Source: Erwinia pyri (lineage in GTDB: Bacteria; Pseudomonadota; Gammaproteobacteria; Enterobacterales; Enterobacteriaceae). Taken from it: a DNA stretch of 64,000 nt. The stretch is taken from NCBI RefSeq assembly GCF_030758455.1, contig NZ_CP132353.1, positions 1,240,001-1,304,000 on the forward strand. The letters run 5' to 3'. Below are positions 1 to 64,000 of this stretch, one piece after another. Positions within the stretch are counted from its first letter, which is position 1; the number at the start of each line of letters is the position of its first letter. Made by a program: the position numbers and the translations under genes. The notes beneath the pieces were generated by a model, which saw nothing but the letters and a program-made list of their open reading frames with translations, was not told the DNA's origin and searched no databases.

Positions 1-653
1 CCTGGTTTGCGCTGCCCACGTTCTATAAGCCCCGTTTCGAATGGGTGGCGATGCTGACTATTCTGCCTGCAGCGCTGGTGGTGATTGCGGAGCACATAGG
101 GCATCTGGTGGTCACCGCCAATATCGTGAAAAAAGATCTGCTGAAAGATCCTGGCCTTCACCGGTCGATGTTTGCTAACGGGATCTCAACCGTGTTCTCC
201 GGCTTCTTCGGCTCCACGCCTAACACCACCTACGGCGAAAACATTGGGGTGATGGCAATTACCCGCGTTTACAGCACCTGGGTGATTGGCGGTGCGGCTA
301 TCCTCGCCATCCTGCTCTCCTGCGTGGGTAAGCTGGCGGCAGCAATTCAGGCTATTCCGGTGCCGGTAATGGGTGGCGTTTCGCTGCTGCTGTACGGCGT
401 GATTGGCGCTTCCGGTATCCGCGTGCTGATCGAGTCAAAGGTTGACTATAACAAGGCGCAGAACCTGATCCTCACCTCGGTGATCCTGATTATCGGCGTC
501 AGCGGCGCTACCGTACATATTGGTGCCGCCGAGCTGAAAGGGATGGCGCTGGCGACCATCGTGGGCGTTCTGCTGAGCCTGATCTTTAAGCTCATCAGCC
601 TGGTGCGCCCGGAAGAAGTGGTGCTTGATCCTGAAGATCGGGATCGTCCATAA
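1..653 (+). CDS. uraA: Uracil permease UraA, C-terminal part (5' end outside window)
   Basis: Uracil:proton symporter of the inner membrane (NCS2 family). The reading frame is open from base 3 and ends at TAA 651-653, so about the last 217 residues are present. Translation gives several hydrophobic segments and the family-typical stretches AEHIGHLVV, GSTPNTTYGENIG and PVMGGVSLLLYGVIG. The Glu in AEHIGH and the Glu in TTYGENIG correspond to substrate-binding/proton-coupling residues described for UraA. hda follows on the same strand after about 85 bases, as in E. coli (upp-uraA-hda). The start and promoter are not visible. Confidence 0.95.
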   Translation, partial: WFALPTFYKPRFEWVAMLTILPAALVVIAEHIGHLVVTANIVKKDLLKDPGLHRSMFANGISTVFSGFFGSTPNTTYGENIGVMAITRVYSTWVIGGAAILAILLSCVGKLAAAIQAIPVPVMGGVSLLLYGVIGASGIRVLIESKVDYNKAQNLILTSVILIIGVSGATVHIGAAELKGMALATIVGVLLSLIFKLISLVRPEEVVLDPEDRDRP

Positions 654-739
654 AGCGGCAGATCCGGCCCGCGTTTATTAACGGAAGAAACTTGTGATAA
701 ACTCCAGCCGGATTTTGCCCGATCACTACTGAGGTGCTT

Positions 740-1441
740 CTGAACACACCGGCACAGCTCTCTTTGCCACTCTATCTGCCCGATGATGAAACCTTCGCCA
801 GTTTCTGGCCGGGGGAGAACCCCTCGCTGATCGCCGCACTGCAAAGCGCGTTGCAGCAGGAGCATGGCAGCTACTTCTATTTCTGGTCGCGTGAAGGGGG
901 CGGTCGCAGCCATTTACTGCATGCCGCCTGTGCAGAACTCTCCGCCCGCGGCGAAGCTGTGGGCTATGTTCCGCTGGATAAGCGTACCTGGTTCGTGCCG
1001 GAAGTGCTGGACGGAATGGAGCAGCTGCCGCTGATCTGCATCGACAATATCGAATGCATCGCCGGGGATGAGCCCTGGGAAATGGCAATTTTCGATCTCT
1101 ATAACCGCATTCTCGAAACCGGCAGAACCCGCTTACTGATCACTGCAGATCGTCCTCCCCGGCAGCTGAACCTGAAGTTAGCCGATCTCGCTTCCCGTCT
1201 CGACTGGGGGCAGATTTACCGGCTTCAGCCGCTGTCCGATGAAGACAAGCTTCAGGCGCTGCAGCTGCGGGCCAGATTACGCGGGTTTGAGCTACCGGAA
1301 GATGTGGGCCGTTTCCTGCTGAAACGGTTGGATCGCGAGATGCGTACGCTGTTTGTGACGCTGGATAAACTGGATCGCGCTTCCATCAGTGCCCAGCGTA
1401 AGCTGACCATTCCGTTCGTGAAGGAAGCGCTGGGTCTCTGA
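740..1441 (+). CDS. hda: Hda, DnaA-inactivating AAA+ protein (CTG start proposed)
   Basis: Regulatory inactivation of DnaA: with the DNA-loaded beta clamp it stimulates hydrolysis of ATP-DnaA after initiation. The product is 233 aa from CTG 740, the length of E. coli Hda, beginning with the clamp-binding stretch QLSLPL near residues 6-11. An AAA+ core follows, including SRLDWG (sensor/arginine-finger area) and the C-terminal lid. A GTG at 734 is in frame two codons upstream, but it overlaps the only good ribosome site (GAGG, 731-734). That site sits 5 bases before CTG 740. E. coli hda is known to start at CTG, so I prefer 740. It converges on yfgD with a 4-base gap. Confidence 0.93.
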
Positions 1442-1445
1442 CTCC

Positions 1446-1799
1446 TTACAGGATGGTCAGCACCTGCTCGGGCGGGCGGCCCAGGCGCGCTATACCTTTA
1501 TTGATGACAATTGGCCGCTCAATCAGTTTTGGATTTTCTGCCATCGCCTGCAGCAGCTGCGCCTCGCTCAACGTTTTATCTTCAAGCGCCAGCGTTTTAT
1601 AAATCTCTTCTTTCTTCCTCATCAGATCCCGTGCCGAGCTGAAGCCGAGCATAGCTAACAGCGCCTGCAGCGTTGCCACGTCCGGAGGCGATGCCAGATA
1701 AAGAATTACTTCTGGCTCAACCCCTTTTTCCTGGAGCAGCGTCAGCGTTTCCCGGCTTTTGGTACAGCGTGGATTGTGATAAATCTGCACTTCCGACAT
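1446..1799 (-). CDS. yfgD: ArsC/Spx-family thioredoxin-fold protein YfgD
   Basis: 117-aa member of the arsenate reductase (ArsC) family. The N-terminal YHNPRCTKSRETL carries the single Cys of the CxxS-type motif, and the C-terminal RPIVIN resembles the ArsC substrate-loop region. Whether it reduces arsenate is unknown; chromosomal YfgD is of unproven function and no ars genes are nearby. The start at complement 1797-1799 gives MSEVQIYHN, the family N terminus; the longer open frame to 1874 is upstream read-through. It lies 13 bases downstream of bepA on the same strand, so co-transcription is likely, as in E. coli. Confidence 0.85.
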   Translation of the reverse strand: MSEVQIYHNPRCTKSRETLTLLQEKGVEPEVILYLASPPDVATLQALLAMLGFSSARDLMRKKEEIYKTLALEDKTLSEAQLLQAMAENPKLIERPIVINKGIARLGRPPEQVLTIL

Positions 1800-1812
1800 G
1801 TTTTCTACCTGA

Positions 1813-3273
1813 TTATGATTTCTGATATTTGCGGAACCGTTCCTGTAGCTGGCGGAACTGGTCGATGCGGGCATCGTAGCGGGCCTGCTTCAGGCTGCCT
1901 AACGGCACGGCGGAGCTGGCGCTGCTCAGGCTTCTGATCGCCTGATCAAGTTGACCGTTGAGGGCCAGACTCTCGGCACGCGCCGCCTGCTCTTCATCGT
2001 TCAGCCCCTGATCGGCACTGGCCTGGGCCAGCAGATCCCAGCCGTTAGGATCCTCTTTATGCGCCCAGGTGTAACGATAGAGAATTTTGCTGGCGCTGGC
2101 GGGCTGCTTCGCTTCCACATAGGCATTAGCAAGGTTCAGCTGCACCACCGGGCTGGCACTGGCGCCTTTTGCCGCCAGCAGCATGGCGATAGCCTGCTGC
2201 GGCTGCTTAAGCCCGATGTCGATGTCGGTCATGATATCCAGATACCAGGCGTTGGCGGGCTCCTTAGCCAGCATCGGCGCCACAATCTTTTTCGCATTAG
2301 CGAAGCTTTTTGCCTGAAGAAACTGTACCGCTTTGCCATACTGCGCGGCCGCCTGCTCGCGGGTATTGCCTTTGCTCAGCGTAGCCAGAATGTCATCGGT
2401 GAGCTGATTCTGCCCGGTGGCATACATACCCAGTGCACGAACCTTCGCCATGTAATAATCCTGAGATGACTGCACCACCACCGGCTTCATCTGATTGGCG
2501 CGGTTGCGCGCATCTGAAAGGCGGCTGTCTGGCAACGGGTGCGTCAGCAGGATTTCGGGCGGTTTTGAAGAGAAGCGCGACTGATCGGCCAGCTTTTGCA
2601 GAAAGTTGGGCATCGCCTCAGGATCGAAGCCGGCGCGCTGAAGCACCTGAATGCCGATGCGATCTGCTTCCTGCTCATTCTGCTGGGTAAAGCTGATGAT
2701 CCCCTGTTGAGTGCCCGCCAGCGTACCGCTCAATGCCGCCATCCCTGCCTGAGGGTTAGCCATCGCCAGTAAGATAGAGCCGAGCGCGCCCACCCATGTC
2801 AGGGGCGCGTTACGCTGCTGCTCTTCCATAGCGCGCGCGAGGTGGCGTTGAGTGACGTGTGAGATTTCATGCGCCATAACCGAGGCGAGCTGGCTCTCAT
2901 TATCGGTATAGCGAAACAGGGCCGAGTGGAGGACCACGTTGCCGCCAAAAAAGGCGAAGGCGTTGATCTCATCATTGCTGATCAGATAGAAGTGGAAGGG
3001 GGTTTTCACCGACCAGGCATGCGCCACCAGCCGCTCTCCAAGCTGATTGATGTAATCATTCAGCAAAGGGTCATTGATCAGCGGCGCGCTGGCCCGCAGC
3101 TGGCGGACATAGAAGTCGCCCATTGCCAGCTCCTGATTAATAGAAAGCGTGTTACCGGCGGTGGTGCCAATATCGGGCAGGTTATCGCTGAGGTCCGCCC
3201 TGACTGGCAGGGAAGCGGTAGTCAGCGTAATAATGAGCGAGGCCAGCGCACATTTCTTCAGGCGGTTAATCAT
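1813..3273 (-). CDS. bepA: BepA, periplasmic M48 metalloprotease/chaperone for outer-membrane assembly
   Basis: Periplasmic zinc protease that degrades or chaperones stalled LptD and BAM intermediates. From the MINR start (3273) the product is 486 aa (E. coli 487). A signal peptide occupies residues 1-26. The HEISH zinc motif (His135, Glu136, His139), third ligand Glu202 in QEAD and His245 in LTHPLPDSR (the regulatory His-switch of BepA) are all present. The C-terminal half is TPR-like helical repeats. An alternative start at 3285 adds four residues (MGFS). I chose 3273 because it matches the family length and has GGGA 8 bases upstream. Downstream yfgD is probably co-transcribed. In E. coli perM is the divergent neighbour; here about 9.7 kb intervene. 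Confidence 0.94.
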
Positions 3274-4083
3274 GCTGAATCCCATTCTGATGACGTCCTC
3301 TTTTGACCCGGGGGCAAACAAAATGTTCTGTCTGCACCTGCTGAACAGCTCTTTTCGCAGGGTATCTTAATCACAAGTTACAGGGAAGGAAACGCTGATC
3401 GGGGGAAACAGGGAGCCAGATTCAGCAAAAATGGGAAATATGCCGCAAAAAATTGAATGTCCTTTGCCAGCCGCAAAATTAGCAGGCTTTTCTTAACGAC
3501 AGAAAGAACGTTAATGAGGCGCTGAAAAAGGGCGTTTCCCGCGCGATCCCATTCTTTTTGCCTGTTGCCTTGCGCTCTTACGCCGCCTGCATAATTAAAG
3601 TTAGGTAAATTTATTCAATTAAATTGATGGTGGCATGTATTTTGATTAGGTTTACTCTGAAAAACAGGCCGATCCAGGCGCGGTGCGCCAACCCTGCTTA
3701 TTAATATTATTGCTATAAACCTGTGGCTATACATTTCACAATAGTGCCGTAATATAATATAAATTCATTTGCTCATCCCAGATATCAGAATCCTGTTCAT
3801 TAATATATTAAGAGGTTATCAGATTAATCAATGCTGGTTAAATTTATTACCTTAATATTAACTGGATCTGAATTTTATCCCTTTCTGATGCTTATATTTA
3901 AATAATGCTGCATATTATAAAAGTGCAATGATTTCATCACTAAAGCATTTAAGGGAGTCTTCCTTTTCGCAGGGGCAACATCGCCTCCGAGCTATGGTAT
4001 AGATCCTCCTGTCGCCGAAGTCCGCGACAGTTTGTAACCCATTTGAGCCATCTGACTCGTTGCCCTGTTGCGGAGAGCATTCT
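3274..4083. other. Long AT-rich intergenic region between bepA and the DsrE-like pair
   Basis: About 800 bases without a convincing gene. The part from roughly 3590 to 3950 is strongly AT-rich compared with flanking genes, and sequence near 3960-4083 returns to balanced composition and probably forms the 5' leader of the gene at 4084. A perfect 7-bp hairpin (CTGTCGC / GCGACAG, 4009-4030, 8-base loop) lies in that leader without a T tract. A 24-codon hydrophobic ORF (3831-3905) has no properly spaced ribosome site. The region marks the left edge of a block absent from the E. coli bepA-perM junction. Confidence 0.6.
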
Positions 4084-4689
4084 ATGCGTCCAGTAGTATC
4101 CTATTTATTAATTGCCGTCGTAGCCGGTTTTGTCGGCGCCAGTTTTTCTAAAGCTCCCGATATTGTCGATAAACTGAGCGAGCGTTTTGGTAATAAAGCC
4201 AGCGACCCGGAAGGTTTCTGGACCACGCCAGCTATCGACGGCTATGGCAAAATTCATTACGAATCAGACGTCGCTTATAAACCGGCAGCGGGCGAGAGCA
4301 ATAAAATCGTTTTTCAGATCACCAAAGCAGAAAATGGACCGAACGATCCTAATCTCGGTCTGGAGCGGGTTGCCCGGGTGGTAAACCTCTATGTGGCTTC
4401 CGGCATTCCTGCCGACCAGCTGAAATTTGTGGTCTCCGTTACTGGCGACGGCACGCCGGCAATGCTGAATAATGAACAGTATAAAAAGTTGTTCGGTATG
4501 GACAATCCTAACCTGAAGCTGATTAGTGAGCTGCGGGCGAAAGGGGTTGATGTCTCGGTCTGCGATCAGTCGGTAGCCTTCCACCATTTCCAGCACGACT
4601 GGATTGATAAGTCTGTGACGCACGCGCTCTCCAGCCCGACCACGGTTTCAACCCTGGAGAACCAGGGCTACGCCTTCCTCGCGATGTAA
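4084..4689 (+). CDS. Membrane-anchored DsrE-family protein, copy 1
   Basis: 201-aa protein with one N-terminal hydrophobic segment (residues 5-22, uncleaved anchor or signal peptide) followed by a DsrE/DsrF-like domain. Family marks are KIVFQIT, VARVVNLYVASG, LKFVVSVTGDGTP, DNPNLKLI and VSVCDQSVA, whose Cys is the likely sulfur-handling residue. DsrE proteins transfer or bind sulfur; the function of this secreted subtype is not established. ATG 4084 is chosen because GGAG (4072-4075) lies 8 bases before it. The frame opens earlier at 4060, but that adds a Cys-rich stretch with no ribosome site. It is followed after 58 bases by a paralogue of identical length. Confidence 0.75.
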   Translation: MRPVVSYLLIAVVAGFVGASFSKAPDIVDKLSERFGNKASDPEGFWTTPAIDGYGKIHYESDVAYKPAAGESNKIVFQITKAENGPNDPNLGLERVARVVNLYVASGIPADQLKFVVSVTGDGTPAMLNNEQYKKLFGMDNPNLKLISELRAKGVDVSVCDQSVAFHHFQHDWIDKSVTHALSSPTTVSTLENQGYAFLAM

Positions 4690-4747
4690 TTCTGTTGTCC
4701 CTGTTATTTCGCGGGCCTCTGGCCCGCCAGAACCGGAGAATGCGCTG

Positions 4748-5353
4748 ATGCGTCAGACCCTCAACGTTGCCGCCGTCGCGATTATCGCCTCGCTGGCTAC
4801 CGTGGCGGCCCTTAAGGCGCCCACCATCATTGAAAAAGTGTCCAGCCTGACCGCAGGCAATGCCACCCAGCCTGAAGGATTCTGGCAGACGCCAGCGATC
4901 AAAGGATATGGCAAAATCCATAACCGGCCTGAGAGCGCGTTTCGCCCGCAAAGCAGCGAGCAGTACAACGTGGTTTTCCAGGTTCAGGATGGGCACGAGC
5001 CGAAAAAAGCGGTGAATGCCGAACTGGAGAAAGTAGCCCGCACGGTCAATCTTTATGTGGCTTCCGGCGTTCCGCTGGAGAGTCTGAAATTTGTCGTCGC
5101 CATCGCCGGGTCCGCCACGCCGGTGGTGCTGAACAATGAACGATATCGCGAAGAATTTGGGGTCGATAATCCCAATCTGCCGCTGATTGCCAGACTTCGT
5201 GAGGCGGGCGTCGTGGTTTCCGTTTGCGATCAGGCAGTCGCCGGGCATCGCTATGGCTTTGACTGGGTGGACAAAAATGTCACCCACGCGCTCTCTAACC
5301 TGACCACTATTACTACGCTGGAGAAAAAAGGCTATATGCTGATGCCGATGTAA
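4748..5353 (+). CDS. Membrane-anchored DsrE-family protein, copy 2
   Basis: 201-aa paralogue of the preceding gene, about half identical by eye and alignable end to end. It shares the N-terminal hydrophobic segment, the PEGFWxTPAIxGYGKIH stretch near residue 43, NLYVASG, LKFVV, VDNPNLPLI and the Cys motif VSVCDQAVA. The pair looks like a tandem duplication that has since diverged; keeping the Cys in both argues both are functional. A GGAG lies about 11 bases before the ATG. Probably an operon with copy 1. Partners, periplasmic location and sulfur chemistry are inference from the family. Confidence 0.75.
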   Translation: MRQTLNVAAVAIIASLATVAALKAPTIIEKVSSLTAGNATQPEGFWQTPAIKGYGKIHNRPESAFRPQSSEQYNVVFQVQDGHEPKKAVNAELEKVARTVNLYVASGVPLESLKFVVAIAGSATPVVLNNERYREEFGVDNPNLPLIARLREAGVVVSVCDQAVAGHRYGFDWVDKNVTHALSNLTTITTLEKKGYMLMPM

Positions 5354-5431
5354 GCGGCATCGCTTTTCTGCCTCTCTGCGGGTTATCAACAATCATTTTA
5401 CTGTCATAAATCGCTGCTAACTTGCCTGCCA

Positions 5432-5445
5432 TGAGATCGATCTCA
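5432..5445. promoter_or_regulatory. Perfect 14-bp palindrome, candidate LacI-family operator
   Basis: TGAGATCGATCTCA reads identically on both strands and has the central CG typical of LacI/GalR-family operators. It ends 16 bases before the GTG start of the LacI-type regulator at 5462, where it would control that gene and the importer genes behind it. Assignment to this regulator is inference. Confidence 0.55.
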
Positions 5446-5461
5446 GAGTGAGGGTAAGCGA

Positions 5462-6475
5462 GTGACAGATTTATTACGCGTGGCCAAACTGGCTGGTGTT
5501 TCCCGCGCAACGGCGGCCCGGGCATTTTCCTCGCCTGAGCTGGTGCGGGAAGAGACCCGGCATAACGTATTTGCGGCCGCCGAGCAGCTGGGCTTCCGTC
5601 CCAACCATATTGCCCGTCAGCTGCGCACGCAATCCTCGCGCACGCTGGGGGTGCTGCTTCCCTCCCTGAGAAATCCCGTCTTTGCCGAACAGCTGCAGGC
5701 CATGGAAATCGCTGCGCAGAAAAAGGGCTATGCGCTGCTGATCGCTACCAGTGATTATCAGCCCCAGCGGGAAGCTGAGATCGTCGAGAATATGCTGCGC
5801 CAGCGCGTTGACGGCCTGGTGCTGACCGTGGCAGATGCTGACAACAGCGCGGTACTCTCTGATCTCCAGCAGGAGGCTGTTCCCGTGGTGCTGGTGCATA
5901 ATGCACCGCAAAAAATCGCGCTGCCTTCAGTCTGCGTGAATAACCGCCAGGCGATGCGGCAGGCCACAGAACATCTGCTGGCGCTGGGGCACCGGCATAT
6001 CGGCATGATCGCCGGGCCGATCCTGCAGTCAGACCGTGCGCTGCAACGCTACCAGGGCTATTGCGACGCGATGAGCTCAGCCGGCCTGCAGCCCGCTTCC
6101 GTGCTGGAAATGCCCAGCCATACCCGCTCCGACTTACAGACCCTGCTGCCCGCTTTGCGTGGCGGCCAGGCAATGACCGCATTGCTTTGTACCAATGACC
6201 TTCTGGCCATCAGCGTGATGGGCGAGCTGCTGCGTGCGGGCTACCGCGTGCCGCAGCAAATTTCCATTATCGGCTTCGACGGCATTGACCTCGGGCGGCT
6301 GGTTTATCCGTCGCTGACCTCAGTAGTGCAACCTTTACGGAACATGGGAACCCAGGCGATTACGCATCTGCTGACGTTGATCGCCGGACAGCACGCTGAC
6401 TCCCTCCTGCCGCTGCCCGCGCAGTTAAGGCTGGGGGAAAGCATCGCGCCGCCTCCTGTTCCGATTTTTCTATAA
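5462..6475 (+). CDS. LacI/GalR-family transcriptional regulator
   Basis: 337 aa. Residues 4-50 form a LacI-type helix-turn-helix (VAKLAGVSRATAARAFS) with a hinge-like LGFRPNHIARQLRT. The rest is a periplasmic-binding-protein-like sensor domain (RTLGVLLPSLRNPVFAE, IGMIAGP, CTNDLLAISVMGELLRAG, IIGFDGIDLG). The GTG start has GAGGG about 8 bases upstream. The first gene of an apparent operon with the ABC importer (30-base gap to the binding protein), so it is the likely local repressor responding to the imported compound or a product of it. The effector is unknown. Confidence 0.88.
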   Translation: MTDLLRVAKLAGVSRATAARAFSSPELVREETRHNVFAAAEQLGFRPNHIARQLRTQSSRTLGVLLPSLRNPVFAEQLQAMEIAAQKKGYALLIATSDYQPQREAEIVENMLRQRVDGLVLTVADADNSAVLSDLQQEAVPVVLVHNAPQKIALPSVCVNNRQAMRQATEHLLALGHRHIGMIAGPILQSDRALQRYQGYCDAMSSAGLQPASVLEMPSHTRSDLQTLLPALRGGQAMTALLCTNDLLAISVMGELLRAGYRVPQQISIIGFDGIDLGRLVYPSLTSVVQPLRNMGTQAITHLLTLIAGQHADSLLPLPAQLRLGESIAPPPVPIFL

Positions 6476-6505
6476 CCTTTATGACACCAACATCCGGGAA
6501 AACTT

Positions 6506-7525
6506 ATGTTACAGCGTAAACAGTTCAGCAAGATTGCCGCCGCCGCGCTGCTGGCGGGAAGTGCTCTGTTCAGTCAGATGGCGTCAGCCGCTGATGCCAT
6601 TTGTTATAACTGCCCGCCAGAGTGGGCCGACTGGGGCACGCAGCTGAAAGCGATTGCCAGAGATACCGGGATCAACGTCCCGCAGGACAACAAAAACTCC
6701 GGCCAGGCGCTGGCACAGCTGGTGGCTGAAAAGGCCAATCCGGTAGCAGACGTGGCCTACCTGGGGGTGACCTTCGGCATCCAGGCAGCCAAATCTGATG
6801 TGGTTCAGCCCTATAAACCCGCAGAGTGGGATGCGATCCCGGCCGGAATGAAAGATCCTGACGGCAACTGGGTAGCGCTGCACTCCGGCACGATGGGCTT
6901 TATGGTGAACGTGGATGCGCTGGGCGGCCTGCCGGTACCGCAGTCCTGGAACGATCTGTTAAAGCCTGAATACAAAGGCATGATTGGCTTTCTCGATCCT
7001 TCAAGCGCCTTCGTTGGCTATGTTGGCGCTGTTGCGGCAAATCTGGCGATGGGCGGCACGCTGAATGATTTCGGTCCGGGCCTGGCTTACTTTAAAAAGC
7101 TCTCTGCCAATAAACCGATTGTGCCGAAGCAGACGGCTTATGCCCGGCTGCTCTCTGGCGAGATCCCGATTATGCTGGACTACGATTTCAACGCCTATCG
7201 TGCAAAGTATACCGACAAGGCCAACGTCGCCTTCGTGATCCCGAAAGAGGGGACTATCACCGTGCCTTACGTCATCAGCCTGGTGAAGAACGCGCCGCAC
7301 GGCGACAACGGCAAAAAAGTGATCGACTATGTGCTTTCCGACAAGGGACAGGCTATCTGGGCCAACGCTTATCTGCGTCCGGTTCGTCCGGAAGCGATGT
7401 CGGCGGAAGCGAAAAAACGTTTCCTGCCGGAAAGCGACTATGCCCGTGCTAAAACGGTCAATTATCAGCAGATGGCTGATGTGCAGAAAGCTTTCTCTGC
7501 CCGTTATCTGAGCGAGATCCAGTAA
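6506..7525 (+). CDS. ABC transporter periplasmic solute-binding protein
   Basis: 339 aa with a signal peptide cleaved near residue 28 (MASA-AD). The mature part resembles the iron/thiamine/phosphonate/spermidine-type binding proteins (SBP_bac_6/13-like), for example VADVAYLGVTFGIQAAK, SWNDLLKPEYKGMIG and an ALHSGTMGFMVN segment. Two Cys sit right after the cleavage site (CYNC, residues 33-36), which could form a disulfide. The substrate cannot be read from sequence. The linked phosphodiesterase suggests an organophosphate or phosphodiester. Its stop overlaps the next start (TAATG), indicating translational coupling. Confidence 0.88.
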   Translation: MLQRKQFSKIAAAALLAGSALFSQMASAADAICYNCPPEWADWGTQLKAIARDTGINVPQDNKNSGQALAQLVAEKANPVADVAYLGVTFGIQAAKSDVVQPYKPAEWDAIPAGMKDPDGNWVALHSGTMGFMVNVDALGGLPVPQSWNDLLKPEYKGMIGFLDPSSAFVGYVGAVAANLAMGGTLNDFGPGLAYFKKLSANKPIVPKQTAYARLLSGEIPIMLDYDFNAYRAKYTDKANVAFVIPKEGTITVPYVISLVKNAPHGDNGKKVIDYVLSDKGQAIWANAYLRPVRPEAMSAEAKKRFLPESDYARAKTVNYQQMADVQKAFSARYLSEIQ

Positions 7526-8397
7526 TGTCCGTGCCGTTGCTCAGCACCCCTACGCACGCCCAGCCGGGCGGACGTAGGGGGTCGCTTCTCCGCAAAGTGC
7601 AATGGATGCTGGTGCCAGCGCTGCTCTTTTTCGCCGCGTTCTGGCTGTTACCCTTCGCCAGACTGGTGATGATGGGGATGCAGCCCGATAACAGCACCGG
7701 CGTAAATGCTTACTGGACTATTCTCACCCAGCCGCAGTATCTCCGCAGCCTGGGCGTTACCGTGCTTCTCTCGCTGCTGGTCTCCCTGCTGGCGGTGGCT
7801 CTCTGTGCCATCACTGGCTGTTTCCTCGCCCGCCATCACTTTACCGGTCGCTCCGTTTTACTGGCCATGCTGACCTTCCCGCTCGCCTTTCCCGGCGTGG
7901 TGGTGGGATTTTTAGTGGTGATGCTGGCGGGGCGGCAGGGGCTGCTGGCGCAAATCAGCCTCGCGCTGTTTGGTGAGCGCTGGGTATTTGCCTACTCGCT
8001 GGCTGGCCTGTTTGTCGCCTACCTCTACTTTTCTGTTCCCCGCGTGGTGATGACGCTGGTGGCTGCCTGCGAAAAACTCGACCCGTCTTTGGAAGAGGCC
8101 GCGCGTTCTCTGGGCGCAAGCCAGTGGCGGGTGGTCTGGGATGTGATTGTTCCGGGCATCTCGCCCGCGCTCTTCTCCAGCGGTGCCATCTGTTTTGCCA
8201 CCAGCATGGGCGCATTTGGTACGGCGTTTACGTTAGGGACCGATCTGAAGGTGCTGCCGCTGACCATCTACGGAGAGTTTACCAATTATGCCAATTTCGC
8301 CACTGCGGCCGCGCTGTCGGTAGCCATGGGCGGCGTGGCCTGGCTGGCACTCATTCTGGCGCGCTGGCTGGCCGGTGACCATAAGGGGATCGCGTGA
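7525..8397 (+). CDS. ABC transporter permease, subunit 1
   Basis: 290-aa inner-membrane protein with about six transmembrane segments. It has the binding-protein-dependent permease EAA loop (EEAARSLGASQWRVVW, near residues 192-207) that docks with the ATPase. Overlaps the binding-protein stop by one base and the next permease start by four, so the operon is tightly coupled. Similar in type to PotB/PhnU-like permeases; substrate unknown. Confidence 0.9.
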   Translation: MSVPLLSTPTHAQPGGRRGSLLRKVQWMLVPALLFFAAFWLLPFARLVMMGMQPDNSTGVNAYWTILTQPQYLRSLGVTVLLSLLVSLLAVALCAITGCFLARHHFTGRSVLLAMLTFPLAFPGVVVGFLVVMLAGRQGLLAQISLALFGERWVFAYSLAGLFVAYLYFSVPRVVMTLVAACEKLDPSLEEAARSLGASQWRVVWDVIVPGISPALFSSGAICFATSMGAFGTAFTLGTDLKVLPLTIYGEFTNYANFATAAALSVAMGGVAWLALILARWLAGDHKGIA

Positions 8398-9218
8398 AGA
8401 AACGCTCAAAACTGTTCTGGCTGCAGCTGACTTTTACCCTCAGCCTCTGCCTGTTTATGGTGGTGCCCATCCTGCTTTCCCTGCTGGCGGGCGTGACCAC
8501 CAATGCTTTTGTTGGCCTGAAAAGTGGACTGACGCTTCGCTGGGTTGAACAGGTCTGGGAGATGTATGCGGGCACGTTGTGGCTCTCGGTGCTGATTGCG
8601 CTGAGCTGCGTGGCGTGCGTACTGCTGGTCGGCGTCCCCGCCGCATGGGGATTGCTGAAAACACCTTCCCGCTGGGCGGGCCGCATTGAGGAGTTTCTGT
8701 TGCTGCCGGTGGCGTTACCGGGGCTGGCGACAGCATTGGGGCTGATTGTGGTCTATGGCGGATTTCACGATCTGCGCAGCAGCTGGCTCTTTATTCTGAT
8801 CGGTCACGTGCTCTTCACGCTGCCATTTATGGTGCGTCCGGTGCTGTCGGTCATGCGCACCAGCCAGCTGCTGCAGCTTGAAGAGGCGGCTGCCAGCCTG
8901 GGCGCCAGCTTCTGGCGGCGCTTCTTTACCGTTATCGTGCCGAACTGCCGCAACGGCATTCTGGCCGGCGCTTTTATGGTGCTGACGCTCTCAATGGGTG
9001 AGTTCAATATCACCTGGATGCTGCATACGCCGCTGACTAAAACTTTGCCGGTTGGGCTGGCGGACAGCTATGCCTCAATGCGACTGGAAGTGGGTTCAGC
9101 TTACACACTGATTTTTCTGGCGATCGTCCTGCCGCTGCTGATGGCAATGAGCTGGCTGACCCGGCTTACGCAGCGCCGGACGGACGCCGGAACGCTATCT
9201 GTTAAGGAGACAGTCTGA
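8394..9218 (+). CDS. ABC transporter permease, subunit 2
   Basis: 274-aa inner-membrane permease with about six transmembrane segments and an EAA loop (EEAAASLGASFWRRFF, near residues 163-178). It uses a GTG start within the overlapping GTGA of the preceding gene and ends in TGATG shared with the ATPase start. PotC/PhnV-like partner of subunit 1; the two would form the heterodimeric channel. Confidence 0.9.
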   Translation: MKKRSKLFWLQLTFTLSLCLFMVVPILLSLLAGVTTNAFVGLKSGLTLRWVEQVWEMYAGTLWLSVLIALSCVACVLLVGVPAAWGLLKTPSRWAGRIEEFLLLPVALPGLATALGLIVVYGGFHDLRSSWLFILIGHVLFTLPFMVRPVLSVMRTSQLLQLEEAAASLGASFWRRFFTVIVPNCRNGILAGAFMVLTLSMGEFNITWMLHTPLTKTLPVGLADSYASMRLEVGSAYTLIFLAIVLPLLMAMSWLTRLTQRRTDAGTLSVKETV

Positions 9219-10201
9219 TGGCAGACTCCCTGAGTATTCATTTACGTCGTTGTTCACGCACGTTTGCCGGCAATGCCGTTGCTCTGCACCCCTCTGATTT
9301 AGATATCGTGGCGGGTGAAACGCTGGTGCTGCTGGGGCCTTCTGGCTGCGGCAAAACCACCACGCTGCGTATTATCAGCGGTCTGGAGTCTTCGGACGAG
9401 GGGGGAGAAGTCTGGTTTGGCGATCGTAACGTCACCGCGCTGCCGATCGAAAAACGCAATGTCGGCATGGTGTTCCAGAACTATGCGCTGTTTCCCAATA
9501 TGAACGTGGCCGACAACGTGGGTTACGGCCTGCGCATTCAGGGTATCAACAAAACCGAGCGCCGGGCACGAGTGGACGAGATGCTGGCGATGGTGGATCT
9601 GCTGCCTTTTGCGCATCGTCCCGTTCAGGCGCTCTCGGGGGGGCAGAAGCAGCGCGTCTCGCTGGCTCGCGCGCTGGCGGCCCGGCCCAAAGTGCTGCTG
9701 TTTGACGAGCCGCTGGCAGCACTGGACGTGAAGCTTCGCGAGCGCCTGCGGGAAGAGATTGGGCATCTGCTGCGCAAGCTGGGTATGACGGCCGTCTATG
9801 TCACGCACGATCAGCAGGAAGCGATGGCGCTGGGCGATCGCATCGCCGTGCTTGAGCGGGGCCGCGTTGTGCAAATCGGCACTCCGCGGGAGATCTATCA
9901 ACATCCCGCAACCCGTTTTGTGGCGGATTTTGTGGGTGCCATTAACTGCATTCAGCCCGCAACAAGCGGGAGGCCTGCACGCTATTGCCGTCCTGAAGAT
10001 ATTCAGCTGAGCCAGACAGCCACCGGGCACCGCAGCGGACGGATAGTTGAGCAGCTGTTCCTGGGAGCCAGCCAGCGTCTGTTTATTGATATTGGCGGCG
10101 AAAAGCCTGTTCAGGTGGAGCGTGCTGCCCGCGAGCAGTGGCACACTGGCCAGCAGGTTGGGGTAATTATCGCCGACGAACTGATGATGAATTTTGATTA
10201 A
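9218..10201 (+). CDS. ABC transporter ATP-binding subunit (PotA/FbpC type)
   Basis: 327-aa ATPase with Walker A GPSGCGKTT (residues 40-48), Q-loop MVFQNYALFPN, signature LSGGQKQR, Walker B VLLFDEPLAALD and switch His in VTHDQQEA. A shorter C-terminal TOBE-like region follows (from about 240). This architecture is shared by spermidine, ferric iron, thiamine and phosphonate importers. Cytoplasmic partner of the two permeases directly upstream; followed after 21 bases by the phosphodiesterase gene. Confidence 0.92.
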   Translation: MADSLSIHLRRCSRTFAGNAVALHPSDLDIVAGETLVLLGPSGCGKTTTLRIISGLESSDEGGEVWFGDRNVTALPIEKRNVGMVFQNYALFPNMNVADNVGYGLRIQGINKTERRARVDEMLAMVDLLPFAHRPVQALSGGQKQRVSLARALAARPKVLLFDEPLAALDVKLRERLREEIGHLLRKLGMTAVYVTHDQQEAMALGDRIAVLERGRVVQIGTPREIYQHPATRFVADFVGAINCIQPATSGRPARYCRPEDIQLSQTATGHRSGRIVEQLFLGASQRLFIDIGGEKPVQVERAAREQWHTGQQVGVIIADELMMNFD

Positions 10202-10222
10202 GGTGAACAAAGGAAATCTATT

Positions 10223-11056
10223 GTGACTCAGCAAGCTGTTCTAATCGCGCAAATCAGTGATTTACATATTAAAGCTGGCGGAAAACTCTCTTATCGCCAG
10301 GTCGACACGCTGGGGGCGCTGCGAAAAGCAATCAGCCGACTGAACTCGCTCTCTCCGCGCCCTGATGCTGTGGTCATTACCGGAGACCTTGTCGACTTCG
10401 GCAATCAGGAAGAGTATCAGACTTTGCAAGTGGCGCTGGGGGCGCTGGAAATTCCCTACTGGCTGATGGTGGGAAATCATGACGATCGGCAGGCGGTGCG
10501 CAAAGTCTTCGCCGGACAAACTGAGCTTTTTCAGCACCACGAATTTATCCAGTGGGAAGCAGAGTGCGGGCCGTTACGCCTGCTGGCGCTGGACTCCACC
10601 GTGCCCGGCGAGCCGCAGGGCGAACTCTGTGCCGGGCGGCTGAACTGGCTGGAGGAGAAGCTGGAGGAGCAACCTTCACGCGCAACGCTGGTGATGCTTC
10701 ATCATCCGCCCTTTATCAGCGGCATTGAGCATATGGATCGTCAGCGTTTACAAAACCCTCAGCAGCTGGCTACCGTGCTGGAGAAGCATTCACAGGTAGA
10801 ACGCGTGCTCTGCGGGCATCTCCACCGTAGCATGCACGTTGCCTTTGCGGGAACGGTTGCCTGTAGCGCGCCTGGCGTTTCCCACCAGGTAGCGCTGGAT
10901 CTGCGCCCGGATGGCCCGGCGCACTTTTGCCTGGAACCTGCCGGATTTTTACTGCATCGCTGGACGCCAGAGCAGGGTGTTATCACCCATCAGTGCGTCA
11001 TTGAGCAGTCTGACGGCCCCTATCCTTTCTATGACGAGAACGGATTGATCGATTAA
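10223..11056 (+). CDS. GpdQ/CpdA-type metallophosphodiesterase
   Basis: 277-aa class III calcineurin-like phosphodiesterase. The full metal-ligand set is visible: ISDLH (residues 11-15), GDLVDFG, GNHDD, LHHPP and GHLH. Overall it resembles the glycerophosphodiesterase GpdQ and cyclic-AMP phosphodiesterase CpdA. No signal peptide, so cytoplasmic. GTG start with AAAGGA about 9 bases upstream. As last gene of the importer operon it is likely to hydrolyse an imported phosphodiester (glycerophosphodiester or similar). A role on cyclic nucleotides cannot be excluded. Confidence 0.85.
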   Translation: MTQQAVLIAQISDLHIKAGGKLSYRQVDTLGALRKAISRLNSLSPRPDAVVITGDLVDFGNQEEYQTLQVALGALEIPYWLMVGNHDDRQAVRKVFAGQTELFQHHEFIQWEAECGPLRLLALDSTVPGEPQGELCAGRLNWLEEKLEEQPSRATLVMLHHPPFISGIEHMDRQRLQNPQQLATVLEKHSQVERVLCGHLHRSMHVAFAGTVACSAPGVSHQVALDLRPDGPAHFCLEPAGFLLHRWTPEQGVITHQCVIEQSDGPYPFYDENGLID

Positions 11057-11193
11057 ATCAAATTTTTATTGGCACAAAAGGGGTCGAATTATTCCCAAAA
11101 TGAACGAGAGGTGTACAATTGGCGTGTGCTTTACCAGGGCATAACACGCAGTTACTAAACGAAACGCGCACAAAAAATAATAAGGCGCTACAT

Positions 11194-11226
11194 ATGAATC
11201 GCTTCATCGAGGTGAGTCCATGTTGA
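11194..11226 (+). CDS. Possible 10-codon leader ORF overlapping the cyclase start
   Basis: ATG 11194 opens a 10-residue frame (MNRFIEVSPC) ending at TGA 11224-11226. The diguanylate cyclase ATG (11220) lies inside its last codons, and the cyclase ribosome site (GAGGTGAG) lies inside it. AAGG about 9 bases before 11194 could serve it. If translated it would couple or modulate cyclase translation. The frame may be chance. Confidence 0.3.
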   Translation: MNRFIEVSPC

Positions 11227-12827
11227 GGCTTAGTCGCCCCAAGACGGACTTGCGTACGCTTATTACATTATTAGCCGTGGCCAGCATTGTGATTACGCTG
11301 GCCAACTCGCTCTACGCCACCTGGCGCGTACAGCGCGAAGTGCTGATTACCAATACGCTGGAAACAAACCGCGTCTACGCCACCAAACTCGCTTCCACCA
11401 CCGAAATGTTCTTTCAGCTGGCTCAGTCCCAGCTGGCCTACAGCGCGAAAGTGCTGGGTGAGGGAATGGATGATGAAGCGGCGCTGCAGAGTGAAGTCGA
11501 TCGCCTGCGCGAACAGACTAACAGCTTCAACTCGGTGGTCATTGTGGATGCTAAGGGCTGGGTAAAAGCGATCTCTCCGGAGTCGCTGATGCTGAAAGGC
11601 ATGCATCTCACCACCAGTTCCACCACTCAGGCGCTGACAGAGCGTAAGCCGCTGATTAGCAAACCGACCATTTCGGCTGCCAATAATTTAATGGTGTTCG
11701 TCTCTTATCCGGTCTGGTCAAAGACCGGTAGCTATCTGGGCTTTGTCGGCGGCACGATTTACCTGAAGAAAAAAAGCATTCTGAATGAGCTGCTGGGCGA
11801 GCAGTTCTATCGCGACGGCTCTTCGCTCTATGTGGTGGATGGCGATAACCGCGTGCTCTATCACCAGAATGGCAGGCTGGTGGGGCAGAAAATAGCGCCG
11901 CTTATCAGCCGCTCTCTGCTGCAGAAGAACGGTAACGGCTATCAGGAGATCCCGAAACAGAGCGGTGAGCCGATGCTGGCTGGCTATGCCAGCGTCCCGA
12001 CGCCGGGCTGGATGATTGTGGCGCTGAAGCCGACCCAGACCACGCTCGAACCGCTTAACAGCCTGCTGTTCAAGGTACTGCAACACTCCGTGCCCTTTGC
12101 CCTGCTGACGCTGATTTGCGCGTGGATCCTCGCCCGCCTGATTGCGTTACCGCTCTGGCAGCTGGCGCGTAAGGCGAGCCAGATGGATGCTCCCGGCGTC
12201 TCTAAAGAGATTAACGGTATCCACTCCTGGTATTATGAAGCGTCGCAAATCAAGCGCGCCATGTTGGCGGGTATCGGTCTGTTGCAGGACAAAATTGGCC
12301 GCCTGAAGTTTGAGGTACAAACTGACCCGATGACGGCGCTGCTTAACCGTCGCGGCCTGAATGCGGTGCTGGAGTATTTTCTGGCGACCCGTCAGCCTTT
12401 TGCCGTACTGGTGCTGGATATCGACCACTTCAAACGGGTTAACGATACCTGGGGACACGATGTGGGCGACAGCGTTATCAAAAGCGTGGCGGAGCAGCTG
12501 GGGAAAAGTTCACGGCAGACCGATGTGGTGTGCCGTAACGGCGGCGAAGAGTTCCTGATGATCCTGCCGGGTGCCGACCGTGACATCGCCATAGTGATTG
12601 CCGAACGCGTACGTAAGAAGATTGAAGCGCTGGAGCTGCCGGTAGTGGGGCATATCTCTATCTCCATTGGCGTGGCGTTCTGGACTGCCGATGAGCGTCC
12701 GATGGAGCTGGTGTTCAAGCAGGCCGATGATGCGCTTTATCAGGCAAAAAATGGTGGCCGCAACCGGGTGGTGACCAGCCAGCCCGAGCTGGTTGAAGCC
12801 GGTGAACTTCAGCGCCGTAACGGATAG
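11220..12827 (+). CDS. Membrane diguanylate cyclase with periplasmic Cache-type sensor
   Basis: 535 aa. A transmembrane segment at about 16-36 is followed by a roughly 245-residue periplasmic region of PDC/dCache type. A second transmembrane segment near 285-305 leads to a short linker and a C-terminal GGDEF domain. The active-site variant is GGEEF (residues 441-445), which is catalytically competent in this family. RQTD placed five residues before it forms an intact inhibitory I-site. It should make cyclic di-GMP in response to an unknown periplasmic ligand. ATG 11220 follows GAGGTGAG closely. It is separated from the phosphodiesterase by 163 bases and probably has its own promoter. Confidence 0.9.
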   Translation: MLRLSRPKTDLRTLITLLAVASIVITLANSLYATWRVQREVLITNTLETNRVYATKLASTTEMFFQLAQSQLAYSAKVLGEGMDDEAALQSEVDRLREQTNSFNSVVIVDAKGWVKAISPESLMLKGMHLTTSSTTQALTERKPLISKPTISAANNLMVFVSYPVWSKTGSYLGFVGGTIYLKKKSILNELLGEQFYRDGSSLYVVDGDNRVLYHQNGRLVGQKIAPLISRSLLQKNGNGYQEIPKQSGEPMLAGYASVPTPGWMIVALKPTQTTLEPLNSLLFKVLQHSVPFALLTLICAWILARLIALPLWQLARKASQMDAPGVSKEINGIHSWYYEASQIKRAMLAGIGLLQDKIGRLKFEVQTDPMTALLNRRGLNAVLEYFLATRQPFAVLVLDIDHFKRVNDTWGHDVGDSVIKSVAEQLGKSSRQTDVVCRNGGEEFLMILPGADRDIAIVIAERVRKKIEALELPVVGHISISIGVAFWTADERPMELVFKQADDALYQAKNGGRNRVVTSQPELVEAGELQRRNG

Positions 12828-13028
12828 CCTTTAAGCCTGAATCAAACGGCCTGAGCCGATCCTCTGGTGAGCCTGCGTTGCTGACACATTCTGATTAACC
12901 TTTTGCGCCGGAATTTAGCTAACGTTCCGGCTGCATGCTGGCCAGGCTCGGGGCCAGCGCGTCACGCGACAGCGCCCGATCCTTTCAGGTAGACTGGTTC
13001 CCCCCTTAAGTACGCAAGGACGTTTTTC

Positions 13029-14102
13029 ATGCTGGACCTCTTAATACAGTGGTATCGCCGCCGTTTCAGCGACCCGCAGGCAATTGCGCTGCTGGCTATT
13101 CTGATCGCCGCCTTCTGTATTCTCTTTTTCTTTAACGGCCTGCTGGCACCGCTGCTGGTGGCGTTAGTGGTGGCGTATCTGCTGGAGTGGCCCACCGTCC
13201 GGCTCGAACGTCTGGGCTGCTCGCGCACCTGGGCGACCACCATTGTACTGATTATTTTCGCCTCTCTGCTGCTGGTGCTGGTGCTGGTTGTAGCACCAGT
13301 CGCCTGGCAGCAGGGGATCAATCTGGCGCATGAAATGCCCACCATGCTCAACAAACTTTACCAGTTTGCTACCCGCCTGCCGGAGCGCTTCCCCACGCTG
13401 ATGGATGTCGGCATCGTGGATATCGTGATAGAAAACCTGCGCAGCCGCCTCAGCGGCATGGGCGACCAGCTGGTAAAATATTCGCTCGCCTCGCTGGTGG
13501 GGATCATGACGCTGGCTATCTATCTGGTGCTGGTGCCGCTGATGGTCTTCTTCCTGCTGAAAGATAAAGAGCAGATGCTGGCAGCCATCCGTCGCGTATT
13601 GCCGCGCAACCGGGGTCTGGCCGGGCAGGTCTGGCTGGAGATGAATCAGCAGGTTTCCAACTACATTCGTGGCAAAGTGCTGGAGATGGTGGTGGTGGGC
13701 ATCGCCACCTGGATCGGCTTTTTGGCGATCGGCATGAACTATGCGCTGCTGCTGGCGGTGCTGGTCGGCTTTTCGGTGCTCATTCCTTATGTCGGCGCGC
13801 TGGCGGTAACCATCCCGGTGATAGGCGTTGGGCTGGCGCAGTGGGGGCTGGGGGGCGATTTCTGGACGATGATTATTGTTTATCTGATCATTCAGGGGCT
13901 GGATGGCAATATTCTGGTGCCGGTGCTCTTTTCGGAAGCGGTCAACCTGCATCCGCTGGTGATTATTCTCTCGGTGGTGATATTTGGCGGGCTGTGGGGC
14001 TTCTGGGGCGTGTTCTTTGCCATTCCGCTGGCAACGCTGATTAAGGCGGTGGTGCATGCCTGGCCGGACGAGCTCTATATGGAGAATAAAAAGCTGAAGT
14101 AG
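13029..14102 (+). CDS. perM: AI-2E-family transporter PerM
   Basis: 357-aa inner-membrane protein of the UPF0118/AI-2E exporter family, with hydrophobic blocks at about 20-60, 65-95, 155-185 and a cluster from 210 to 345. Typical elements include MVFFLLKDKEQML, QVWLEMNQQVSNYIRGK and SEAVNLHPLVIILSVVIFGGL. In E. coli perM lies next to bepA and is followed by bcp; here the bcp side is kept but the bepA side is not. Transport substrate is unsettled for PerM. Ends 24 bases before a terminator shared with convergent bcp. Confidence 0.92.
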   Translation: MLDLLIQWYRRRFSDPQAIALLAILIAAFCILFFFNGLLAPLLVALVVAYLLEWPTVRLERLGCSRTWATTIVLIIFASLLLVLVLVVAPVAWQQGINLAHEMPTMLNKLYQFATRLPERFPTLMDVGIVDIVIENLRSRLSGMGDQLVKYSLASLVGIMTLAIYLVLVPLMVFFLLKDKEQMLAAIRRVLPRNRGLAGQVWLEMNQQVSNYIRGKVLEMVVVGIATWIGFLAIGMNYALLLAVLVGFSVLIPYVGALAVTIPVIGVGLAQWGLGGDFWTMIIVYLIIQGLDGNILVPVLFSEAVNLHPLVIILSVVIFGGLWGFWGVFFAIPLATLIKAVVHAWPDELYMENKKLK

Positions 14103-14126
14103 CGGCAGGGCAGGGGCGAAAACAAA

Positions 14127-14149
14127 AAGGGCGGAGATCCTCCGCCCTT
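14127..14149 (-). terminator. Intrinsic terminator for bcp between convergent perM and bcp
   Basis: A 10-bp perfect stem (AAGGGCGGAG / CTCCGCCCTT) with a 3-base loop. On the minus strand it is followed by a T-rich stretch (complement of 14121-14128), so it best serves bcp. Confidence 0.75.
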
Positions 14150-14156
14150 ACGATCG

Positions 14157-14624
14157 TCAGGCAGACTTCAGATGATCCATCACGATATCGTGGTGATTAG
14201 CCGTTTTGAACTCATCAAACACCTTCTCGACCTTGCCATCTGTGCCAATCAGGAAGCTGATGCGATGGATACCATCATAGGTTTTCCCCATAAATGTTTT
14301 CTCGCCCCAGATGCCAAATTGCTCACAAACCTGATGGTCCTCATCGGAAAGCAGCGTGAAGTTCAGCAGCTCTTTCTCGACAAAGCGCGACAGTTTTTCA
14401 GGCTTATCGGTGCTGATGCCTAACACTTCAACGCCAGCTTCTTTCAGCTCGTCCATGCTGTCACGCAGTCCACACGCCTGTACGGTGCAGCCTGGCGTCA
14501 TCGCCTTCGGGTAAAAATAGACCAGAACGCGCTGTCCCTGGAAGTCGGTTAAATTTACTTGTTCGCCATCCTGATCGGGCAAGCTAAATTTCGGTGCGGT
14601 ATCACCGGCTTTCAGTGGATTCAT
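14157..14624 (-). CDS. bcp: Thioredoxin-dependent thiol peroxidase Bcp
   Basis: 155-aa peroxiredoxin (E. coli 156). The peroxidatic Cys is in TPGCTVQACGLRD, with the resolving Cys five residues later, the atypical two-Cys arrangement of Bcp. It reduces hydroperoxides using thioredoxin. The start at complement 14622-14624 gives MNPLKAGDTAPKFSLPDQDG. That start lies inside the 3' end of gcvR (23-base overlap), so translation is probably coupled. The open frame to 14735 is the out-of-register gcvR region and is not used. Confidence 0.95.
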   Translation of the reverse strand: MNPLKAGDTAPKFSLPDQDGEQVNLTDFQGQRVLVYFYPKAMTPGCTVQACGLRDSMDELKEAGVEVLGISTDKPEKLSRFVEKELLNFTLLSDEDHQVCEQFGIWGEKTFMGKTYDGIHRISFLIGTDGKVEKVFDEFKTANHHDIVMDHLKSA

Positions 14625-15195
14625 CACTACTCTCCGTTTTCTCATCTTGCTGTGGATACTGAACGACGTTAATAGTGCCTTGCGCCTGCAATTCTGTACA
14701 GAGTCGGTTAAAAGCCTGCTCAATAAATGACGCATCCTGGCTGGCCGGGCTGTGGGCGGTTATTTGAATATAGAGTAAAGGCGGCTGGTTTTCTTGCGCA
14801 GGCTGCGTTCGGGAGACCAGTTCAGCGATATTCATCTGATGCGAATCAAACAGATCGGTGAAGCGCTCAATAATGTGTGGAGAGTCGGTAACCTCGACCT
14901 GCACCCAAACCGAGGCGGGCATCGCCGGGCGTTCGCGGAACGAGGTGCGTTTCATCACGATCAACAGCTCCAGCTCTGCGCCCTTCAGCGGCAGCGTAGA
15001 CTCAATCAGCGTGATCGCATTCCAACTGCCGGAAAGCAGCATAATAAAACTGAATTCCTCACCCAGCATGGCCAGACGGCTATCTTCAATGTTGCAACCG
15101 CAGCTGCTGACGTGGCGGGTGATGGTATTAACAATCCCCGGACGGTCGACTCCCAGTGCGGTAATAACCAGATGATGAAGCTGTGACTGCGGCAA
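14602..15195 (-). CDS. gcvR: Glycine cleavage system transcriptional repressor GcvR
   Basis: 197 aa (E. coli 190) with two ACT domains: VITALGVDRPGIVNTITRHV at residues 10-29 and a second around 95-165 (PHIIERFTDLFDSHQMNIAEL). GcvR binds glycine and restrains the activator GcvA by protein contact. The C-terminal tail is Ser/Glu-rich and overlaps the bcp start. Divergent from dapA across a 157-base spacer, as in E. coli. Confidence 0.95.
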   Translation of the reverse strand: MPQSQLHHLVITALGVDRPGIVNTITRHVSSCGCNIEDSRLAMLGEEFSFIMLLSGSWNAITLIESTLPLKGAELELLIVMKRTSFRERPAMPASVWVQVEVTDSPHIIERFTDLFDSHQMNIAELVSRTQPAQENQPPLLYIQITAHSPASQDASFIEQAFNRLCTELQAQGTINVVQYPQQDEKTESSDESTESR

Positions 15196-15352
15196 AATGA
15201 TGCTTCCTGTACGTCTCAGTGATTAGCAATTGTGATAACGCTAAGGTAAACATAAAAAATACCCTGTGCCAAGTGACCTGGCGGGTTGTCTGCTTGCTTT
15301 TAGAGTGCCGTAAACCGTACCATGAGGCACTTGTTTGTGGAGGGGATGGCAA

Positions 15353-16231
15353 ATGTTCACGGGAAGTATTGTTGCGCTCGTTACGCCGATGGATGACAAA
15401 GGGTATGTCTGCCGTGCGAGTTTAAAAAAACTGATTGATTATCATGTTGCCAGCGGAACGGCGGCAATTGTCTCTGTAGGGACCACCGGTGAATCTGCCA
15501 CGTTAAGCCATGAAGAGCATGCTGAAGTGGTGATGCTGACGCTGGAGCTGGCCGACGACCGTATTCCGGTGATCGCCGGAACCGGTGCTAACGCAACCTC
15601 GGAAGGTATTGCGCTGACTAAACGCTTTGAGAACAGTGGCGTGGTTGGCTGTCTGACCGTGACCCCGTACTACAATCGTCCAACTCAGGAAGGTCTTTTC
15701 CAGCACTTTAAAGCGATTGCGGAAAGCACCGAACTGCCTCAGATGCTCTATAACGTTCCTTCCCGTACCGGCTGCGATATGCTGCCCGAGACGGTGGGGC
15801 GCCTGGCGAAAATAAAAAATATTATCGGAATCAAAGAGGCAACCGGGAACTTATCGCGGGTTAGTCAGATCCAAGAGCTGGTTGATGAAGATTTCATTCT
15901 GGTCAGTGGTGATGACGCCACTTCCCTCGACTTTATGCAACTGGGCGGACAGGGTGTAATCTCTGTGACGGCAAATATTGCCGCGCGCGAAATGGCAGAA
16001 TTGTGCAAACTGGCGAAACAGGGCAACTTTTCTGAAGCGCGACGCCTTAATCAGCGCCTGATGCATCTGCATCAGAAGCTATTTATTGAGCCTAATCCTG
16101 TCCCGGTAAAATGGGCTGCTAAGCAGTTAGGATTAATTGCAACCGACACGCTGCGTCTGCCGATGACGCCGATGACTGATGCCGGTCGTCCGGTTGTTGA
16201 GCAGGCACTGAAAAGCGCAGGTCTGCTGTAA
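15353..16231 (+). CDS. dapA: 4-hydroxy-tetrahydrodipicolinate synthase DapA
   Basis: Condenses pyruvate with aspartate semialdehyde, first step of the diaminopimelate/lysine branch. 292 aa, the E. coli length. The Schiff-base Lys161 (GIKEATGN), Tyr133 and Arg138 (YNVPSRTG) and the GTTGESATL pyruvate-binding loop are present. ATG 15353 is chosen for MFTGSIVAL; a frame-open ATG at 15335 would add six residues, but GGAGGGG (about 15339-15345) lies properly before 15353. bamC follows after 15 bases in the same operon. Confidence 0.97.
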
Positions 16232-16246
16232 ATTTAGGGAGTATTA

Positions 16247-17281
16247 ATGGCTTATTCAGGTCAAAAGTCCACGGTAGCAACGGTGGTGGGGCTTTCTTTG
16301 GTGATGCTGCTGGCAGCATGTTCCAGCGATCAGCGTTACAAGCGCCAGGTGAGCGGCGATGAATCTTATCTGAAAGCGGATGATGTCAGCGATCTGCATG
16401 CCCCGGCAGGGATGGTGATGCCGCTGCAGAACGGTGATTATGATATTCCTTCCGCCAGCACCTCGGGCGCCATCGGCAAGCAGCTGGATATCCGTCCACC
16501 GGCTCAGCCTCTGGCTCTGATGAACGGTACCCGCACGCAGTTTGCCGGTAATTCTGGCGTACTGCTGCTGGATAACGGCAAAACTGGCTCGCTGTGGCCG
16601 CAGGTTGTTGATGTGGTGCAGGCGAAAAACTTCACCATCGCCAGCCGTACCGATGCCAGCCAGACGCTCTCTACCGACTGGGTGCAGTGGAACCGTGCCG
16701 ATGAAGATCATCAGTATCGTGGCCGCTACCAGATCAGCGTGCAGCAGCAGGGCTATCAGCAGGCGCTCACCGTTAAACTGCTGGAACTGCAGCAGGAAAA
16801 CAAAGATGTGAACTCGCCGGTTCAGCTGCAGCGTTACACTGCGCAGATGCTGAACGAGCTGAGCAGCGGGCTGGATAAAATCGAAACCACCCGTGAGAAC
16901 ACCGCCGCCCAGCGCAGCGCGACGCAAATCGACGTGCAGAGCGGCGCTGATGATACCGGCCTGCCTGACCTGATCGTCCGTGCGCCGTTCAATACCGTCT
17001 GGGAGCGTCTGCCAGCGGCAATGGAACGCATCGGCATGACCGTAACGGATAAAAACCGTTCTCAGGGCAGCATGAGCGTGACCTATAAGACGCCGGACAG
17101 CGATGTCTGGGATCAGGTTGGCGCAAAAGATCCGGGTCTGACCAACGGCGACTATAAGCTTCAGGTCGGCGATCTGGATAACCGCAGCAGCCTGCAGTTC
17201 CTGGATCCGAAAGGCCATACGCTGACCCAGTCGCAAAACGACGCGCTGGTTGCCGTATTCCAGGCAGCTTTCAGCAAGTAA
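16247..17281 (+). CDS. bamC: Outer-membrane assembly lipoprotein BamC
   Basis: 344-aa lipoprotein of the BAM complex. The signal peptide ends in lipobox LLAAC (Cys about residue 25), so it is anchored in the outer membrane. An extended N-terminal strand ([14 protein letters not shown]) that contacts BamD and two helix-grip domains follow. Same strand as dapA with a 15-base gap, the conserved dapA-bamC operon. A strong terminator follows at 17290. Confidence 0.95.
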
Positions 17282-17289
17282 TATCCTCA

Positions 17290-17313
17290 GGCCGGACCCC
17301 TCCGGCCTTTTTT
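17290..17313 (+). terminator. Intrinsic terminator after bamC
   Basis: Stem GGCCGG / CCGGCC with 6-base loop followed by six Ts, 9 bases after the bamC stop. Confidence 0.85.
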
Positions 17314-17411
17314 ATTCCCTGCTACGTAAACGATTGCTTCGGTTTTTACGCCGCAGAGAATAAACTAGAGAGAGCACAATTTTTTCCGTTCTATTTTTGG
17401 AGTTTAACAAG

Positions 17412-18122
17412 ATGCAAAAGCAAGCTGAGTTGTATCGCGGCAAAGCGAAAACCGTTTACAGCACCGAAAACCCGGATCTGTTGGTACTCGAATTCCGCAA
17501 TGATACGTCAGCACTGGACGGTGAGCGTATCGAACAGTTTGATCGTAAAGGGATGATTAACAACAAGTTCAATCATTTCATCATGACCAAACTGCAGGAA
17601 GCCGGTATCCCTACCCAGATGGAAGCGCTGCTCTCCGATAACGAAGCGCTGGTGAAAAAGCTGGATATGGTGCCGGTGGAGTGCGTGATCCGCAACCGTG
17701 CTGCTGGCTCGCTGGTGAAGCGTCTGGGCGTGGAAGAGGGGATGATCCTCAATCCGCCGCTGTTTGACCTGTTCCTGAAAGATGACGCCAAACACGACCC
17801 GATGGTGAATGAGTCCTATTGCGAAACCTTCGGCTGGGTGAATAAAGAGAACCTGGCCCGCATGCGTGAGCTGACTTACCAGGCCAATGATGTGCTGAGC
17901 AAACTTTTCTCCGACGCTGGACTGATTCTGGTGGACTTCAAGCTGGAGTTTGGCCTGTTTAAGGGCGAAGTGGTGCTGGGTGATGAATTCTCTCCGGACG
18001 GTGCCCGTCTGTGGGACAAAGAGACCCTGGATAAGATGGACAAAGATCGCTACCGCCAGAGTCTGGGTGGCCTGATCGAAGCTTACGAAGAAGTGGCCAA
18101 TCGCCTCGGCGTGAAGCTGTAA
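17412..18122 (+). CDS. purC: SAICAR synthetase PurC
   Basis: Phosphoribosylaminoimidazole-succinocarboxamide synthase of de novo purine synthesis. 236 aa (E. coli 237). Conserved stretches: [46 protein letters not shown] and [15 protein letters not shown]. The start at 17412 gives [11 protein letters not shown]; an in-frame ATG at 17397 adds only five residues. TTTTTGGAG just upstream provides the ribosome site. It stands alone between two short non-coding gaps; a weak GC hairpin (18134-18154) follows. Confidence 0.97.
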
Positions 18123-18295
18123 CCTGTTTTCAGGCTGCGGCGCTCTGTCGCAGCTTTCTCCTCTTCCGTTATTCTCATTTTTCCTGCACGCCGACTACTG
18201 ACTCGCCGCTTAACCTCCTCAAGGCTGGTGTTACGAGTGACACCCGACTAAAATCAATGCAACAGCCGTGAAGTGACAATAACGAGAGGTAGTTT

Positions 18296-19156
18296 ATGCG
18301 TTGGCAAGGGCGCCGTGATAGCGACAATGTGGAAGATCGCCGTAGTGAGTCTGGCTCTATGGGCAGCGGACGAATGCGCATACCTCGTGGCAAAGGGGGG
18401 ATCATCCTGCTGATTGTGGTGGTGATCGCCAGTTATTATGGATATGACCTCAGCCCCCTGCTGACTGGTGAGTCCACATCCGTGACCCAGCCAGCGTCTC
18501 AACGCCAGGGCAGCAATCCACAGCAGGATGAAGCTGCGAAATTCACCTCGGTGATGCTCGCCACCACGGAAGATACCTGGCAACAACTTTTCCAGAAAAT
18601 GGATAAAACTTACACGCCGCCCAAGTTGGTGATGTACCGTGGCGCAACGCGCACCGGTTGCGGGACGGGGCAGTCGGTCATGGGGCCGTTTTATTGTCCC
18701 GCTGACAGCACGGTTTATATCGATCTCTCTTTTTATGATGAGATGAGAAACAAGCTGGGTGCCGAAGGTGATTTTGCGCAGGGCTATGTGATTGCGCATG
18801 AGGTGGGCCACCACGTGCAAAAACTGCTGGGGATTGAACCTAAAATCCGGCAGATGCAGCAGGGCGCAAGCCAGAAGCAGGTTAACCAGCTATCAGTAAA
18901 AATGGAGCTTCAGGCAGACTGCTTCGCAGGCGTCTGGGGCTACTACATGCAGAAAGAGAACGTGCTGGAAACTGGCGATCTGCAGGAAGCGCTGAATGCC
19001 GCAGAAGCTATAGGCGACGACCGGCTGCAACAGCGCGGGCAGGGACGGGTAGTCCCGGACAGCTTCACCCACGGCACCTCCGAACAGCGTTATACCTGGT
19101 TTAAAACAGGCTTCGACAGCGGCAATCCCGGCCAGTGCGACACCTTTAGTCGCTGA
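18296..19156 (+). CDS. ypfJ: Membrane-anchored neutral zinc metallopeptidase YpfJ
   Basis: 286 aa. One transmembrane segment at about 35-50, then an extracytoplasmic putative metalloprotease domain with HEVGHH (residues 168-173) and a downstream ELQADCFAG glutamate-bearing motif. Family activity is predicted; the physiological substrate is not known. Followed after two bases by tmcA, so the two are probably co-transcribed, as in E. coli. Confidence 0.9.
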
Positions 19157-19158
19157 TT

Positions 19159-21195
19159 ATGGCGGATATTCAGGCCACCCTTCGCTACACTGAACGACTA
19201 AAACAGCAGGGCCTGCGACAGGTTCTGTTTGTCAGCGGCGAAGCTGAATGGGGCCAGAGGCAGGCGCAGGAGTGGATGGCCTGGCTGCCGGGAGACTGGC
19301 TGTGGCTCGGCGATGCGCCGCTAAGCCCGCTGCATTGCGCGCCCGCTGCGGCCAAGACGCTGCTGGGCCGCGAGTTTCTCCATGCAGTATTTGATGCGCG
19401 CACCGGTTTTCATGCTGAAGCGCTGGCAGCGCTCGCCGGGACGCTAAAAGCGGGGAGCTGGCTGCTGATTCTGGTGCCCGACTGGCAAGAGTGGGCTTCC
19501 CTGCCGGATACAGATTCGCTGCGCTGGAGCGAACAACCTTCTGCTATCGCTTCCCCTCACTTCATCACTCATCTGCAGCGGCGGGTCAGGCAGGATAAGG
19601 CAATCGCTCTGCTCCTGCAGCATCAACCTTTTACGCTGCCCTCTTTACCCGCTTACCCCGCATGGCAGCCCGATGAGACCTCTGAACAGCAAGCTCTGCT
19701 GGAAACCTTACTGATAAGCGAACCGGGGATCTCGGTATTGATTGCGCCGCGTGGAAGAGGGAAGTCCGCTCTTGCCGGATTACTGGCTGCGCGCTGGCCG
19801 GGACGCTGCCTGATTACCGCGCCAGCGAAGGTTGCCACCGATGTGCTGGCCGAATTCGCCGGGCAGGCCTTTGAATTTATCGCCCCTGACAGGCTCCTCG
19901 CTGCCGGCCCGGAATTGCAGCCAGAGTCTGTAGAGTGGCTGCTGGTGGATGAAGCGGCAGCGATCCCCGCTCCTCTTCTGCACCAGCTGGTGAAGCGATT
20001 TCCCCGCGTATTGTTAACCTCTACGCTTCAGGGCTATGAGGGGACAGGCCGGGGTTTTATGCTGAAATTCTGCGCCACGCTACCTCAGGTGACGCTGTTA
20101 AAGCTGAACCGGCCCCTGCGCTGGGCTGAGCACGATCCGCTGGAGCGCTTTATCAACGATCTGCTGCTGTTTGCCGAAGCGGATCCGCAACCGGAGGCGC
20201 AACCGGTACGCTTCACTTTCCCTGAACAGAGTGACTGGCTGACTGAACCAGAGCAACTCTCAGCGATGTATCAGCTTCTGACAAGCGCCCACTATCGCAC
20301 CTCTCCGCTGGATCTTCGGCGGATGATGGATGCGCCGGGCATGCACTTTGTCTCGGCACTGCAGAAAGAGACGGTTCAGGGCGCGCTGTGGCAGGTGGAT
20401 GAAGGCGGCCTTTCAGCAGCGCTGGCAGAGGCTGTCTGGGCAGGGCTTCGGCGGCCGCGGGGTAATCTGGTAGCGCAGTCGCTGGCGGCGCATGGCGGCT
20501 GGCCAGCCGCCGCACAGCTTCGCTCCAGACGTATCAGCCGTATCGCTATCGCGCCTTCCTGTCGCCGCCAGGGTATCGGCCGTGAGATGGTTCTGCAAAG
20601 CAGGGCGCAGGCACAAGGACTCGATTTTCTCTCGGTAAGCTTTGGCTATACCGATGAATTATGGCGGTTCTGGCAGGCCTGCGGCTTCCGGCTGGTTCGT
20701 ATTGGCAGCAAGCCGGAAGCCAGCAGCGGCTGCTATACGGCGATGGCGCTGCTACCGCTAAGCGAGGCGGCGGAACAGCTGGCGCAACAGGCGACAACGC
20801 GTTTACAGCGTGACTGGCCGTGGTTACAGCGGCTGACGGACGTTAGTCTTGAGATCCCTGCCGAAACCGACCTTGCTCTGGATGAGGATGACTGGCGCGA
20901 GCTGGCTGGTTTCGCCTGGGGATATCGTCCCTACGAAGCCAGTATCGGCGCATTAGGGCGGCTTGTCGGCCTGCAAACCGTGCCGCTGCCTTTGCTGCAG
21001 GGTGCGCTGCTGGCAGAGTTATCTGCTGCGCAACTGAGCCAGGCGTTTGGCCTTTCGGGCCGCAAAGCGTTGGTGGCGGGCTGGCGACAGGAAGTCCGGC
21101 GGGCACTGGCCGCGCTTAACAGAGAAGAGTGCGAACGCTGGCAGGCGTATATGCAGACTTTGCATGAGAGCCACGGAAAGGAGAGTGAACGGTAG
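19159..21195 (+). CDS. tmcA: tRNA(Met) cytidine acetyltransferase TmcA
   Basis: 678-aa enzyme that makes N4-acetylcytidine at the wobble position of elongator tRNA-Met using acetyl-CoA and ATP. Domains in order: N-terminal DUF1726-like region, helicase-like ATPase with Walker A GRGKSA (199-204) and LLVDEAAAIP, GNAT acetyltransferase domain with APSCRRQGIGREM near residue 473, and a tRNA-binding C-terminal region. ATG 19159 is two bases after the ypfJ stop. ypfH, next to tmcA in E. coli, is missing here. Confidence 0.95.
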   Translation: MADIQATLRYTERLKQQGLRQVLFVSGEAEWGQRQAQEWMAWLPGDWLWLGDAPLSPLHCAPAAAKTLLGREFLHAVFDARTGFHAEALAALAGTLKAGSWLLILVPDWQEWASLPDTDSLRWSEQPSAIASPHFITHLQRRVRQDKAIALLLQHQPFTLPSLPAYPAWQPDETSEQQALLETLLISEPGISVLIAPRGRGKSALAGLLAARWPGRCLITAPAKVATDVLAEFAGQAFEFIAPDRLLAAGPELQPESVEWLLVDEAAAIPAPLLHQLVKRFPRVLLTSTLQGYEGTGRGFMLKFCATLPQVTLLKLNRPLRWAEHDPLERFINDLLLFAEADPQPEAQPVRFTFPEQSDWLTEPEQLSAMYQLLTSAHYRTSPLDLRRMMDAPGMHFVSALQKETVQGALWQVDEGGLSAALAEAVWAGLRRPRGNLVAQSLAAHGGWPAAAQLRSRRISRIAIAPSCRRQGIGREMVLQSRAQAQGLDFLSVSFGYTDELWRFWQACGFRLVRIGSKPEASSGCYTAMALLPLSEAAEQLAQQATTRLQRDWPWLQRLTDVSLEIPAETDLALDEDDWRELAGFAWGYRPYEASIGALGRLVGLQTVPLPLLQGALLAELSAAQLSQAFGLSGRKALVAGWRQEVRRALAALNREECERWQAYMQTLHESHGKESER

Positions 21196-21280
21196 GGCGT
21201 GGTGAGTAAATGCTGCCCTGCAAACTTCGTTAGCGGACAGCCCGGAAAACAGAGCAGGGGCGGCTGCCCCTGCGGCAAGC

Positions 21281-21469
21281 TTATTTCTTTTTTGGAAAGT
21301 CGTCTTCGTCATCCCACTTGTCGTTAAAATCACGATGTGGCGGTAACTCCGGTTTGTTATCCAGAAACTTCTTGTGATCGATGCGCTTTAAATCTTTGTA
21401 GACGTTCATCAGCACGCCCACCATCAGCACAATCACCAACAGCCACCAATACTCTTTCAGGAATTCCAT
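21281..21469 (-). CDS. ypfN: Small membrane protein YpfN (UPF0370)
   Basis: 62 aa. One N-terminal transmembrane helix (residues 5-22) and a highly charged cytoplasmic tail containing [20 protein letters not shown], the signature of UPF0370. Function unknown. Two ATGs are adjacent; the second (21469) is chosen because AAGGA is 6 bases before it and only 3 before the first. Downstream of dapE with a 17-base gap, likely the same transcript. Confidence 0.88.
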
Positions 21470-21486
21470 CATCGATCCTTATTCGC

Positions 21487-22614
21487 TTATGCGATCAGCT
21501 GTTCCATAATCCGCTGGTACATGCGGCTCAGCAGCTGCAGATCCGCGGCTTTAACGCACTCATTGATTTTATGAATGGTGGCATTAACCGGACCCAGTTC
21601 AACCACCTGCGCCCCCATTCGGGCGATAAAACGTCCGTCTGAGGTGCCGCCCGTGGTCAGCAACTGCGGTTTAATTTCATTATAGTGCTCAACGGCATTC
21701 ACGACCGCATCCACCAGTTTACCGCGGGAAGTCAGGAACGGCTGGCCGGAGACTTTCCATTCCAGCGTGTAGCGCAGCTGATGACGATCCAGCAACGCTT
21801 TCACCTGCAGTTTAATCATCTCGTCAGTCAGCTCGGTGCTGAAGCGGAAGTTAAACTGCACACAGAACTCACCAGGGATCACGTTATTACTGCCGGTTCC
21901 GGCCTGCACATTGGCAATCTGCATGCTGGTCGGCGGGAAGAACTCGTTGCCCTGGTCCCACTCGGTCGCTACCAGTTCATTGAGAGCGGGCAGGGCACGA
22001 TGCACAGGGTTATCAGCCAGATGCGGATAGGCAACATGCCCCTGCACGCCATGCACGGTCAGATCAGCGGTCATTGAGCCGCGGCGGCCGTTTTTTACCA
22101 CGTCTCCGACGATTTCGGTACTGGAAGGTTCGCCCACCAGACAGTAATCCAGGCGTTCGTTGCGCGCCATCAGCGCTTCCACCACTTTCACCGTGCCGTG
22201 CGTGGCGCTGGCTTCCTCATCGGAAGTGATCAGAAACGCCAGGCGTCCTTTATGGCCAGGATGGCTGCTGACAAAGCGCTCTGCGGCCACAATCATCGCC
22301 GCTAATGAGCCTTTCATATCTGCAGCGCCGCGGCCATACAGCATCCCGTCGCGGATGGTGGGTTCGAAAGGTGGATTGATCCAGCGGCTGGCATCACCGG
22401 TAGGCACAACGTCGGTATGTCCCGCAAAAGCCAGCGTTTCACCCTGACCGCGCCAGGCCCAGAAGTTCAGCGTATCGCCAATGGGCATCGGCTCAATGGT
22501 AAAGCCGAGCGCCTTCAGGCGTTCGATCATAATAGCCTGACAACCGGCATCATCCGGGCTGAGGGAAGGGCGACGAATAAGCTGCTGCGTCAGCTCAATG
22601 ACCGGACAAAACAT
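21487..22614 (-). CDS. dapE: Succinyl-diaminopimelate desuccinylase DapE
   Basis: 375-aa M20-family zinc hydrolase of lysine/meso-diaminopimelate synthesis, same length as E. coli. Metal and catalytic motifs: [38 protein letters not shown] and [10 protein letters not shown], with the terminal HKINECV His ligand. It starts two bases after the yffB stop, so yffB-dapE-ypfN forms a compact operon. Confidence 0.97.
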
Positions 22615-22616
22615 AA

Positions 22617-22976
22617 TCAGGATTTCTCCGAAATAAAGGGCTGATAAGTGGTTTCACTGAAACCCAGCAGCATAGAGCCGTCTGCGCTGCAGAGCAACGG
22701 GCGTTTGATCATTGCTGGCTGTTCCAGCATCAGATCAAGCGCGGTTGCAGCACTATTCACCGCATTACGCTGCTCTTCGCTGAGCTTGCGCCAGGTGGTG
22801 CCGCGCGTGTTCAGCAGGGCTTCCCAGCCCAGCGTGTCGATAAAGTGTTGCAGCCTTGCACGATCCAACCCGTCCGCCCGGTAGTCATGAAACTGGTACG
22901 CCACGCCGTTCGCTTCCAGATACTTTCGCGCTTTCTTAATGGTGTCGCAATTTTTAATGCCGTACATCGTTAGCAT
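22617..22976 (-). CDS. yffB: ArsC/Spx-family protein YffB
   Basis: 119 aa with [19 protein letters not shown]: a single-Cys thioredoxin-fold motif of the Spx/ArsC family. E. coli YffB is small and of unproven role (glutathione-dependent thiol chemistry suggested). The start at complement 22974-22976 matches the family; the open frame extends 11 residues further. First gene of the yffB-dapE-ypfN unit. Confidence 0.88.
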
Positions 22977-23120
22977 GACCCGTTCCCTTCTTTTTTCTGG
23001 GGGTTTCAACTATATTCGATATGGTTCAGGCGGTTAGTCTACAACGGATGCGCCTTTAAGGCAGCAGGGAAGGCCGGAATATCATTATCCAGACAGAGAC
23101 TTAGCAAAAGGAGGGACAAC

Positions 23121-23315
23121 ATGAACTATTTAAAAGCGTCTTCCGCCCATACGGTTGAAGAGACTCAATCGATGATCGTGATCGCCAGGACGAAAACAAG
23201 CCGCTGCGATGAGTTTAATCATATTGTGGAAGCGGTGCTGGCGGAACACCCCGATGCCAAAACGCATATCGACAGTGAGAGCGGCGGATACGATAAAGTG
23301 ATTGTACTGAAGTAA
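23121..23315 (+). CDS. Small protein of unknown function (64 aa)
   Basis: A 64-codon frame with a very strong ribosome site (GGAGGGA, about 6 bases before ATG) but no family that I recognise. It has no signal peptide or membrane segment. One Cys sits in KTSRCDEF, and acidic and basic residues are mixed along the chain. Divergent from yffB, and convergent with the acetyltransferase gene across a GC hairpin at 23330. The ribosome site and plausible codon use are the grounds for calling it real. Confidence 0.65.
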   Translation: MNYLKASSAHTVEETQSMIVIARTKTSRCDEFNHIVEAVLAEHPDAKTHIDSESGGYDKVIVLK

Positions 23316-23329
23316 CAGTGGATCTCTCC

Positions 23330-23348
23330 GGGGGGCGCTTTGCCCCCC
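23330..23348. terminator. GC hairpin between convergent genes
   Basis: Stem GGGGGGC / GCCCCCC with 5-base loop, between the 64-aa gene and the convergent acetyltransferase gene. No T tract on either strand, so its terminator role is uncertain. Confidence 0.4.
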
Positions 23349-23353
23349 AAGGC

Positions 23354-23797
23354 TTATCGGGTCACAAACCCTTTTTCCTGCAATCTCAGTAGCGCCTTCC
23401 CTTCAGCGTAAATCATTCCTGTGGTCAGCGAAGCGTAACCGAGCTTTTGATAAAAGCCGATTTTATCCGGCATGGAATAGATAAACACCTTGCCGCAGGG
23501 GGCCAACGTTTTCATGATCGCCTCCATAAGCTGGCCGCCATAGCCTTGCCCCTGCCAGGCGGCATCGACAATCACGTCAGAGAGATAAGAAGCATAAGTC
23601 AGATCGCTGATGGCGTGAGCGGTCGCCATCAATTTGCCCCTGACGTAACCAAACCAGACAAACTGCGAATGTTGATAGGCTCGCTTCAGCACTTCCGGGT
23701 CACGCTGGCTTAAGCCAGCACGTTCAATTAAATCAGCCAGCGCCTGCCAGTCTACTGCTGGTTCACAGGCGTTGGTGCTCAGTACCATCTGATGCAT
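23354..23797 (-). CDS. GNAT-family N-acetyltransferase
   Basis: 147 aa. The acetyl-CoA pyrophosphate-binding motif is WQGQGYGGQLM (near residue 81), preceded by the beta strand LSDVIVDAA and followed by the typical MPDKIGFYQKLGY near the C terminus. The substrate cannot be inferred. Monocistronic, facing the 64-aa gene. Not part of the E. coli yffB-acrD interval, so probably a lineage-specific gene. Confidence 0.8.
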   Translation of the reverse strand: MHQMVLSTNACEPAVDWQALADLIERAGLSQRDPEVLKRAYQHSQFVWFGYVRGKLMATAHAISDLTYASYLSDVIVDAAWQGQGYGGQLMEAIMKTLAPCGKVFIYSMPDKIGFYQKLGYASLTTGMIYAEGKALLRLQEKGFVTR

Positions 23798-23928
23798 GCG
23801 GATCCCTTACGTTATCGAATGATAATCAGGCTAGTGATTACTCTGGGTATCATCACGCCTGAACTGTGGCCTGCCACGCAAATTACGATTTTGATCGAAA
23901 CTCTTGCTTTTTTGCGGATCGAAAACTG

Positions 23929-23958
23929 TTCACTTTTCCTTAGGATTAATCCTATAAT
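23929..23958 (+). promoter_or_regulatory. Promoter of ypfM with embedded palindrome
   Basis: A perfect -10 TATAAT lies at 23953-23958 with a TTCACT-like -35 at 23929-23934 (18-base spacer). Inside the spacer and touching the -10 is a perfect 14-bp palindrome TAGGATTAATCCTA (23941-23954), a candidate operator. The ypfM start is 29 bases downstream of the -10. Confidence 0.55.
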
Positions 23959-23986
23959 GGAGACACAATAAAAAGCGAGGTGATTT

Positions 23987-24049
23987 ATGATTGACTTAGA
24001 ATTGGGGAACTGGAAGGATTTTATCGAAGCAATGTTATCTCGTAAATAA
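23987..24049 (+). CDS. ypfM: Small protein YpfM (20 aa)
   Basis: Twenty-codon gene between yffB and acrD, the position of E. coli ypfM, whose 19-residue product is very similar (ELGNWKDFIE shared core). Product here: MIDLELGNWKDFIEAMLSRK. GCGAGG six bases before the ATG is a good ribosome site, a TATAAT promoter lies upstream and a strong terminator lies downstream at 24104. A short amphipathic peptide; function not established. Confidence 0.85.
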   Translation: MIDLELGNWKDFIEAMLSRK

Positions 24050-24103
24050 CACCTTCTTTAAGTCGCGCACCGCAGCGTAACCGACAGAACCCAGAACAGT
24101 AGA

Positions 24104-24130
24104 AGGCAGCCCAAAAAGGCTGCCTTTTTT
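24104..24130 (+). terminator. Intrinsic terminator after ypfM
   Basis: Stem AGGCAGCC / GGCTGCCT with 6-base loop and a run of Ts to 24130, 55 bases after the ypfM stop and directly facing the acrD stop. Confidence 0.85.
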
Positions 24131-24131
24131 A

Positions 24132-27100
24132 TTATTTTACCGGCTTCTCCTGCAGCGGAAAGCGTTGCCTGACCAGTACAAAGAAGAGCGGGACAAAGAA
24201 AATAGCCAGAACGGTGGCGGAGATCATGCCACCCATCACCCCGGTCCCCACCGCATGCTGACTGCCCGATCCCGCGCCGTTACTGATAACCATCGGCAGC
24301 ACGCCAAAGATAAAGGCCAGCGAGGTCATCAGAATCGGACGAAGACGCTGCCGTGAAGCCTCCAGCGTGGCTTCCAGCAGATCCCGGCCTTTGGTGTTCA
24401 TCTCGTTAGCGAACTCCACAATCAGAATGGCATTCTTCGCCGAAAGCCCAATCACCGTGAGCAGACCAACCTGGAAATAGACATCATTTTCCAGGCCGCG
24501 CGCCCAGGTAGCGATCAGCGCGCCAACCACGCCCAGCGGCACCACCAGCATCACCGAGAAGGGAACAGACCAGCTCTCATAAAGCGCCGCCAGACAGAGG
24601 AACACCACCAGCAGCGAAATGGCGTAAAGCGCGGGCGCTTGCGAGCCGCTCAGCCGTTCCTGATAAGAAGCCCCTGTCCACTGCAGGCCAAAGCCGGTGG
24701 GCAATTTGCTGACCAGGTTTTCCATTACGTCCATCGCCGTGCCGGTACTGACGCCCGCCGCCGACTCTCCAACAATTTCTACGGCAGAATAACCGTTGTA
24801 GCGCTCCAGCCGCGGCGAGCCGGTCTCCCAGCTGGTGGTGGCGAAAGCGGTAAATGGCACCATGCTGCCGCTGCTGTTGCGCACGTACCATTTACTGATG
24901 TCATCCGGCAGCATGCGGTATTTGGCCGCCGCCTGAACGTAAACCTTCTTCACGCGCCCCCGATCGAGGAAATCATTGACGTAGGTCGACCCCCAGCCGG
25001 TCTGTAACGTATTGTTGATATCGTCAATGGAGACGCCCAGCGCCTGCGCTTTATGCTGATCGACATTAATCCTCAACTGCGGCGTATCATCCAGGCCGTT
25101 ATGACGCACGCGCGTCAGGGAGCCATTCTCCTCTGCGGCTGAGATCAGCAGATCCCGCGCCCTCATCAATGCATCGTGGCCCAGGCCAGCGTGGTCCTGC
25201 AGCTCCATATCAAAGCCGGCTGAGTTCCCCATACCGGTGATGGCTGGCGGACTGCTGGCAATCACGCGGCCTTCTCTGATCTTGCGGAAGGCTTTGGTCG
25301 CCCGTTCGATGATGGCGAATGAGGTGTTATCCGTGCCGGGGCGATCCTGCCAATCCTTTAGTCTCACGAACATGCGCGCCACGTTCTGGCCGTTACCGCC
25401 CGGACCTGCGCCTATGGTGGAGAATACCGACAGTACGTTATCTTTCTCCTGCGTCAGATAGTACTGCTCAACCTTGTTGACCACTTTGTTGGTTTCCTGC
25501 AGCGTCGAGCCGGGCGGCAGCTGGATCTGGGTGGTAAAGACACCACGGTCTTCCAGCGGCAGGAAAGAGGTTGGCAACCGCAGGAAAAGGAACGCCATCC
25601 CCGCAATCAGCAGCACATAGAGCGCCAGCCAGCGTCCTGCTTTGGCCAGAATCTTACCCACGCCGCGTTCATAACGCTCAGCGTTGCGGTTAAACATGCG
25701 GTTGAACCAGCCGAAAAAGCCCCGGCGGCCATGATGCCCTCCCTGAGGAATGGGTTTCAGCAGTGTGGCGCAGAGGGCAGGGGTGAGGATCATCGCTACC
25801 AGTACCGACAGCACCATCGCGGAGACAATAGTGATGGAAAACTGGCGATAGATAGCGCCCGTGGTGCCGCCAAAGAAGGCCATCGGGATAAACACGGCGG
25901 AGAGCACCAGCGCAATACCCACCAAAGCGCCCTGAATTTGCCCCATCGATTTGCGCGTCGCGTCGCGCGGGGAGAGCCCTTCCTCGCTCATTATTCGCTC
26001 GACGTTTTCCACCACGACAATGGCATCATCCACCAGCAGCCCGATGGCTAATACCATCGCGAACATGGTCAGCGTATTGATACTGAAGCCGCAGGCTGAA
26101 AGTACGGTAAAAGTACCGAGCAGAACCACCGGAACGGCGATGGTAGGAATGAGCGTGGCGCGGAAGTTCTGCATAAACAGATACATCACCACGAATACCA
26201 GCAGCACGGCTTCTATCAGCGTCTTAACCACATCCTCGATCGACGCTTTGACGAACGGCGTGGTCTCATAGGCTATTTCTGCTTTCAGGCCATGCGGGAA
26301 ATAGTGGGAAAGCTCTTCAATGCGCGCGCGAACCAGCTTATCGGTTTGCAGCTCATTGGCCCCCGAAGCCAGCTTAACCCCCAGACCTGAAGCGGGCTGA
26401 CCGTTGTACTGACTCAGGAAATCATACTTCTCGGCACCGAGTGCGACGTCTGCCACGTCGCCCAGCCGCACTTCTGAACCATTCTGGTTGACCCGCAGGG
26501 TGATGTTGCGGAACTGCTCAGGCGTGTTGAGCAGCGACTGCGAATTGATGGTCGCGTTTAGCGCCTGACGATCCACTGAGGGCAATCCGCCCAGCTGCCC
26601 CACCGCCACCTGACTGTTTTGCGACTCAATGGCGGTGACGACATCTGAGGTGGTCAGGGCATAATTAATCATCTTGTTGGGATCGAGCCAGATGCGCATC
26701 GCATACTGCGAGCCATAGGCATCAACCTGGCCCACCCCGTCAATACGGCTTAGCGGATCCTGCACGTTACTGGCAACGTAGTCGGAGATATCCTGCTTAT
26801 CCATGCTGCCGTCGGTGGAGACAAACGCCACCATCAGGATATTGGTGTCACCGGTTTTGGTCACCGTGACGCCCTGAGACTGTACATCCTGCGGCAGTTT
26901 ACGCAGCGCGCTTTGCAGCTGATTCTGCACCTGCTGGCGTGCCTCGTCCGGGTTAGTTCCGGCGACGAAAGTCAGGGTAATCGTGGCCTGCCCGGTGTTA
27001 CTGCTTTGCGAAGACATATACATCAGGTTATCGATGCCGGTCATGTTCTGTTCGATAACCTGGGTGACGGTATTCTCCAGCGTCTCGGCAGACGCGCCCG

Positions 27101-27248
27101 GATAGTTGGCCGTGATGCGGACGTTAGGGGGAGCAAGTTCGGGATATTGCTCAACAGGAAGCGAAAAAATAGCCAGCGTGCCGGTCAGGCAAAGCAAAAT
27201 CGCTATCACCCAGGCAAAGATCGGGCGATCGATGAAAAAATTTGCCAT
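24132..27248 (-). CDS. acrD: AcrD, RND multidrug efflux pump
   Basis: Inner-membrane proton-driven exporter of the AcrB/AcrD family, 1038 aa (E. coli AcrD 1037), known for aminoglycosides and other hydrophilic drugs. It works with AcrA-type adaptor and TolC, which are not encoded here. It has twelve transmembrane segments. The proton-relay Asp pair is in [12 protein letters not shown] (TM4), and two large periplasmic loops are present. Synteny (ypfM-acrD-narQ) and sequence favour AcrD over AcrB. Start at 27248 ([13 protein letters not shown]); the open frame extends eight residues further to 27272. Confidence 0.95.
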
Positions 27249-27392
27249 TAAAGCGCGCTCCAGGCCAGTCATCAGGAAGGGTCATGCGCCTGCCTTATCC
27301 CTGGCGCGCGAAAGTTGTCATCCGGGCCGCGGCAAATTTTTATAAGTTATTCAACATGCTCTGGCGCCTCTTCACTTTACCCTTCACCTTGT

Positions 27393-27409
27393 GAAGAATC
27401 GTGGAGAAA
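27393..27409 (-). promoter_or_regulatory. Candidate BaeR-like box upstream of acrD
   Basis: On the minus strand the sequence reads TTTCTCCACGATTCTTC, about 145 bases before the acrD start. It partly matches the BaeR consensus (TTTCTCCA then ATT). BaeSR control of acrD is known in E. coli and Salmonella; this match is incomplete. Confidence 0.3.
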
Positions 27410-27508
27410 TTGAGGAGAAAGTGTAAATTATCGTGCTAATTCGTCCACGGCACTGCGCCGGAAAGCCCAATGCTGCCGCTTCTTCTCACCGCCTCTTTGC
27501 CACCTCAC

Positions 27509-29176
27509 TCAGGCAGGAAACTGCAACGAGATAACCGTTCCTGTTTCGGCTCCCGCTGCTATAGTCAGCCTGCCCTGAAGCGAGCTGGCCCGCTCCCGCA
27601 TAATTGAAAGGCCATAATGCCCCGGCGGAGGATCCCCCTTATCTATGCCGGTGCCATTATCCTCAATTTCAATCAGGATCTCCCTGGAGGGAAGAGGGCG
27701 ACAGCGGAGAGTGATCCTTGACGCTTTAGCATGACGAACTGCATTCAGTAGGGCTTCGCGGACAATCTGTAAGACGTGTACCTGCTTTTGCGCTTCCAGC
27801 CGGGGCATCTCAGCCGGGCTTTGCAGCACGATCTCCGCTTCGGTTTGCCCCTGAAGCGTGGCGATAACCTGTTGCAGGGCGGTGCTCAGGTCTGCCGGCT
27901 CAATGGATAACCGGAAGGTAGTCAGGAGTTCGCGAAGCTGAACGTTAGCTTCTGTCAGTGCCCGATCGATCTCACTGACAATCTCATGCGCTGGCGCGGC
28001 AGAAGCCTCAACCACTCGCTTCAGGCGTGCCAGCTGAATGCGCAGATACGCCAGGGACTGGGCAAGAGAGTCGTGCAGCTCGCGCGCGATGGTGGCCCGT
28101 TCCTCCATTACCAACAGATGACGAACTTTCTGCTGGGCGCGGTCCAGTTGCAATGACCGGGCCAGCATGGTCGCCACGCCCTGCATAAGCTGAGGTTCAC
28201 TGGCCGCCGCTTGCCAGCGCAGTTCGGCCGCTGGCTGTTCCGTACCCGGTTCCAGCGGCAGGGTTAGCCAGGGAAGCGAAGCGTCAGCCTCGCCGCAGCT
28301 AATCTTTCCGTGCGGCGGTGCGATAAGCTCAATGGCGGCAAAGTTTTCATGCTGCGTCACTTTTTCCAGCACCGCAGGCCAGGCTTTTAAGGGTTCAAGG
28401 TGGTGATTGAGCGTTTCGGAGCACTGGTAAAGCAGGGCAAGGCGACGATTTGCCTGGCGCAGATCGCCGGTCTTCTCTCTTACGGCCTGTTCAAGGCGGG
28501 CGTACTGCTTTTCAAGCTCTACAGACATTCGGGTAAAGGCTCTGCCGAGCACGCCAAGTTCATTGGGCAAACCGGTATCCAGCGGAGCGTGATGAAAATG
28601 GCCATGCTCAATGTCATTACTCGCCTCCACCAGCTTATTCAGCGGGATCACGACCTGGCGTTTTACCTGGCGCAGCGTCCAGAACACCAGAACAGCAATG
28701 GCGATAAATCCCAGCAGGCTGACGCCAGCCACCAGCTTCATTTTCAGTTCAGCCCAGTGCTGAAGCGCCAGCACGAACAGATCGATCTGGGCGACATAAG
28801 AGGAGACGTTTTGCTGGTAATGATGCGTGTTGCCTGCCAGCAGTTCAGGTTGTAAAGCATGCCAGGCCAGCGTCAGCGCCTGATATCGCGCCCTGACGCT
28901 CTCCGGGACATAGGCCCGGTCCAGCGCCGTTAAGGCGGGTGCTTCCACCGACTGCTGGTAGGCGAGGATATCTTTCGGCAGAGCGGAAGAGAGGCTGGCA
29001 GCATCCAGAGCCAGACGGTAGCTCTGCATGCGCAGCGAGCCGGCGATATTCACCGCTTCGGCATCGCGCAGGCTGGTGGAAAGGGTTAACAGCGCCAGCC
29101 CGGAAGAGAGCACAGAGAGCAACACAATAGCGAACAGGGTACGGGCGAGAGTGTCGGTAACGGAACGGGTAAACAT
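27509..29176 (-). CDS. narQ: Nitrate/nitrite sensor histidine kinase NarQ
   Basis: 555-aa membrane kinase (E. coli 566). TM1 at about 13-35 is followed by the conserved ligand-binding P-box (NIAGSLRMQSYRLA), TM2 near 145-165, HAMP, a degenerate linker, and HisKA_3 plus HATPase domains with phospho-His in RELHDSLAQS. Phosphorylates NarL/NarP in response to nitrate. The start at 29176 (MFTRSVTDTL) has AGAGGAA about 8 bases upstream; an ATG at 29218 is also in frame. No regulator gene is adjacent, as in E. coli. Confidence 0.93.
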   Translation of the reverse strand: MFTRSVTDTLARTLFAIVLLSVLSSGLALLTLSTSLRDAEAVNIAGSLRMQSYRLALDAASLSSALPKDILAYQQSVEAPALTALDRAYVPESVRARYQALTLAWHALQPELLAGNTHHYQQNVSSYVAQIDLFVLALQHWAELKMKLVAGVSLLGFIAIAVLVFWTLRQVKRQVVIPLNKLVEASNDIEHGHFHHAPLDTGLPNELGVLGRAFTRMSVELEKQYARLEQAVREKTGDLRQANRRLALLYQCSETLNHHLEPLKAWPAVLEKVTQHENFAAIELIAPPHGKISCGEADASLPWLTLPLEPGTEQPAAELRWQAAASEPQLMQGVATMLARSLQLDRAQQKVRHLLVMEERATIARELHDSLAQSLAYLRIQLARLKRVVEASAAPAHEIVSEIDRALTEANVQLRELLTTFRLSIEPADLSTALQQVIATLQGQTEAEIVLQSPAEMPRLEAQKQVHVLQIVREALLNAVRHAKASRITLRCRPLPSREILIEIEDNGTGIDKGDPPPGHYGLSIMRERASSLQGRLTIAAGAETGTVISLQFPA

Positions 29177-29539
29177 CCAGCGCTTCCTCTTAAAGTGTGG
29201 CGGAGAGTATAACCTCAACCTTCCGGCAAGAAACTGACCTGGAGGTGGTGAAAAGAAGAATGTTCAAAACGTGCGGTATATCGCTTGAAGCGCTATGACA
29301 ACCTCGTTACAGTAACTTACCGCGTTAAGAAACCTCTGCGACTCCTCAGCTTTGACATATCCCCTTACAGCCTGCGTAAAATGTAACTTTCACTGACGCT
29401 TCTTTGGACAGTTCTGCATTCCTTCAACAATGCTTAACCACCTTTACCTCAGGCTCACTCTGGTTTTCATTAGTCTGTTCATAATTAACTCCGTAACGAA
29501 ATCTTCTAACGAATGATAACTTTCGACGAGGAAATGATA
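29177..29539. other. Divergent promoter region narQ / DUF1471 gene
   Basis: 363 bases without a gene. TTGACA at 29352-29357 and TGCGTAAAAT ending near 29382 suggest a rightward promoter (spacer 19, with an extended -10 look). The long leader to 29540 is otherwise unremarkable. Confidence 0.4.
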
Positions 29540-29815
29540 ATGAAAATGAAATTACCTGCACTGCTAGCCGCCACCCTTTTTGCTGCGACCTCATTTTCTG
29601 CACTGGCCGCCACGCCGGTCGATGAAGCGCAGAGCCAGAACATGCAGGCGATGGGCACCGTTTCCATCTCCGGCGTTAACGGATCCTTAGATGATGCCAC
29701 CCGCCAGCTTTCCCAGAAAGCACAGGAAATGGGCGCATCGCACTATCGCGTTATTCGTGCTGATACCCCGGGCGATTCAAGCCTGTGGAGCGGGAACGCA
29801 GAGATTTACCGTTAA
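29540..29815 (+). CDS. Periplasmic DUF1471 (YdgH/BhsA/McbA-family) protein
   Basis: 91 aa with a signal peptide cut after FSALA (about residue 21), then the compact DUF1471 domain. Marks are MGTVSISGVNGSLDDA at about 37, followed by KAQEMGASHYRVI. Family members such as BhsA and McbA are stress-induced periplasmic proteins affecting biofilm and permeability; the role here is inferred only from the fold. Start ATG 29540 is 7 bases after GAGGA; ATG/ATA codons upstream in frame lack spacing. Monocistronic, with a terminator at 29866. Confidence 0.85.
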   Translation: MKMKLPALLAATLFAATSFSALAATPVDEAQSQNMQAMGTVSISGVNGSLDDATRQLSQKAQEMGASHYRVIRADTPGDSSLWSGNAEIYR

Positions 29816-29865
29816 GTTTTACCGCTTATTACCCCACCCCTGTGTAGCCTTAGTGACCTCACTGA

Positions 29866-29895
29866 ACCGACCGCCCTTTGCGGTCGGTTTTTTTA
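29866..29895 (+). terminator. Intrinsic terminator after the DUF1471 gene
   Basis: Stem ACCGACCG / CGGTCGGT with 7-base loop followed by a T run. Confidence 0.85.
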
Positions 29896-30133
29896 TGCGC
29901 CATCCGGCAAAAATTACAAAAGCTCACGATTTGATGAGGGTAACTTTTGCGTCAGCTTTCGAGAACGGTTAGGATGCATCGCCGCAATTTTCCCGCTTCC
30001 GCTAAGAACAAAATTACAGGAAGCCGGGTTTTGCGCAGACGTTTGTGCTGTTGACGCAATCGTTTGGATGGCGGAGATCGGGATGCCCGGGACAGGCATC
30101 CGTAAAACTGTGGACAGGATAATAGGAAAGAAA

Positions 30134-31597
30134 ATGAAAGCTGATAAAACAGCGGTTGCAGACAAGCGCGCCGCAAGAAGACGTTGGTTAAATTCTCATG
30201 ACTCCGGCTATCACAAAGCCATGGATAATCGTCACGTACAGATGATTGCGATTGGCGGAGCGATAGGAACGGGACTGTTTCTTGGGGCAGGTGCTCGTCT
30301 GCAGATTGCAGGCCCGGCACTGGCTATTGTCTATTTAGTGTGTGGTATCTTCTCCTTCTTTATCCTGCGTGCGCTGGGCGAACTGGTTCTTCACCGTCCC
30401 TCCAGCGGCAGTTTTGTCTCTTACGCGCGGGAATTCCTCGGTGAAAAAGCCTCCTATGTGGCGGGGTGGATGTACTTCGTCAACTGGGCGATGACCGGCA
30501 TCGTGGATATCACGGCGGTGGCGCTCTATATGCACTACTGGGGAGCATTTGGTGACGTTCCTCAGTGGGTATTTGCGATGGGTGCGCTGGCGATAGTCGG
30601 CACCATGAACATGATCGGCGTAAAGTGGTTTGCCGAAATGGAGTTCTGGTTTGCGCTGGTCAAAGTGCTGGCGATCGCCATTTTCCTGATTGTGGGGGTG
30701 GTATTCCTGGGAACCGGCAAGCCGCTGGATGGCAATGCAACCGGCTTCCACCTGATCAGCGATAACGGCGGCTTCTTCCCGCACGGCCTGTTACCGGCTC
30801 TGGTACTGGTACAGGGTGTGGTCTTCGCCTTCGCCTCTATTGAACTGGTAGGAACAGCGGCTGGGGAGTGTAAAGACCCGAAAACCATGCTGCCTAAAGC
30901 GATCAACAGCGTGATCTGGCGTATTGGCCTGTTCTATGTCGGCTCCGTAGTGCTGCTGGTGCTGCTGTTACCCTGGAACGCTTACCAGGCAGGGCAGAGT
31001 CCGTTTGTGACCTTCTTCTCTAAACTGGGCGTGCCTTATGTGGGCAGCATCATGAATATCGTGGTATTGAGTGCGGCGCTCTCCAGCCTGAACTCGGGCC
31101 TCTATTCTACAGGCCGCATTCTGCGTTCGATGTCGATGGGCGGATCGGCACCGAAGTTTATGTCTAAAATGAGCCGTCAGCAGGTGCCTTATATGGGCAT
31201 TCTGGTCACCGTGGGCGTCTATATCATCGGCGTTTACCTCAACTACATTGTGCCTTCGCGCGTGTTTGAGATCGTGCTGAACGTGGCGTCGCTGGGGATT
31301 ATCTCCTCCTGGGGCTTTATTGTGGTCTGCCAGATGCGTCTGCGTAAGGCGATTAAAGAAGGCAAAGCGGAAGAGGTAGGTTTTAAAATGCCCTGGGCGC
31401 CGTTTACCTCATGGCTGACGCTGCTGTTTCTGGCCAGCGTGTTGGTGCTGATGGCCTTTGATTACCCTAACGGCACTTACACCATTGCGGCAGTGCCTTT
31501 GATAGCCGTGGTTCTGGTACTGGGCTGGTTTGGCGTGCGTAAGCGCGTGAACACTGTCGCGCAGACCGAGCACACTGCGGTAAAAGAAGAGGCCTGA
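30134..31597 (+). CDS. ansP: L-asparagine permease AnsP (APC family)
   Basis: 487-aa inner-membrane amino-acid transporter with twelve predicted transmembrane segments. The consensus amphipathic region starts with IAIGGAIGTGLFLGAG (near residue 40), and FAFASIELVGTAAGE is the substrate-site helix. Near-identical in layout to E. coli AnsP (RRWLN, HKAM, GVKWFAEMEFWFAL). Close relatives include CycA and other APC members, but overall similarity favours AnsP. Start 30134 has AGGAAAG just upstream; an open frame extends 22 residues further. Not in this place in E. coli K-12, so its insertion between narQ and nudK is lineage-specific. Confidence 0.88.
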   Translation: MKADKTAVADKRAARRRWLNSHDSGYHKAMDNRHVQMIAIGGAIGTGLFLGAGARLQIAGPALAIVYLVCGIFSFFILRALGELVLHRPSSGSFVSYAREFLGEKASYVAGWMYFVNWAMTGIVDITAVALYMHYWGAFGDVPQWVFAMGALAIVGTMNMIGVKWFAEMEFWFALVKVLAIAIFLIVGVVFLGTGKPLDGNATGFHLISDNGGFFPHGLLPALVLVQGVVFAFASIELVGTAAGECKDPKTMLPKAINSVIWRIGLFYVGSVVLLVLLLPWNAYQAGQSPFVTFFSKLGVPYVGSIMNIVVLSAALSSLNSGLYSTGRILRSMSMGGSAPKFMSKMSRQQVPYMGILVTVGVYIIGVYLNYIVPSRVFEIVLNVASLGIISSWGFIVVCQMRLRKAIKEGKAEEVGFKMPWAPFTSWLTLLFLASVLVLMAFDYPNGTYTIAAVPLIAVVLVLGWFGVRKRVNTVAQTEHTAVKEEA

Positions 31598-31610
31598 ACG
31601 CGGGCTGAAT

Positions 31611-31638
31611 AAAAAAAGGCCCTGCGGGGCCTTTTTTT
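31611..31638. terminator. Bidirectional terminator after ansP
   Basis: A-tract, GC-rich inverted repeat AAGGCCC(TGCG)GGGCCTT and T-tract: symmetric, 13 bases after the ansP stop. Confidence 0.85.
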
Positions 31639-31746
31639 GCGGTGATTCTCCGCAAAAGCTGGGCATTACTCCGCCAGATTTAGGATAGTTTTCTTACCTG
31701 TAGCGCCTTATGATGACAGGCTCCCGAAAAACGCACCGGAGCCTGT

Positions 31747-32325
31747 ATGTCAGCCAAAATTGAAGTGATTAAGAATAAAGTCCTGTCAGAAAACTGGTTC
31801 GTCCTGCGTAACTTTACCTACGATTTAACCGCCAAAGATGGCACCACAATCCGCCACAAACGCGAGGTCTATGACCGCGGCAACGGCGCAACCATTCTGC
31901 TCTATAACCGTGAAAAAAATAGCGTGATCCTGACCCGCCAGTTCCGTATCGCGACCTGGGTAAACGGCAACGAAAGTGGGATGCTGATTGAAGCCTGTGC
32001 CGGACTGCTGGATGACGACTCTCCGGAAGATTGCATTCGCAAGGAAGCCGTTGAGGAGACAGGTTACGCGGTGGGGCAGGTGGAAAAATTGTACGAGATG
32101 TACATGTCTCCTGGCGGCGTTACCGAGCTGATCCACTTTTTTGCAGCGGAATATGACGACGCCCTGCGTGCCAATGCTGGCGGCGGCGTAGAAGATGAAG
32201 ATATCGACGTTATGGAGATCCCTTTTCCCCAGGCGTGGGCAATGATCAAAGAGGGCCGCATCAAAGATGGCAAGACGGTGATGCTGCTTCAGCATGCGCT
32301 GATTGAAGGCTGGCTGAAGCTTTAA
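31747..32325 (+). CDS. nudK: GDP-mannose pyrophosphatase NudK
   Basis: 192-aa Nudix hydrolase (E. coli 191) that splits GDP-mannose to mannose-1-phosphate and GMP. The Nudix box runs from [10 protein letters not shown] through [10 protein letters not shown], with the conserved GVTELIHFF and GGGVEDEDI further on. Position next to ypfG/tktB matches E. coli. ATG 31747 is preceded by CCGGAGCCTGT. Confidence 0.95.
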
Positions 32326-32968
32326 CCTCTGCCGGTAACGCTATCACTATCCTGAGTCCTGCTCTTCCGGGAGAAACGTTGCTCCCGGGCTTCGCTCGTT
32401 GCCTCTGGTGAAAAGAGCAATTTAACTACTCAGTACGCCTTTCAACACCATTTTTTAAAACAAAAAAGCATTCTTAATAAGACTCTTTTTTAACTCAAAT
32501 ATCCTGAATTTCTTCACGCTATTTAATTTGTTCAGGCGACCCGCGTTTCTTTTTTTGCATTTCTATCAAAAGGATTCGCTGGCTGCAGAAGAATATTAAA
32601 ATTAAAAGCGGTTAATGAACCTGCCCGTACGCTGTTGATCGCTCATAGCTGCACAAAATAAGCGATCTCTGTCGACTCTCCCATTTTCTGCAGCATTACT
32701 TTTCATTATTAACTTTGAAGTACGTCACATTATTTCAGATCGAACCCGAAGAGTGCCACGTTGGCAGACCCTTCTTAAAATCAATGAATTAGAATAGTAT
32801 CTCCATCAAGGAACCGTGCGAAGTCATGGATGAGTCATCATCATAGCCTTGTCCGACTAATCCGATTGAGCTGAATAAGGGCAGGCGGCATGATGGTGAT
32901 TGCTTCTATTCGCACTTTGCGGCAGCCTTTTCGTTACCCTGGGATACCCATTATCAATGTTTTACTGG
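32326..32968. other. Intergenic region nudK-ypfG
   Basis: About 640 bases with no supported gene. A stem CCGGGAG / CTCCCGG (32367-32388, 8-base loop) lies 40 bases after nudK without a T run. The middle (32430-32620) is AT-rich. A 43-codon frame starting at 32890 overlaps the ypfG start in another register and has weak support. I see no recognisable RNA or repeat. Confidence 0.5.
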
Positions 32969-34048
32969 ATGAAATTCCCTTTTGCCTTGCTGCTGCTGTT
33001 CGCTGCTTCGCTTCAGGCTGAACCGCTGCAGAAAGTTTTTTATAACTGGCAGATAACCTGCAATAACCTTAATAGTTGTGTGGTACGTAATTTCCCTGGC
33101 GATAATGGCTTGGTGATGACGCTTACCCGTAATGCGGGCATTAACGATCGGCCTTTACTGCGTATTGATTACGGTAACCGCTATACCGGAGAGCTTAAAG
33201 GCGCACCGCTGAAAGACAATTTATTACTGGACGGCCAGCGGCTGAAACCCGATTTGAAACACTGGCAAGTAGAGCCCCATCATCTTGCCACGGCACATGT
33301 TATCTCCATTGATGAATTTCTGGCGCAGATCATGGACGCAGGGAATATTCAGTTGCTCTACCGACCTGAGGCCACTATCTCGCTGCATGGTTTGAAAGCG
33401 GCGCTGTTGCTAATGGATGAGATTCAGGGCCGGGTGAATGGCATGAGCGCCTGGGTGAAGCGGGGCGACCGCGCGGCGATGGATGTCCCGCCGCAGCCCG
33501 CTACTCCGCAGATTATGCCACCGCGCCGGCCGCCTTTACCTCTGACGCGGGACGAAACCACCGGCCTGATCGATTTTGGTACCTGGCGGATAAATACCGA
33601 TGAGTGTTCATTGGATCCACAGCGACGCGAGGTTAGCGTGGCACCGCTGTCAGATGAGAAAGCGCTGCTGCTGGTTACCTGTGAAATGGGGGCCTATAAC
33701 GTCATCGATCTGGCCTTTGAAGTCAGCCGTACCGAGCCTTTTGTGGCGAAAGGGGTTTCCCTTAGCCTGCCGTTTGTCCCCCCTGGCCGCAGCGACAAGC
33801 AGCTGGAGCTGATCAATGCCGAGTATGATGCCAACACCGGCGAGTTGTTGACCTTCGGCAAAGGCCGCGGATTAGGCGATTGTGGTACGGCATCGCGCTG
33901 GCAATACACCGGGCGGGAGTTTGTACTGGCTGAATTTGCTCAGGAAACAACCTGTGATGCCTGGCATGGCAGTGACGACTGGCCAACGCTGTGGGCCAGT
34001 GAGAAAGTAGAGCCGCCAGCTGCTGAAGTAGAGATGTCGACACCCTGA
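32969..34048 (+). CDS. ypfG: DUF1176 protein YpfG
   Basis: 359 aa from ATG 32969, which gives a compact signal peptide (MKFPFALLLLFAASLQA, then EPLQKV). The mature start EPLQKVFYNWQITCNN is shared with E. coli YpfG. Paired Cys residues (CNNLNSCVV and later ones) suggest disulfides in the periplasm. Function unknown. Other in-frame starts are ATG 32957 and TTG 32900; neither has a good ribosome site, so the start is uncertain by up to 23 residues. Converges on tktB. Confidence 0.82.
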   Translation: MKFPFALLLLFAASLQAEPLQKVFYNWQITCNNLNSCVVRNFPGDNGLVMTLTRNAGINDRPLLRIDYGNRYTGELKGAPLKDNLLLDGQRLKPDLKHWQVEPHHLATAHVISIDEFLAQIMDAGNIQLLYRPEATISLHGLKAALLLMDEIQGRVNGMSAWVKRGDRAAMDVPPQPATPQIMPPRRPPLPLTRDETTGLIDFGTWRINTDECSLDPQRREVSVAPLSDEKALLLVTCEMGAYNVIDLAFEVSRTEPFVAKGVSLSLPFVPPGRSDKQLELINAEYDANTGELLTFGKGRGLGDCGTASRWQYTGREFVLAEFAQETTCDAWHGSDDWPTLWASEKVEPPAAEVEMSTP

Positions 34049-34077
34049 AGCCCGGAACAGCTTCCCGATGGTCAGCC

Positions 34078-34108
34078 ATAAAAAAAGCCCGGCACCAGTG
34101 CCGGGCTT
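34078..34108 (-). terminator. Terminator for tktB between convergent ypfG and tktB
   Basis: Stem of 11 bp (AAGCCCGGCAC / GTGCCGGGCTT) followed on the minus strand by a T run complementary to the A tract at 34079-34086. Confidence 0.85.
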
Positions 34109-34148
34109 GCTGATCAAAGCAGATGCCAGAAGCGGCTGCTTAGTAGCC

Positions 34149-36146
34149 TCAGTGAGGCTTCAGCAGCGATTCAGCATGGCTGACGATGTTTTCAACCGTG
34201 AAGCCAAACTCGTTGAACAGCTTATCAGCGGGTGCAGACTCACCAAAGGTGGTCATACCTACGATAGCGCCATTCAGACCAACGTATTTGAACCAGTAAT
34301 CTGCAATACCTGCTTCAACAGCTACGCGCGCCGCAACGCCAGATGGCAGCACGGATTCGCGATACGCCACGTCCTGTTTGTCGAACATGTCGGTAGAAGG
34401 CATGGAAACCACCCGTACCTTGTGGCCGCTGCGGGTCAGCTTCTCAGCCGCGCCCAGCGTGATTTCTACCTCGGAACCGGTAGCAATCAGGATCACCTCA
34501 GGCGTTCCTTCGCAATCTGACAGCACATAAGCACCGCGGGAGATATTCTCCAGCTGCTCTTTAGTACGCTCAGGCTGCAACAGGTTCTGACGGGAGAGGA
34601 TCAGTGCGGTCGGCCCGTGATGGCGCTCAATCGCATGCTTCCACGCCACGGCGGTTTCTACCTGGTCGCACGGACGCCAGACGCTCATATTCGGCGTGAC
34701 GCGCAGGCTGGCAAGCTGTTCAACCGGCTGGTGCGTCGGGCCATCTTCGCCCAGACCGATGGAGTCGTGGGTATAGACCATGATCTGACGGGCTTTCATC
34801 AGCGCCGCCATACGGACAGCATTACGCGCATATTCCACAAACATCAGGAAGGTAGCGGTATAAGGCACAAAGCCGCCGTGGTGTGCGATGCCGTTAGCAA
34901 TGGCAGTCATACCAAATTCACGCACGCCATAGTGAATATAGTTACCGGCAAGATCCTCTTTGATCGACTTGGAGCCTGACCAGATGGTGAGGTTACTTGG
35001 TGCCAGATCAGCCGATCCACCTAAGAATTCAGGCAGCAGCTTACCCCAGGCTTCCAGGGTGTTTTGTGAAGCTTTGCGGCTGGCGATTTTCTGTGGATTA
35101 GCCTGCAGATGCTCAATAAACTTCTGCGTTTCCTGCTCCCAGTTCTCCGGCATGCCACCATCCATACGACGGCTGTACTCTTTCGCCAGTTCCGGGAAGG
35201 CGGCTTGATAAGCGGAGAACTTCTCGTTCCACTCTTTCTCATACTTGCTGCCCGCCTCTTTGGCATCCCACTGAGCATAAATATCCTCAGGGATTTCAAA
35301 GGCAGGATAGTTCCAGCCAAGCTGCTTACGGGTCAGCTCAACTTCATCCACGCCCAACGCTGCGCCGTGAGATTCTTCTTTACCCGCTTTGTTCGGTGAA
35401 CCAAAACCAATAATCGTTTTGCAGATGATCAGTGATGGCTTGTCGGTAACGCTCTGCGCTTCTTTAATAGCGCCAGCAACAGCCTCTGAGTCGTGACCAT
35501 CAATATTGATCACATGCCAGTTATAGGCTTCAAAGCGCTTGGCGGTGTCATCGCTGAACCAGCCTTCCACTTCACCATCAATCGAGATGCCGTTGTGGTC
35601 ATAAAAACCGATCAGTTTGCCCAGGCCCAGCGTACCCGCCAGCGAGCAGACTTCGTGAGAAATCCCTTCCATCAGACAGCCGTCACCCATAAATACATAG
35701 GTGTGGTGGTCGACGATATCGTGGCCCGGACGGTTAAACTGAGCGCCCAGCGTGCGTTCTGCAATCGCCAGACCTACCGCATTCGCCAGACCCTGACCCA
35801 GCGGGCCGGTGGTGGTTTCCACGCCCGGCGTATAACCAATTTCCGGGTGGCCCGGCGTTTTAGAGTGCAGCTGACGGAAGTTTTTCAGCTCTTCAATCGG
35901 CAAATCGTAGCCGGAGAGGTGCAGCAGGCTGTACAGCAGCATGGAACCATGACCGTTGGACAGAATGAAACGGTCACGATCGGCCCAGGCCGGGTTCGTC
36001 GGGTTGTGATGCAAAAAGTCGCGCCACAACACTTCAGCGATATCTGCCATGCCCATTGGGGCGCCTGGATGACCGGAATTGGCTTTCTGTACGGCATCCA
36101 TACTGAGGGCACGGATGGCGTTAGCCAGTTCTCTACGTGAAGACAT
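34149..36146 (-). CDS. tktB: Transketolase TktB
   Basis: Thiamine-diphosphate enzyme moving two-carbon ketol units in the non-oxidative pentose phosphate pathway. 665 aa. Motifs: [33 protein letters not shown] with the ThDP/Mg GDG motif, [16 protein letters not shown], and [15 protein letters not shown]. Details such as [20 protein letters not shown] and [18 protein letters not shown], and the neighbours talA and ypfG, point to TktB rather than TktA. Start 36146 is preceded by GGGAG. Confidence 0.93.
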
Positions 36147-36262
36147 GTTTTTCTCCCTGATTGTTTTGTGGGATAAAATGGGCGGATTAAACGCTAAAGG
36201 GCGAAGGCCCTGCATCGCCGACAGGATCGGTTAACAGGACGTTCCACCCATTTTGATTTCGG

Positions 36263-37213
36263 TTACAGCTTAGCGGCAAGCACGTCTTCCAGGTTCTGCT
36301 GGTCAACGGCGAACTGACGGATGCCTTCAGACAGTTTTTCAACCGCCATCGGATCCTGATTGTGCTCCCAGCGGAACTGCGCTTCTGACAGCGGGGTAGG
36401 CTGATGGAAGGCTTCTGTAGGAGGCGTGAGTTTACGCTCAACCGGTGCATCGCTTGCCTGCAACTGCTTCAGCAGATCGGCAGAAATGGTCAGGCGGTCA
36501 CAGCCAGCCAGCGCCACAATCTGCTCGGTTTTACGGAAGCTGGCACCCATGATCACTGTGTTATAGCGGTGCTGTTTGTAGTATTCGTAGATGTTACGTA
36601 CGGAAACAACGCCCGGATCTTCATCCACCACATACGGATCCATTGGCTTACGGGTGTTGTACCAGTCGTAGATACGGCCCACAAACGGAGAGATCAGGAA
36701 GACACCGGCTTCAGCACAGGCGCGTGCCTGAGCAAAGGAGAAGAGCAGGGTCAGGTTACAGTTGATGCCGTTTTTCTCCAGCTCTTCTGCTGCACGAATG
36801 CCTTCCCAGGTTGAAGCGAGTTTGATCAGAATACGTGAACGGTCAATACCGTTGTCTTCGTACATTCTTACCAGCTTCTCCGCTTTGGTCACGCACATGC
36901 CGCGATCGAAAGAGAGACGTGCGTCTACTTCAGTAGAGACGCGGCCGGGAACGCTTTTCAGGATTTCCATCCCGAGATTGACCGCAACTTTGTCACTGGC
37001 GTTGATAATCTGGGTTTCTTTGCTGCCGCCCTGTTTTTTGGCGTAGTCGATGGCATCGGTAATCAGGTGCTTGTAGGAATCGAGGGCGGAGGCTTTAAGG
37101 ATCAGAGAGGGGTTGGTGGTTGCATCTTCCGGATGGTAATCACGAATGGATTCAATATCGCCACTGTCCGCCACCACGGTGGTGAATTGTTTCAGTGCTT
37201 CTAGCTGGTTCAT
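36263..37213 (-). CDS. talA: Transaldolase TalA
   Basis: 316-aa class I transaldolase. Schiff-base Lys131 is in [11 protein letters not shown]; also DATTNPSLI (residues 30-38) and [11 protein letters not shown]. Transfers a dihydroxyacetone unit between sedoheptulose-7-phosphate and glyceraldehyde-3-phosphate. Upstream of tktB with a 116-base gap, the conserved talA-tktB pair. In E. coli maeB and the eut cluster precede talA; here the next gene is hemF. Confidence 0.95.
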
Positions 37214-37670
37214 CTCTTGGCTCCTTGATGTGCAATCTGCATTACGATTTGACCATGACGGGCAACGGGGCTTAAGGCCAACGAGGCAGCCTTGAATCTT
37301 CTCTGTGGGGAATTTTCAGGGGCTAACATCGGATCTACCCGACACGGAAGTCTGTTCTCAGGCCAAACATTGCATCAGACGTTCTGTAATAGAAATGCGT
37401 TTTCTCTGATTGTTGCAATGGGTTGACCCAATGAGTCCGTTGCGCACATTGAAAAAATGCCGCACCCTCCAGTGTAGCACTTCTGTAAAATTTCGTGATG
37501 GCGCGCACGCTGGCGCGCGCCGGCATCGCCTGTTTTCCGCAAACACCCGTGCGCACCTCGTTGAATATCACTGAATAAATCGCGCGCTGATGACGGGAGA
37601 GGCGTGGCCGAAAAGGGGGATACGCAGCCAGCGATAACGCGGCAAGCCGACTGGCCTGCCGCAACTTTCA
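37214..37670. other. Intergenic region talA-hemF (site of missing maeB/eut)
   Basis: 457 bases with no supported gene. It contains the talA promoter region at its left end and, near 37502-37520, a GCGCGC inverted repeat. A CGGCA/TGCCG imperfect hairpin follows the hemF stop (about 37639-37662). No remnant of maeB or eut genes could be recognised by eye. Confidence 0.5.
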
Positions 37671-38582
<912 letters not shown>

Positions 38583-38654
38583 TTACCTTTGTCGTCAAAT
38601 CACGCGCGCAGTATACGACAAAATGCCTCCGCCGGGGCAGAGTGATGCTGAAGC

Positions 38655-39527
38655 TTAAGCGGGGCGCCTGTTACTGGCATCATACTCCGCAAAATAGCTG
38701 ACGATGCCGCCGACAATTGCCGTCGCAATCTTCTTGCGAAAGGCGGTGGTGCCTAACAGGCGCTCTTCGGAAGGATTGGTTATAAAAGAGGTCTCAACCA
38801 GTACGGAAGGAATGGAGGGGGATTTCAGCACGGCAAAGGCGGCCTGCTCCGTGTGCTGGCTGTGCAGATGATGCACCGGACGGATCTGGTTCAGCACATG
38901 CTTGCCCAGCGTCAGGCTGTTTTTAATGGTATCGGTCTGGACTAAATCGAATAAAACCTGCTGAAGATAATGATCTTTTTGTGCCGCCTTCACGCCGCCA
39001 ACATCATCCGCCGCGTTTTCACGCTTGGACAAATAGCGCGCCATACTGCTGCTGGCACCACGATTGGAGAGCGCGAACACGGAGGCGCCGTTCGCCTCCG
39101 GACTGGTGAAGCCATCCGCATGAATGGACATAAACAGGTTAGCGCCATGCTGATGGGCAATCTCCACCCGTTCACCCAGCGGGATAAAGTGGTCCGACTC
39201 TCGCGTCAGCCGGGCTTCAATATGCGGATGCCCGTTCAGCATGTCGCGGATATGGTTAGCGATCTCCAGCACTACATGCTTCTCTTCTGAACCCTCTTCG
39301 CCAACCGCACCCGAATCGATCCCGCCGTGCCCCGGGTCGATCATCACTATCTTCTTTGCGCTGGTTGCAGGACGTGGAGGCGTATGAGGATGGTTACGGC
39401 TCGCCTTAAGGGTAGCTACTTCTTCTTTTGCCAGCGCCGGTCTGTTGGCCAGTAAAGCCAGCGCCATGCCTGAAAGCAGCAGCTGGCGGCGGGTTGTTAA
39501 CGGGGTCATCTGGCCAAACTTTTTCAT
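38655..39527 (-). CDS. amiA: N-acetylmuramoyl-L-alanine amidase AmiA
   Basis: 290-aa periplasmic amidase that cleaves septal peptidoglycan during cell separation. It carries a twin-arginine signal (TTRRQLLLSGMALALLA, residues 10-26), as known for AmiA and AmiC. Amidase_3 zinc motifs: MIDPGHGGIDSG, EKHVVLEIAN, SIHADGF and a C-terminal VLVETSFITN with the catalytic Glu. Unlike AmiC there is no AMIN domain, which fixes it as AmiA. Confidence 0.95.
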   Translation of the reverse strand: MKKFGQMTPLTTRRQLLLSGMALALLANRPALAKEEVATLKASRNHPHTPPRPATSAKKIVMIDPGHGGIDSGAVGEEGSEEKHVVLEIANHIRDMLNGHPHIEARLTRESDHFIPLGERVEIAHQHGANLFMSIHADGFTSPEANGASVFALSNRGASSSMARYLSKRENAADDVGGVKAAQKDHYLQQVLFDLVQTDTIKNSLTLGKHVLNQIRPVHHLHSQHTEQAAFAVLKSPSIPSVLVETSFITNPSEERLLGTTAFRKKIATAIVGGIVSYFAEYDASNRRPA

Positions 39528-39725
39528 TATTCCATCCTCTGAGCAAAACGTGCTTAATGTTATATCGTAACATTAGGGCCAACGCGAGAAGGGAACTATT
39601 TCAAGCTTTTACTTTCTATTTCAGCAAACTAACGGCCTTTTTTACGGTTTGCACCGCTTGAGGCTTGCGCCGCTGAAAGAAAGCGTGATAATCAGCAAAT
39701 TATGGTTAACATCTGGGGCAACGGT

Positions 39726-40151
39726 ATGGAAATCCGCGTATTCAGCCAGGACGATTTTGAAGAAGTAATCACGCTCTGGGAGCGTTGCGATTTGTTACGT
39801 CCGTGGAACGATCCGGAAATGGATATTGAGCGTAAGCTTAATCATGATCCGGATCTGTTTCTGGTCGCCGTGGTCAGCGGCGTCATTGTTGGTACCTTGA
39901 TGGGCGGCTATGACGGACATCGCGGCTCGGCCTACTATCTGGGCGTTCACCCTGATTACCAGGGGCGTGGGTTCGCCAATGCGCTGATTAATCGCCTTGA
40001 GAAAAAGCTCATTGCTCGCGGCTGTCCGAAAATTAACGTGATGGTGCGGGAAGAAAATGATGCGGTGCTGGGTTTTTATGAAAAGCTTGATTACGACACG
40101 CAGGACAGCCTGCTGCTCGGCAAGCGTTTAATTGAAGATCGCGAATATTAA
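39726..40151 (+). CDS. ypeA: GNAT-family acetyltransferase YpeA
   Basis: 141-aa acetyltransferase, the E. coli YpeA length. Acetyl-CoA motif [12 protein letters not shown] (near residue 78), then [35 protein letters not shown] at the N terminus fixes the start at 39726; the frame is open from 39702. Substrate not established. Divergent from amiA and followed by yfeZ after about 40 bases. Confidence 0.92.
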
Positions 40152-40190
40152 TCAGTTGGGTGGCGCAGTGCTGCCCCCGCCAGTGATGTG

Positions 40191-40646
40191 ATGAACCTGA
40201 TATTTTCTCCCGACGATTATGATGCAAAAGGTCAGCTGAGGTTACCGCTCGCCTTCTGGGCCATTTTGCTTTTACAGGCGCGCACCTGGGTTCTGTTTGT
40301 GATGGCTGGTGCCTCCCGCCAGCAGGGGACCTCGCTGCTGGAGCTGTTTTATCCTGATACGCATGCCTTCTGGCTGGGGCTGGCCCTGGGCGTACCGGCC
40401 GCACTGGGGCTGTTGTTGACCGGCTATCGACAGCGTTTCCCCCGCCTCTGGCAGGCGTGGCGTTGGGTTCTGATGCTGACGCTGGTGGCGATGCTGACGC
40501 TGCAAGGTTTTACCCTGTATCAGGGCGAGGAGAGCGTTTCTCCCTTAGTGATCCTGTTTACCGGATTCGACCTGCTGGCGCTGGCCTGGCTCAGCTTCAA
40601 CCGCCACCTCCGGGCCTGTTTTGATCCCGCCCACAACGCCGGATAA
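40191..40646 (+). CDS. yfeZ: Inner-membrane protein YfeZ (DUF2919)
   Basis: 151 aa with about four transmembrane segments. The stretch GQLRLPLAFWAILLLQARTW and then FVMAGASRQQGT matches DUF2919 proteins. ATG 40191 is chosen over the GTG one codon upstream. Function unknown. Lies between ypeA and yfeY; its stop codon overlaps the first copy of a CGGATAAAAC motif cluster. Confidence 0.85.
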   Translation: MNLIFSPDDYDAKGQLRLPLAFWAILLLQARTWVLFVMAGASRQQGTSLLELFYPDTHAFWLGLALGVPAALGLLLTGYRQRFPRLWQAWRWVLMLTLVAMLTLQGFTLYQGEESVSPLVILFTGFDLLALAWLSFNRHLRACFDPAHNAG

Positions 40647-40725
40647 AACTCCCGACAAAAACAGCGGATAAAACGCTCGCCTCCAGGGGAAAGGTTTTTA
40701 TCCGACAAAAAACGTCGGATAAAAC
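40640..40725. repeat. Cluster of CGGATAAAAC motifs, last pair forming a terminator-like hairpin
   Basis: Direct copies of CGGATAAAAC at 40640-40649, 40665-40674 and 40716-40725, plus an inverted copy (GTTTTTATCCG, 40694-40704). The inverted and third copies make a perfect 11-bp stem (TTTTATCCGAC / GTCGGATAAAA) with 7-base loop followed by CTTTTT, which may end yfeZ transcripts. The extended unit CCGACAAAAA..CGGATAAAAC occurs twice. Confidence 0.7.
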
Positions 40726-40787
40726 TTTTTCCCGGATTAACACTCCAATCAGTTCAGAAGTTTTTGGTTATCAAGACAGGAGTTGCA

Positions 40788-41405
40788 ATGAAATCTGTTC
40801 GCCCGGCACTGATTGCCGTCGCTTTGCTGCTGGCTGGCTGTGCCAGTTCCGGCTCCTCAACAGAGTCCGGCAGCGGCGCCACCTGGTGGAACCCGCTGAC
40901 CTATTCATGGTCCAGCCTGGCGCCCTGGAACTGGTTTGGTTCTTCTCTGACGGTTAATGAGCAGGGAGTAGGTGAACTCACCGGCAGCACCGCAATGAAC
41001 GAAACCGCCATCGGCGAGGGATTAGGCGGCAACTATCAGATCCGCAAAGGGATGCGTAGCGAAAACGGCGGCGTAGTCACTTTTTTCCAGGCGGTGAGCG
41101 ACAAGCAGGTGAAAGTTGAAGTGACCGGGCAGTCCACTGTGGATCGCATTGACGTGACGGATCGCGCCATCATCTCCGCCGACGGCAACAAGATTGGTAC
41201 GCCGTTCAGGGATATTTTCAAAAAAGCCTTTGGTGCTTGTGACAAAGGTAGCGGCGCGGACAGCGAGGGCGTCGAGTGTTCAGCACCGGGCAGCCAGCAC
41301 ATCAGCTATCTCTTCACCGGTGAATGGCACGGTCCTGAAGGGTTGATGCCCCCGGATGAAACGCTGCAGAACTGGACTATCAGCAAAATTATCTGGCGCA
41401 AATAA
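40788..41405 (+). CDS. yfeY: Lipoprotein YfeY (DUF1131)
   Basis: 205-aa lipoprotein: MKSVRPALIAVALLLAGC with lipobox LLAGC (Cys about residue 18). The DUF1131 region contains NPLTYSWSSLAPWNWFG and ITGxTAMNE-like sequence. E. coli yfeY belongs to the envelope-stress (sigma-E) set; control here is not shown. Start at 40788 with CAGGAG 6 bases before; a 41412 terminator follows. Confidence 0.9.
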   Translation: MKSVRPALIAVALLLAGCASSGSSTESGSGATWWNPLTYSWSSLAPWNWFGSSLTVNEQGVGELTGSTAMNETAIGEGLGGNYQIRKGMRSENGGVVTFFQAVSDKQVKVEVTGQSTVDRIDVTDRAIISADGNKIGTPFRDIFKKAFGACDKGSGADSEGVECSAPGSQHISYLFTGEWHGPEGLMPPDETLQNWTISKIIWRK

Positions 41406-41411
41406 CCTCCG

Positions 41412-41437
41412 CGGGCTGCCTTCAGGCGGCCCGTTTT
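41412..41437 (+). terminator. Intrinsic terminator after yfeY
   Basis: Stem CGGGCTGCC / GGCGGCCCG (one wobble) with TTCA loop followed by TTTT. Confidence 0.8.
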
Positions 41438-41554
41438 AATTAGCAAAGACAAAGTTCCTCTTCCTTGCTGTCAGACAAGATGCCCCTGAAAACATCAGGT
41501 ATGATAAGCCGAAAAATTCCACTACGGATATCCGCCTTTTCAGGAGAACGCCCG

Positions 41555-42451
41555 ATGTCTCAGCCTCAGAGCGGCATTTTGTCAGAACACCGCCGTTTTG
41601 CTATTTATCTTGAAGCTATGGTGCAGGGCGACTTAACGCTCCTTCGCCAGGCCACTCCTCTGTTTCTTCAGCAGCTTGAGCGGTTGCAGCACGCCTGGCC
41701 TGACGCCGGGCTGGAAGCGGTTATCGCCTTCGGTCCGGCCGTGTGGAATGACCTTAATGCTGGTCAAAGCCCCGCCGGACTGAAGGATTTCCAGCCGCTG
41801 GGCAAAGGGATGGCGCCCGCCACGCAGCGCGACCTGCTGATCCATATTCACTCTTTTCGCCACGATGTGAATTTTACCCTGGCACAGGCCGCCGTTGCCG
41901 CTTTTGGCCCGGCTATCCAGGTGGTGGAAGAGACACACGGCTTCCGCTGGGTGGAAGAGCGGGATTTAAGTGGATTTGTTGACGGTACGGAAAACCCGCA
42001 GGGTGAACAGCGGCCGCTGGTGGCGCTGATAGGCGAGGGTGAAAACGCCGGCGGAAGCTATGTGTTCAGCCAGCGCTGGGAACATAATCTGAAGATGTTT
42101 AACCGCCTGGCGGTGAACAAGCAGGAGCAGATTATCGGCCGTACTAAAGAGAGTAATGAAGAACTGGAGGGGGAAGCGCGTCCCGTTACCTCGCATGTCA
42201 GCCGCGTCGACCTGAAAGAGAATGGCAAGGGCCTGAAAATTCTTCGTCAGAGCCTGCCCTATGGCACCGCAAGCGGCACCAATGGGCTTTTCTTCCTCGC
42301 CTACTGCGCCACGCTCTATAACATTGAGCAACAGTTGCTGAGTATGTTTGGCGAAAAAGATAATAAGTTTGATGCCATGCTGCGCTTTACTAAGCCCGTC
42401 AGCGGCAGCTACTTTTATGCCCCCTCTCTGCAGCAGCTTGCTGCGCTCTGA
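41555..42451 (+). CDS. yfeX: Dye-decolorizing-type haem peroxidase YfeX
   Basis: 298 aa. GFVDGTENP (Asp143) is the catalytic motif of DyP peroxidases; His214 in [10 protein letters not shown] is the proximal haem ligand and a distal Arg follows (ILRQS, Arg231). Cytoplasmic, no signal. E. coli YfeX oxidises porphyrinogens; haem deferrochelation has also been claimed. Start 41555 (MSQPQSG) has CAGGAGAA about 8 bases before; the open frame begins at 41465. Monocistronic, directly followed by an AraC-regulator remnant. Confidence 0.93.
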
Positions 42452-42519
42452 GCGTTAACCACAGCCACAGAGTAGAGCCGCCTGCGGGCGGCTGCTGGCC
42501 TGAAAGGAGAGCATCTCTC

Positions 42520-42645
42520 TCTATCAATGAGATTTCGCAAATGTGCGGCTATCCATCTTTGCCGTACTTCTGTTCCGTGTTTCGCAAGGATTACGATATG
42601 ACGCCTAAAGAGCACCGGGCGAAATATGGTGAGATACACTATTAA
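42520..42645 (+). pseudogene. Remnant of an AraC-family regulator (C-terminal helix-turn-helix only)
   Basis: One frame ending at TAA 42643-42645 reads INEISQMCGYPSLPYFCSVF, then RKDYDMTPKEHRAKY. This is the second helix-turn-helix and terminal helix of AraC/XylS-family regulators. Upstream in the same frame the sequence runs into low-similarity bases within about 70 bases of the yfeX stop, with no start or sensor domain. About 85 % of a normal regulator is missing, so this is a deletion remnant. E. coli has no AraC gene at this spot. Confidence 0.7.
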
Positions 42646-42861
42646 GAGGAGGCTGGCCCGACATCAGCGGCCCTTCCTGAAGCCAGCGCCTGCTGATACG
42701 CATCGCCTTTCCCGCCGTTTGCATAAGCAATTCTGTCCGCTTATAGCGTTTTAAACTTCCAAATCACCAAACGGTATATAAAGCCGTTACTGGTTTTCAT
42801 CGGGTTATAGATAAACTGAGGGCTCTTCAGGGCGCAAGCCGGAACGCTTTCAGGGTGCAAC
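42646..42861 (+). promoter_or_regulatory. cysP operon promoter region
   Basis: 216 non-coding bases before cysP. AT-rich direct or inverted elements such as AAACGGTATATAAAGCCGTT (42768-42787) and GGTTATAGATAAACTGAG occupy the position of the CysB-controlled cysP promoter of enterobacteria. CysB sites are degenerate, so I cannot fix exact boundaries. Confidence 0.45.
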
Positions 42862-43878
42862 ATGACGTTACCGACAGTGAAAAAAATCTTCAGCAGTGCC
42901 GCGTTTTCGCTGCTGCTGGCCGGGTCAGCTCAGGCTACCGAGCTGCTGAACAGCTCTTATGATGTCTCTCGCGAGCTGTTTGTCGCCCTGAATGCGCCTT
43001 TTGAGAAACAGTGGGCGGAGCAGAATAATGGCGACAAGCTGACTATCAAACAGTCCCATGCAGGCTCCTCCAAGCAGGCGCTGGCGATTTTACAGGGCCT
43101 GAAAGCTGACGTGGTGACCTATAACCAGGTGACTGACGTAGAGATCCTGCACGCTCGCGGCAACCTCATCCCGGCTGACTGGCAGAAACGTCTGCCGAAT
43201 AACAGCTCCCCGTTTTATTCGACCATGGCTTTCCTGGTGCGTAAGGGCAACCCAAAAAACATCCATGACTGGAGCGATCTGGTGAAAAGTGATGTGAAGC
43301 TGGTGTTCCCGAACCCTAAAACTTCCGGCAATGGCCGCTATACCTATCTTGCCGCCTGGGGAGCCGCCGATAAAGCGGATGGTAAAAACCAGGCAAAGAC
43401 CGAACGATTTATGACCCAGTTTCTGAAAAACGTCGAAGTGTTTGATACCGGCGGTCGGGGCGCCACCACCACCTTTGTGGAGCGTGGGCAGGGCGACGTG
43501 CTGATCAGTTTTGAGTCAGAAGTGAATAACATCCGTAATCAGTACGCCAAAGAGGGCTACGAAGTCGTAGTGCCCAAAACCAATATTCTGGCGGAATTCC
43601 CGGTGGCCTGGGTGGATAAAAACATCAAGGCTAACGACACCGAAAAAGCGGCCAAAGCTTACCTGAACTATCTCTATACGCCGGAAGCGCAAAAAATCAT
43701 TACGCAGTACTACTACCGCGTAAACAACCCGGAGCTGATGGCGCAGCAGAAAGATCGTTTCCCGCCGGTCGATCTGTTCCGCGTTGAAGAGGCGTTTGGC
43801 GGCTGGGAGCAGGTTATGAAAACGCAGTTTGCCAGCGGTGGCGAGCTGGATAAATTGTTAGCCGCGGGACATCAGTAA
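42862..43878 (+). CDS. cysP: Thiosulfate/sulfate-binding protein CysP
   Basis: 338-aa periplasmic binding protein of the sulfate/thiosulfate importer. Signal peptide 1-25 (SAQA-TELL); mature [14 protein letters not shown], then [13 protein letters not shown] and [10 protein letters not shown], the anion-binding loops of the family. First gene of cysPUWA; the TAATG overlap with cysU shows translational coupling. CysM follows in E. coli too. Probably CysB-activated under sulfur limitation. Confidence 0.96.
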
Positions 43879-44711
43879 TGTTTGCCACCAGAAGTAAGCG
43901 TGTTCTTCCCGGATTTGGGATCAGCCTGGGTAGCAGCCTGTTTTTCACCTGCCTGATCCTGCTGCTGCCGATCAGCGCGCTGCTGATGCAGCTGTCGCAG
44001 ATGACGCTCTCCCAGTACTGGGAAGTGATCACCAACCCGCAGGTGATGGCGGCCTATAAAGTGACGCTGCTTTCCGCCGGTGTCGCTTCGCTGTTTAACG
44101 CCTTTTTCGGCATGCTGATGGCGTGGATCCTGACCCGTTACCGTTTTCCGGGGCGTACGCTGCTGGATGGCCTGATGGATTTGCCTTTTGCCTTGCCGAC
44201 AGCCGTGGCGGGCCTGACGCTGGCGGGGCTGTTTTCCGTTAACGGCTGGTACGGTCAGTGGCTGGCGCAGTTTGATATCAAGGTCTCCTACACCTGGCTG
44301 GGCATTGCGGTAGCGATGGCGTTCACCAGCATTCCGTTTGTGGTCCGTACCGTACAGCCCGTGCTTGAAGAGCTGGGGCCAGAATATGAAGAAGCGGCAG
44401 AAACGCTGGGCGCTACGCCGTGGCAGAGCTTCCGCCGCGTTGTGCTGCCAGAGGTAGCGCCTGCGTTGCTGGCAGGCACGGCGCTCTCTTTTACTCGTAG
44501 CCTGGGCGAGTTTGGCGCGGTCATTTTTATCGCCGGTAATATCGCGTGGAAAACTGAAGTGACCTCACTGATGATTTTTGTCCGCTTGCAGGAGTTCGAT
44601 TATCCGGCGGCAAGCGCGATCGCTTCCGTGATCCTGGCGGCTTCGCTGCTGCTGCTGTTTGCGATTAACACCTTACAGAGCCGCTTTGGCCGTCGTATTG
44701 GAGGTCATTAA
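43878..44711 (+). CDS. cysU: Sulfate/thiosulfate ABC permease CysU (CysT)
   Basis: 277-aa inner-membrane permease, six transmembrane segments, EAA loop EEAAETLGATPWQSFRRVV (near residue 173). Overlaps cysP by one base and cysW by one base. Pairs with CysW to form the channel. Confidence 0.96.
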   Translation: MFATRSKRVLPGFGISLGSSLFFTCLILLLPISALLMQLSQMTLSQYWEVITNPQVMAAYKVTLLSAGVASLFNAFFGMLMAWILTRYRFPGRTLLDGLMDLPFALPTAVAGLTLAGLFSVNGWYGQWLAQFDIKVSYTWLGIAVAMAFTSIPFVVRTVQPVLEELGPEYEEAAETLGATPWQSFRRVVLPEVAPALLAGTALSFTRSLGEFGAVIFIAGNIAWKTEVTSLMIFVRLQEFDYPAASAIASVILAASLLLLFAINTLQSRFGRRIGGH

Positions 44712-45586
44712 TGGCTGACGTAACAGAGTTGAACGGCGTGAGCCGCAGCCGCCCCAACTGGGGCAAATGGGTTCTGATTGCGCTGGGCATGGTGATTTCA
44801 CTGGGACTGCTGGTGGTGCCAATGGCCGCCATCTTCGCCAGCGCCTTCTCGGAAGGCATCGGCGCGATGTTCAGTAACCTGAACAATGGCGACATGCTGC
44901 ACTCCATCTGGCTCACTATCCTGATGGCGCTGATTACCGTGCCGGTTAACCTGGTGTTCGGTACGCTGCTCGCCTGGCTGGTTACGCGCTTTGATTTTCC
45001 GGGACGTCAGCTGCTGCTGACGCTGTTCGATATTCCTTTTGCCGTGTCGCCGGTGGTGGCGGGGCTGATGTATCTGCTGTTCTGGGGCGTGAACGGTCCC
45101 GCTGGCGGCTGGCTGGACGCCCATAACGTTGCGCTGATGTTCTCCTGGCCAGGCATGGCGATGGTCACCATTTTCGTGACCTGTCCGTTTGTGGTGCGTG
45201 AACTGGTGCCGGTGATGCTCAGCCAGGGCAGCAATGAAGATGAAGCGGCGGTGCTGTTAGGGGCATCTGGCTGGAAAATGTTCTGGCGGGTGACCCTGCC
45301 AAACATTCGTTGGGCGCTGCTTTACGGTCTGGTATTAACCAATGCCCGTGCTATTGGTGAGTTTGGTGCGGTCTCGGTAGTTTCGGGATCGATTCGCGGC
45401 GAGACCTACACGTTGCCATTACAAGTTGAATTACTGCATCAGGATTACAACACCGTGGGCGCCTTTACGGCGGCGGGCCTGTTGACCCTGATGGCTATTC
45501 TTACGCTGTTTCTGAAAAGCGCGCTGCAGTGGCGGTTAGAGCAACAGCAGAAGCGCCTGCAACAGGAGGGGAACCATGAGCATTGA
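44711..45586 (+). CDS. cysW: Sulfate/thiosulfate ABC permease CysW
   Basis: 291-aa permease paralogous to CysU, with an EAA-type loop [19 protein letters not shown] (near residue 177). The 3' end overlaps the cysA start by 11 bases. Confidence 0.96.
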
Positions 45587-46664
45587 TATCAGCAAAATTA
45601 ACAAATCCTTCGGCCGTACCAAGGTCCTGAACGATATTTCACTGGATATCCCTTCCGGTCAGATGGTGGCGCTGCTTGGGCCTTCCGGCTCAGGGAAAAC
45701 CACCTTACTGCGCATCATCGCCGGACTGGAGAGCCAGAGCAGCGGTCGCCTGAGCTTCCAGGGTAAAGATGTCACGCAGCTGCACGCACGCGACCGTCAT
45801 GTAGGATTTGTATTCCAGCATTATGCGCTGTTCCGCCACATGACGGTGTTTGACAACATCGCTTTTGGACTGACCGTGCTGCCCCGTCGTGAACGTCCTT
45901 CTGCCGCGGCTATCAGACAAAAAGTCTCTAAGCTGCTGGAGATGGTGCAGCTCAGCCATCTGGCAGCACGCTTCCCGGCCCAGCTCTCTGGCGGCCAGAA
46001 GCAGCGCGTAGCGCTGGCCCGTGCGCTGGCAGTTGAACCGGAAATCCTGCTGCTTGATGAACCCTTTGGCGCACTGGATGCGCAGGTGCGTAAAGAGCTT
46101 CGTCGCTGGCTGCGTCAGCTGCATGAAGAGCTGAAATTCACCAGCGTCTTTGTGACGCACGACCAGGAAGAGGCGATGGAAGTGGCCGATCGTGTGGTGG
46201 TGATGAGCCAGGGCAATATCGAACAGGTCGGCACGCCGGATGAAGTCTGGCGCGATCCCGCCACCCGCTTTGTACTGGAGTTCCTGGGCGAAGTGAACCG
46301 CTTTGATGCTGAAGTGCATGGCTCGCAGTTCCACGTAGGGGCGCATCACTGGCCGCTGGGTTATGCGCCTGCCCATCAGGGCGCGGTAGAGCTGTTCCTG
46401 CGGCCGTGGGAAGTTGACGTCAGCCGCCAGAGCAGTCTTGAAACGCCGCTGCCGGTTCAGGTGCTGGAAGTCAGCCCTCGCGGCCACTACTGGCAGGTCA
46501 CCGCGATGCCTGCTGGCTGGGCACGGGAGCCGGTTACGCTGGTCGTAGAGGGGATACAAGCCGCGCCGATCCGTGGCGAGCAGCTCTTTGTGGGCCTGCA
46601 GCAGGCGCGTCTCTATAAAGGCGAAACGCCGCTGCGACAGGTTGCCTTTGCCCAAAGCGCCTGA
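45576..46664 (+). CDS. cysA: Sulfate/thiosulfate ABC ATPase CysA
   Basis: 362-aa ATP-binding subunit: Walker [11 protein letters not shown]-loop [12 protein letters not shown], signature LSGGQKQR, Walker [21 protein letters not shown] switch, C-terminal TOBE-like regulatory domain. Last gene of the importer; a terminator separates it from cysM. Confidence 0.97.
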
Positions 46665-46676
46665 TATTTTCTTTAA

Positions 46677-46706
46677 GGGTCAGGCCAACCAGCCTGGCCC
46701 TTTTTT
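46677..46706 (+). terminator. Terminator between cysA and cysM
   Basis: Stem GGGTCAGGC / GCCTGGCCC (one wobble) with 6-base loop and six Ts. It may only attenuate read-through into cysM. Confidence 0.75.
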
Positions 46707-46743
46707 ATTGCCAGCTTTTCTGGCCCATCCTGGGAACCGCACA

Positions 46744-47622
46744 GTGACAACCTTAGAAAATACCATCGGCAATACGCCGCTGATTGGGCTTCAGCGCCTG
46801 GGGCCTCATAACGGCAGTGAAATCTGGCTTAAGCTGGAAGGCAATAACCCGGCCGGATCGGTAAAAGATCGCGCCGCTTATTCGATGATCCATCAGGCAG
46901 AGCTGCGCGGTGAGATTAAGCCCGGCGACCAGCTAATCGAAGCGACCAGCGGCAATACCGGCATTGCGCTGGCGATGATTGCCGCCATGAAAGGCTATGC
47001 CCTGAAGCTGCTGATGCCGGAAAATATGAGCGTTGAACGCCAGGCCGCGATGCGGGCCTATGGCGCAGAGCTGATATTAATCAGCCGCGAGCTGGGCATG
47101 GAAGGCGCACGCGATCTGGCGCTGGAGATGCAGGCCAGGGGCGAAGGTAAGGTTCTCGACCAGTTTAATAATCCTGATAACCCGCTTGCCCATTACGCCA
47201 CCACCGGACCGGAAATCTGGCAGCAGTCCGCCGGGCGTCTGACCCATTTCGTCTCCAGCATGGGTACCACCGGCACCATCACTGGCGTAGGGCGCTATCT
47301 GAAAGAGCAGAGCGGCCACGTTCAGATTGTAGGATTGCAGCCGGAAGAGGGCAGCAGTATCCCGGGTATCCGGCGCTGGCCTGCCGCCTACCTGCCGGGC
47401 ATCTATCAGCCTGAACTGGTAGACCGCGTTATGGATATGTCCCAGCAGGAAGCGGAACAGACCATGCGGCTACTGGCGCGTCGGGAAGGCATTTTCTGCG
47501 GCGTAAGCTCCGGCGGCGCGGTTGCCGGAGCGTTGCGGATTGCGCAAGAGCAGCCGGGCAGCATCGTAGTGGCAATTATCTGCGATCGCGGCGATCGCTA
47601 TCTCTCCACCGGCGTCTATTAA
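46744..47622 (+). CDS. cysM: Cysteine synthase B CysM
   Basis: 292-aa PLP enzyme making cysteine (or S-sulfocysteine from thiosulfate) from O-acetylserine. PLP Lys41 is in [22 protein letters not shown] and SSMGTTGTITG are the phosphate-binding loops, and RRWPAAYLPG is CysM-specific. GTG start at 46744 matches MSTLEQTIGNTPL of E. coli; the long open frame from 46573 overlaps cysA and is not used. The C terminus stops at STGVY, about ten residues short of the E. coli protein. Confidence 0.95.
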   Translation: MTTLENTIGNTPLIGLQRLGPHNGSEIWLKLEGNNPAGSVKDRAAYSMIHQAELRGEIKPGDQLIEATSGNTGIALAMIAAMKGYALKLLMPENMSVERQAAMRAYGAELILISRELGMEGARDLALEMQARGEGKVLDQFNNPDNPLAHYATTGPEIWQQSAGRLTHFVSSMGTTGTITGVGRYLKEQSGHVQIVGLQPEEGSSIPGIRRWPAAYLPGIYQPELVDRVMDMSQQEAEQTMRLLARREGIFCGVSSGGAVAGALRIAQEQPGSIVVAIICDRGDRYLSTGVY

Positions 47623-47806
47623 TCCTCTTCAACTTCTCTCTTCCCGCAGGTTGCCCGTTGCGCGGCCTGCGCTTTCAACAGCTTATCTTTCAACCCCCGG
47701 CTGTCGCCCCTCTTTCCTGCTGATACACTGTAAGGATTGGGTAAAACCTGCTGCTATTGTTTCAGCAACAGGTGAAAATAGCGGCTGGATCACTGAGAGA
47801 GACTGC

Positions 47807-48487
47807 ATGAAAATTTTACTGGTTGATGACGATCTCGAGCTGGGCAGCATGCTCAGTCAGTACCTGATTGCTGAAGGATTTGATGCTTCGCTGGTCCTGA
47901 CCGGCAAAGCGGGCGTGGAAGGGGCGATGTCAGGTGAGTATAACGCGATGATCCTGGACATTATGCTGCCCGATATGAGCGGTATCGACGTGCTGCGTCA
48001 GGTTCGCCAGAACTGCCGCCTGCCGGTGATCATGCTGACCGCTAAAGGCGACAACATCGACCGGGTTATCGGGCTGGAGATGGGCGCCGACGATTATGTG
48101 CCCAAACCTTGTTATCCACGGGAGCTGGTGGCCAGGCTGCGTGCCGTACTGCGTCGCGTGGAAGAGCAGCCGGTGATCGTTGAGAGTAAAGAGCTGGCCT
48201 GCTGGGGTGACCTGGCGCTGAACCCGGCAACGCGCATCAGCGAGTGGAAAAAGCAGCCCTTTGACCTGACGGCTTCAGAATTTAATCTGCTGGATCTGCT
48301 GCTTCGTTCCCCCGATCGTGTGGTATCGAAAGATGAACTGTCAGAAAAAGGGCTGGGGCGCCCTCGTGAAGCTTATGACCGCAGCGTGGATGTGCATATC
48401 AGCAACATTCGCCAGAAGCTGGCGGCGCTGACCAATGACACCATCACTATCGAAACCGTGCGCAGCATAGGCTACCGTATCCGATGA
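47807..48487 (+). CDS. OmpR/PhoB-family response regulator (CpxR-like)
   Basis: 226 aa. Receiver domain with DDD (residues 7-9), phosphoacceptor Asp51 (ILDIMLPD), Thr78 and Lys100 (VPKPCYPREL), then a winged-helix DNA-binding domain with LTASEFNLLDLLLRSPDRVV and DVHISNIRQKL. ATG 47807 has GAGAGA upstream; an open frame extends 52 residues back without support. Overlaps the kinase start by four bases. Closest in feel to CpxR, but cpxRA proper lies elsewhere in enterobacteria, so this is a paralogous system of unknown signal. Confidence 0.88.
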   Translation: MKILLVDDDLELGSMLSQYLIAEGFDASLVLTGKAGVEGAMSGEYNAMILDIMLPDMSGIDVLRQVRQNCRLPVIMLTAKGDNIDRVIGLEMGADDYVPKPCYPRELVARLRAVLRRVEEQPVIVESKELACWGDLALNPATRISEWKKQPFDLTASEFNLLDLLLRSPDRVVSKDELSEKGLGRPREAYDRSVDVHISNIRQKLAALTNDTITIETVRSIGYRIR

Positions 48488-49833
48488 GAGCCGGTTTTAG
48501 CGGGCTGTTATTCTGGAAGATCCTGCTGGGGTTCTGGCTGACGTTTCTGATCATGAGCCAGCTGCTGTGGCTGGGCTTCACGCTGTACGGCAAGCACCAC
48601 GAACCGCCGGAAAATCTGGCCGCGCGGCGCATCGTCAATCTGCAAATGACCTCTGCGGTTTCCGTATTGCAACGTGGCGGCATGGATGCGCTGAACGACA
48701 TGATGGCCGACTGGTCCGATAGCGACCGACGGTTTTTCTCTGTTCAGCTGATGCCAAAGCCGCCGCAGGAGATCCCACGAGACGATCTGAGCCGTAATTT
48801 ACGGCCGGGAGATTTCCCTAAAGAGGTGATCGAGTGGGTGACCGGGGCTGACGGGCAGCAATACCAGCTCCGGTATGATGTGCAGGGGCTGCGTGAAGAC
48901 AGCAATATGGGCGGTCATCCTCATAATTTCCTTAACATACCGGAGCCGATGCTGTTTATTGCCGGCGGCGGCGGTCTGCTGTTCAGCCTGCTGCTGGCGT
49001 GGAACCTGACGCGGCCAATGCGCCAGCTTCGTGAAGGATTTACCCGCGTCTCGAAAGGCGATCTTTCCGTACGGCTCTTCCCAACCATGCGCAGGCGCCA
49101 TGATGAACTCTCGGTAGTGGCTCAGGATTTTGATGCGATGGTTGAGCGGCTCTCGGTGCTGGTTGAGGCTCGCGAGGCGTTGCTGCATGATGTCTCGCAT
49201 GAGTTACGCTCGCCGCTGGCGCGTCTGCAGCTGGCGACGGGTCTGGCAAGACAGACGCCGGAATCGGTGGGCCAGTCGCTGGACAGGATTGATGAAGAGG
49301 CCAGACGGCTGGATAAAATGATCGGCGAACTGCTGACGCTCTCCCGCGCGGAGCATGAGACGCTGCCCGATGAACAATATTTCGACCTGCTTGGCCTGCT
49401 TGAGGCAGTCACCAATGACGCACGCTATGAAGCGCAGGTGCCTGGCGTGGAGATCCTGCTCTACGCCGATGAGGCGGGAGATTACACGGTCAAAGGCGAT
49501 GCCAATCTGATCAGGTCTGCGGTTGAGAACGTCGTGCGTAATGCGTTGCGCTTCTCGCTTCAGGGAGAGCAGGTCACCATCTCGCTGAAGCAGGAGCAGG
49601 GCTGGCTGACCATCACCGTCATTGACCAGGGGCCGGGCGTGGACGCGGATAAGCTCTCCAGCATTTTCGATCCTTTCGTGCGGGTCAACTCCCCGCTTTC
49701 CGGCAAAGGCTATGGCCTGGGGCTCTCTATAGTCCGTAAAGTGCTGCTGGCGCATCAGGGTGACGTCAGTGCGGTTAACGGTAAGCATGGCGGGCTGGAG
49801 CTGACGCTCCGGCTGCCTCACTGGGTGGTTTAA
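48484..49833 (+). CDS. Sensor histidine kinase (CpxA-like)
   Basis: 449 aa. TM1 at about 10-31, a periplasmic domain of roughly 120 residues, TM2 near 155-173, HAMP, HisKA with phospho-His239 in HDVSHELRSPLARL, and HATPase_c with NVVRNALRFS (N box) and GKGYGLGLSIV (G2 box). The periplasmic part is rich in charged residues and includes an HPH motif (residues 145-147), which could bind metal; that is speculation. Partner of the regulator whose gene it overlaps (ATGA). Confidence 0.9.
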   Translation: MRAGFSGLLFWKILLGFWLTFLIMSQLLWLGFTLYGKHHEPPENLAARRIVNLQMTSAVSVLQRGGMDALNDMMADWSDSDRRFFSVQLMPKPPQEIPRDDLSRNLRPGDFPKEVIEWVTGADGQQYQLRYDVQGLREDSNMGGHPHNFLNIPEPMLFIAGGGGLLFSLLLAWNLTRPMRQLREGFTRVSKGDLSVRLFPTMRRRHDELSVVAQDFDAMVERLSVLVEAREALLHDVSHELRSPLARLQLATGLARQTPESVGQSLDRIDEEARRLDKMIGELLTLSRAEHETLPDEQYFDLLGLLEAVTNDARYEAQVPGVEILLYADEAGDYTVKGDANLIRSAVENVVRNALRFSLQGEQVTISLKQEQGWLTITVIDQGPGVDADKLSSIFDPFVRVNSPLSGKGYGLGLSIVRKVLLAHQGDVSAVNGKHGGLELTLRLPHWVV

Positions 49834-49897
49834 TAAGTGATGCAGAGTGCTATGATTGATGGCTAAGATCGTCAGCAGGCAAGCGCGAGAGGTAAGG

Positions 49898-50593
49898 GTG
49901 AGCAAATCAGTAACCACTAAGCAACAGGAAGTGCAGCGCATTGTTGAAGCGTTGTCCCTTGCCATCGCACAGCATCGTTTAAAACCGGGAACGCGGCTGG
50001 TTGAGGCGCAAATTGTTGAGGTGCTGGAGGCGAACCGCAATCACGTTCAGTCTGCTTTGCAACGGATGGCGTTACAGCATATCGTCACCATTGAACCAAA
50101 CCGTGGCGCAATGGTAGCTAAGCCGGAAGCCCGTGAGGCGCGCGAGATTTTCACGGCCCGCCGGGCCATTGAGAGCGCAATTATTGCCTGTATCACCCCG
50201 GAGCTGATGGCGGCTCATCTCGGCGAGCTTGAAGCGCAGCAGAGAACTGAAAAAGAGGCCATTGCCCGTCAGGATCGCCGCGATATCGTTCGTGAATTTA
50301 GCCGGTTCCACCTGTTGCTGGGTGAAATCAGCGGTAATAAAGTGCTGAGTGAAATTCTGGCTAACCTGATGGTTCGTAGTTCGCTGATTGTTGCTCTTTA
50401 TCAGCGTAATGACGTGCCTGCGTGTCAGTGTGATGAGCATGGCGCCATTGTTGACGCGCTGAAAGAGGGCAATTTGGTCCGGGCGCAGTCGGTAATGAAT
50501 GACCATCTTAACGAGCTGGAACAGCAGCTTGATCTCAATGACTTTTCATCGGATCCCTTAAGCCTGCGTCAGGCGCTGACCCTTACCTCCTGA
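49898..50593 (+). CDS. GntR-family (FCD-type) transcriptional regulator
   Basis: 231 aa from GTG 49898. N-terminal winged helix (RLKPGTRLVEAQIVEVLEAN, then RNHVQSALQRMALQHIVTIEPNRGAMVA) and C-terminal all-helical FCD ligand domain with EIFTARRAIESAII, FHLLLGEISGN and the His-bearing DEHGAIVDAL. Effector unknown. GTG 49898 follows GAGAGG closely and gives MSKSVTTKQ; upstream TTG 49856 and ATG 49859 are alternatives adding 13-14 residues. Follows the kinase by about 65 bases, so possibly co-transcribed. Converges on crr. Confidence 0.82.
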   Translation: MSKSVTTKQQEVQRIVEALSLAIAQHRLKPGTRLVEAQIVEVLEANRNHVQSALQRMALQHIVTIEPNRGAMVAKPEAREAREIFTARRAIESAIIACITPELMAAHLGELEAQQRTEKEAIARQDRRDIVREFSRFHLLLGEISGNKVLSEILANLMVRSSLIVALYQRNDVPACQCDEHGAIVDALKEGNLVRAQSVMNDHLNELEQQLDLNDFSSDPLSLRQALTLTS

Positions 50594-50634
50594 GCCGGCT
50601 CTGTTCTGGCTGCCTGTACTGAGCCGGTTAAGCC

Positions 50635-50670
50635 AAAAAAAAGCCCCCTGATTGCTCAGAGGGCTTTTTT
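50635..50670. terminator. Bidirectional terminator between the GntR gene and crr
   Basis: A-tract, stem AAGCCC(C)CTGA / TCAG(A)GGGCTT, T-tract. Serves both convergent transcripts; on the minus strand it ends the pts operon. Confidence 0.85.
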
Positions 50671-50687
50671 ACGAACGCAGCAGCCAG

Positions 50688-51191
50688 TTACTTTTTGATA
50701 CGGATCACAGGCGTTTCGCCCACAACCACAGAACCCGTCAGTTTAACCAGCTCTTTGATCTCATCCATGTTAGAGATGACAACCGGCGTCAGCGTGGATT
50801 TCGCTTTTTCTTCCAGAAGCGGCAGGTCGAATTCAATAACCACATCGCCTTTCTTCACTTTCTGGCCTTCTTCCGCGATGCGCTTGAAGCCTTCACCCTT
50901 CAGTTCAACCGTATCAATTCCGAAGTGGACAAACAGCTCGATGCCGTTGTCGGATTCAATGGAAAAAGCATGATTGGTTTCGAATATTTTCCCGATGGTG
51001 CCATCAACCGGCGCTACCATTTTATTGCCAGTAGGTTTGATAGCGATACCGTCGCCAACAATTTTCTCTGCAAACACCACGTCCGGTACGTCTTCGATAT
51101 TGACGATTTCACCAGACAGCGGTGCTACGATCTCGATGGCTCCAGATGCGGTATCTGACTTATCGCCAAAAAGTTTTGAAAACAAACCCAT
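50688..51191 (-). CDS. crr: PTS glucose-specific IIA component
   Basis: 167 aa (E. coli 169), cytosolic. Phospho-His89 is in [10 protein letters not shown]; His74 (NHAFSIES) is the conserved partner. Accepts phosphate from HPr, passes it to IIB-Glc, and regulates adenylate cyclase and inducer uptake. Third gene of ptsH-ptsI-crr, 42 bases after ptsI. Confidence 0.97.
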
Positions 51192-51233
51192 GATCTTCTC
51201 CTAAGCAGTATTATTGGGCCAGCGTTCCAGGTC

Positions 51234-52961
51234 TCAGCAGAGTGTTTTTTCTTCAATGAATTTGTTAACCAGATTCATCAACTCATCCGCTGTGGGTTGA
51301 GCCATAGCCTGCTCTGCTAATGCCTTCGCATCTTCAAAATTCGTATTACGAATGATTTTCTTGATGCGCGGGATAGAAATGGCACTCATGCTGAATTCAT
51401 CCAGCCCCATTCCCAATAACAACAGTGTAGCACGTTCATCGCCAGCCAGCTCACCACACATCCCTGTCCATTTGCCTTCAGCATGAGACGCATCAATAAC
51501 TTGCTTGATAAGTGTCAGCACGGAAGGGGTCATCGGATTGTAGAGATGAGAGATCAAATCGTTGCCACGGTCTACCGCCAGCGTGTACTGGGTCAGGTCG
51601 TTGGTACCGATACTAAAGAAATCGACCTCTTTAGCCAGATGATGCGCGATTGCCGCTGAAGCAGGCGTTTCCACCATAATGCCGGTCTCAATCGTTTCAT
51701 CAAAGGCTTTGCCTTCTTCACGCAGCTGCGCTTTCAGCGTCTCCAGCTCCGCTTTCAACGTACGCACTTCCTCAACGGAGATAATCATCGGGAACATGAT
51801 GCGCAGTTTACCGAAGGCAGAAGCACGCAGGATAGCGCGCAGCTGGGCATGCAGGATTTCCGGGCGATCCATTGCGATACGGATCGCTCGCCAGCCGAGG
51901 AACGGGTTATCTTCTTTCGGCAAGTTCATATAGGGCAGATCTTTATCACCGCCGATGTCCATGGTACGAACGATAACGGCCTGAGAGCCCATCGCTTCCG
52001 CCACCGCTTTATAAGCCTGGAACTGCTCTTCTTCAGTAGGCAGTGACTCGCGGTCCATAAACAGGAACTCGGTACGGTAGAGGCCCACGCCTTCAGCCCC
52101 GTTACGCTCGGCACCGGCAACATCACGCACGGTACCAATGTTGGCGCAAACTTCAACCTGGTGGCCGTCCAGCGTGATGGCTGGCAGATCTTTCAGCTTC
52201 GCGAGATCGTTTTTCTCGGTCACATACTGATTGTGAATAGCCTTCAGCTCTTCAATCTGCTCCGGGGTCGGGTTAACGTAAACCTGGTTGTTTACGCCGT
52301 CCAGGATCAGGTAATCGTCATTTTTCACCTGGCTGGTTACGCTGCCGGTGCCAACGATGGCGGGCAGCTCCAGCGAGCGGGCCATGATCGAGGTGTGCGA
52401 GGTGCGGCCACCCAAATCAGTAATAAAGCCCAGCACCTTGTTGAGGTTCAGCTGTGCGGTCTCTGAAGGCGTTAAATCCTTCGCCACCAGCAGCACTTCG
52501 TCAGCGATAGCGCTGAGATCAACAATATGCAGGCCCAGAATATTTTGCAGCAGACGCTTACCGATATCACGAACATCAGCGGCGCGCTCTTTCAGGTATT
52601 CATCATCCAGCTCTTCCAGAGCTTTAGCCTGACCTTCAATCACCGAGAAGGCAGCCGCATCGGCAGAAGCCAGCTCATCTTTAATCAGGGCTATGATTTC
52701 CTGTTCCAGCTCTTCATCTTCCAGCAACATAATGTGGCCTTCGAAGATCGCTTCTTTCTCTTCACCGAATGTCTCACCGGCTTTGATTTTGATCGCTTCA
52801 AGCTGCGCTGCAGCTTTGGTGCGGCCATCAAGAAAACGCTGAACTTCCTGCTCAACCTGGTCGGCAGCAATTTTTTTCCGGTTGATGACTATTTCATCTT
52901 CTTTCAGCAAAAGCGCTTTGCCAAAAGCGATACCCGGTGATGCTAAAATACCTGAAATCAT
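51234..52961 (-). CDS. ptsI: PTS enzyme I
   Basis: 575-aa phosphoenolpyruvate-protein phosphotransferase, the E. coli length. Phospho-His189 in [16 protein letters not shown]-binding signature [13 protein letters not shown] and the active-site Cys in [10 protein letters not shown]. Phosphorylates HPr. Translation start is separated from the ptsH stop by 218 bases, unusually far for this operon. Confidence 0.97.
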
Positions 52962-53179
52962 AACCCTACCTTTTTAATGACTAGTAATCACCCGAGGCGA
53001 TCAACCCAGAAACTGTTGGCTAATCCACTCAGCGAGCCAGCGTTATCAGCTGCCATCGTCTTGCGCTGGCTGCCCTCACTCTGTACTGAAAGGTACTCTA
53101 CGAAAGCAACAACGCGGACGTGCTGTCCGCGATCAATATGTTTGCATTCAGTTGGCTGGCTCAGCCTGAGAAGAGATGC
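52962..53179 (-). other. Expanded ptsH-ptsI spacer with hairpins
   Basis: 218 bases between two genes that are only a few tens of bases apart in E. coli. It holds a perfect 7-bp hairpin (CGCGGAC / GTCCGCG, 53113-53131, 5-base loop) and a wider GCCAGCG / CGCTGGC inverted repeat (53036-53070). No ORF of note. It could hold an internal promoter or an RNA-processing site. Confidence 0.5.
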
Positions 53180-53437
53180 TTATTCGAGCTCTGCCATCAG
53201 CTTAACCAGATGTTCTACTGCTTTCTGCTCATCTTCGCCTTCAGCAGAGAGGGTGACAACAGTTCCCTGAGTCAGACCCAGCGTTTGCAGTTTGAATAGG
53301 CTTTTGGCGCTGGCTGATTTGCCGTTAGAGGTCACGGTGATATCTGATGCAAAGGCTTTCGCTTCTTTCACGAACTGTGCAGCAGGGCGAGTGTGGAGGC
53401 CATTAGGTGCGGTGATAGTAACTTCTTGCTGGAACAT
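53180..53437 (-). CDS. ptsH: PTS phosphocarrier protein HPr
   Basis: 85 aa. Phospho-His15 in [11 protein letters not shown] and Ser46 in [14 protein letters not shown]. Carries phosphate from enzyme I to the sugar-specific IIA proteins. The leader just before the ATG (GTTGGGGAAA on the minus strand) matches the E. coli ptsH leader. Confidence 0.98.
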
Positions 53438-53829
53438 TCTTTTTCCCCAACTTGATTTGGTTAGATGTTATCGACCTAAAGTCTAGCCTGGTGACAGGAC
53501 TTTAGCCTGGATGAGTCGCGCTGGCATGCGTACTAAGACGCGCCAAAAAATGCGCTTTTTAAGGGCAGGAAGGAGGCCGCGCCACTTTGCCGCTTTCATC
53601 TCACTTTCCTTTGCCCATTATGCCGCGATTTAGGCCGCTGCGCCAAATGAGTAAATCGATTCAGCTTGATCCATCGCACAGAGCGATTAATTTTGTGGAT
53701 CGAAATAATGGTGGCTTTGATACCAGACACCTACGGGTAAAAGCAATCTGTAGCGTGGTAAAACTTTGACATGCTCCACAAAAAAGCACCCCTTCGGGTG
53801 CTTTTTTAGACAAATCTGGCTCATTGAGC
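53438..53829 (-). promoter_or_regulatory. ptsH promoter region
   Basis: About 390 non-coding bases between cysK and ptsH. On the minus strand CAGGCTAGACTTTAG (around 53476-53490) is shared with the E. coli ptsH P1 promoter, with -10 TAGACT at 53480-53485. Further upstream, sequence near 53690-53705 (TTTGTGGATCGAAAT on the plus strand) could be part of a CRP-dependent promoter. That part is not certain. Confidence 0.5.
53781..53807. terminator. cysK terminator (symmetric)
   Basis: AAAAAGCACCC / GGGTGCTTTTT with CTTC loop; A and T tracts on both sides, 23 bases after the cysK stop. Confidence 0.85.
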
Positions 53830-54801
53830 TTACTGCTGTAACTCTTTCTCAGTAAAGAGATCGGCAAACAGAGCGGTACTCAGATAACGCTCGCCGGAAG
53901 AGGGCAGGATCACCACAATCGTTTTGTTGGCGAATGCCTCTTCTTCCTGCAGCTTCAGCGCAGCAGCAACGGCAGCACCGGAGGAGATGCCGGCAAGGAT
54001 ACCTTCCTCTTCCATCAGACGACGGGCGGTAGAGATCGATTCTTCGTTGGTAATAGCCACGACGCGATCGATCAGATTCAGTTCAAGGTTGCCCGGAATG
54101 AAGCCAGCGCCAATGCCCTGAATTTTATGCGGGCCCGGCTTGATCTCTTCACCGGCCAGCGCCTGCGCGATAACGGGCGAGTCGGTAGGTTCTACCGCAA
54201 CGGTGATCAGATCCTTCATACCTTTAGTATTTTTCAGATAACGGCTAACGCCAGTCAGCGTTCCGCCCGTGCCCACACCGGCGATAAAGACATCAACGTT
54301 GCCATCGGTATCTTCCCAGATTTCCGGGCCGGTGGTTTTCTCGTGGATCTCCGGGTTTGCCGGGTTGCTGAATTGCTGAAGCAGAACGAATTTGTCCGGA
54401 TTAGCCGCCACAACTTCTTCAGCTTTGGCGATCGCGCCTTTCATCCCTTTCGCGCCTTCGGTCAGGATCAGGTTGGCGCCCAGCGCTTTCAGCAGCTTGC
54501 GGCGCTCCACGCTCATGGTTTCTGGCATGGTCAGGGTCAGTTTATAACCGCGTGCTGCCGCCACGTAGGCCAGAGCAATCCCGGTATTTCCGCTGGTTGG
54601 TTCAACCAGCTCAACGCCCGGCTTCAGAATGCCGCGCTTCTCTGCGTCCCAAATCATATTGGCACCGATACGGCATTTCACGCTGAAACTTGGGTTACGG
54701 GATTCCACTTTAGCCAGAATGCGCCCGTTACCGATGCGGTTCAGTCGAACCAGCGGCGTATGGCCGATTGTTAACGAGTTGTCTTCATAGATCTTACTCA
54801 T
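53830..54801 (-). CDS. cysK: Cysteine synthase A CysK
   Basis: 323-aa O-acetylserine sulfhydrylase. PLP Lys42 in [23 protein letters not shown] loop, [14 protein letters not shown], and SSGERYLST. Forms the cysteine synthase complex with CysE. Upstream AT-rich run (54870-54900) is the likely CysB-controlled promoter zone. Start at 54801 ([10 protein letters not shown]) with AAGGACGGGC upstream. Confidence 0.97.
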
Positions 54802-54930
54802 AGCCCGTCCTTAACTGTATGAAATTTGGGGAACGCTAAAAGCATACCCGCTTCAGTTTTTCAAGGAAGTGATGAAATCGTATATATATATGTTAAGCAG
54901 CAATAAGGGCAAATGAAAAGGCATAAGGCC

Positions 54931-55692
54931 TTACTGCACTCGTCCGAGCGTTGCGCGATAACGGTCAACCCACATTGCCGTCGCGCCGCAAACGGCTACC
55001 GGCATGATCGCCAGGTTCAGTATGGGGATCATGGTAAACAGGCTGACCAGCGCCCCAAACTGCATATTGTCAGTTTTGTTGCGACGCAGGGCAGCCCGCA
55101 TCTGCTGGAAGCTCACTTTATGGTTATCGAACGGATAATCGCAGTACTGAATAGAGAGCATCCAGGCGCTGAACAGGAACCAGAGCACCGGGGCTACCGT
55201 CTGCCCAAAGCCGGGCACAAAGTAGAGTATCAGTAAGAGCAGCGCACGGGGCAGGTAGTAAGCGAGCTTTTGCCACTCACGCTTCATGATGCGCGGCAGG
55301 TCCCTGACCAGTGCAGACCAGCCGCTGTCTGGCAGCGGTTTTCCCGTCAGTCGCGCTTCAAGCTGCTCTGCCAGCAGGCCGCAAAACGGGGCGGCAATCC
55401 AGTTAGCAAGGGTAGAGAAGAAGTAGCTGAAGACCAGCACAATGGAAATCACCGTCAGCGGCCAGAGCAGATAGCTTAACCATTGCAGCCAGTCGGGGAC
55501 TTTAGCCATCAGCGCCGGAAGCCATTCTCCCAGTTGCCAGAACAGCCAGATAAACGCGCCCCCCATCAGCAGAAAATTCAGCAGCAGCGGCACGATAACA
55601 AAACGGCGGATGCCCGGCAGCCGGATCAGTTTCCAGCCCTGAGCAAAATAGTGTATGCCGTTGCCAGATTTAGGGTTGAGATTAGAGCTCAT
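54931..55692 (-). CDS. cysZ: Sulfate transporter CysZ
   Basis: 253-aa inner-membrane sulfate permease feeding the cysteine pathway. Several hydrophobic segments: 25-55, 65-95, 140-165 and 200-230. Family stretches include [35 protein letters not shown] and [10 protein letters not shown]. Same strand as cysK (cysZ first, 129-base gap), divergent from zipA, as in E. coli. Confidence 0.95.
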
Positions 55693-55901
55693 GGTCTGAT
55701 TTTCTCCTTACAGACGCTTCGGTAACGCAGCTATTTACGCGTACCAGTGTGCTTTTGAACGAAAAAACAGCAAAAAACCGTGTTGATACACGCTTATTTG
55801 TCAGAAAATACTGCACGGACTTGCACTTGTTATCCAGGGCAAATACAGTTAGAGGATAAAGTTTGCCGCGGTGGCAAGGTATTGGAACAACAGAGAATAC
55901 A

Positions 55902-56885
55902 ATGATGCAGGATTTGCGTCTGATATTAATCGTTGTTGGCGCGATCGCCATAATAGCGCTTTTACTTCACGGCCTGTGGACCAGCCGTAAAGAGCGCTCA
56001 TCCGTTTTTCGCGATCGCCCTCACAAGCGTTTAAAACAGGATAGAGAAGAGGCATTTGACGACGCCGATGATGGCGTGGGTGAAGTGCGTGTGAAACGTT
56101 CGCGTGCAGAAGAGCCGGTTTCTCCGCCCGCTTTTGGGGCTGATGAAGCGCCGCCGCGCCCAACCAAACCTCGTGCTCAGCCTGAGCCGGTACGTCATCA
56201 GCAGCCGGTTGATCAACAGCCCGAGCTTGATCCGCTGTTTGGCGGCGAGCTGCCGCATGCGCCTGAACCGGAATATGATTTCGATGAGGAACCGGAACCG
56301 GTTCGTCAGCCGCAGCCAGAAGCACCGCGTCAGCCGCAGCCTGAAACATTACGTCAGCCTGTACAACCTCCGGCCAGCGTAAAGCCAGAGGTTGCGCCAA
56401 CGCCTGAATTCAAGCCAGAGCCTGCGCCTGAAGAGGCGCCCGCAGCGCCCAAGCCTGAAAGGGCAAAAGAGACCGTGCTGGTGCTGCACGTGGGCGCACA
56501 TGCAGGTGGCGTATTGAACGGTGAAGCGCTGCTGCAGGGCGTGCTTCAGGCCGGATTCCAGTTTGGTGAGATGAATATTTTCCACCGCCACCTGAGTCCT
56601 GCCGGCAGCGGTCCTGTGCTGTTCAGCCTGGCAAATATGGTAAAACCTGGCTCATTCAACCCGGACGAGATGTCTGATTTCTCCACGCCTGGCGTCTCTA
56701 TCTTTATGATGGTGCCTTCTTATGGCGATGCGAATCAGAACTTCAAGCTGATGCTGCAGTCCGCGCAGCGTATCGCGGATGATGTCGGCGGCGTGGTGCT
56801 GGATGATGAGCGTCGGATGATGACGCCGCAGAAGCTGGAAACCTATAAAAACCGTATTCGTGACGTCATTGAGGCCAACGCCTGA
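55902..56885 (+). CDS. zipA: Cell-division protein ZipA
   Basis: 327 aa (E. coli 328). N-terminal membrane anchor ([20 protein letters not shown]), a basic then acidic stretch, a Pro/Gln/Glu-rich flexible linker (about 75-195) and the C-terminal FtsZ-binding domain ([20 protein letters not shown] onward). Tethers FtsZ to the inner membrane. Two adjacent in-frame ATGs (55902, 55905); 55902 gives the family MMQDL start. Longer open frame from 55863 is unsupported. Confidence 0.96.
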
Positions 56886-58985
<2,100 letters not shown>

Positions 58986-58986
58986 A

Positions 58987-59199
58987 ATGGAAAAAGAGAA
59001 TCTGCTCGAAATTGCCAATACCATTATGCCGTTTGGCAAATACAAGGGCAGAGCGCTGATCGATCTGCCTGAAGAGTATCTGCTCTGGTTCGCCCGCAAG
59101 GGCGAATTCCCGGCGGGCCATTTAGGGGAGCTGTTACAGCTTACCCTGGCGATAAAGGTCGAAGGTCTGGAAGGCCTGGTTAAGCCGTTAAAGCGTTGA
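58987..59199 (+). CDS. ypeB: Small protein YpeB (DUF3820)
   Basis: 70 aa. IANTIMPFGKYKGRALIDLP and EEYLLWFARKGEFPAG match the DUF3820 family; E. coli YpeB is 72 aa in the same place. Function unknown. Likely co-translated with ligA. Confidence 0.93.
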   Translation: MEKENLLEIANTIMPFGKYKGRALIDLPEEYLLWFARKGEFPAGHLGELLQLTLAIKVEGLEGLVKPLKR

Positions 59200-59226
59200 T
59201 TAAACCTGACTGCCGCTCTGGAAAAT

Positions 59227-59263
59227 AGAAAACCAGCTAAGGCGATATCCTTGCTGGTTTTCT
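59227..59263. terminator. Bidirectional terminator between ypeB and yfeH
   Basis: Long stem AGAAAACCAGC / GCTGGTTTTCT with an inner AAGG / CCTT pair. Confidence 0.8.
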
Positions 59264-59300
59264 GTTAGCTGGTAACCGTAAATCTGTGCAATCAGTAAAG

Positions 59301-60317
59301 TTATTTCTGCGACTCAACCACCGGGCCTTTGCCCTCCTGCTGTTTTACCGCCAGCTTCTCGCCCGCTTTTTTATAACGCTGTGCCAGCATGGAACAGATC
59401 ATCAGCTGTACCTGATGGAAAATCATCAGCGGCAGCACAATAATCCCGACGGAAGCGGAGGGGAAAAGGATATTCGCCATTGGCACACCGTTCGCCAGGC
59501 TCTTTTTCGATCCGCAAAACAGAATGGTGATCTCATCCGGGCGGTTAAATTTAAACAGACGCGCCACCAGCAGGTTGATAGCCAGAACCACAAACAGGAT
59601 CCCCAGACTGCCCACCACGATATAGAGCAGGGTAGCCGCGCCCACGCGATGCCAGATGCCGTTCACCACAGCCTCGCTGAAGGCTGAATAAACCACCAGC
59701 AGGATCGAAGCTTGGTCAGTCTTACCGATCAGTCCGCGATTTTTCTCTACCCAGCCAGCGATCCAGCGGCGGGAAAGATGGCCCAGCACGAACGGCACCA
59801 GCAGCTGCAGCATGATTTTGCCAATCTGCTCCAGGTTTCCGCTGGCCGCATCGTTGTGCACGTTCATCACCAGACCCACCAGCAGAGGGGAAATAAAGAC
59901 GCCCAGCAGGCTGGAGGCGGATGCGCTGCAGACGGCAGCGGCAACGTTTCCGCCCGCCAGGGAAGTCAGTGCAATAGCGGACTGAACGGTAGCGGGCAAA
60001 ATACAGAGGTAGAGGAAGCCGGTATAAATTTCCGCGCTAACGGGCAGGGGATGCCACCATACAAACAGCAGGCCGAGGATCGGGAACAATACAAACGTAC
60101 TGCACATCACCCAGAGGTGCAGGCGCCAGTGGCCGCCACCGGCAATAATCTTTTCGCGTGAAAGCTTTGCGCCATGCATAAAAAACAGCAGTGCAATGGC
60201 AGCGGTTGTCAGCCATTCAAAGAAATCCACAAAGTGTCCACGCGCTGGCAGAAAGGTTGCCAGCAGCACGGTGATAATCAGTTTCAACATCAGTGGATCA
60301 ATACGAAAAATGCCCAT
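59301..60317 (-). CDS. yfeH: Bile-acid:sodium-symporter-family transporter YfeH
   Basis: 338-aa inner-membrane protein of the BASS/SBF-like family with about nine to ten transmembrane segments. Characteristic stretches are FLYLCILPATVQSAIALTSL, GNVAAAVCSASASSLLGVF and FCGSKKSLANGVPMA. Substrate not known. Divergent from yfeR, whose product is the likely regulator, across a 95-base AT-rich spacer. Confidence 0.92.
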   Translation of the reverse strand: MGIFRIDPLMLKLIITVLLATFLPARGHFVDFFEWLTTAAIALLFFMHGAKLSREKIIAGGGHWRLHLWVMCSTFVLFPILGLLFVWWHPLPVSAEIYTGFLYLCILPATVQSAIALTSLAGGNVAAAVCSASASSLLGVFISPLLVGLVMNVHNDAASGNLEQIGKIMLQLLVPFVLGHLSRRWIAGWVEKNRGLIGKTDQASILLVVYSAFSEAVVNGIWHRVGAATLLYIVVGSLGILFVVLAINLLVARLFKFNRPDEITILFCGSKKSLANGVPMANILFPSASVGIIVLPLMIFHQVQLMICSMLAQRYKKAGEKLAVKQQEGKGPVVESQK

Positions 60318-60412
60318 TGTTAATGCCTGGTAAATAAATAATGAGCGCTATTGTGCGCCGGGCAGGTTTAGAAATAAAATTGATTTATTGAATACATATA
60401 TGAATAAATCAG

Positions 60413-61333
60413 ATGAATTATACGCTCAGGCAGCTTCGGGTTTTTGTCGCCGTCGCCCATCAGGGCAGCTTCAGTCAGGCGGGGCAGCTGATCGGGCTGA
60501 GCCAGTCGGCAGTCAGCCACAGTATTAAAGAGCTGGAAGGGGAGATGGGCATCCGTCTGCTGGACAGGACCACGCGCGAAGTGCTGCTGACGGAAGCGGG
60601 CGAGCAGCTCGCCAGTCGGCTTGAAAGGCTGCTGGAAGAGCTTAACACCACCTTACTGGACGTACGCAGCTATGGGCAGCAGAGAAGTGGCACCGTGCGT
60701 GTTGCGGCGAGCCAGACCATCTCAGCCCATCTGATGCCGCAGTGTCTGGCCGCAAGCCAGGTGCACTTCCCGGAAATCAAAGTGATGTTGCGGGATCGCC
60801 CGCAACAGTGGGTGCTGCAAAGCATCCGCAATGCGGAGGTCGATTTCGGTATCGTTATCGGACCGCTGCCGGTCGAAGATTTTGCATGCGAAGCCATTCT
60901 GGATGAACCCTTTTTGCTGCTCTGCCGACAGGATGATCCGCTGGCGGCACAGCAAACCATTCACTGGAATATGCTCAATCAGCGCCAGCTGGTTTTACAG
61001 GATTACGCTTCCGGCAGTCGTGTACTGATTGATGAAGCGCTGCGGGTGCAGCAGGTTCAGGCGGAGATTGTGCAGGAAATTGGTCATCCCGCTACGCTCT
61101 ATCCGATGGTGGAAGCTGGGATTGGCATCAGTATTTTACCGGCGCTTGCACTTCCTCTGCCACAGGGCAGGCCGCTGCTGGTCAGGCGTATGGTGCCGGA
61201 AATCAACAGGACTATCATGCTGGTACGGCGGAAAAACCGTTCGCTGACGCCAGCCGCAGAGGCTATCTGGCAGGAGGTGCGCCAGCAGGCTGCCCTGCTG
61301 ACGCAGCAACGGGAAATTACGCCAGCGTTTTAG
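60413..61333 (+). CDS. yfeR: LysR-family transcriptional regulator YfeR
   Basis: 306 aa. N-terminal winged helix ([20 protein letters not shown], then [22 protein letters not shown]) and a LysR substrate-binding domain. In other enterobacteria YfeR controls the divergent yfeH; the 60318-60412 gap is the probable site. The last four bases overlap the convergent flxA-like gene. Confidence 0.9.
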
Positions 61334-61689
61334 ATATAGACATTCAACGCATTAGTTGCCGTTGGACGGTTAACGCCGTCGCCCGATTTACTGCTGGCAG
61401 CAGTAACGGCCGTTTCAGCTTTGTTGTTACTCTGCTGCTCCTGCGCTTTCTCAGCCTGCTGTTGCTCAATCTGAGCAATCTGCGCCTCAATCAGCTGGAT
61501 CTGGCTTTCAATCAGCTGTTGCTGTTCAGATTTTTGCTCCGTGGTCAGCGTGTCATCTGTTCCCAGCGACTTCAGCTGGTTTTGTAGCTGAGTGATCTGT
61601 TTGTTAAGGCTGGCAATCTGAGAAGTTGGGCCGCCGCCTGAGCTTCCCGAGCCAATGGTAGTGGTAGAGTTGGTATTGATTGTCGTCAT
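61330..61689 (-). CDS. FlxA-like coiled-coil protein
   Basis: 119 aa resembling E. coli FlxA, a class of short proteins under flagellar control. An N-terminal Thr/Ser/Gly-rich region is followed by a Gln-rich heptad-like coiled coil at about 25-85 ([37 protein letters not shown]) and a tail ending NALNVYI that matches the FlxA C terminus. Role unknown. Its stop overlaps the convergent yfeR stop by four bases. AAGGAGAT about 7 bases before ATG supports the start. I could not find a clear sigma-28 promoter. Confidence 0.75.
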
Positions 61690-61795
61690 CGCTATCTCCT
61701 TTGTAATGAACCAGTACGGTTATCGGTTTGTGGGGCAGGCGACTTGATAAGAGAAATCGTAAAAGTAGTGCTAAGAAAGTGAAAAGGAACTGAGG

Positions 61796-62215
61796 AAAAC
61801 CGGCTGCGGTGCCACCCCTCAGGTTCAGCTATGCTAGTAAGTATGGTGGTCATACAATTCAAAACCGGCTGCGGTGAAAAGGCGTCACCATAGAGCACAT
61901 TATCCGGGACGCCATGGTGCAAGATATTAAACCAGCTATCGGGGCCGCATTAGCGCAAGCCTGGCTGCCGCATCCCTGCGGCATACACTCGGCTAACGTG
62001 CCCTATGGTGCCACCCAAAAATCCGGCTTTGTCGGTAAGTTCAGTGCTCGCACAGGTCAAAACCGGTTCCGGTGGAAAGGCGTCGCCATAGAGCACGTTA
62101 TCCGAGACGCCGTGGTGCAAGATATTAAACCAGCTATCGGGGCAGCATTAGCGCAAGCCTGGCTGCCGCATCCCTGCGGCATACACTCGGCTAACGTGCT
62201 CTATGGTGCCGCCCA
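61796..62215. repeat. Tandem MITE-like repeat units (two full, one collapsed)
   Basis: Units 61861-62017 and 62059-62215 are direct repeats (offset 198, few mismatches). Each contains a 135-bp core (61881-62015, 62079-62213) bounded by 22-bp terminal inverted repeats such as TAACGTGCTCTATGG, plus an inner TGCCGCA/TGCGGCA hairpin. A third start, AAAACCGGCTGCGGTG at 61796-61811, runs straight into the repeat's right-end sequence (CCACCC), as if the core was lost. Confidence 0.75.
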
Positions 62216-62319
62216 GAACATACGGTGTTGTCCTTGATTTCAATGTTCACACGGGGCAAAACCCGGTTTGCTGCTGGATTTGGGTTTTCTCCAACAGGCA
62301 ACACCAGCGCTGAGGGGAA

Positions 62320-62418
62320 GGGAGAGGGGGCTGATAAGCAAAAGCTAAGCGGCATGGACGCCGCTTCGCAGCCCCCACGGAAGGGTTCACGGCGTTTTTG
62401 TGTTCAGCCCCCTCTCCC
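62320..62418. repeat. 99-bp element with perfect 14-bp inverted ends
   Basis: GGGAGAGGGGGCTG (62320-62333) and its exact reverse complement (62405-62418) flank 71 bases that include an AGCGGC/GCCGCT hairpin near 62346-62363. Confidence 0.65.
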
Positions 62419-62569
62419 TGACCAGGCTACCGCCCTTTCAGGCGACATACTTTTTTGAAATCAGCACTCTGTTCTGCCTGACCAGGCTACCGGCCCTTCA
62501 GGCGACATACTTTTTTGAAATCAGAATTCTGTTCTGTCTGACCAGGTTACGGCCCTTCAGGCGACATGC
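62418..62569. repeat. 60-bp tandem repeat, about 2.5 copies
   Basis: CTGACCAGG starts at 62418, 62478 and 62538, exactly 60 apart. Copies 1 and 2 are nearly identical over the full unit, including ACATACTTTTTTGAAATCAG. The third ends after about 32 bases and has one deletion. Confidence 0.8.
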
Positions 62570-62617
62570 CTTTAATCCATGCAACAGCTGTAGGCAAAGA
62601 AAACCATAAATCGCAGA

Positions 62618-62670
62618 CAGCAAAAAGGCGCCTTTAGGGCGCCTTTCTACACTGGTGGGTCGTGCAGGAT
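62618..62670 (-). repeat. Duplicated tRNA-Lys 3' end plus terminator (second copy)
   Basis: 53 bases identical but for one to 62774-62826. On the minus strand it is the last 18 nt of tRNA-Lys (62653-62670, ending CCA) followed by the same terminator hairpin. The copies are 156 bases apart. This resembles either the rtT repeats behind tRNA-Tyr or an integration (att) footprint. Confidence 0.75.
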
Positions 62671-62777
62671 GACTCGGCTTTGCCTCGCCCTGCCGGGTCG
62701 TTGCTAATGGCAACGCTGTCTCTCTTCGTTCGACTCAACCTGCCGCAGGTTCAAATCCTTCACGAATAACGCACAGC

Positions 62778-62803
62778 AAAAAGGCGCCTTTAGGGCGCCT
62801 TTC
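62778..62803 (-). terminator. Terminator of the tRNA operon
   Basis: Minus strand: AAGGCGCC / GGCGCCTT stem with 5-base loop and T run, five bases after the tRNA-Lys CCA end. A second copy lies at 62622-62647. Confidence 0.85.
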
Positions 62804-62808
62804 TACAT

Positions 62809-62884
62809 TGGTGGGTCGTGCAGGATTCGAACCTGCGACCAATTGATTAAAAGTCAACTGCTCTACCAACTGAGCTAACGACCC
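62809..62884 (-). tRNA. tRNA-Lys (UUU)
   Basis: 76 nt with encoded CCA. On the minus strand it starts GGGTCGTTAGCTCAGTTGG and has anticodon TTT at 62849-62851 within loop CTTTTAA, T loop TTCGAAT. The position after three tRNA-Val genes matches E. coli lysV. Confidence 0.97.
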
Positions 62885-62888
62885 GAAG

Positions 62889-62964
62889 TGGTGGGTGATG
62901 ACGGGCTCGAACCGCCGACCCCCTCCGTGTAAAGGAGATGCTCTACCAACTGAGCTAATCACCC
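62889..62964 (-). tRNA. tRNA-Val (UAC), copy 3 of the cluster
   Basis: 76 nt with CCA, acceptor GGGTGAT / ATCACCC, anticodon TAC in CTCCTTTACACGGAG, T loop TTCGAGC. Identical to the other two copies by eye; only 4 bases from tRNA-Lys. Confidence 0.97.
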
Positions 62965-62998
62965 ACTTCGGTACTTCTTCACAAAACTCACTGCGAGA

Positions 62999-63074
62999 TG
63001 GTGGGTGATGACGGGCTCGAACCGCCGACCCCCTCCGTGTAAAGGAGATGCTCTACCAACTGAGCTAATCACCC
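62999..63074 (-). tRNA. tRNA-Val (UAC), copy 2 of the cluster
   Basis: Same 76-nt sequence as the neighbouring copies; 34-base spacer to copy 3. Confidence 0.97.
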
Positions 63075-63122
63075 ATCTCTGGAATTCTGGTCTTACTCTA
63101 CACTGCGAGCCACTCTTTAGAG

Positions 63123-63198
63123 TGGTGGGTGATGACGGGCTCGAACCGCCGACCCCCTCCGTGTAAAGGAGATGCTCTACCAACTGAGCTAATCACCC
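63123..63198 (-). tRNA. tRNA-Val (UAC), first gene of the cluster
   Basis: Same 76-nt sequence, 48-base spacer to copy 2. Corresponds to valU of the E. coli valU-valX-valY-lysV operon. Confidence 0.97.
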
Positions 63199-63215
63199 CC
63201 GCTGTGTGGAGTCGC

Positions 63216-63243
63216 ATTATAGGGATCGCGGCAAATGAGTCAA
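63216..63243 (-). promoter_or_regulatory. Promoter of the val-lys tRNA operon
   Basis: Minus strand -35 TTGACT (63238-63243), 16-base spacer, perfect -10 TATAAT (63216-63221), then a GC-rich discriminator (GCGACTCC) typical of stable-RNA promoters under stringent control. Confidence 0.85.
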
Positions 63244-63470
63244 CGGTTTTTAAAAGGAAAATATTCGTTCGTCTTAAAATTAATCAAGATGTTGGGGTTT
63301 TATGCAAAAAACGGTGGGTGAAGCTGGCTTTCCAGGCAAAGGCTGCCAACAACAGGGGGAATGCCGTTGAGGAATCATCTTCAGGTGGTAGAATGTTGCC
63401 CACTTTAGTTGATATTAATCAGACCTCACCGGCATGAGCCGAAACTGATAGCGTAATAAGGCAGCTGTTA

Positions 63471-64000
63471 ATGAAAATCAAAACCCGCTTCGCCCCCAGC
63501 CCAACCGGCTATCTGCACGTTGGCGGCGCACGTACTGCGCTCTACTCCTGGCTGTTTGCCCGTCATCAGGGCGGTGAGTTTGTACTGCGTATCGAAGATA
63601 CCGATCTGGAGCGCTCCACGCAGCAGGCTATCGACGCGATTATGGATGGCATGAACTGGCTCAACCTCAACTGGGATGAAGGCCCGTACTACCAGACCAA
63701 ACGTTTCGATCGCTATAACGCGGTGATCGACCAGATGCTGGAAGCGGGAACAGCCTACAAATGCTATTGCTCAAGAGAGCGTCTGGACGAACTGCGCGAA
63801 ACGCAGATGGCGAACCATGAAAAGCCACGTTATGACGGCCACTGCCGCGACAGCCATGAACATCATGCTGATGATGAGCCTTGCGTGGTGCGATTCCGTA
63901 ACCCGCTGGAGGGATCGGTGATCTTTGATGATCAGATCCGTGGCCCGATCGAGTTCAGCAATCAGGAGCTGGACGATCTGATCATCCGTCGTACTGACGG
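63471..64000 (+). CDS. gltX: Glutamyl-tRNA synthetase GltX, N-terminal part (3' end outside window)
   Basis: 176 codons of a class I aminoacyl-tRNA synthetase. [20 protein letters not shown] carries the HIGH-like signature (HVGG), followed by [11 protein letters not shown] Cys-containing region ([12 protein letters not shown] to [11 protein letters not shown]) is the zinc-binding module of the E. coli enzyme. ATG 63471 directly follows GGCAGCTGTTA. Divergent from the tRNA cluster, the conserved arrangement. The frame is open to the end of the window. Confidence 0.97.

Follow-up and report, generated by a model that had tools for sequence, protein, structure and literature searches.

A conserved Erwinia pyri operon joining a LacI regulator, an ABC transporter and a GpdQ-type enzyme is a candidate phosphodiester import system

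The window analysed in this study is a 64,000-nucleotide stretch of the Erwinia pyri genome. Six genes in the same orientation occupy positions 5462 to 11056 and encode a regulator, the four components of an ABC transporter, and a predicted phosphodiesterase. These genes and the sites that precede them are as follows.

5340..5362, forward strand: terminator-like hairpin at the end of the upstream gene, setting the operon apart (pattern scan only)
5390..5411, forward strand: Pho box (predicted PhoB site) CAATCATTTTACTGTCATAAAT, matching 18 of 22 positions of the consensus
5432..5445, forward strand: predicted LacI-family operator, the perfect palindrome TGAGATCGATCTCA, whose 3ˊ end lies 16 bp before lacI
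5462..6475, forward strand: LacI-family repressor gene (lacI), 337 aa, GTG start, recognition helix SRATAAR
6506..7525, forward strand: periplasmic substrate-binding protein, SBP_bac_6 (PF13343), 339 aa (ORF and Pfam)
7525..8397, forward strand: ABC permease 1, BPD_transp_1, 290 aa (ORF and Pfam)
8394..9218, forward strand: ABC permease 2, BPD_transp_1, 274 aa (ORF and Pfam)
9218..10201, forward strand: ABC ATPase, ABC_tran and TOBE_2, 327 aa (ORF and Pfam)
10223..11056, forward strand: GpdQ-type cytosolic metallophosphodiesterase (predicted), Metallophos, 277 aa (ORF and Pfam)

From 5ˊ to 3ˊ, the gene junctions consist of a 30 bp gap, the overlaps TAATG, GTGA and TGATG, and a 21 bp gap. These overlaps and the six-gene layout, as described in the initial annotation, are borne out by the same-strand ORFs and their Pfam domains. 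The upstream hairpin comes from a scan that returned 10 terminator-like sites in 6 kb compared to 6.2 expected. A sigma-70 scan revealed no promoter at the start of the operon, which is evidence neither way because a Pho promoter need not show in such a scan. A diguanylate cyclase gene is located at 11220, and counterparts are seen in three other loci (L040, L047 and L076) as judged by ORF length or cluster only.

Of 398 Pseudomonadota genomes searched, 30 encode a member of the binding-protein subfamily, at 61-80% identity besides the window protein itself, and the next best match has 38%. The four transporter genes occur together in all 30 genomes, with the phosphodiesterase gene next to them in 29 and lacI before them in 26. 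The position of the phosphodiesterase directly after the transporter in so many genomes indicates a layout beyond chance, and its absence from homologous loci, which the initial annotation had named as the finding that would count against its reading, is not the pattern observed. The same layout is found in Ruegeria, whereas one locus (L103) carries the transporter without the phosphodiesterase, and Pantoea sp. BAV 3049 has lost the transporter but retains an intact phosphodiesterase. Across the 398 genomes, 26 of the 55 places where the phosphodiesterase is found fall outside the cassette. A Na/Pi cluster lies downstream of the enzyme in two loci (L089 and L093), and clustering of the neighbouring genes, few of which were domain-searched, yielded no catabolic gene common to the loci beyond the six. 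A blastn search with positions 6506-8394, which span the binding protein and permease 1, gave no match in E. coli genomes. Because some high-GC genes were mis-called by a simple ORF caller, gene content was taken from a tblastn map. The rows L046 (the same place as L041) and L001 and L009 (the window) were dropped; L030-L038 are further Enterobacteriaceae places, taken without wide flanks.

The Pho-box-like repeat at 5390..5411, scored against the Pho-box consensus, has the top score on either strand of the whole window, and a third, weaker repeat may extend it to 5422. For comparison, the same genome's pstS, phoB and ugpB genes score 20, 20 and 16, respectively, with 380 bp scored upstream of the first two and 250 bp upstream of the third rather than the 200 bp used for the test loci. 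Scores of at least 15 occur upstream of the operon in 22 of 39 loci (L040 was left out of this set) and in 11 of 650 control upstream regions, although the associated p-value of 8e-21 overstates the difference because related loci are not independent. Weak scores of just 12-13 are found in 11 of the 39. When loci are grouped by family, with named loci placed by hand, the median reaches at least 14 in seven of 12 families, compared to 7.7% of controls. The operon carries the upstream site typical of the Pho regulon, and its PhoB-dependent induction is predicted.

The regulator contains the domains of the LacI family above cut-off (PF00356, PF00532 and PF13377), comprising a helix-turn-helix and a periplasmic-binding-protein-like domain, and the predicted operator has the palindromic form with a central CG expected for this family. 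There is a single exact copy of TGAGATCGATCTCA in the 4.76 Mb genome, and because no second exact site exists, the operator search gives no hint of the substrate. The exact sequence is also located upstream of lacI in 18 other loci and is absent elsewhere in the fetched sequence; it is always paired with one LacI recognition helix, the segment whose residues contact DNA. Conversely, the 20 loci whose LacI protein carries SRATAAR have 19 exact operators, the window included, and one near copy. The operator pattern was loosened after inspection of the sites in L086, L091, L092, L094 and L095. In E. endophytica, lacI and the operator are both missing, and the Pho box, transporter and phosphodiesterase are kept. 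The Pho box and the operator, neither of which was part of the initial annotation, are the features that bear most on function.

The enzyme encoded by the last gene was originally described as a GpdQ-type phosphodiesterase with all metal ligands and without a signal peptide, and this description holds up. Residues D13, H15, D55, N85, H160, H199 and H201 align with the metal ligands D8, H10, D50, N80, H156, H195 and H197 of GpdQ, and all seven are invariant across 24 aligned proteins, including a GpdQ-like protein from Klebsiella. The N-terminus, MTQQAVLIAQISDLHI, shows no signal peptide when judged by eye. In an 85-row tree, from whose input 30 of 114 matched loci had been dropped beforehand (including the short-flank L010-L038 and L046), the enzyme groups with GpdQ relatives, and three CpdA rows split off with 100/100 support. 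Its sequence predicts a phosphodiester-hydrolysing metallophosphodiesterase of the GpdQ type.

The fold neighbours of the binding protein bind glucose 6-phosphate (G6P), fructose 6-phosphate (F6P) and PLP, as well as AEP by annotation; structure 5t1p is that of a C. jejuni gene product. Binders of hexose phosphates, AEP and PLP rank slightly above iron and polyamine binders.

We consider it probable that PhoB activates and LacI gates this operon, and that its products take up a phosphodiester for hydrolysis in the cytosol, much as UgpBAECQ does. Under phosphate starvation, PhoB would bind the Pho box and activate transcription, and the LacI-type protein encoded by the first gene would repress the operon through the palindrome near the presumed transcription start until a ligand, either the substrate or its cleavage product, lifts repression. 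The periplasmic protein would capture a diester of the organophosphate class, in which one part is probably a sugar, a polyol or some other small alcohol, and the two permeases and the ATPase would bring this diester in intact. In the cytosol, the GpdQ-type enzyme would then split the diester into an alcohol and a phosphomonoester, from which general enzymes could yield phosphorus and carbon.

The main rival to a phosphodiester is a phosphonate or its ester. The transporter could import 2-aminoethylphosphonate or a phosphonate O-ester, like its AepS and PhnS relatives, with the enzyme stripping the ester group before C-P cleavage elsewhere. The best NCBIfam models for the binding protein are indeed of the PhnS type, although its scores fall under the curated cut-offs (123 against 310 bits, 112 against 395, and 90 against 393). 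The gene order of a sister transporter clade equals that of AepSTU, and a Mesorhizobium C-P lyase cluster contains a GpdQ-like gene. PhnJ is encoded in 18 of the 30 cassette genomes, including that of the window, but it is absent in the other 12, and both PhnJ and PhnW, the two phosphonate routes searched, are under cut-off in four of the 30. Moreover, the window operon contains no C-P gene, and the usual effectors of LacI regulators are sugars or nucleosides. For these reasons, we regard a phosphonate substrate as unlikely. Still less probable is uptake of a phosphomonoester, for example a hexose phosphate, in which case the phosphodiesterase would have another purpose. The hexose phosphate binders AfuA and VcA0625 are near the binding protein in both sequence and fold, but a phosphodiesterase-type enzyme adjoins nearly all cassette transporters, an unrelated one is found in five of eight sister loci, and Pfam searches of the operon revealed no kinase, isomerase or phosphatase.

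We give little credence to the idea that the enzyme is a signalling phosphodiesterase acting on cAMP or another cyclic nucleotide and resides in a transporter operon by chance. Its two best NCBIfam models are SpdA and CpdA (3ˊ,5ˊ-cAMP phosphodiesterase), yet neither score reaches its curated cut-off (143 against 400 bits, and 128, or more exactly 127.7, against 225), and a separate CpdA-like gene is encoded in this genome and lies far off in the tree (branch 2.81, 100/100). Import of iron or a polyamine appears the most improbable explanation of all. Binders of these ligands share the fold, but organophosphate binders score better, and the 339-residue binding protein lacks the adjacent tyrosine pair that binds iron in the ferric-binding protein FbpA. 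The presence of a Pho box, in a scan that covered Pho boxes rather than Fur sites, also argues against this role.

Phosphodiester import with cytosolic cleavage is our preferred reading. More speculatively, and with somewhat less than even confidence, we propose that the operon represents an undescribed Pho-regulon system that scavenges a sugar- or polyol-phosphodiester in several Pseudomonadota families, gated by PhoB according to phosphate need and by a dedicated LacI protein according to the presence of substrate. In one LacI lineage, the recognition helix and the operator might have changed in concert, the common TGNAAACGTTTNCA form giving way to TGAGATCGATCTCA, and, with the sister clade included, one transporter family might have acquired phosphodiesterases of two unrelated kinds to do the same task. 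A literature search, largely without subscription papers, found no description of a LacI-PF13343-phosphodiesterase operon, and to our knowledge few importers of intact phosphodiesters as a phosphorus source have been described. If the import-and-cleavage reading is correct, it adds a conserved and regulated importer of this kind with a short, testable list of ligands, and places GpdQ-type enzymes in a physiological context in which they work with ABC importers. It would also caution against relying on the labels 'iron' or '2-aminoethylphosphonate' for binding proteins of PF13343. The pairing of operator and recognition helix makes the LacI regulator directly testable.

Among known systems, AepSTU of P. 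putida BIRD-1 and PhnSTUV of Salmonella are likewise organophosphorus transporters with an SBP_bac_6 (PF13343) binding protein. Their substrate is 2-aminoethylphosphonate (2AEP), and the window proteins fall under the PhnS, PhnT, PhnU and PhnV cut-offs. The closer parallel to AepSTU, drawn from layout and not from its sequences, is the sister clade, which has 29-38% identity to the window transporter. Most of the sister loci seen differ in carrying a PF01663 phosphodiesterase between the binding protein and permease, along with a regulator of the GntR type. This enzyme, unrelated to that of the window, is the one present in five of the eight loci, and a Na/Pi-cotransporter-PhoU protein or a HAD hydrolase is found downstream. 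Weighing against our preferred reading, AepS is reported to transport a phosphonate and to be produced in all growth conditions (PMC8316502), and in a phoBR mutant the protein was still detected, although at a lower level in the exoproteome (PMC5082522).

A low-phosphate-induced phosphodiesterase and ABC transporter are also combined in Phaeobacter MED193_11288-11308, a comparison drawn from published descriptions. There, a 'predicted phosphodiesterase' and a sugar ABC transporter are raised at low P, and in a phoB mutant the phosphodiesterase and ATPase are undetected while the binding protein stays up (PMC10132767). This locus differs in the behaviour of that binding protein and in an annotation that assigns the transporter to sugars.

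GpdQ from Klebsiella (Enterobacter) aerogenes belongs to the same enzyme family as the window enzyme, with all metal ligands and a C-terminal YDEN motif, although the two share 33% identity; PDB entries 2dxl, 2zo9 and 3d03 are structures of GpdQ. A near-identical K. pneumoniae gene also resides inside an ABC operon, but its transporter is unlike that of the window, having a sugar/carbohydrate annotation and adjoining inositol genes.

A close functional counterpart is UgpBAECQ, which has the same order of binding protein, two permeases, ATPase and cytosolic phosphodiesterase, and which is under Pho control in E. coli. The initial annotation's proposal of intact import of a phosphorus compound followed by cytosolic diester cleavage agrees with the conserved loci, but its remark that it knew of no characterised system with exactly this layout is not supported, since ugpBAECQ differs in order only by the absence of lacI. 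The protein families are distinct, with UgpB and a GDPD enzyme in place of SBP_bac_6 and a metallophosphoesterase. No UgpB, UgpA, UgpE or UgpQ model is among the matches listed for the window proteins at E up to 0.001 (25 of 34 matches for permease 1 and 25 of 187 for the ATPase), and the ATPase scores 305 bits against the UgpC cut-off of 432. A true ugpBAECQ set is encoded elsewhere in the same genome. The principle of import and cleavage is therefore known, and the window operon is a non-homologous variant with a LacI repressor as its extra component.

Six closely packed genes on one strand make up the operon, and the ORFs and the sequence bear out both the gene arrangement and the junctions proposed in the initial annotation.

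5390-5411: Pho-box-like tandem repeat
5432-5445: perfect palindrome TGAGATCGATCTCA, the predicted LacI operator, ending 16 bp 5' of lacI
5462-11056 (+): lacI, binding protein, permease 1, permease 2, ATPase and phosphodiesterase genes

A Pfam domain search assigned the six proteins to LacI, an SBP_bac_6 binding protein, two permeases, an ATPase and a calcineurin-like phosphodiesterase. None reached the curated cut-off of any listed NCBIfam model (best 25 each for permease 1 and the ATPase); the nearest models for the binding protein, below that cut-off, are those for 2-aminoethylphosphonate. Among solved structures, the phosphodiesterase comes closest to 2dxl and 2zo9 (E 2e-40), entries for GpdQ of E. 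aerogenes, and its seven metal ligands are all invariant in an alignment of 24 proteins.

When the binding protein was searched against 398 Pseudomonadota genomes, the matches split into 30 genomes at 61-80% identity (own copy, 100%) and others at no more than 38%. Neighbourhoods of the other 29 genomes were fetched and the six proteins placed by tblastn, with the window included in counts of 30. The binding protein, both permeases and the ATPase occur together in 30/30, and the phosphodiesterase follows the transporter genes in 29, being absent from one fetched locus (L103). The phosphodiesterase is thus kept beside its transporter in the gene-neighbourhood comparison that the initial annotation had proposed. 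A lacI gene precedes the transporter genes in 26/30; the four loci that lack it (L097, L098, L100 and L101) all belong to one family, f48. Carriers include Mangrovitalea, Pseudomonas fuscovaginae, Caballeronia, Cupriavidus and Azospirillum lipoferum, and Ruegeria has the cassette in annotated gene order. With the phosphodiesterase as query, the same 398 genomes gave 55 places in 51 genomes (E 1e-35 or better), 29 in the cassette and 26 elsewhere; its association with the cassette is looser than that of the transporter with the phosphodiesterase. A natural internal deletion in Pantoea sp. BAV 3049 (L040, 9481-10825) has removed the transporter, sparing just the last part of the ATPase gene, and cut lacI to its first 87 residues, leaving the phosphodiesterase intact and retaining the operator and the Pho-box-like site.

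Upstream of the operon, at 4060-5353, two proteins of roughly 200 aa each are encoded in tandem and look like paralogues, the second without a Pfam or NCBIfam match; ORFs of similar size occupy this place in L039 (one), L040 and L076. Adjoining the phosphodiesterase gene, at 11220-12827, is a dCache-GGDEF diguanylate cyclase gene (Pfam), and L040, L047 and L076 have a gene of similar size or cluster in that position.

The 4.76 Mb genome contains no second exact copy of the palindrome; the closest other site differs from it at two positions. In 18 further loci the same 14-mer starts 25-47 bp ahead of the matched lacI start, and it has no other position in 1.93 Mb of partly overlapping fetched sequence. 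Where LacI carries the recognition helix SRATAAR, the palindrome is present in 20/20 loci, as an exact copy in 19 and with a single mismatch in L041. Among the 19 loci with a different helix, usually S-x-ATVSR, 17 have a related palindrome, with an AACGTT core in 15 of these; none was found in L102 and L103. Changes of helix and operator thus go hand in hand, as would be expected if the cassette LacI binds the predicted operator. The outer bases (TGAG..CTCA) are a better guide to the helix than the core is, because one of the 17 palindromes, that of L089, TGTAATCGATTACA, has an ATCGAT core although its LacI lacks SRATAAR. Erwinia endophytica has lost both operator and lacI, with no close LacI relative in its genome (best 34%), and keeps the transporter and phosphodiesterase.

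The tandem repeat matches the Pho-box consensus at 18/22 positions, a score equalled in 0/200 shuffles and the highest in the window on either strand. Scores of at least 15 occur within 200 bp 5' of the first gene in 22/39 loci, compared with 11/650 control regions 5' of the other genes of those loci; another 11 of the 39 reach only 12-13. As positive controls, the pstS and phoB upstream regions of seven genomes score at least 16 in 13/14 cases, the exception being phoB of genome G408 (11). In the Erwinia pyri genome, pstS and phoB score 20 each, ugpB 16 and the sister transporter locus 18. Because family medians are at least 14 in just 7/12 families, the signal is uneven: the window's own family, f12 (to which we assigned Pseudomonas) and some others show it strongly, the remaining families weakly.

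In the phosphodiesterase tree, three CpdA rows, including the own copy, are set apart (100/100), and the cassette enzymes are clustered without forming one clade (5 changes versus a shuffled mean of 19.9). A Klebsiella pneumoniae gene near-identical to 2dxl (L074, 6229-16344) lies within a carbohydrate-type ABC operon beside iol inositol catabolism genes, and glycerophosphoinositol would be a natural candidate substrate for its product. An ATPase gene adjoins the phosphodiesterase in 13/14 loci related to it (L052-L065; ORF map), as do transporter-like genes in seven of 20 more non-cassette places (L112, L116, L117, L119, L121, L124 and L129; neighbourhood map). GpdQ-type enzymes are therefore repeated, not constant, partners of ABC importers. 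In six other loci (L123, L125-L128 and L131), a 33-38% phosphodiesterase is preceded by two or three conserved genes, which in L123 encode a cyclic-nucleotide-binding 4Fe-4S protein, an unknown protein and a multihaem cytochrome-like protein (domain search).

Relatives with 29-38% identical binding proteins form a sister clade, of which eight loci were examined, including L104 in the own genome. Five (L104, L106-L109) share the order divergent regulator (GntR-UTRA by Pfam in L104), binding protein, type I phosphodiesterase (PF01663; by Pfam in L104, by similarity cluster in the others), two permeases and ATPase, followed by a Na/Pi-cotransporter-PhoU protein or a HAD hydrolase. The PF01663 gene is absent from L105, L110 and L111 in the neighbourhood map. 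Na/Pi-cotransporter-PhoU proteins of the L104 and L106 cluster (Pfam for L089 and L104) also lie directly 3' of the phosphodiesterase in the cassette loci L089 (13423-15081) and L093, where export of surplus phosphate is a possible role.

Two branches of the transporter family thus have phosphodiesterases of unrelated folds as neighbours, which argues for an imported molecule with an ester bond to cleave. The alternative that the substrate is a phosphonate stays alive because AepS of P. putida BIRD-1 (3891), the binding protein of the auxiliary 2AEP transporter AepSTU, carries one (PMC8316502). In gene order the sister clade matches BIRD-1 GntR 3890, binding protein 3891 and ATPase 3895, and these three are up at low phosphate (PMC5082522). 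AepS is produced under all growth conditions (PMC8316502) and is lower yet still detected in a phoBR mutant (PMC5082522), which counts against simple Pho control of the AepSTU-type sister. A Mesorhizobium plasmid (L072, 335-14103) has a phn C-P lyase cluster holding a GpdQ-like gene and a peptide-type ABC transporter, an arrangement that suggests phosphonate esters. The predicted import of a phosphodiester followed by its cleavage inside the cell, the core of the initial annotation, is strengthened by the regulation and conservation.

A Pho-linked pairing of enzyme and importer is already in print for Phaeobacter, where table rows of PMC10132767 list a predicted phosphodiesterase and a sugar ABC transporter induced at low phosphate; in a phoB mutant the phosphodiesterase and ATPase were not detected and the binding protein was still up. 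UgpBAECQ acts by the principle proposed for the window operon, and the own genome encodes it, with all five proteins over their cut-offs. It follows that the window operon is a non-homologous second solution, extended by a LacI gate, and that it most likely serves a diester other than that of UgpBAECQ.
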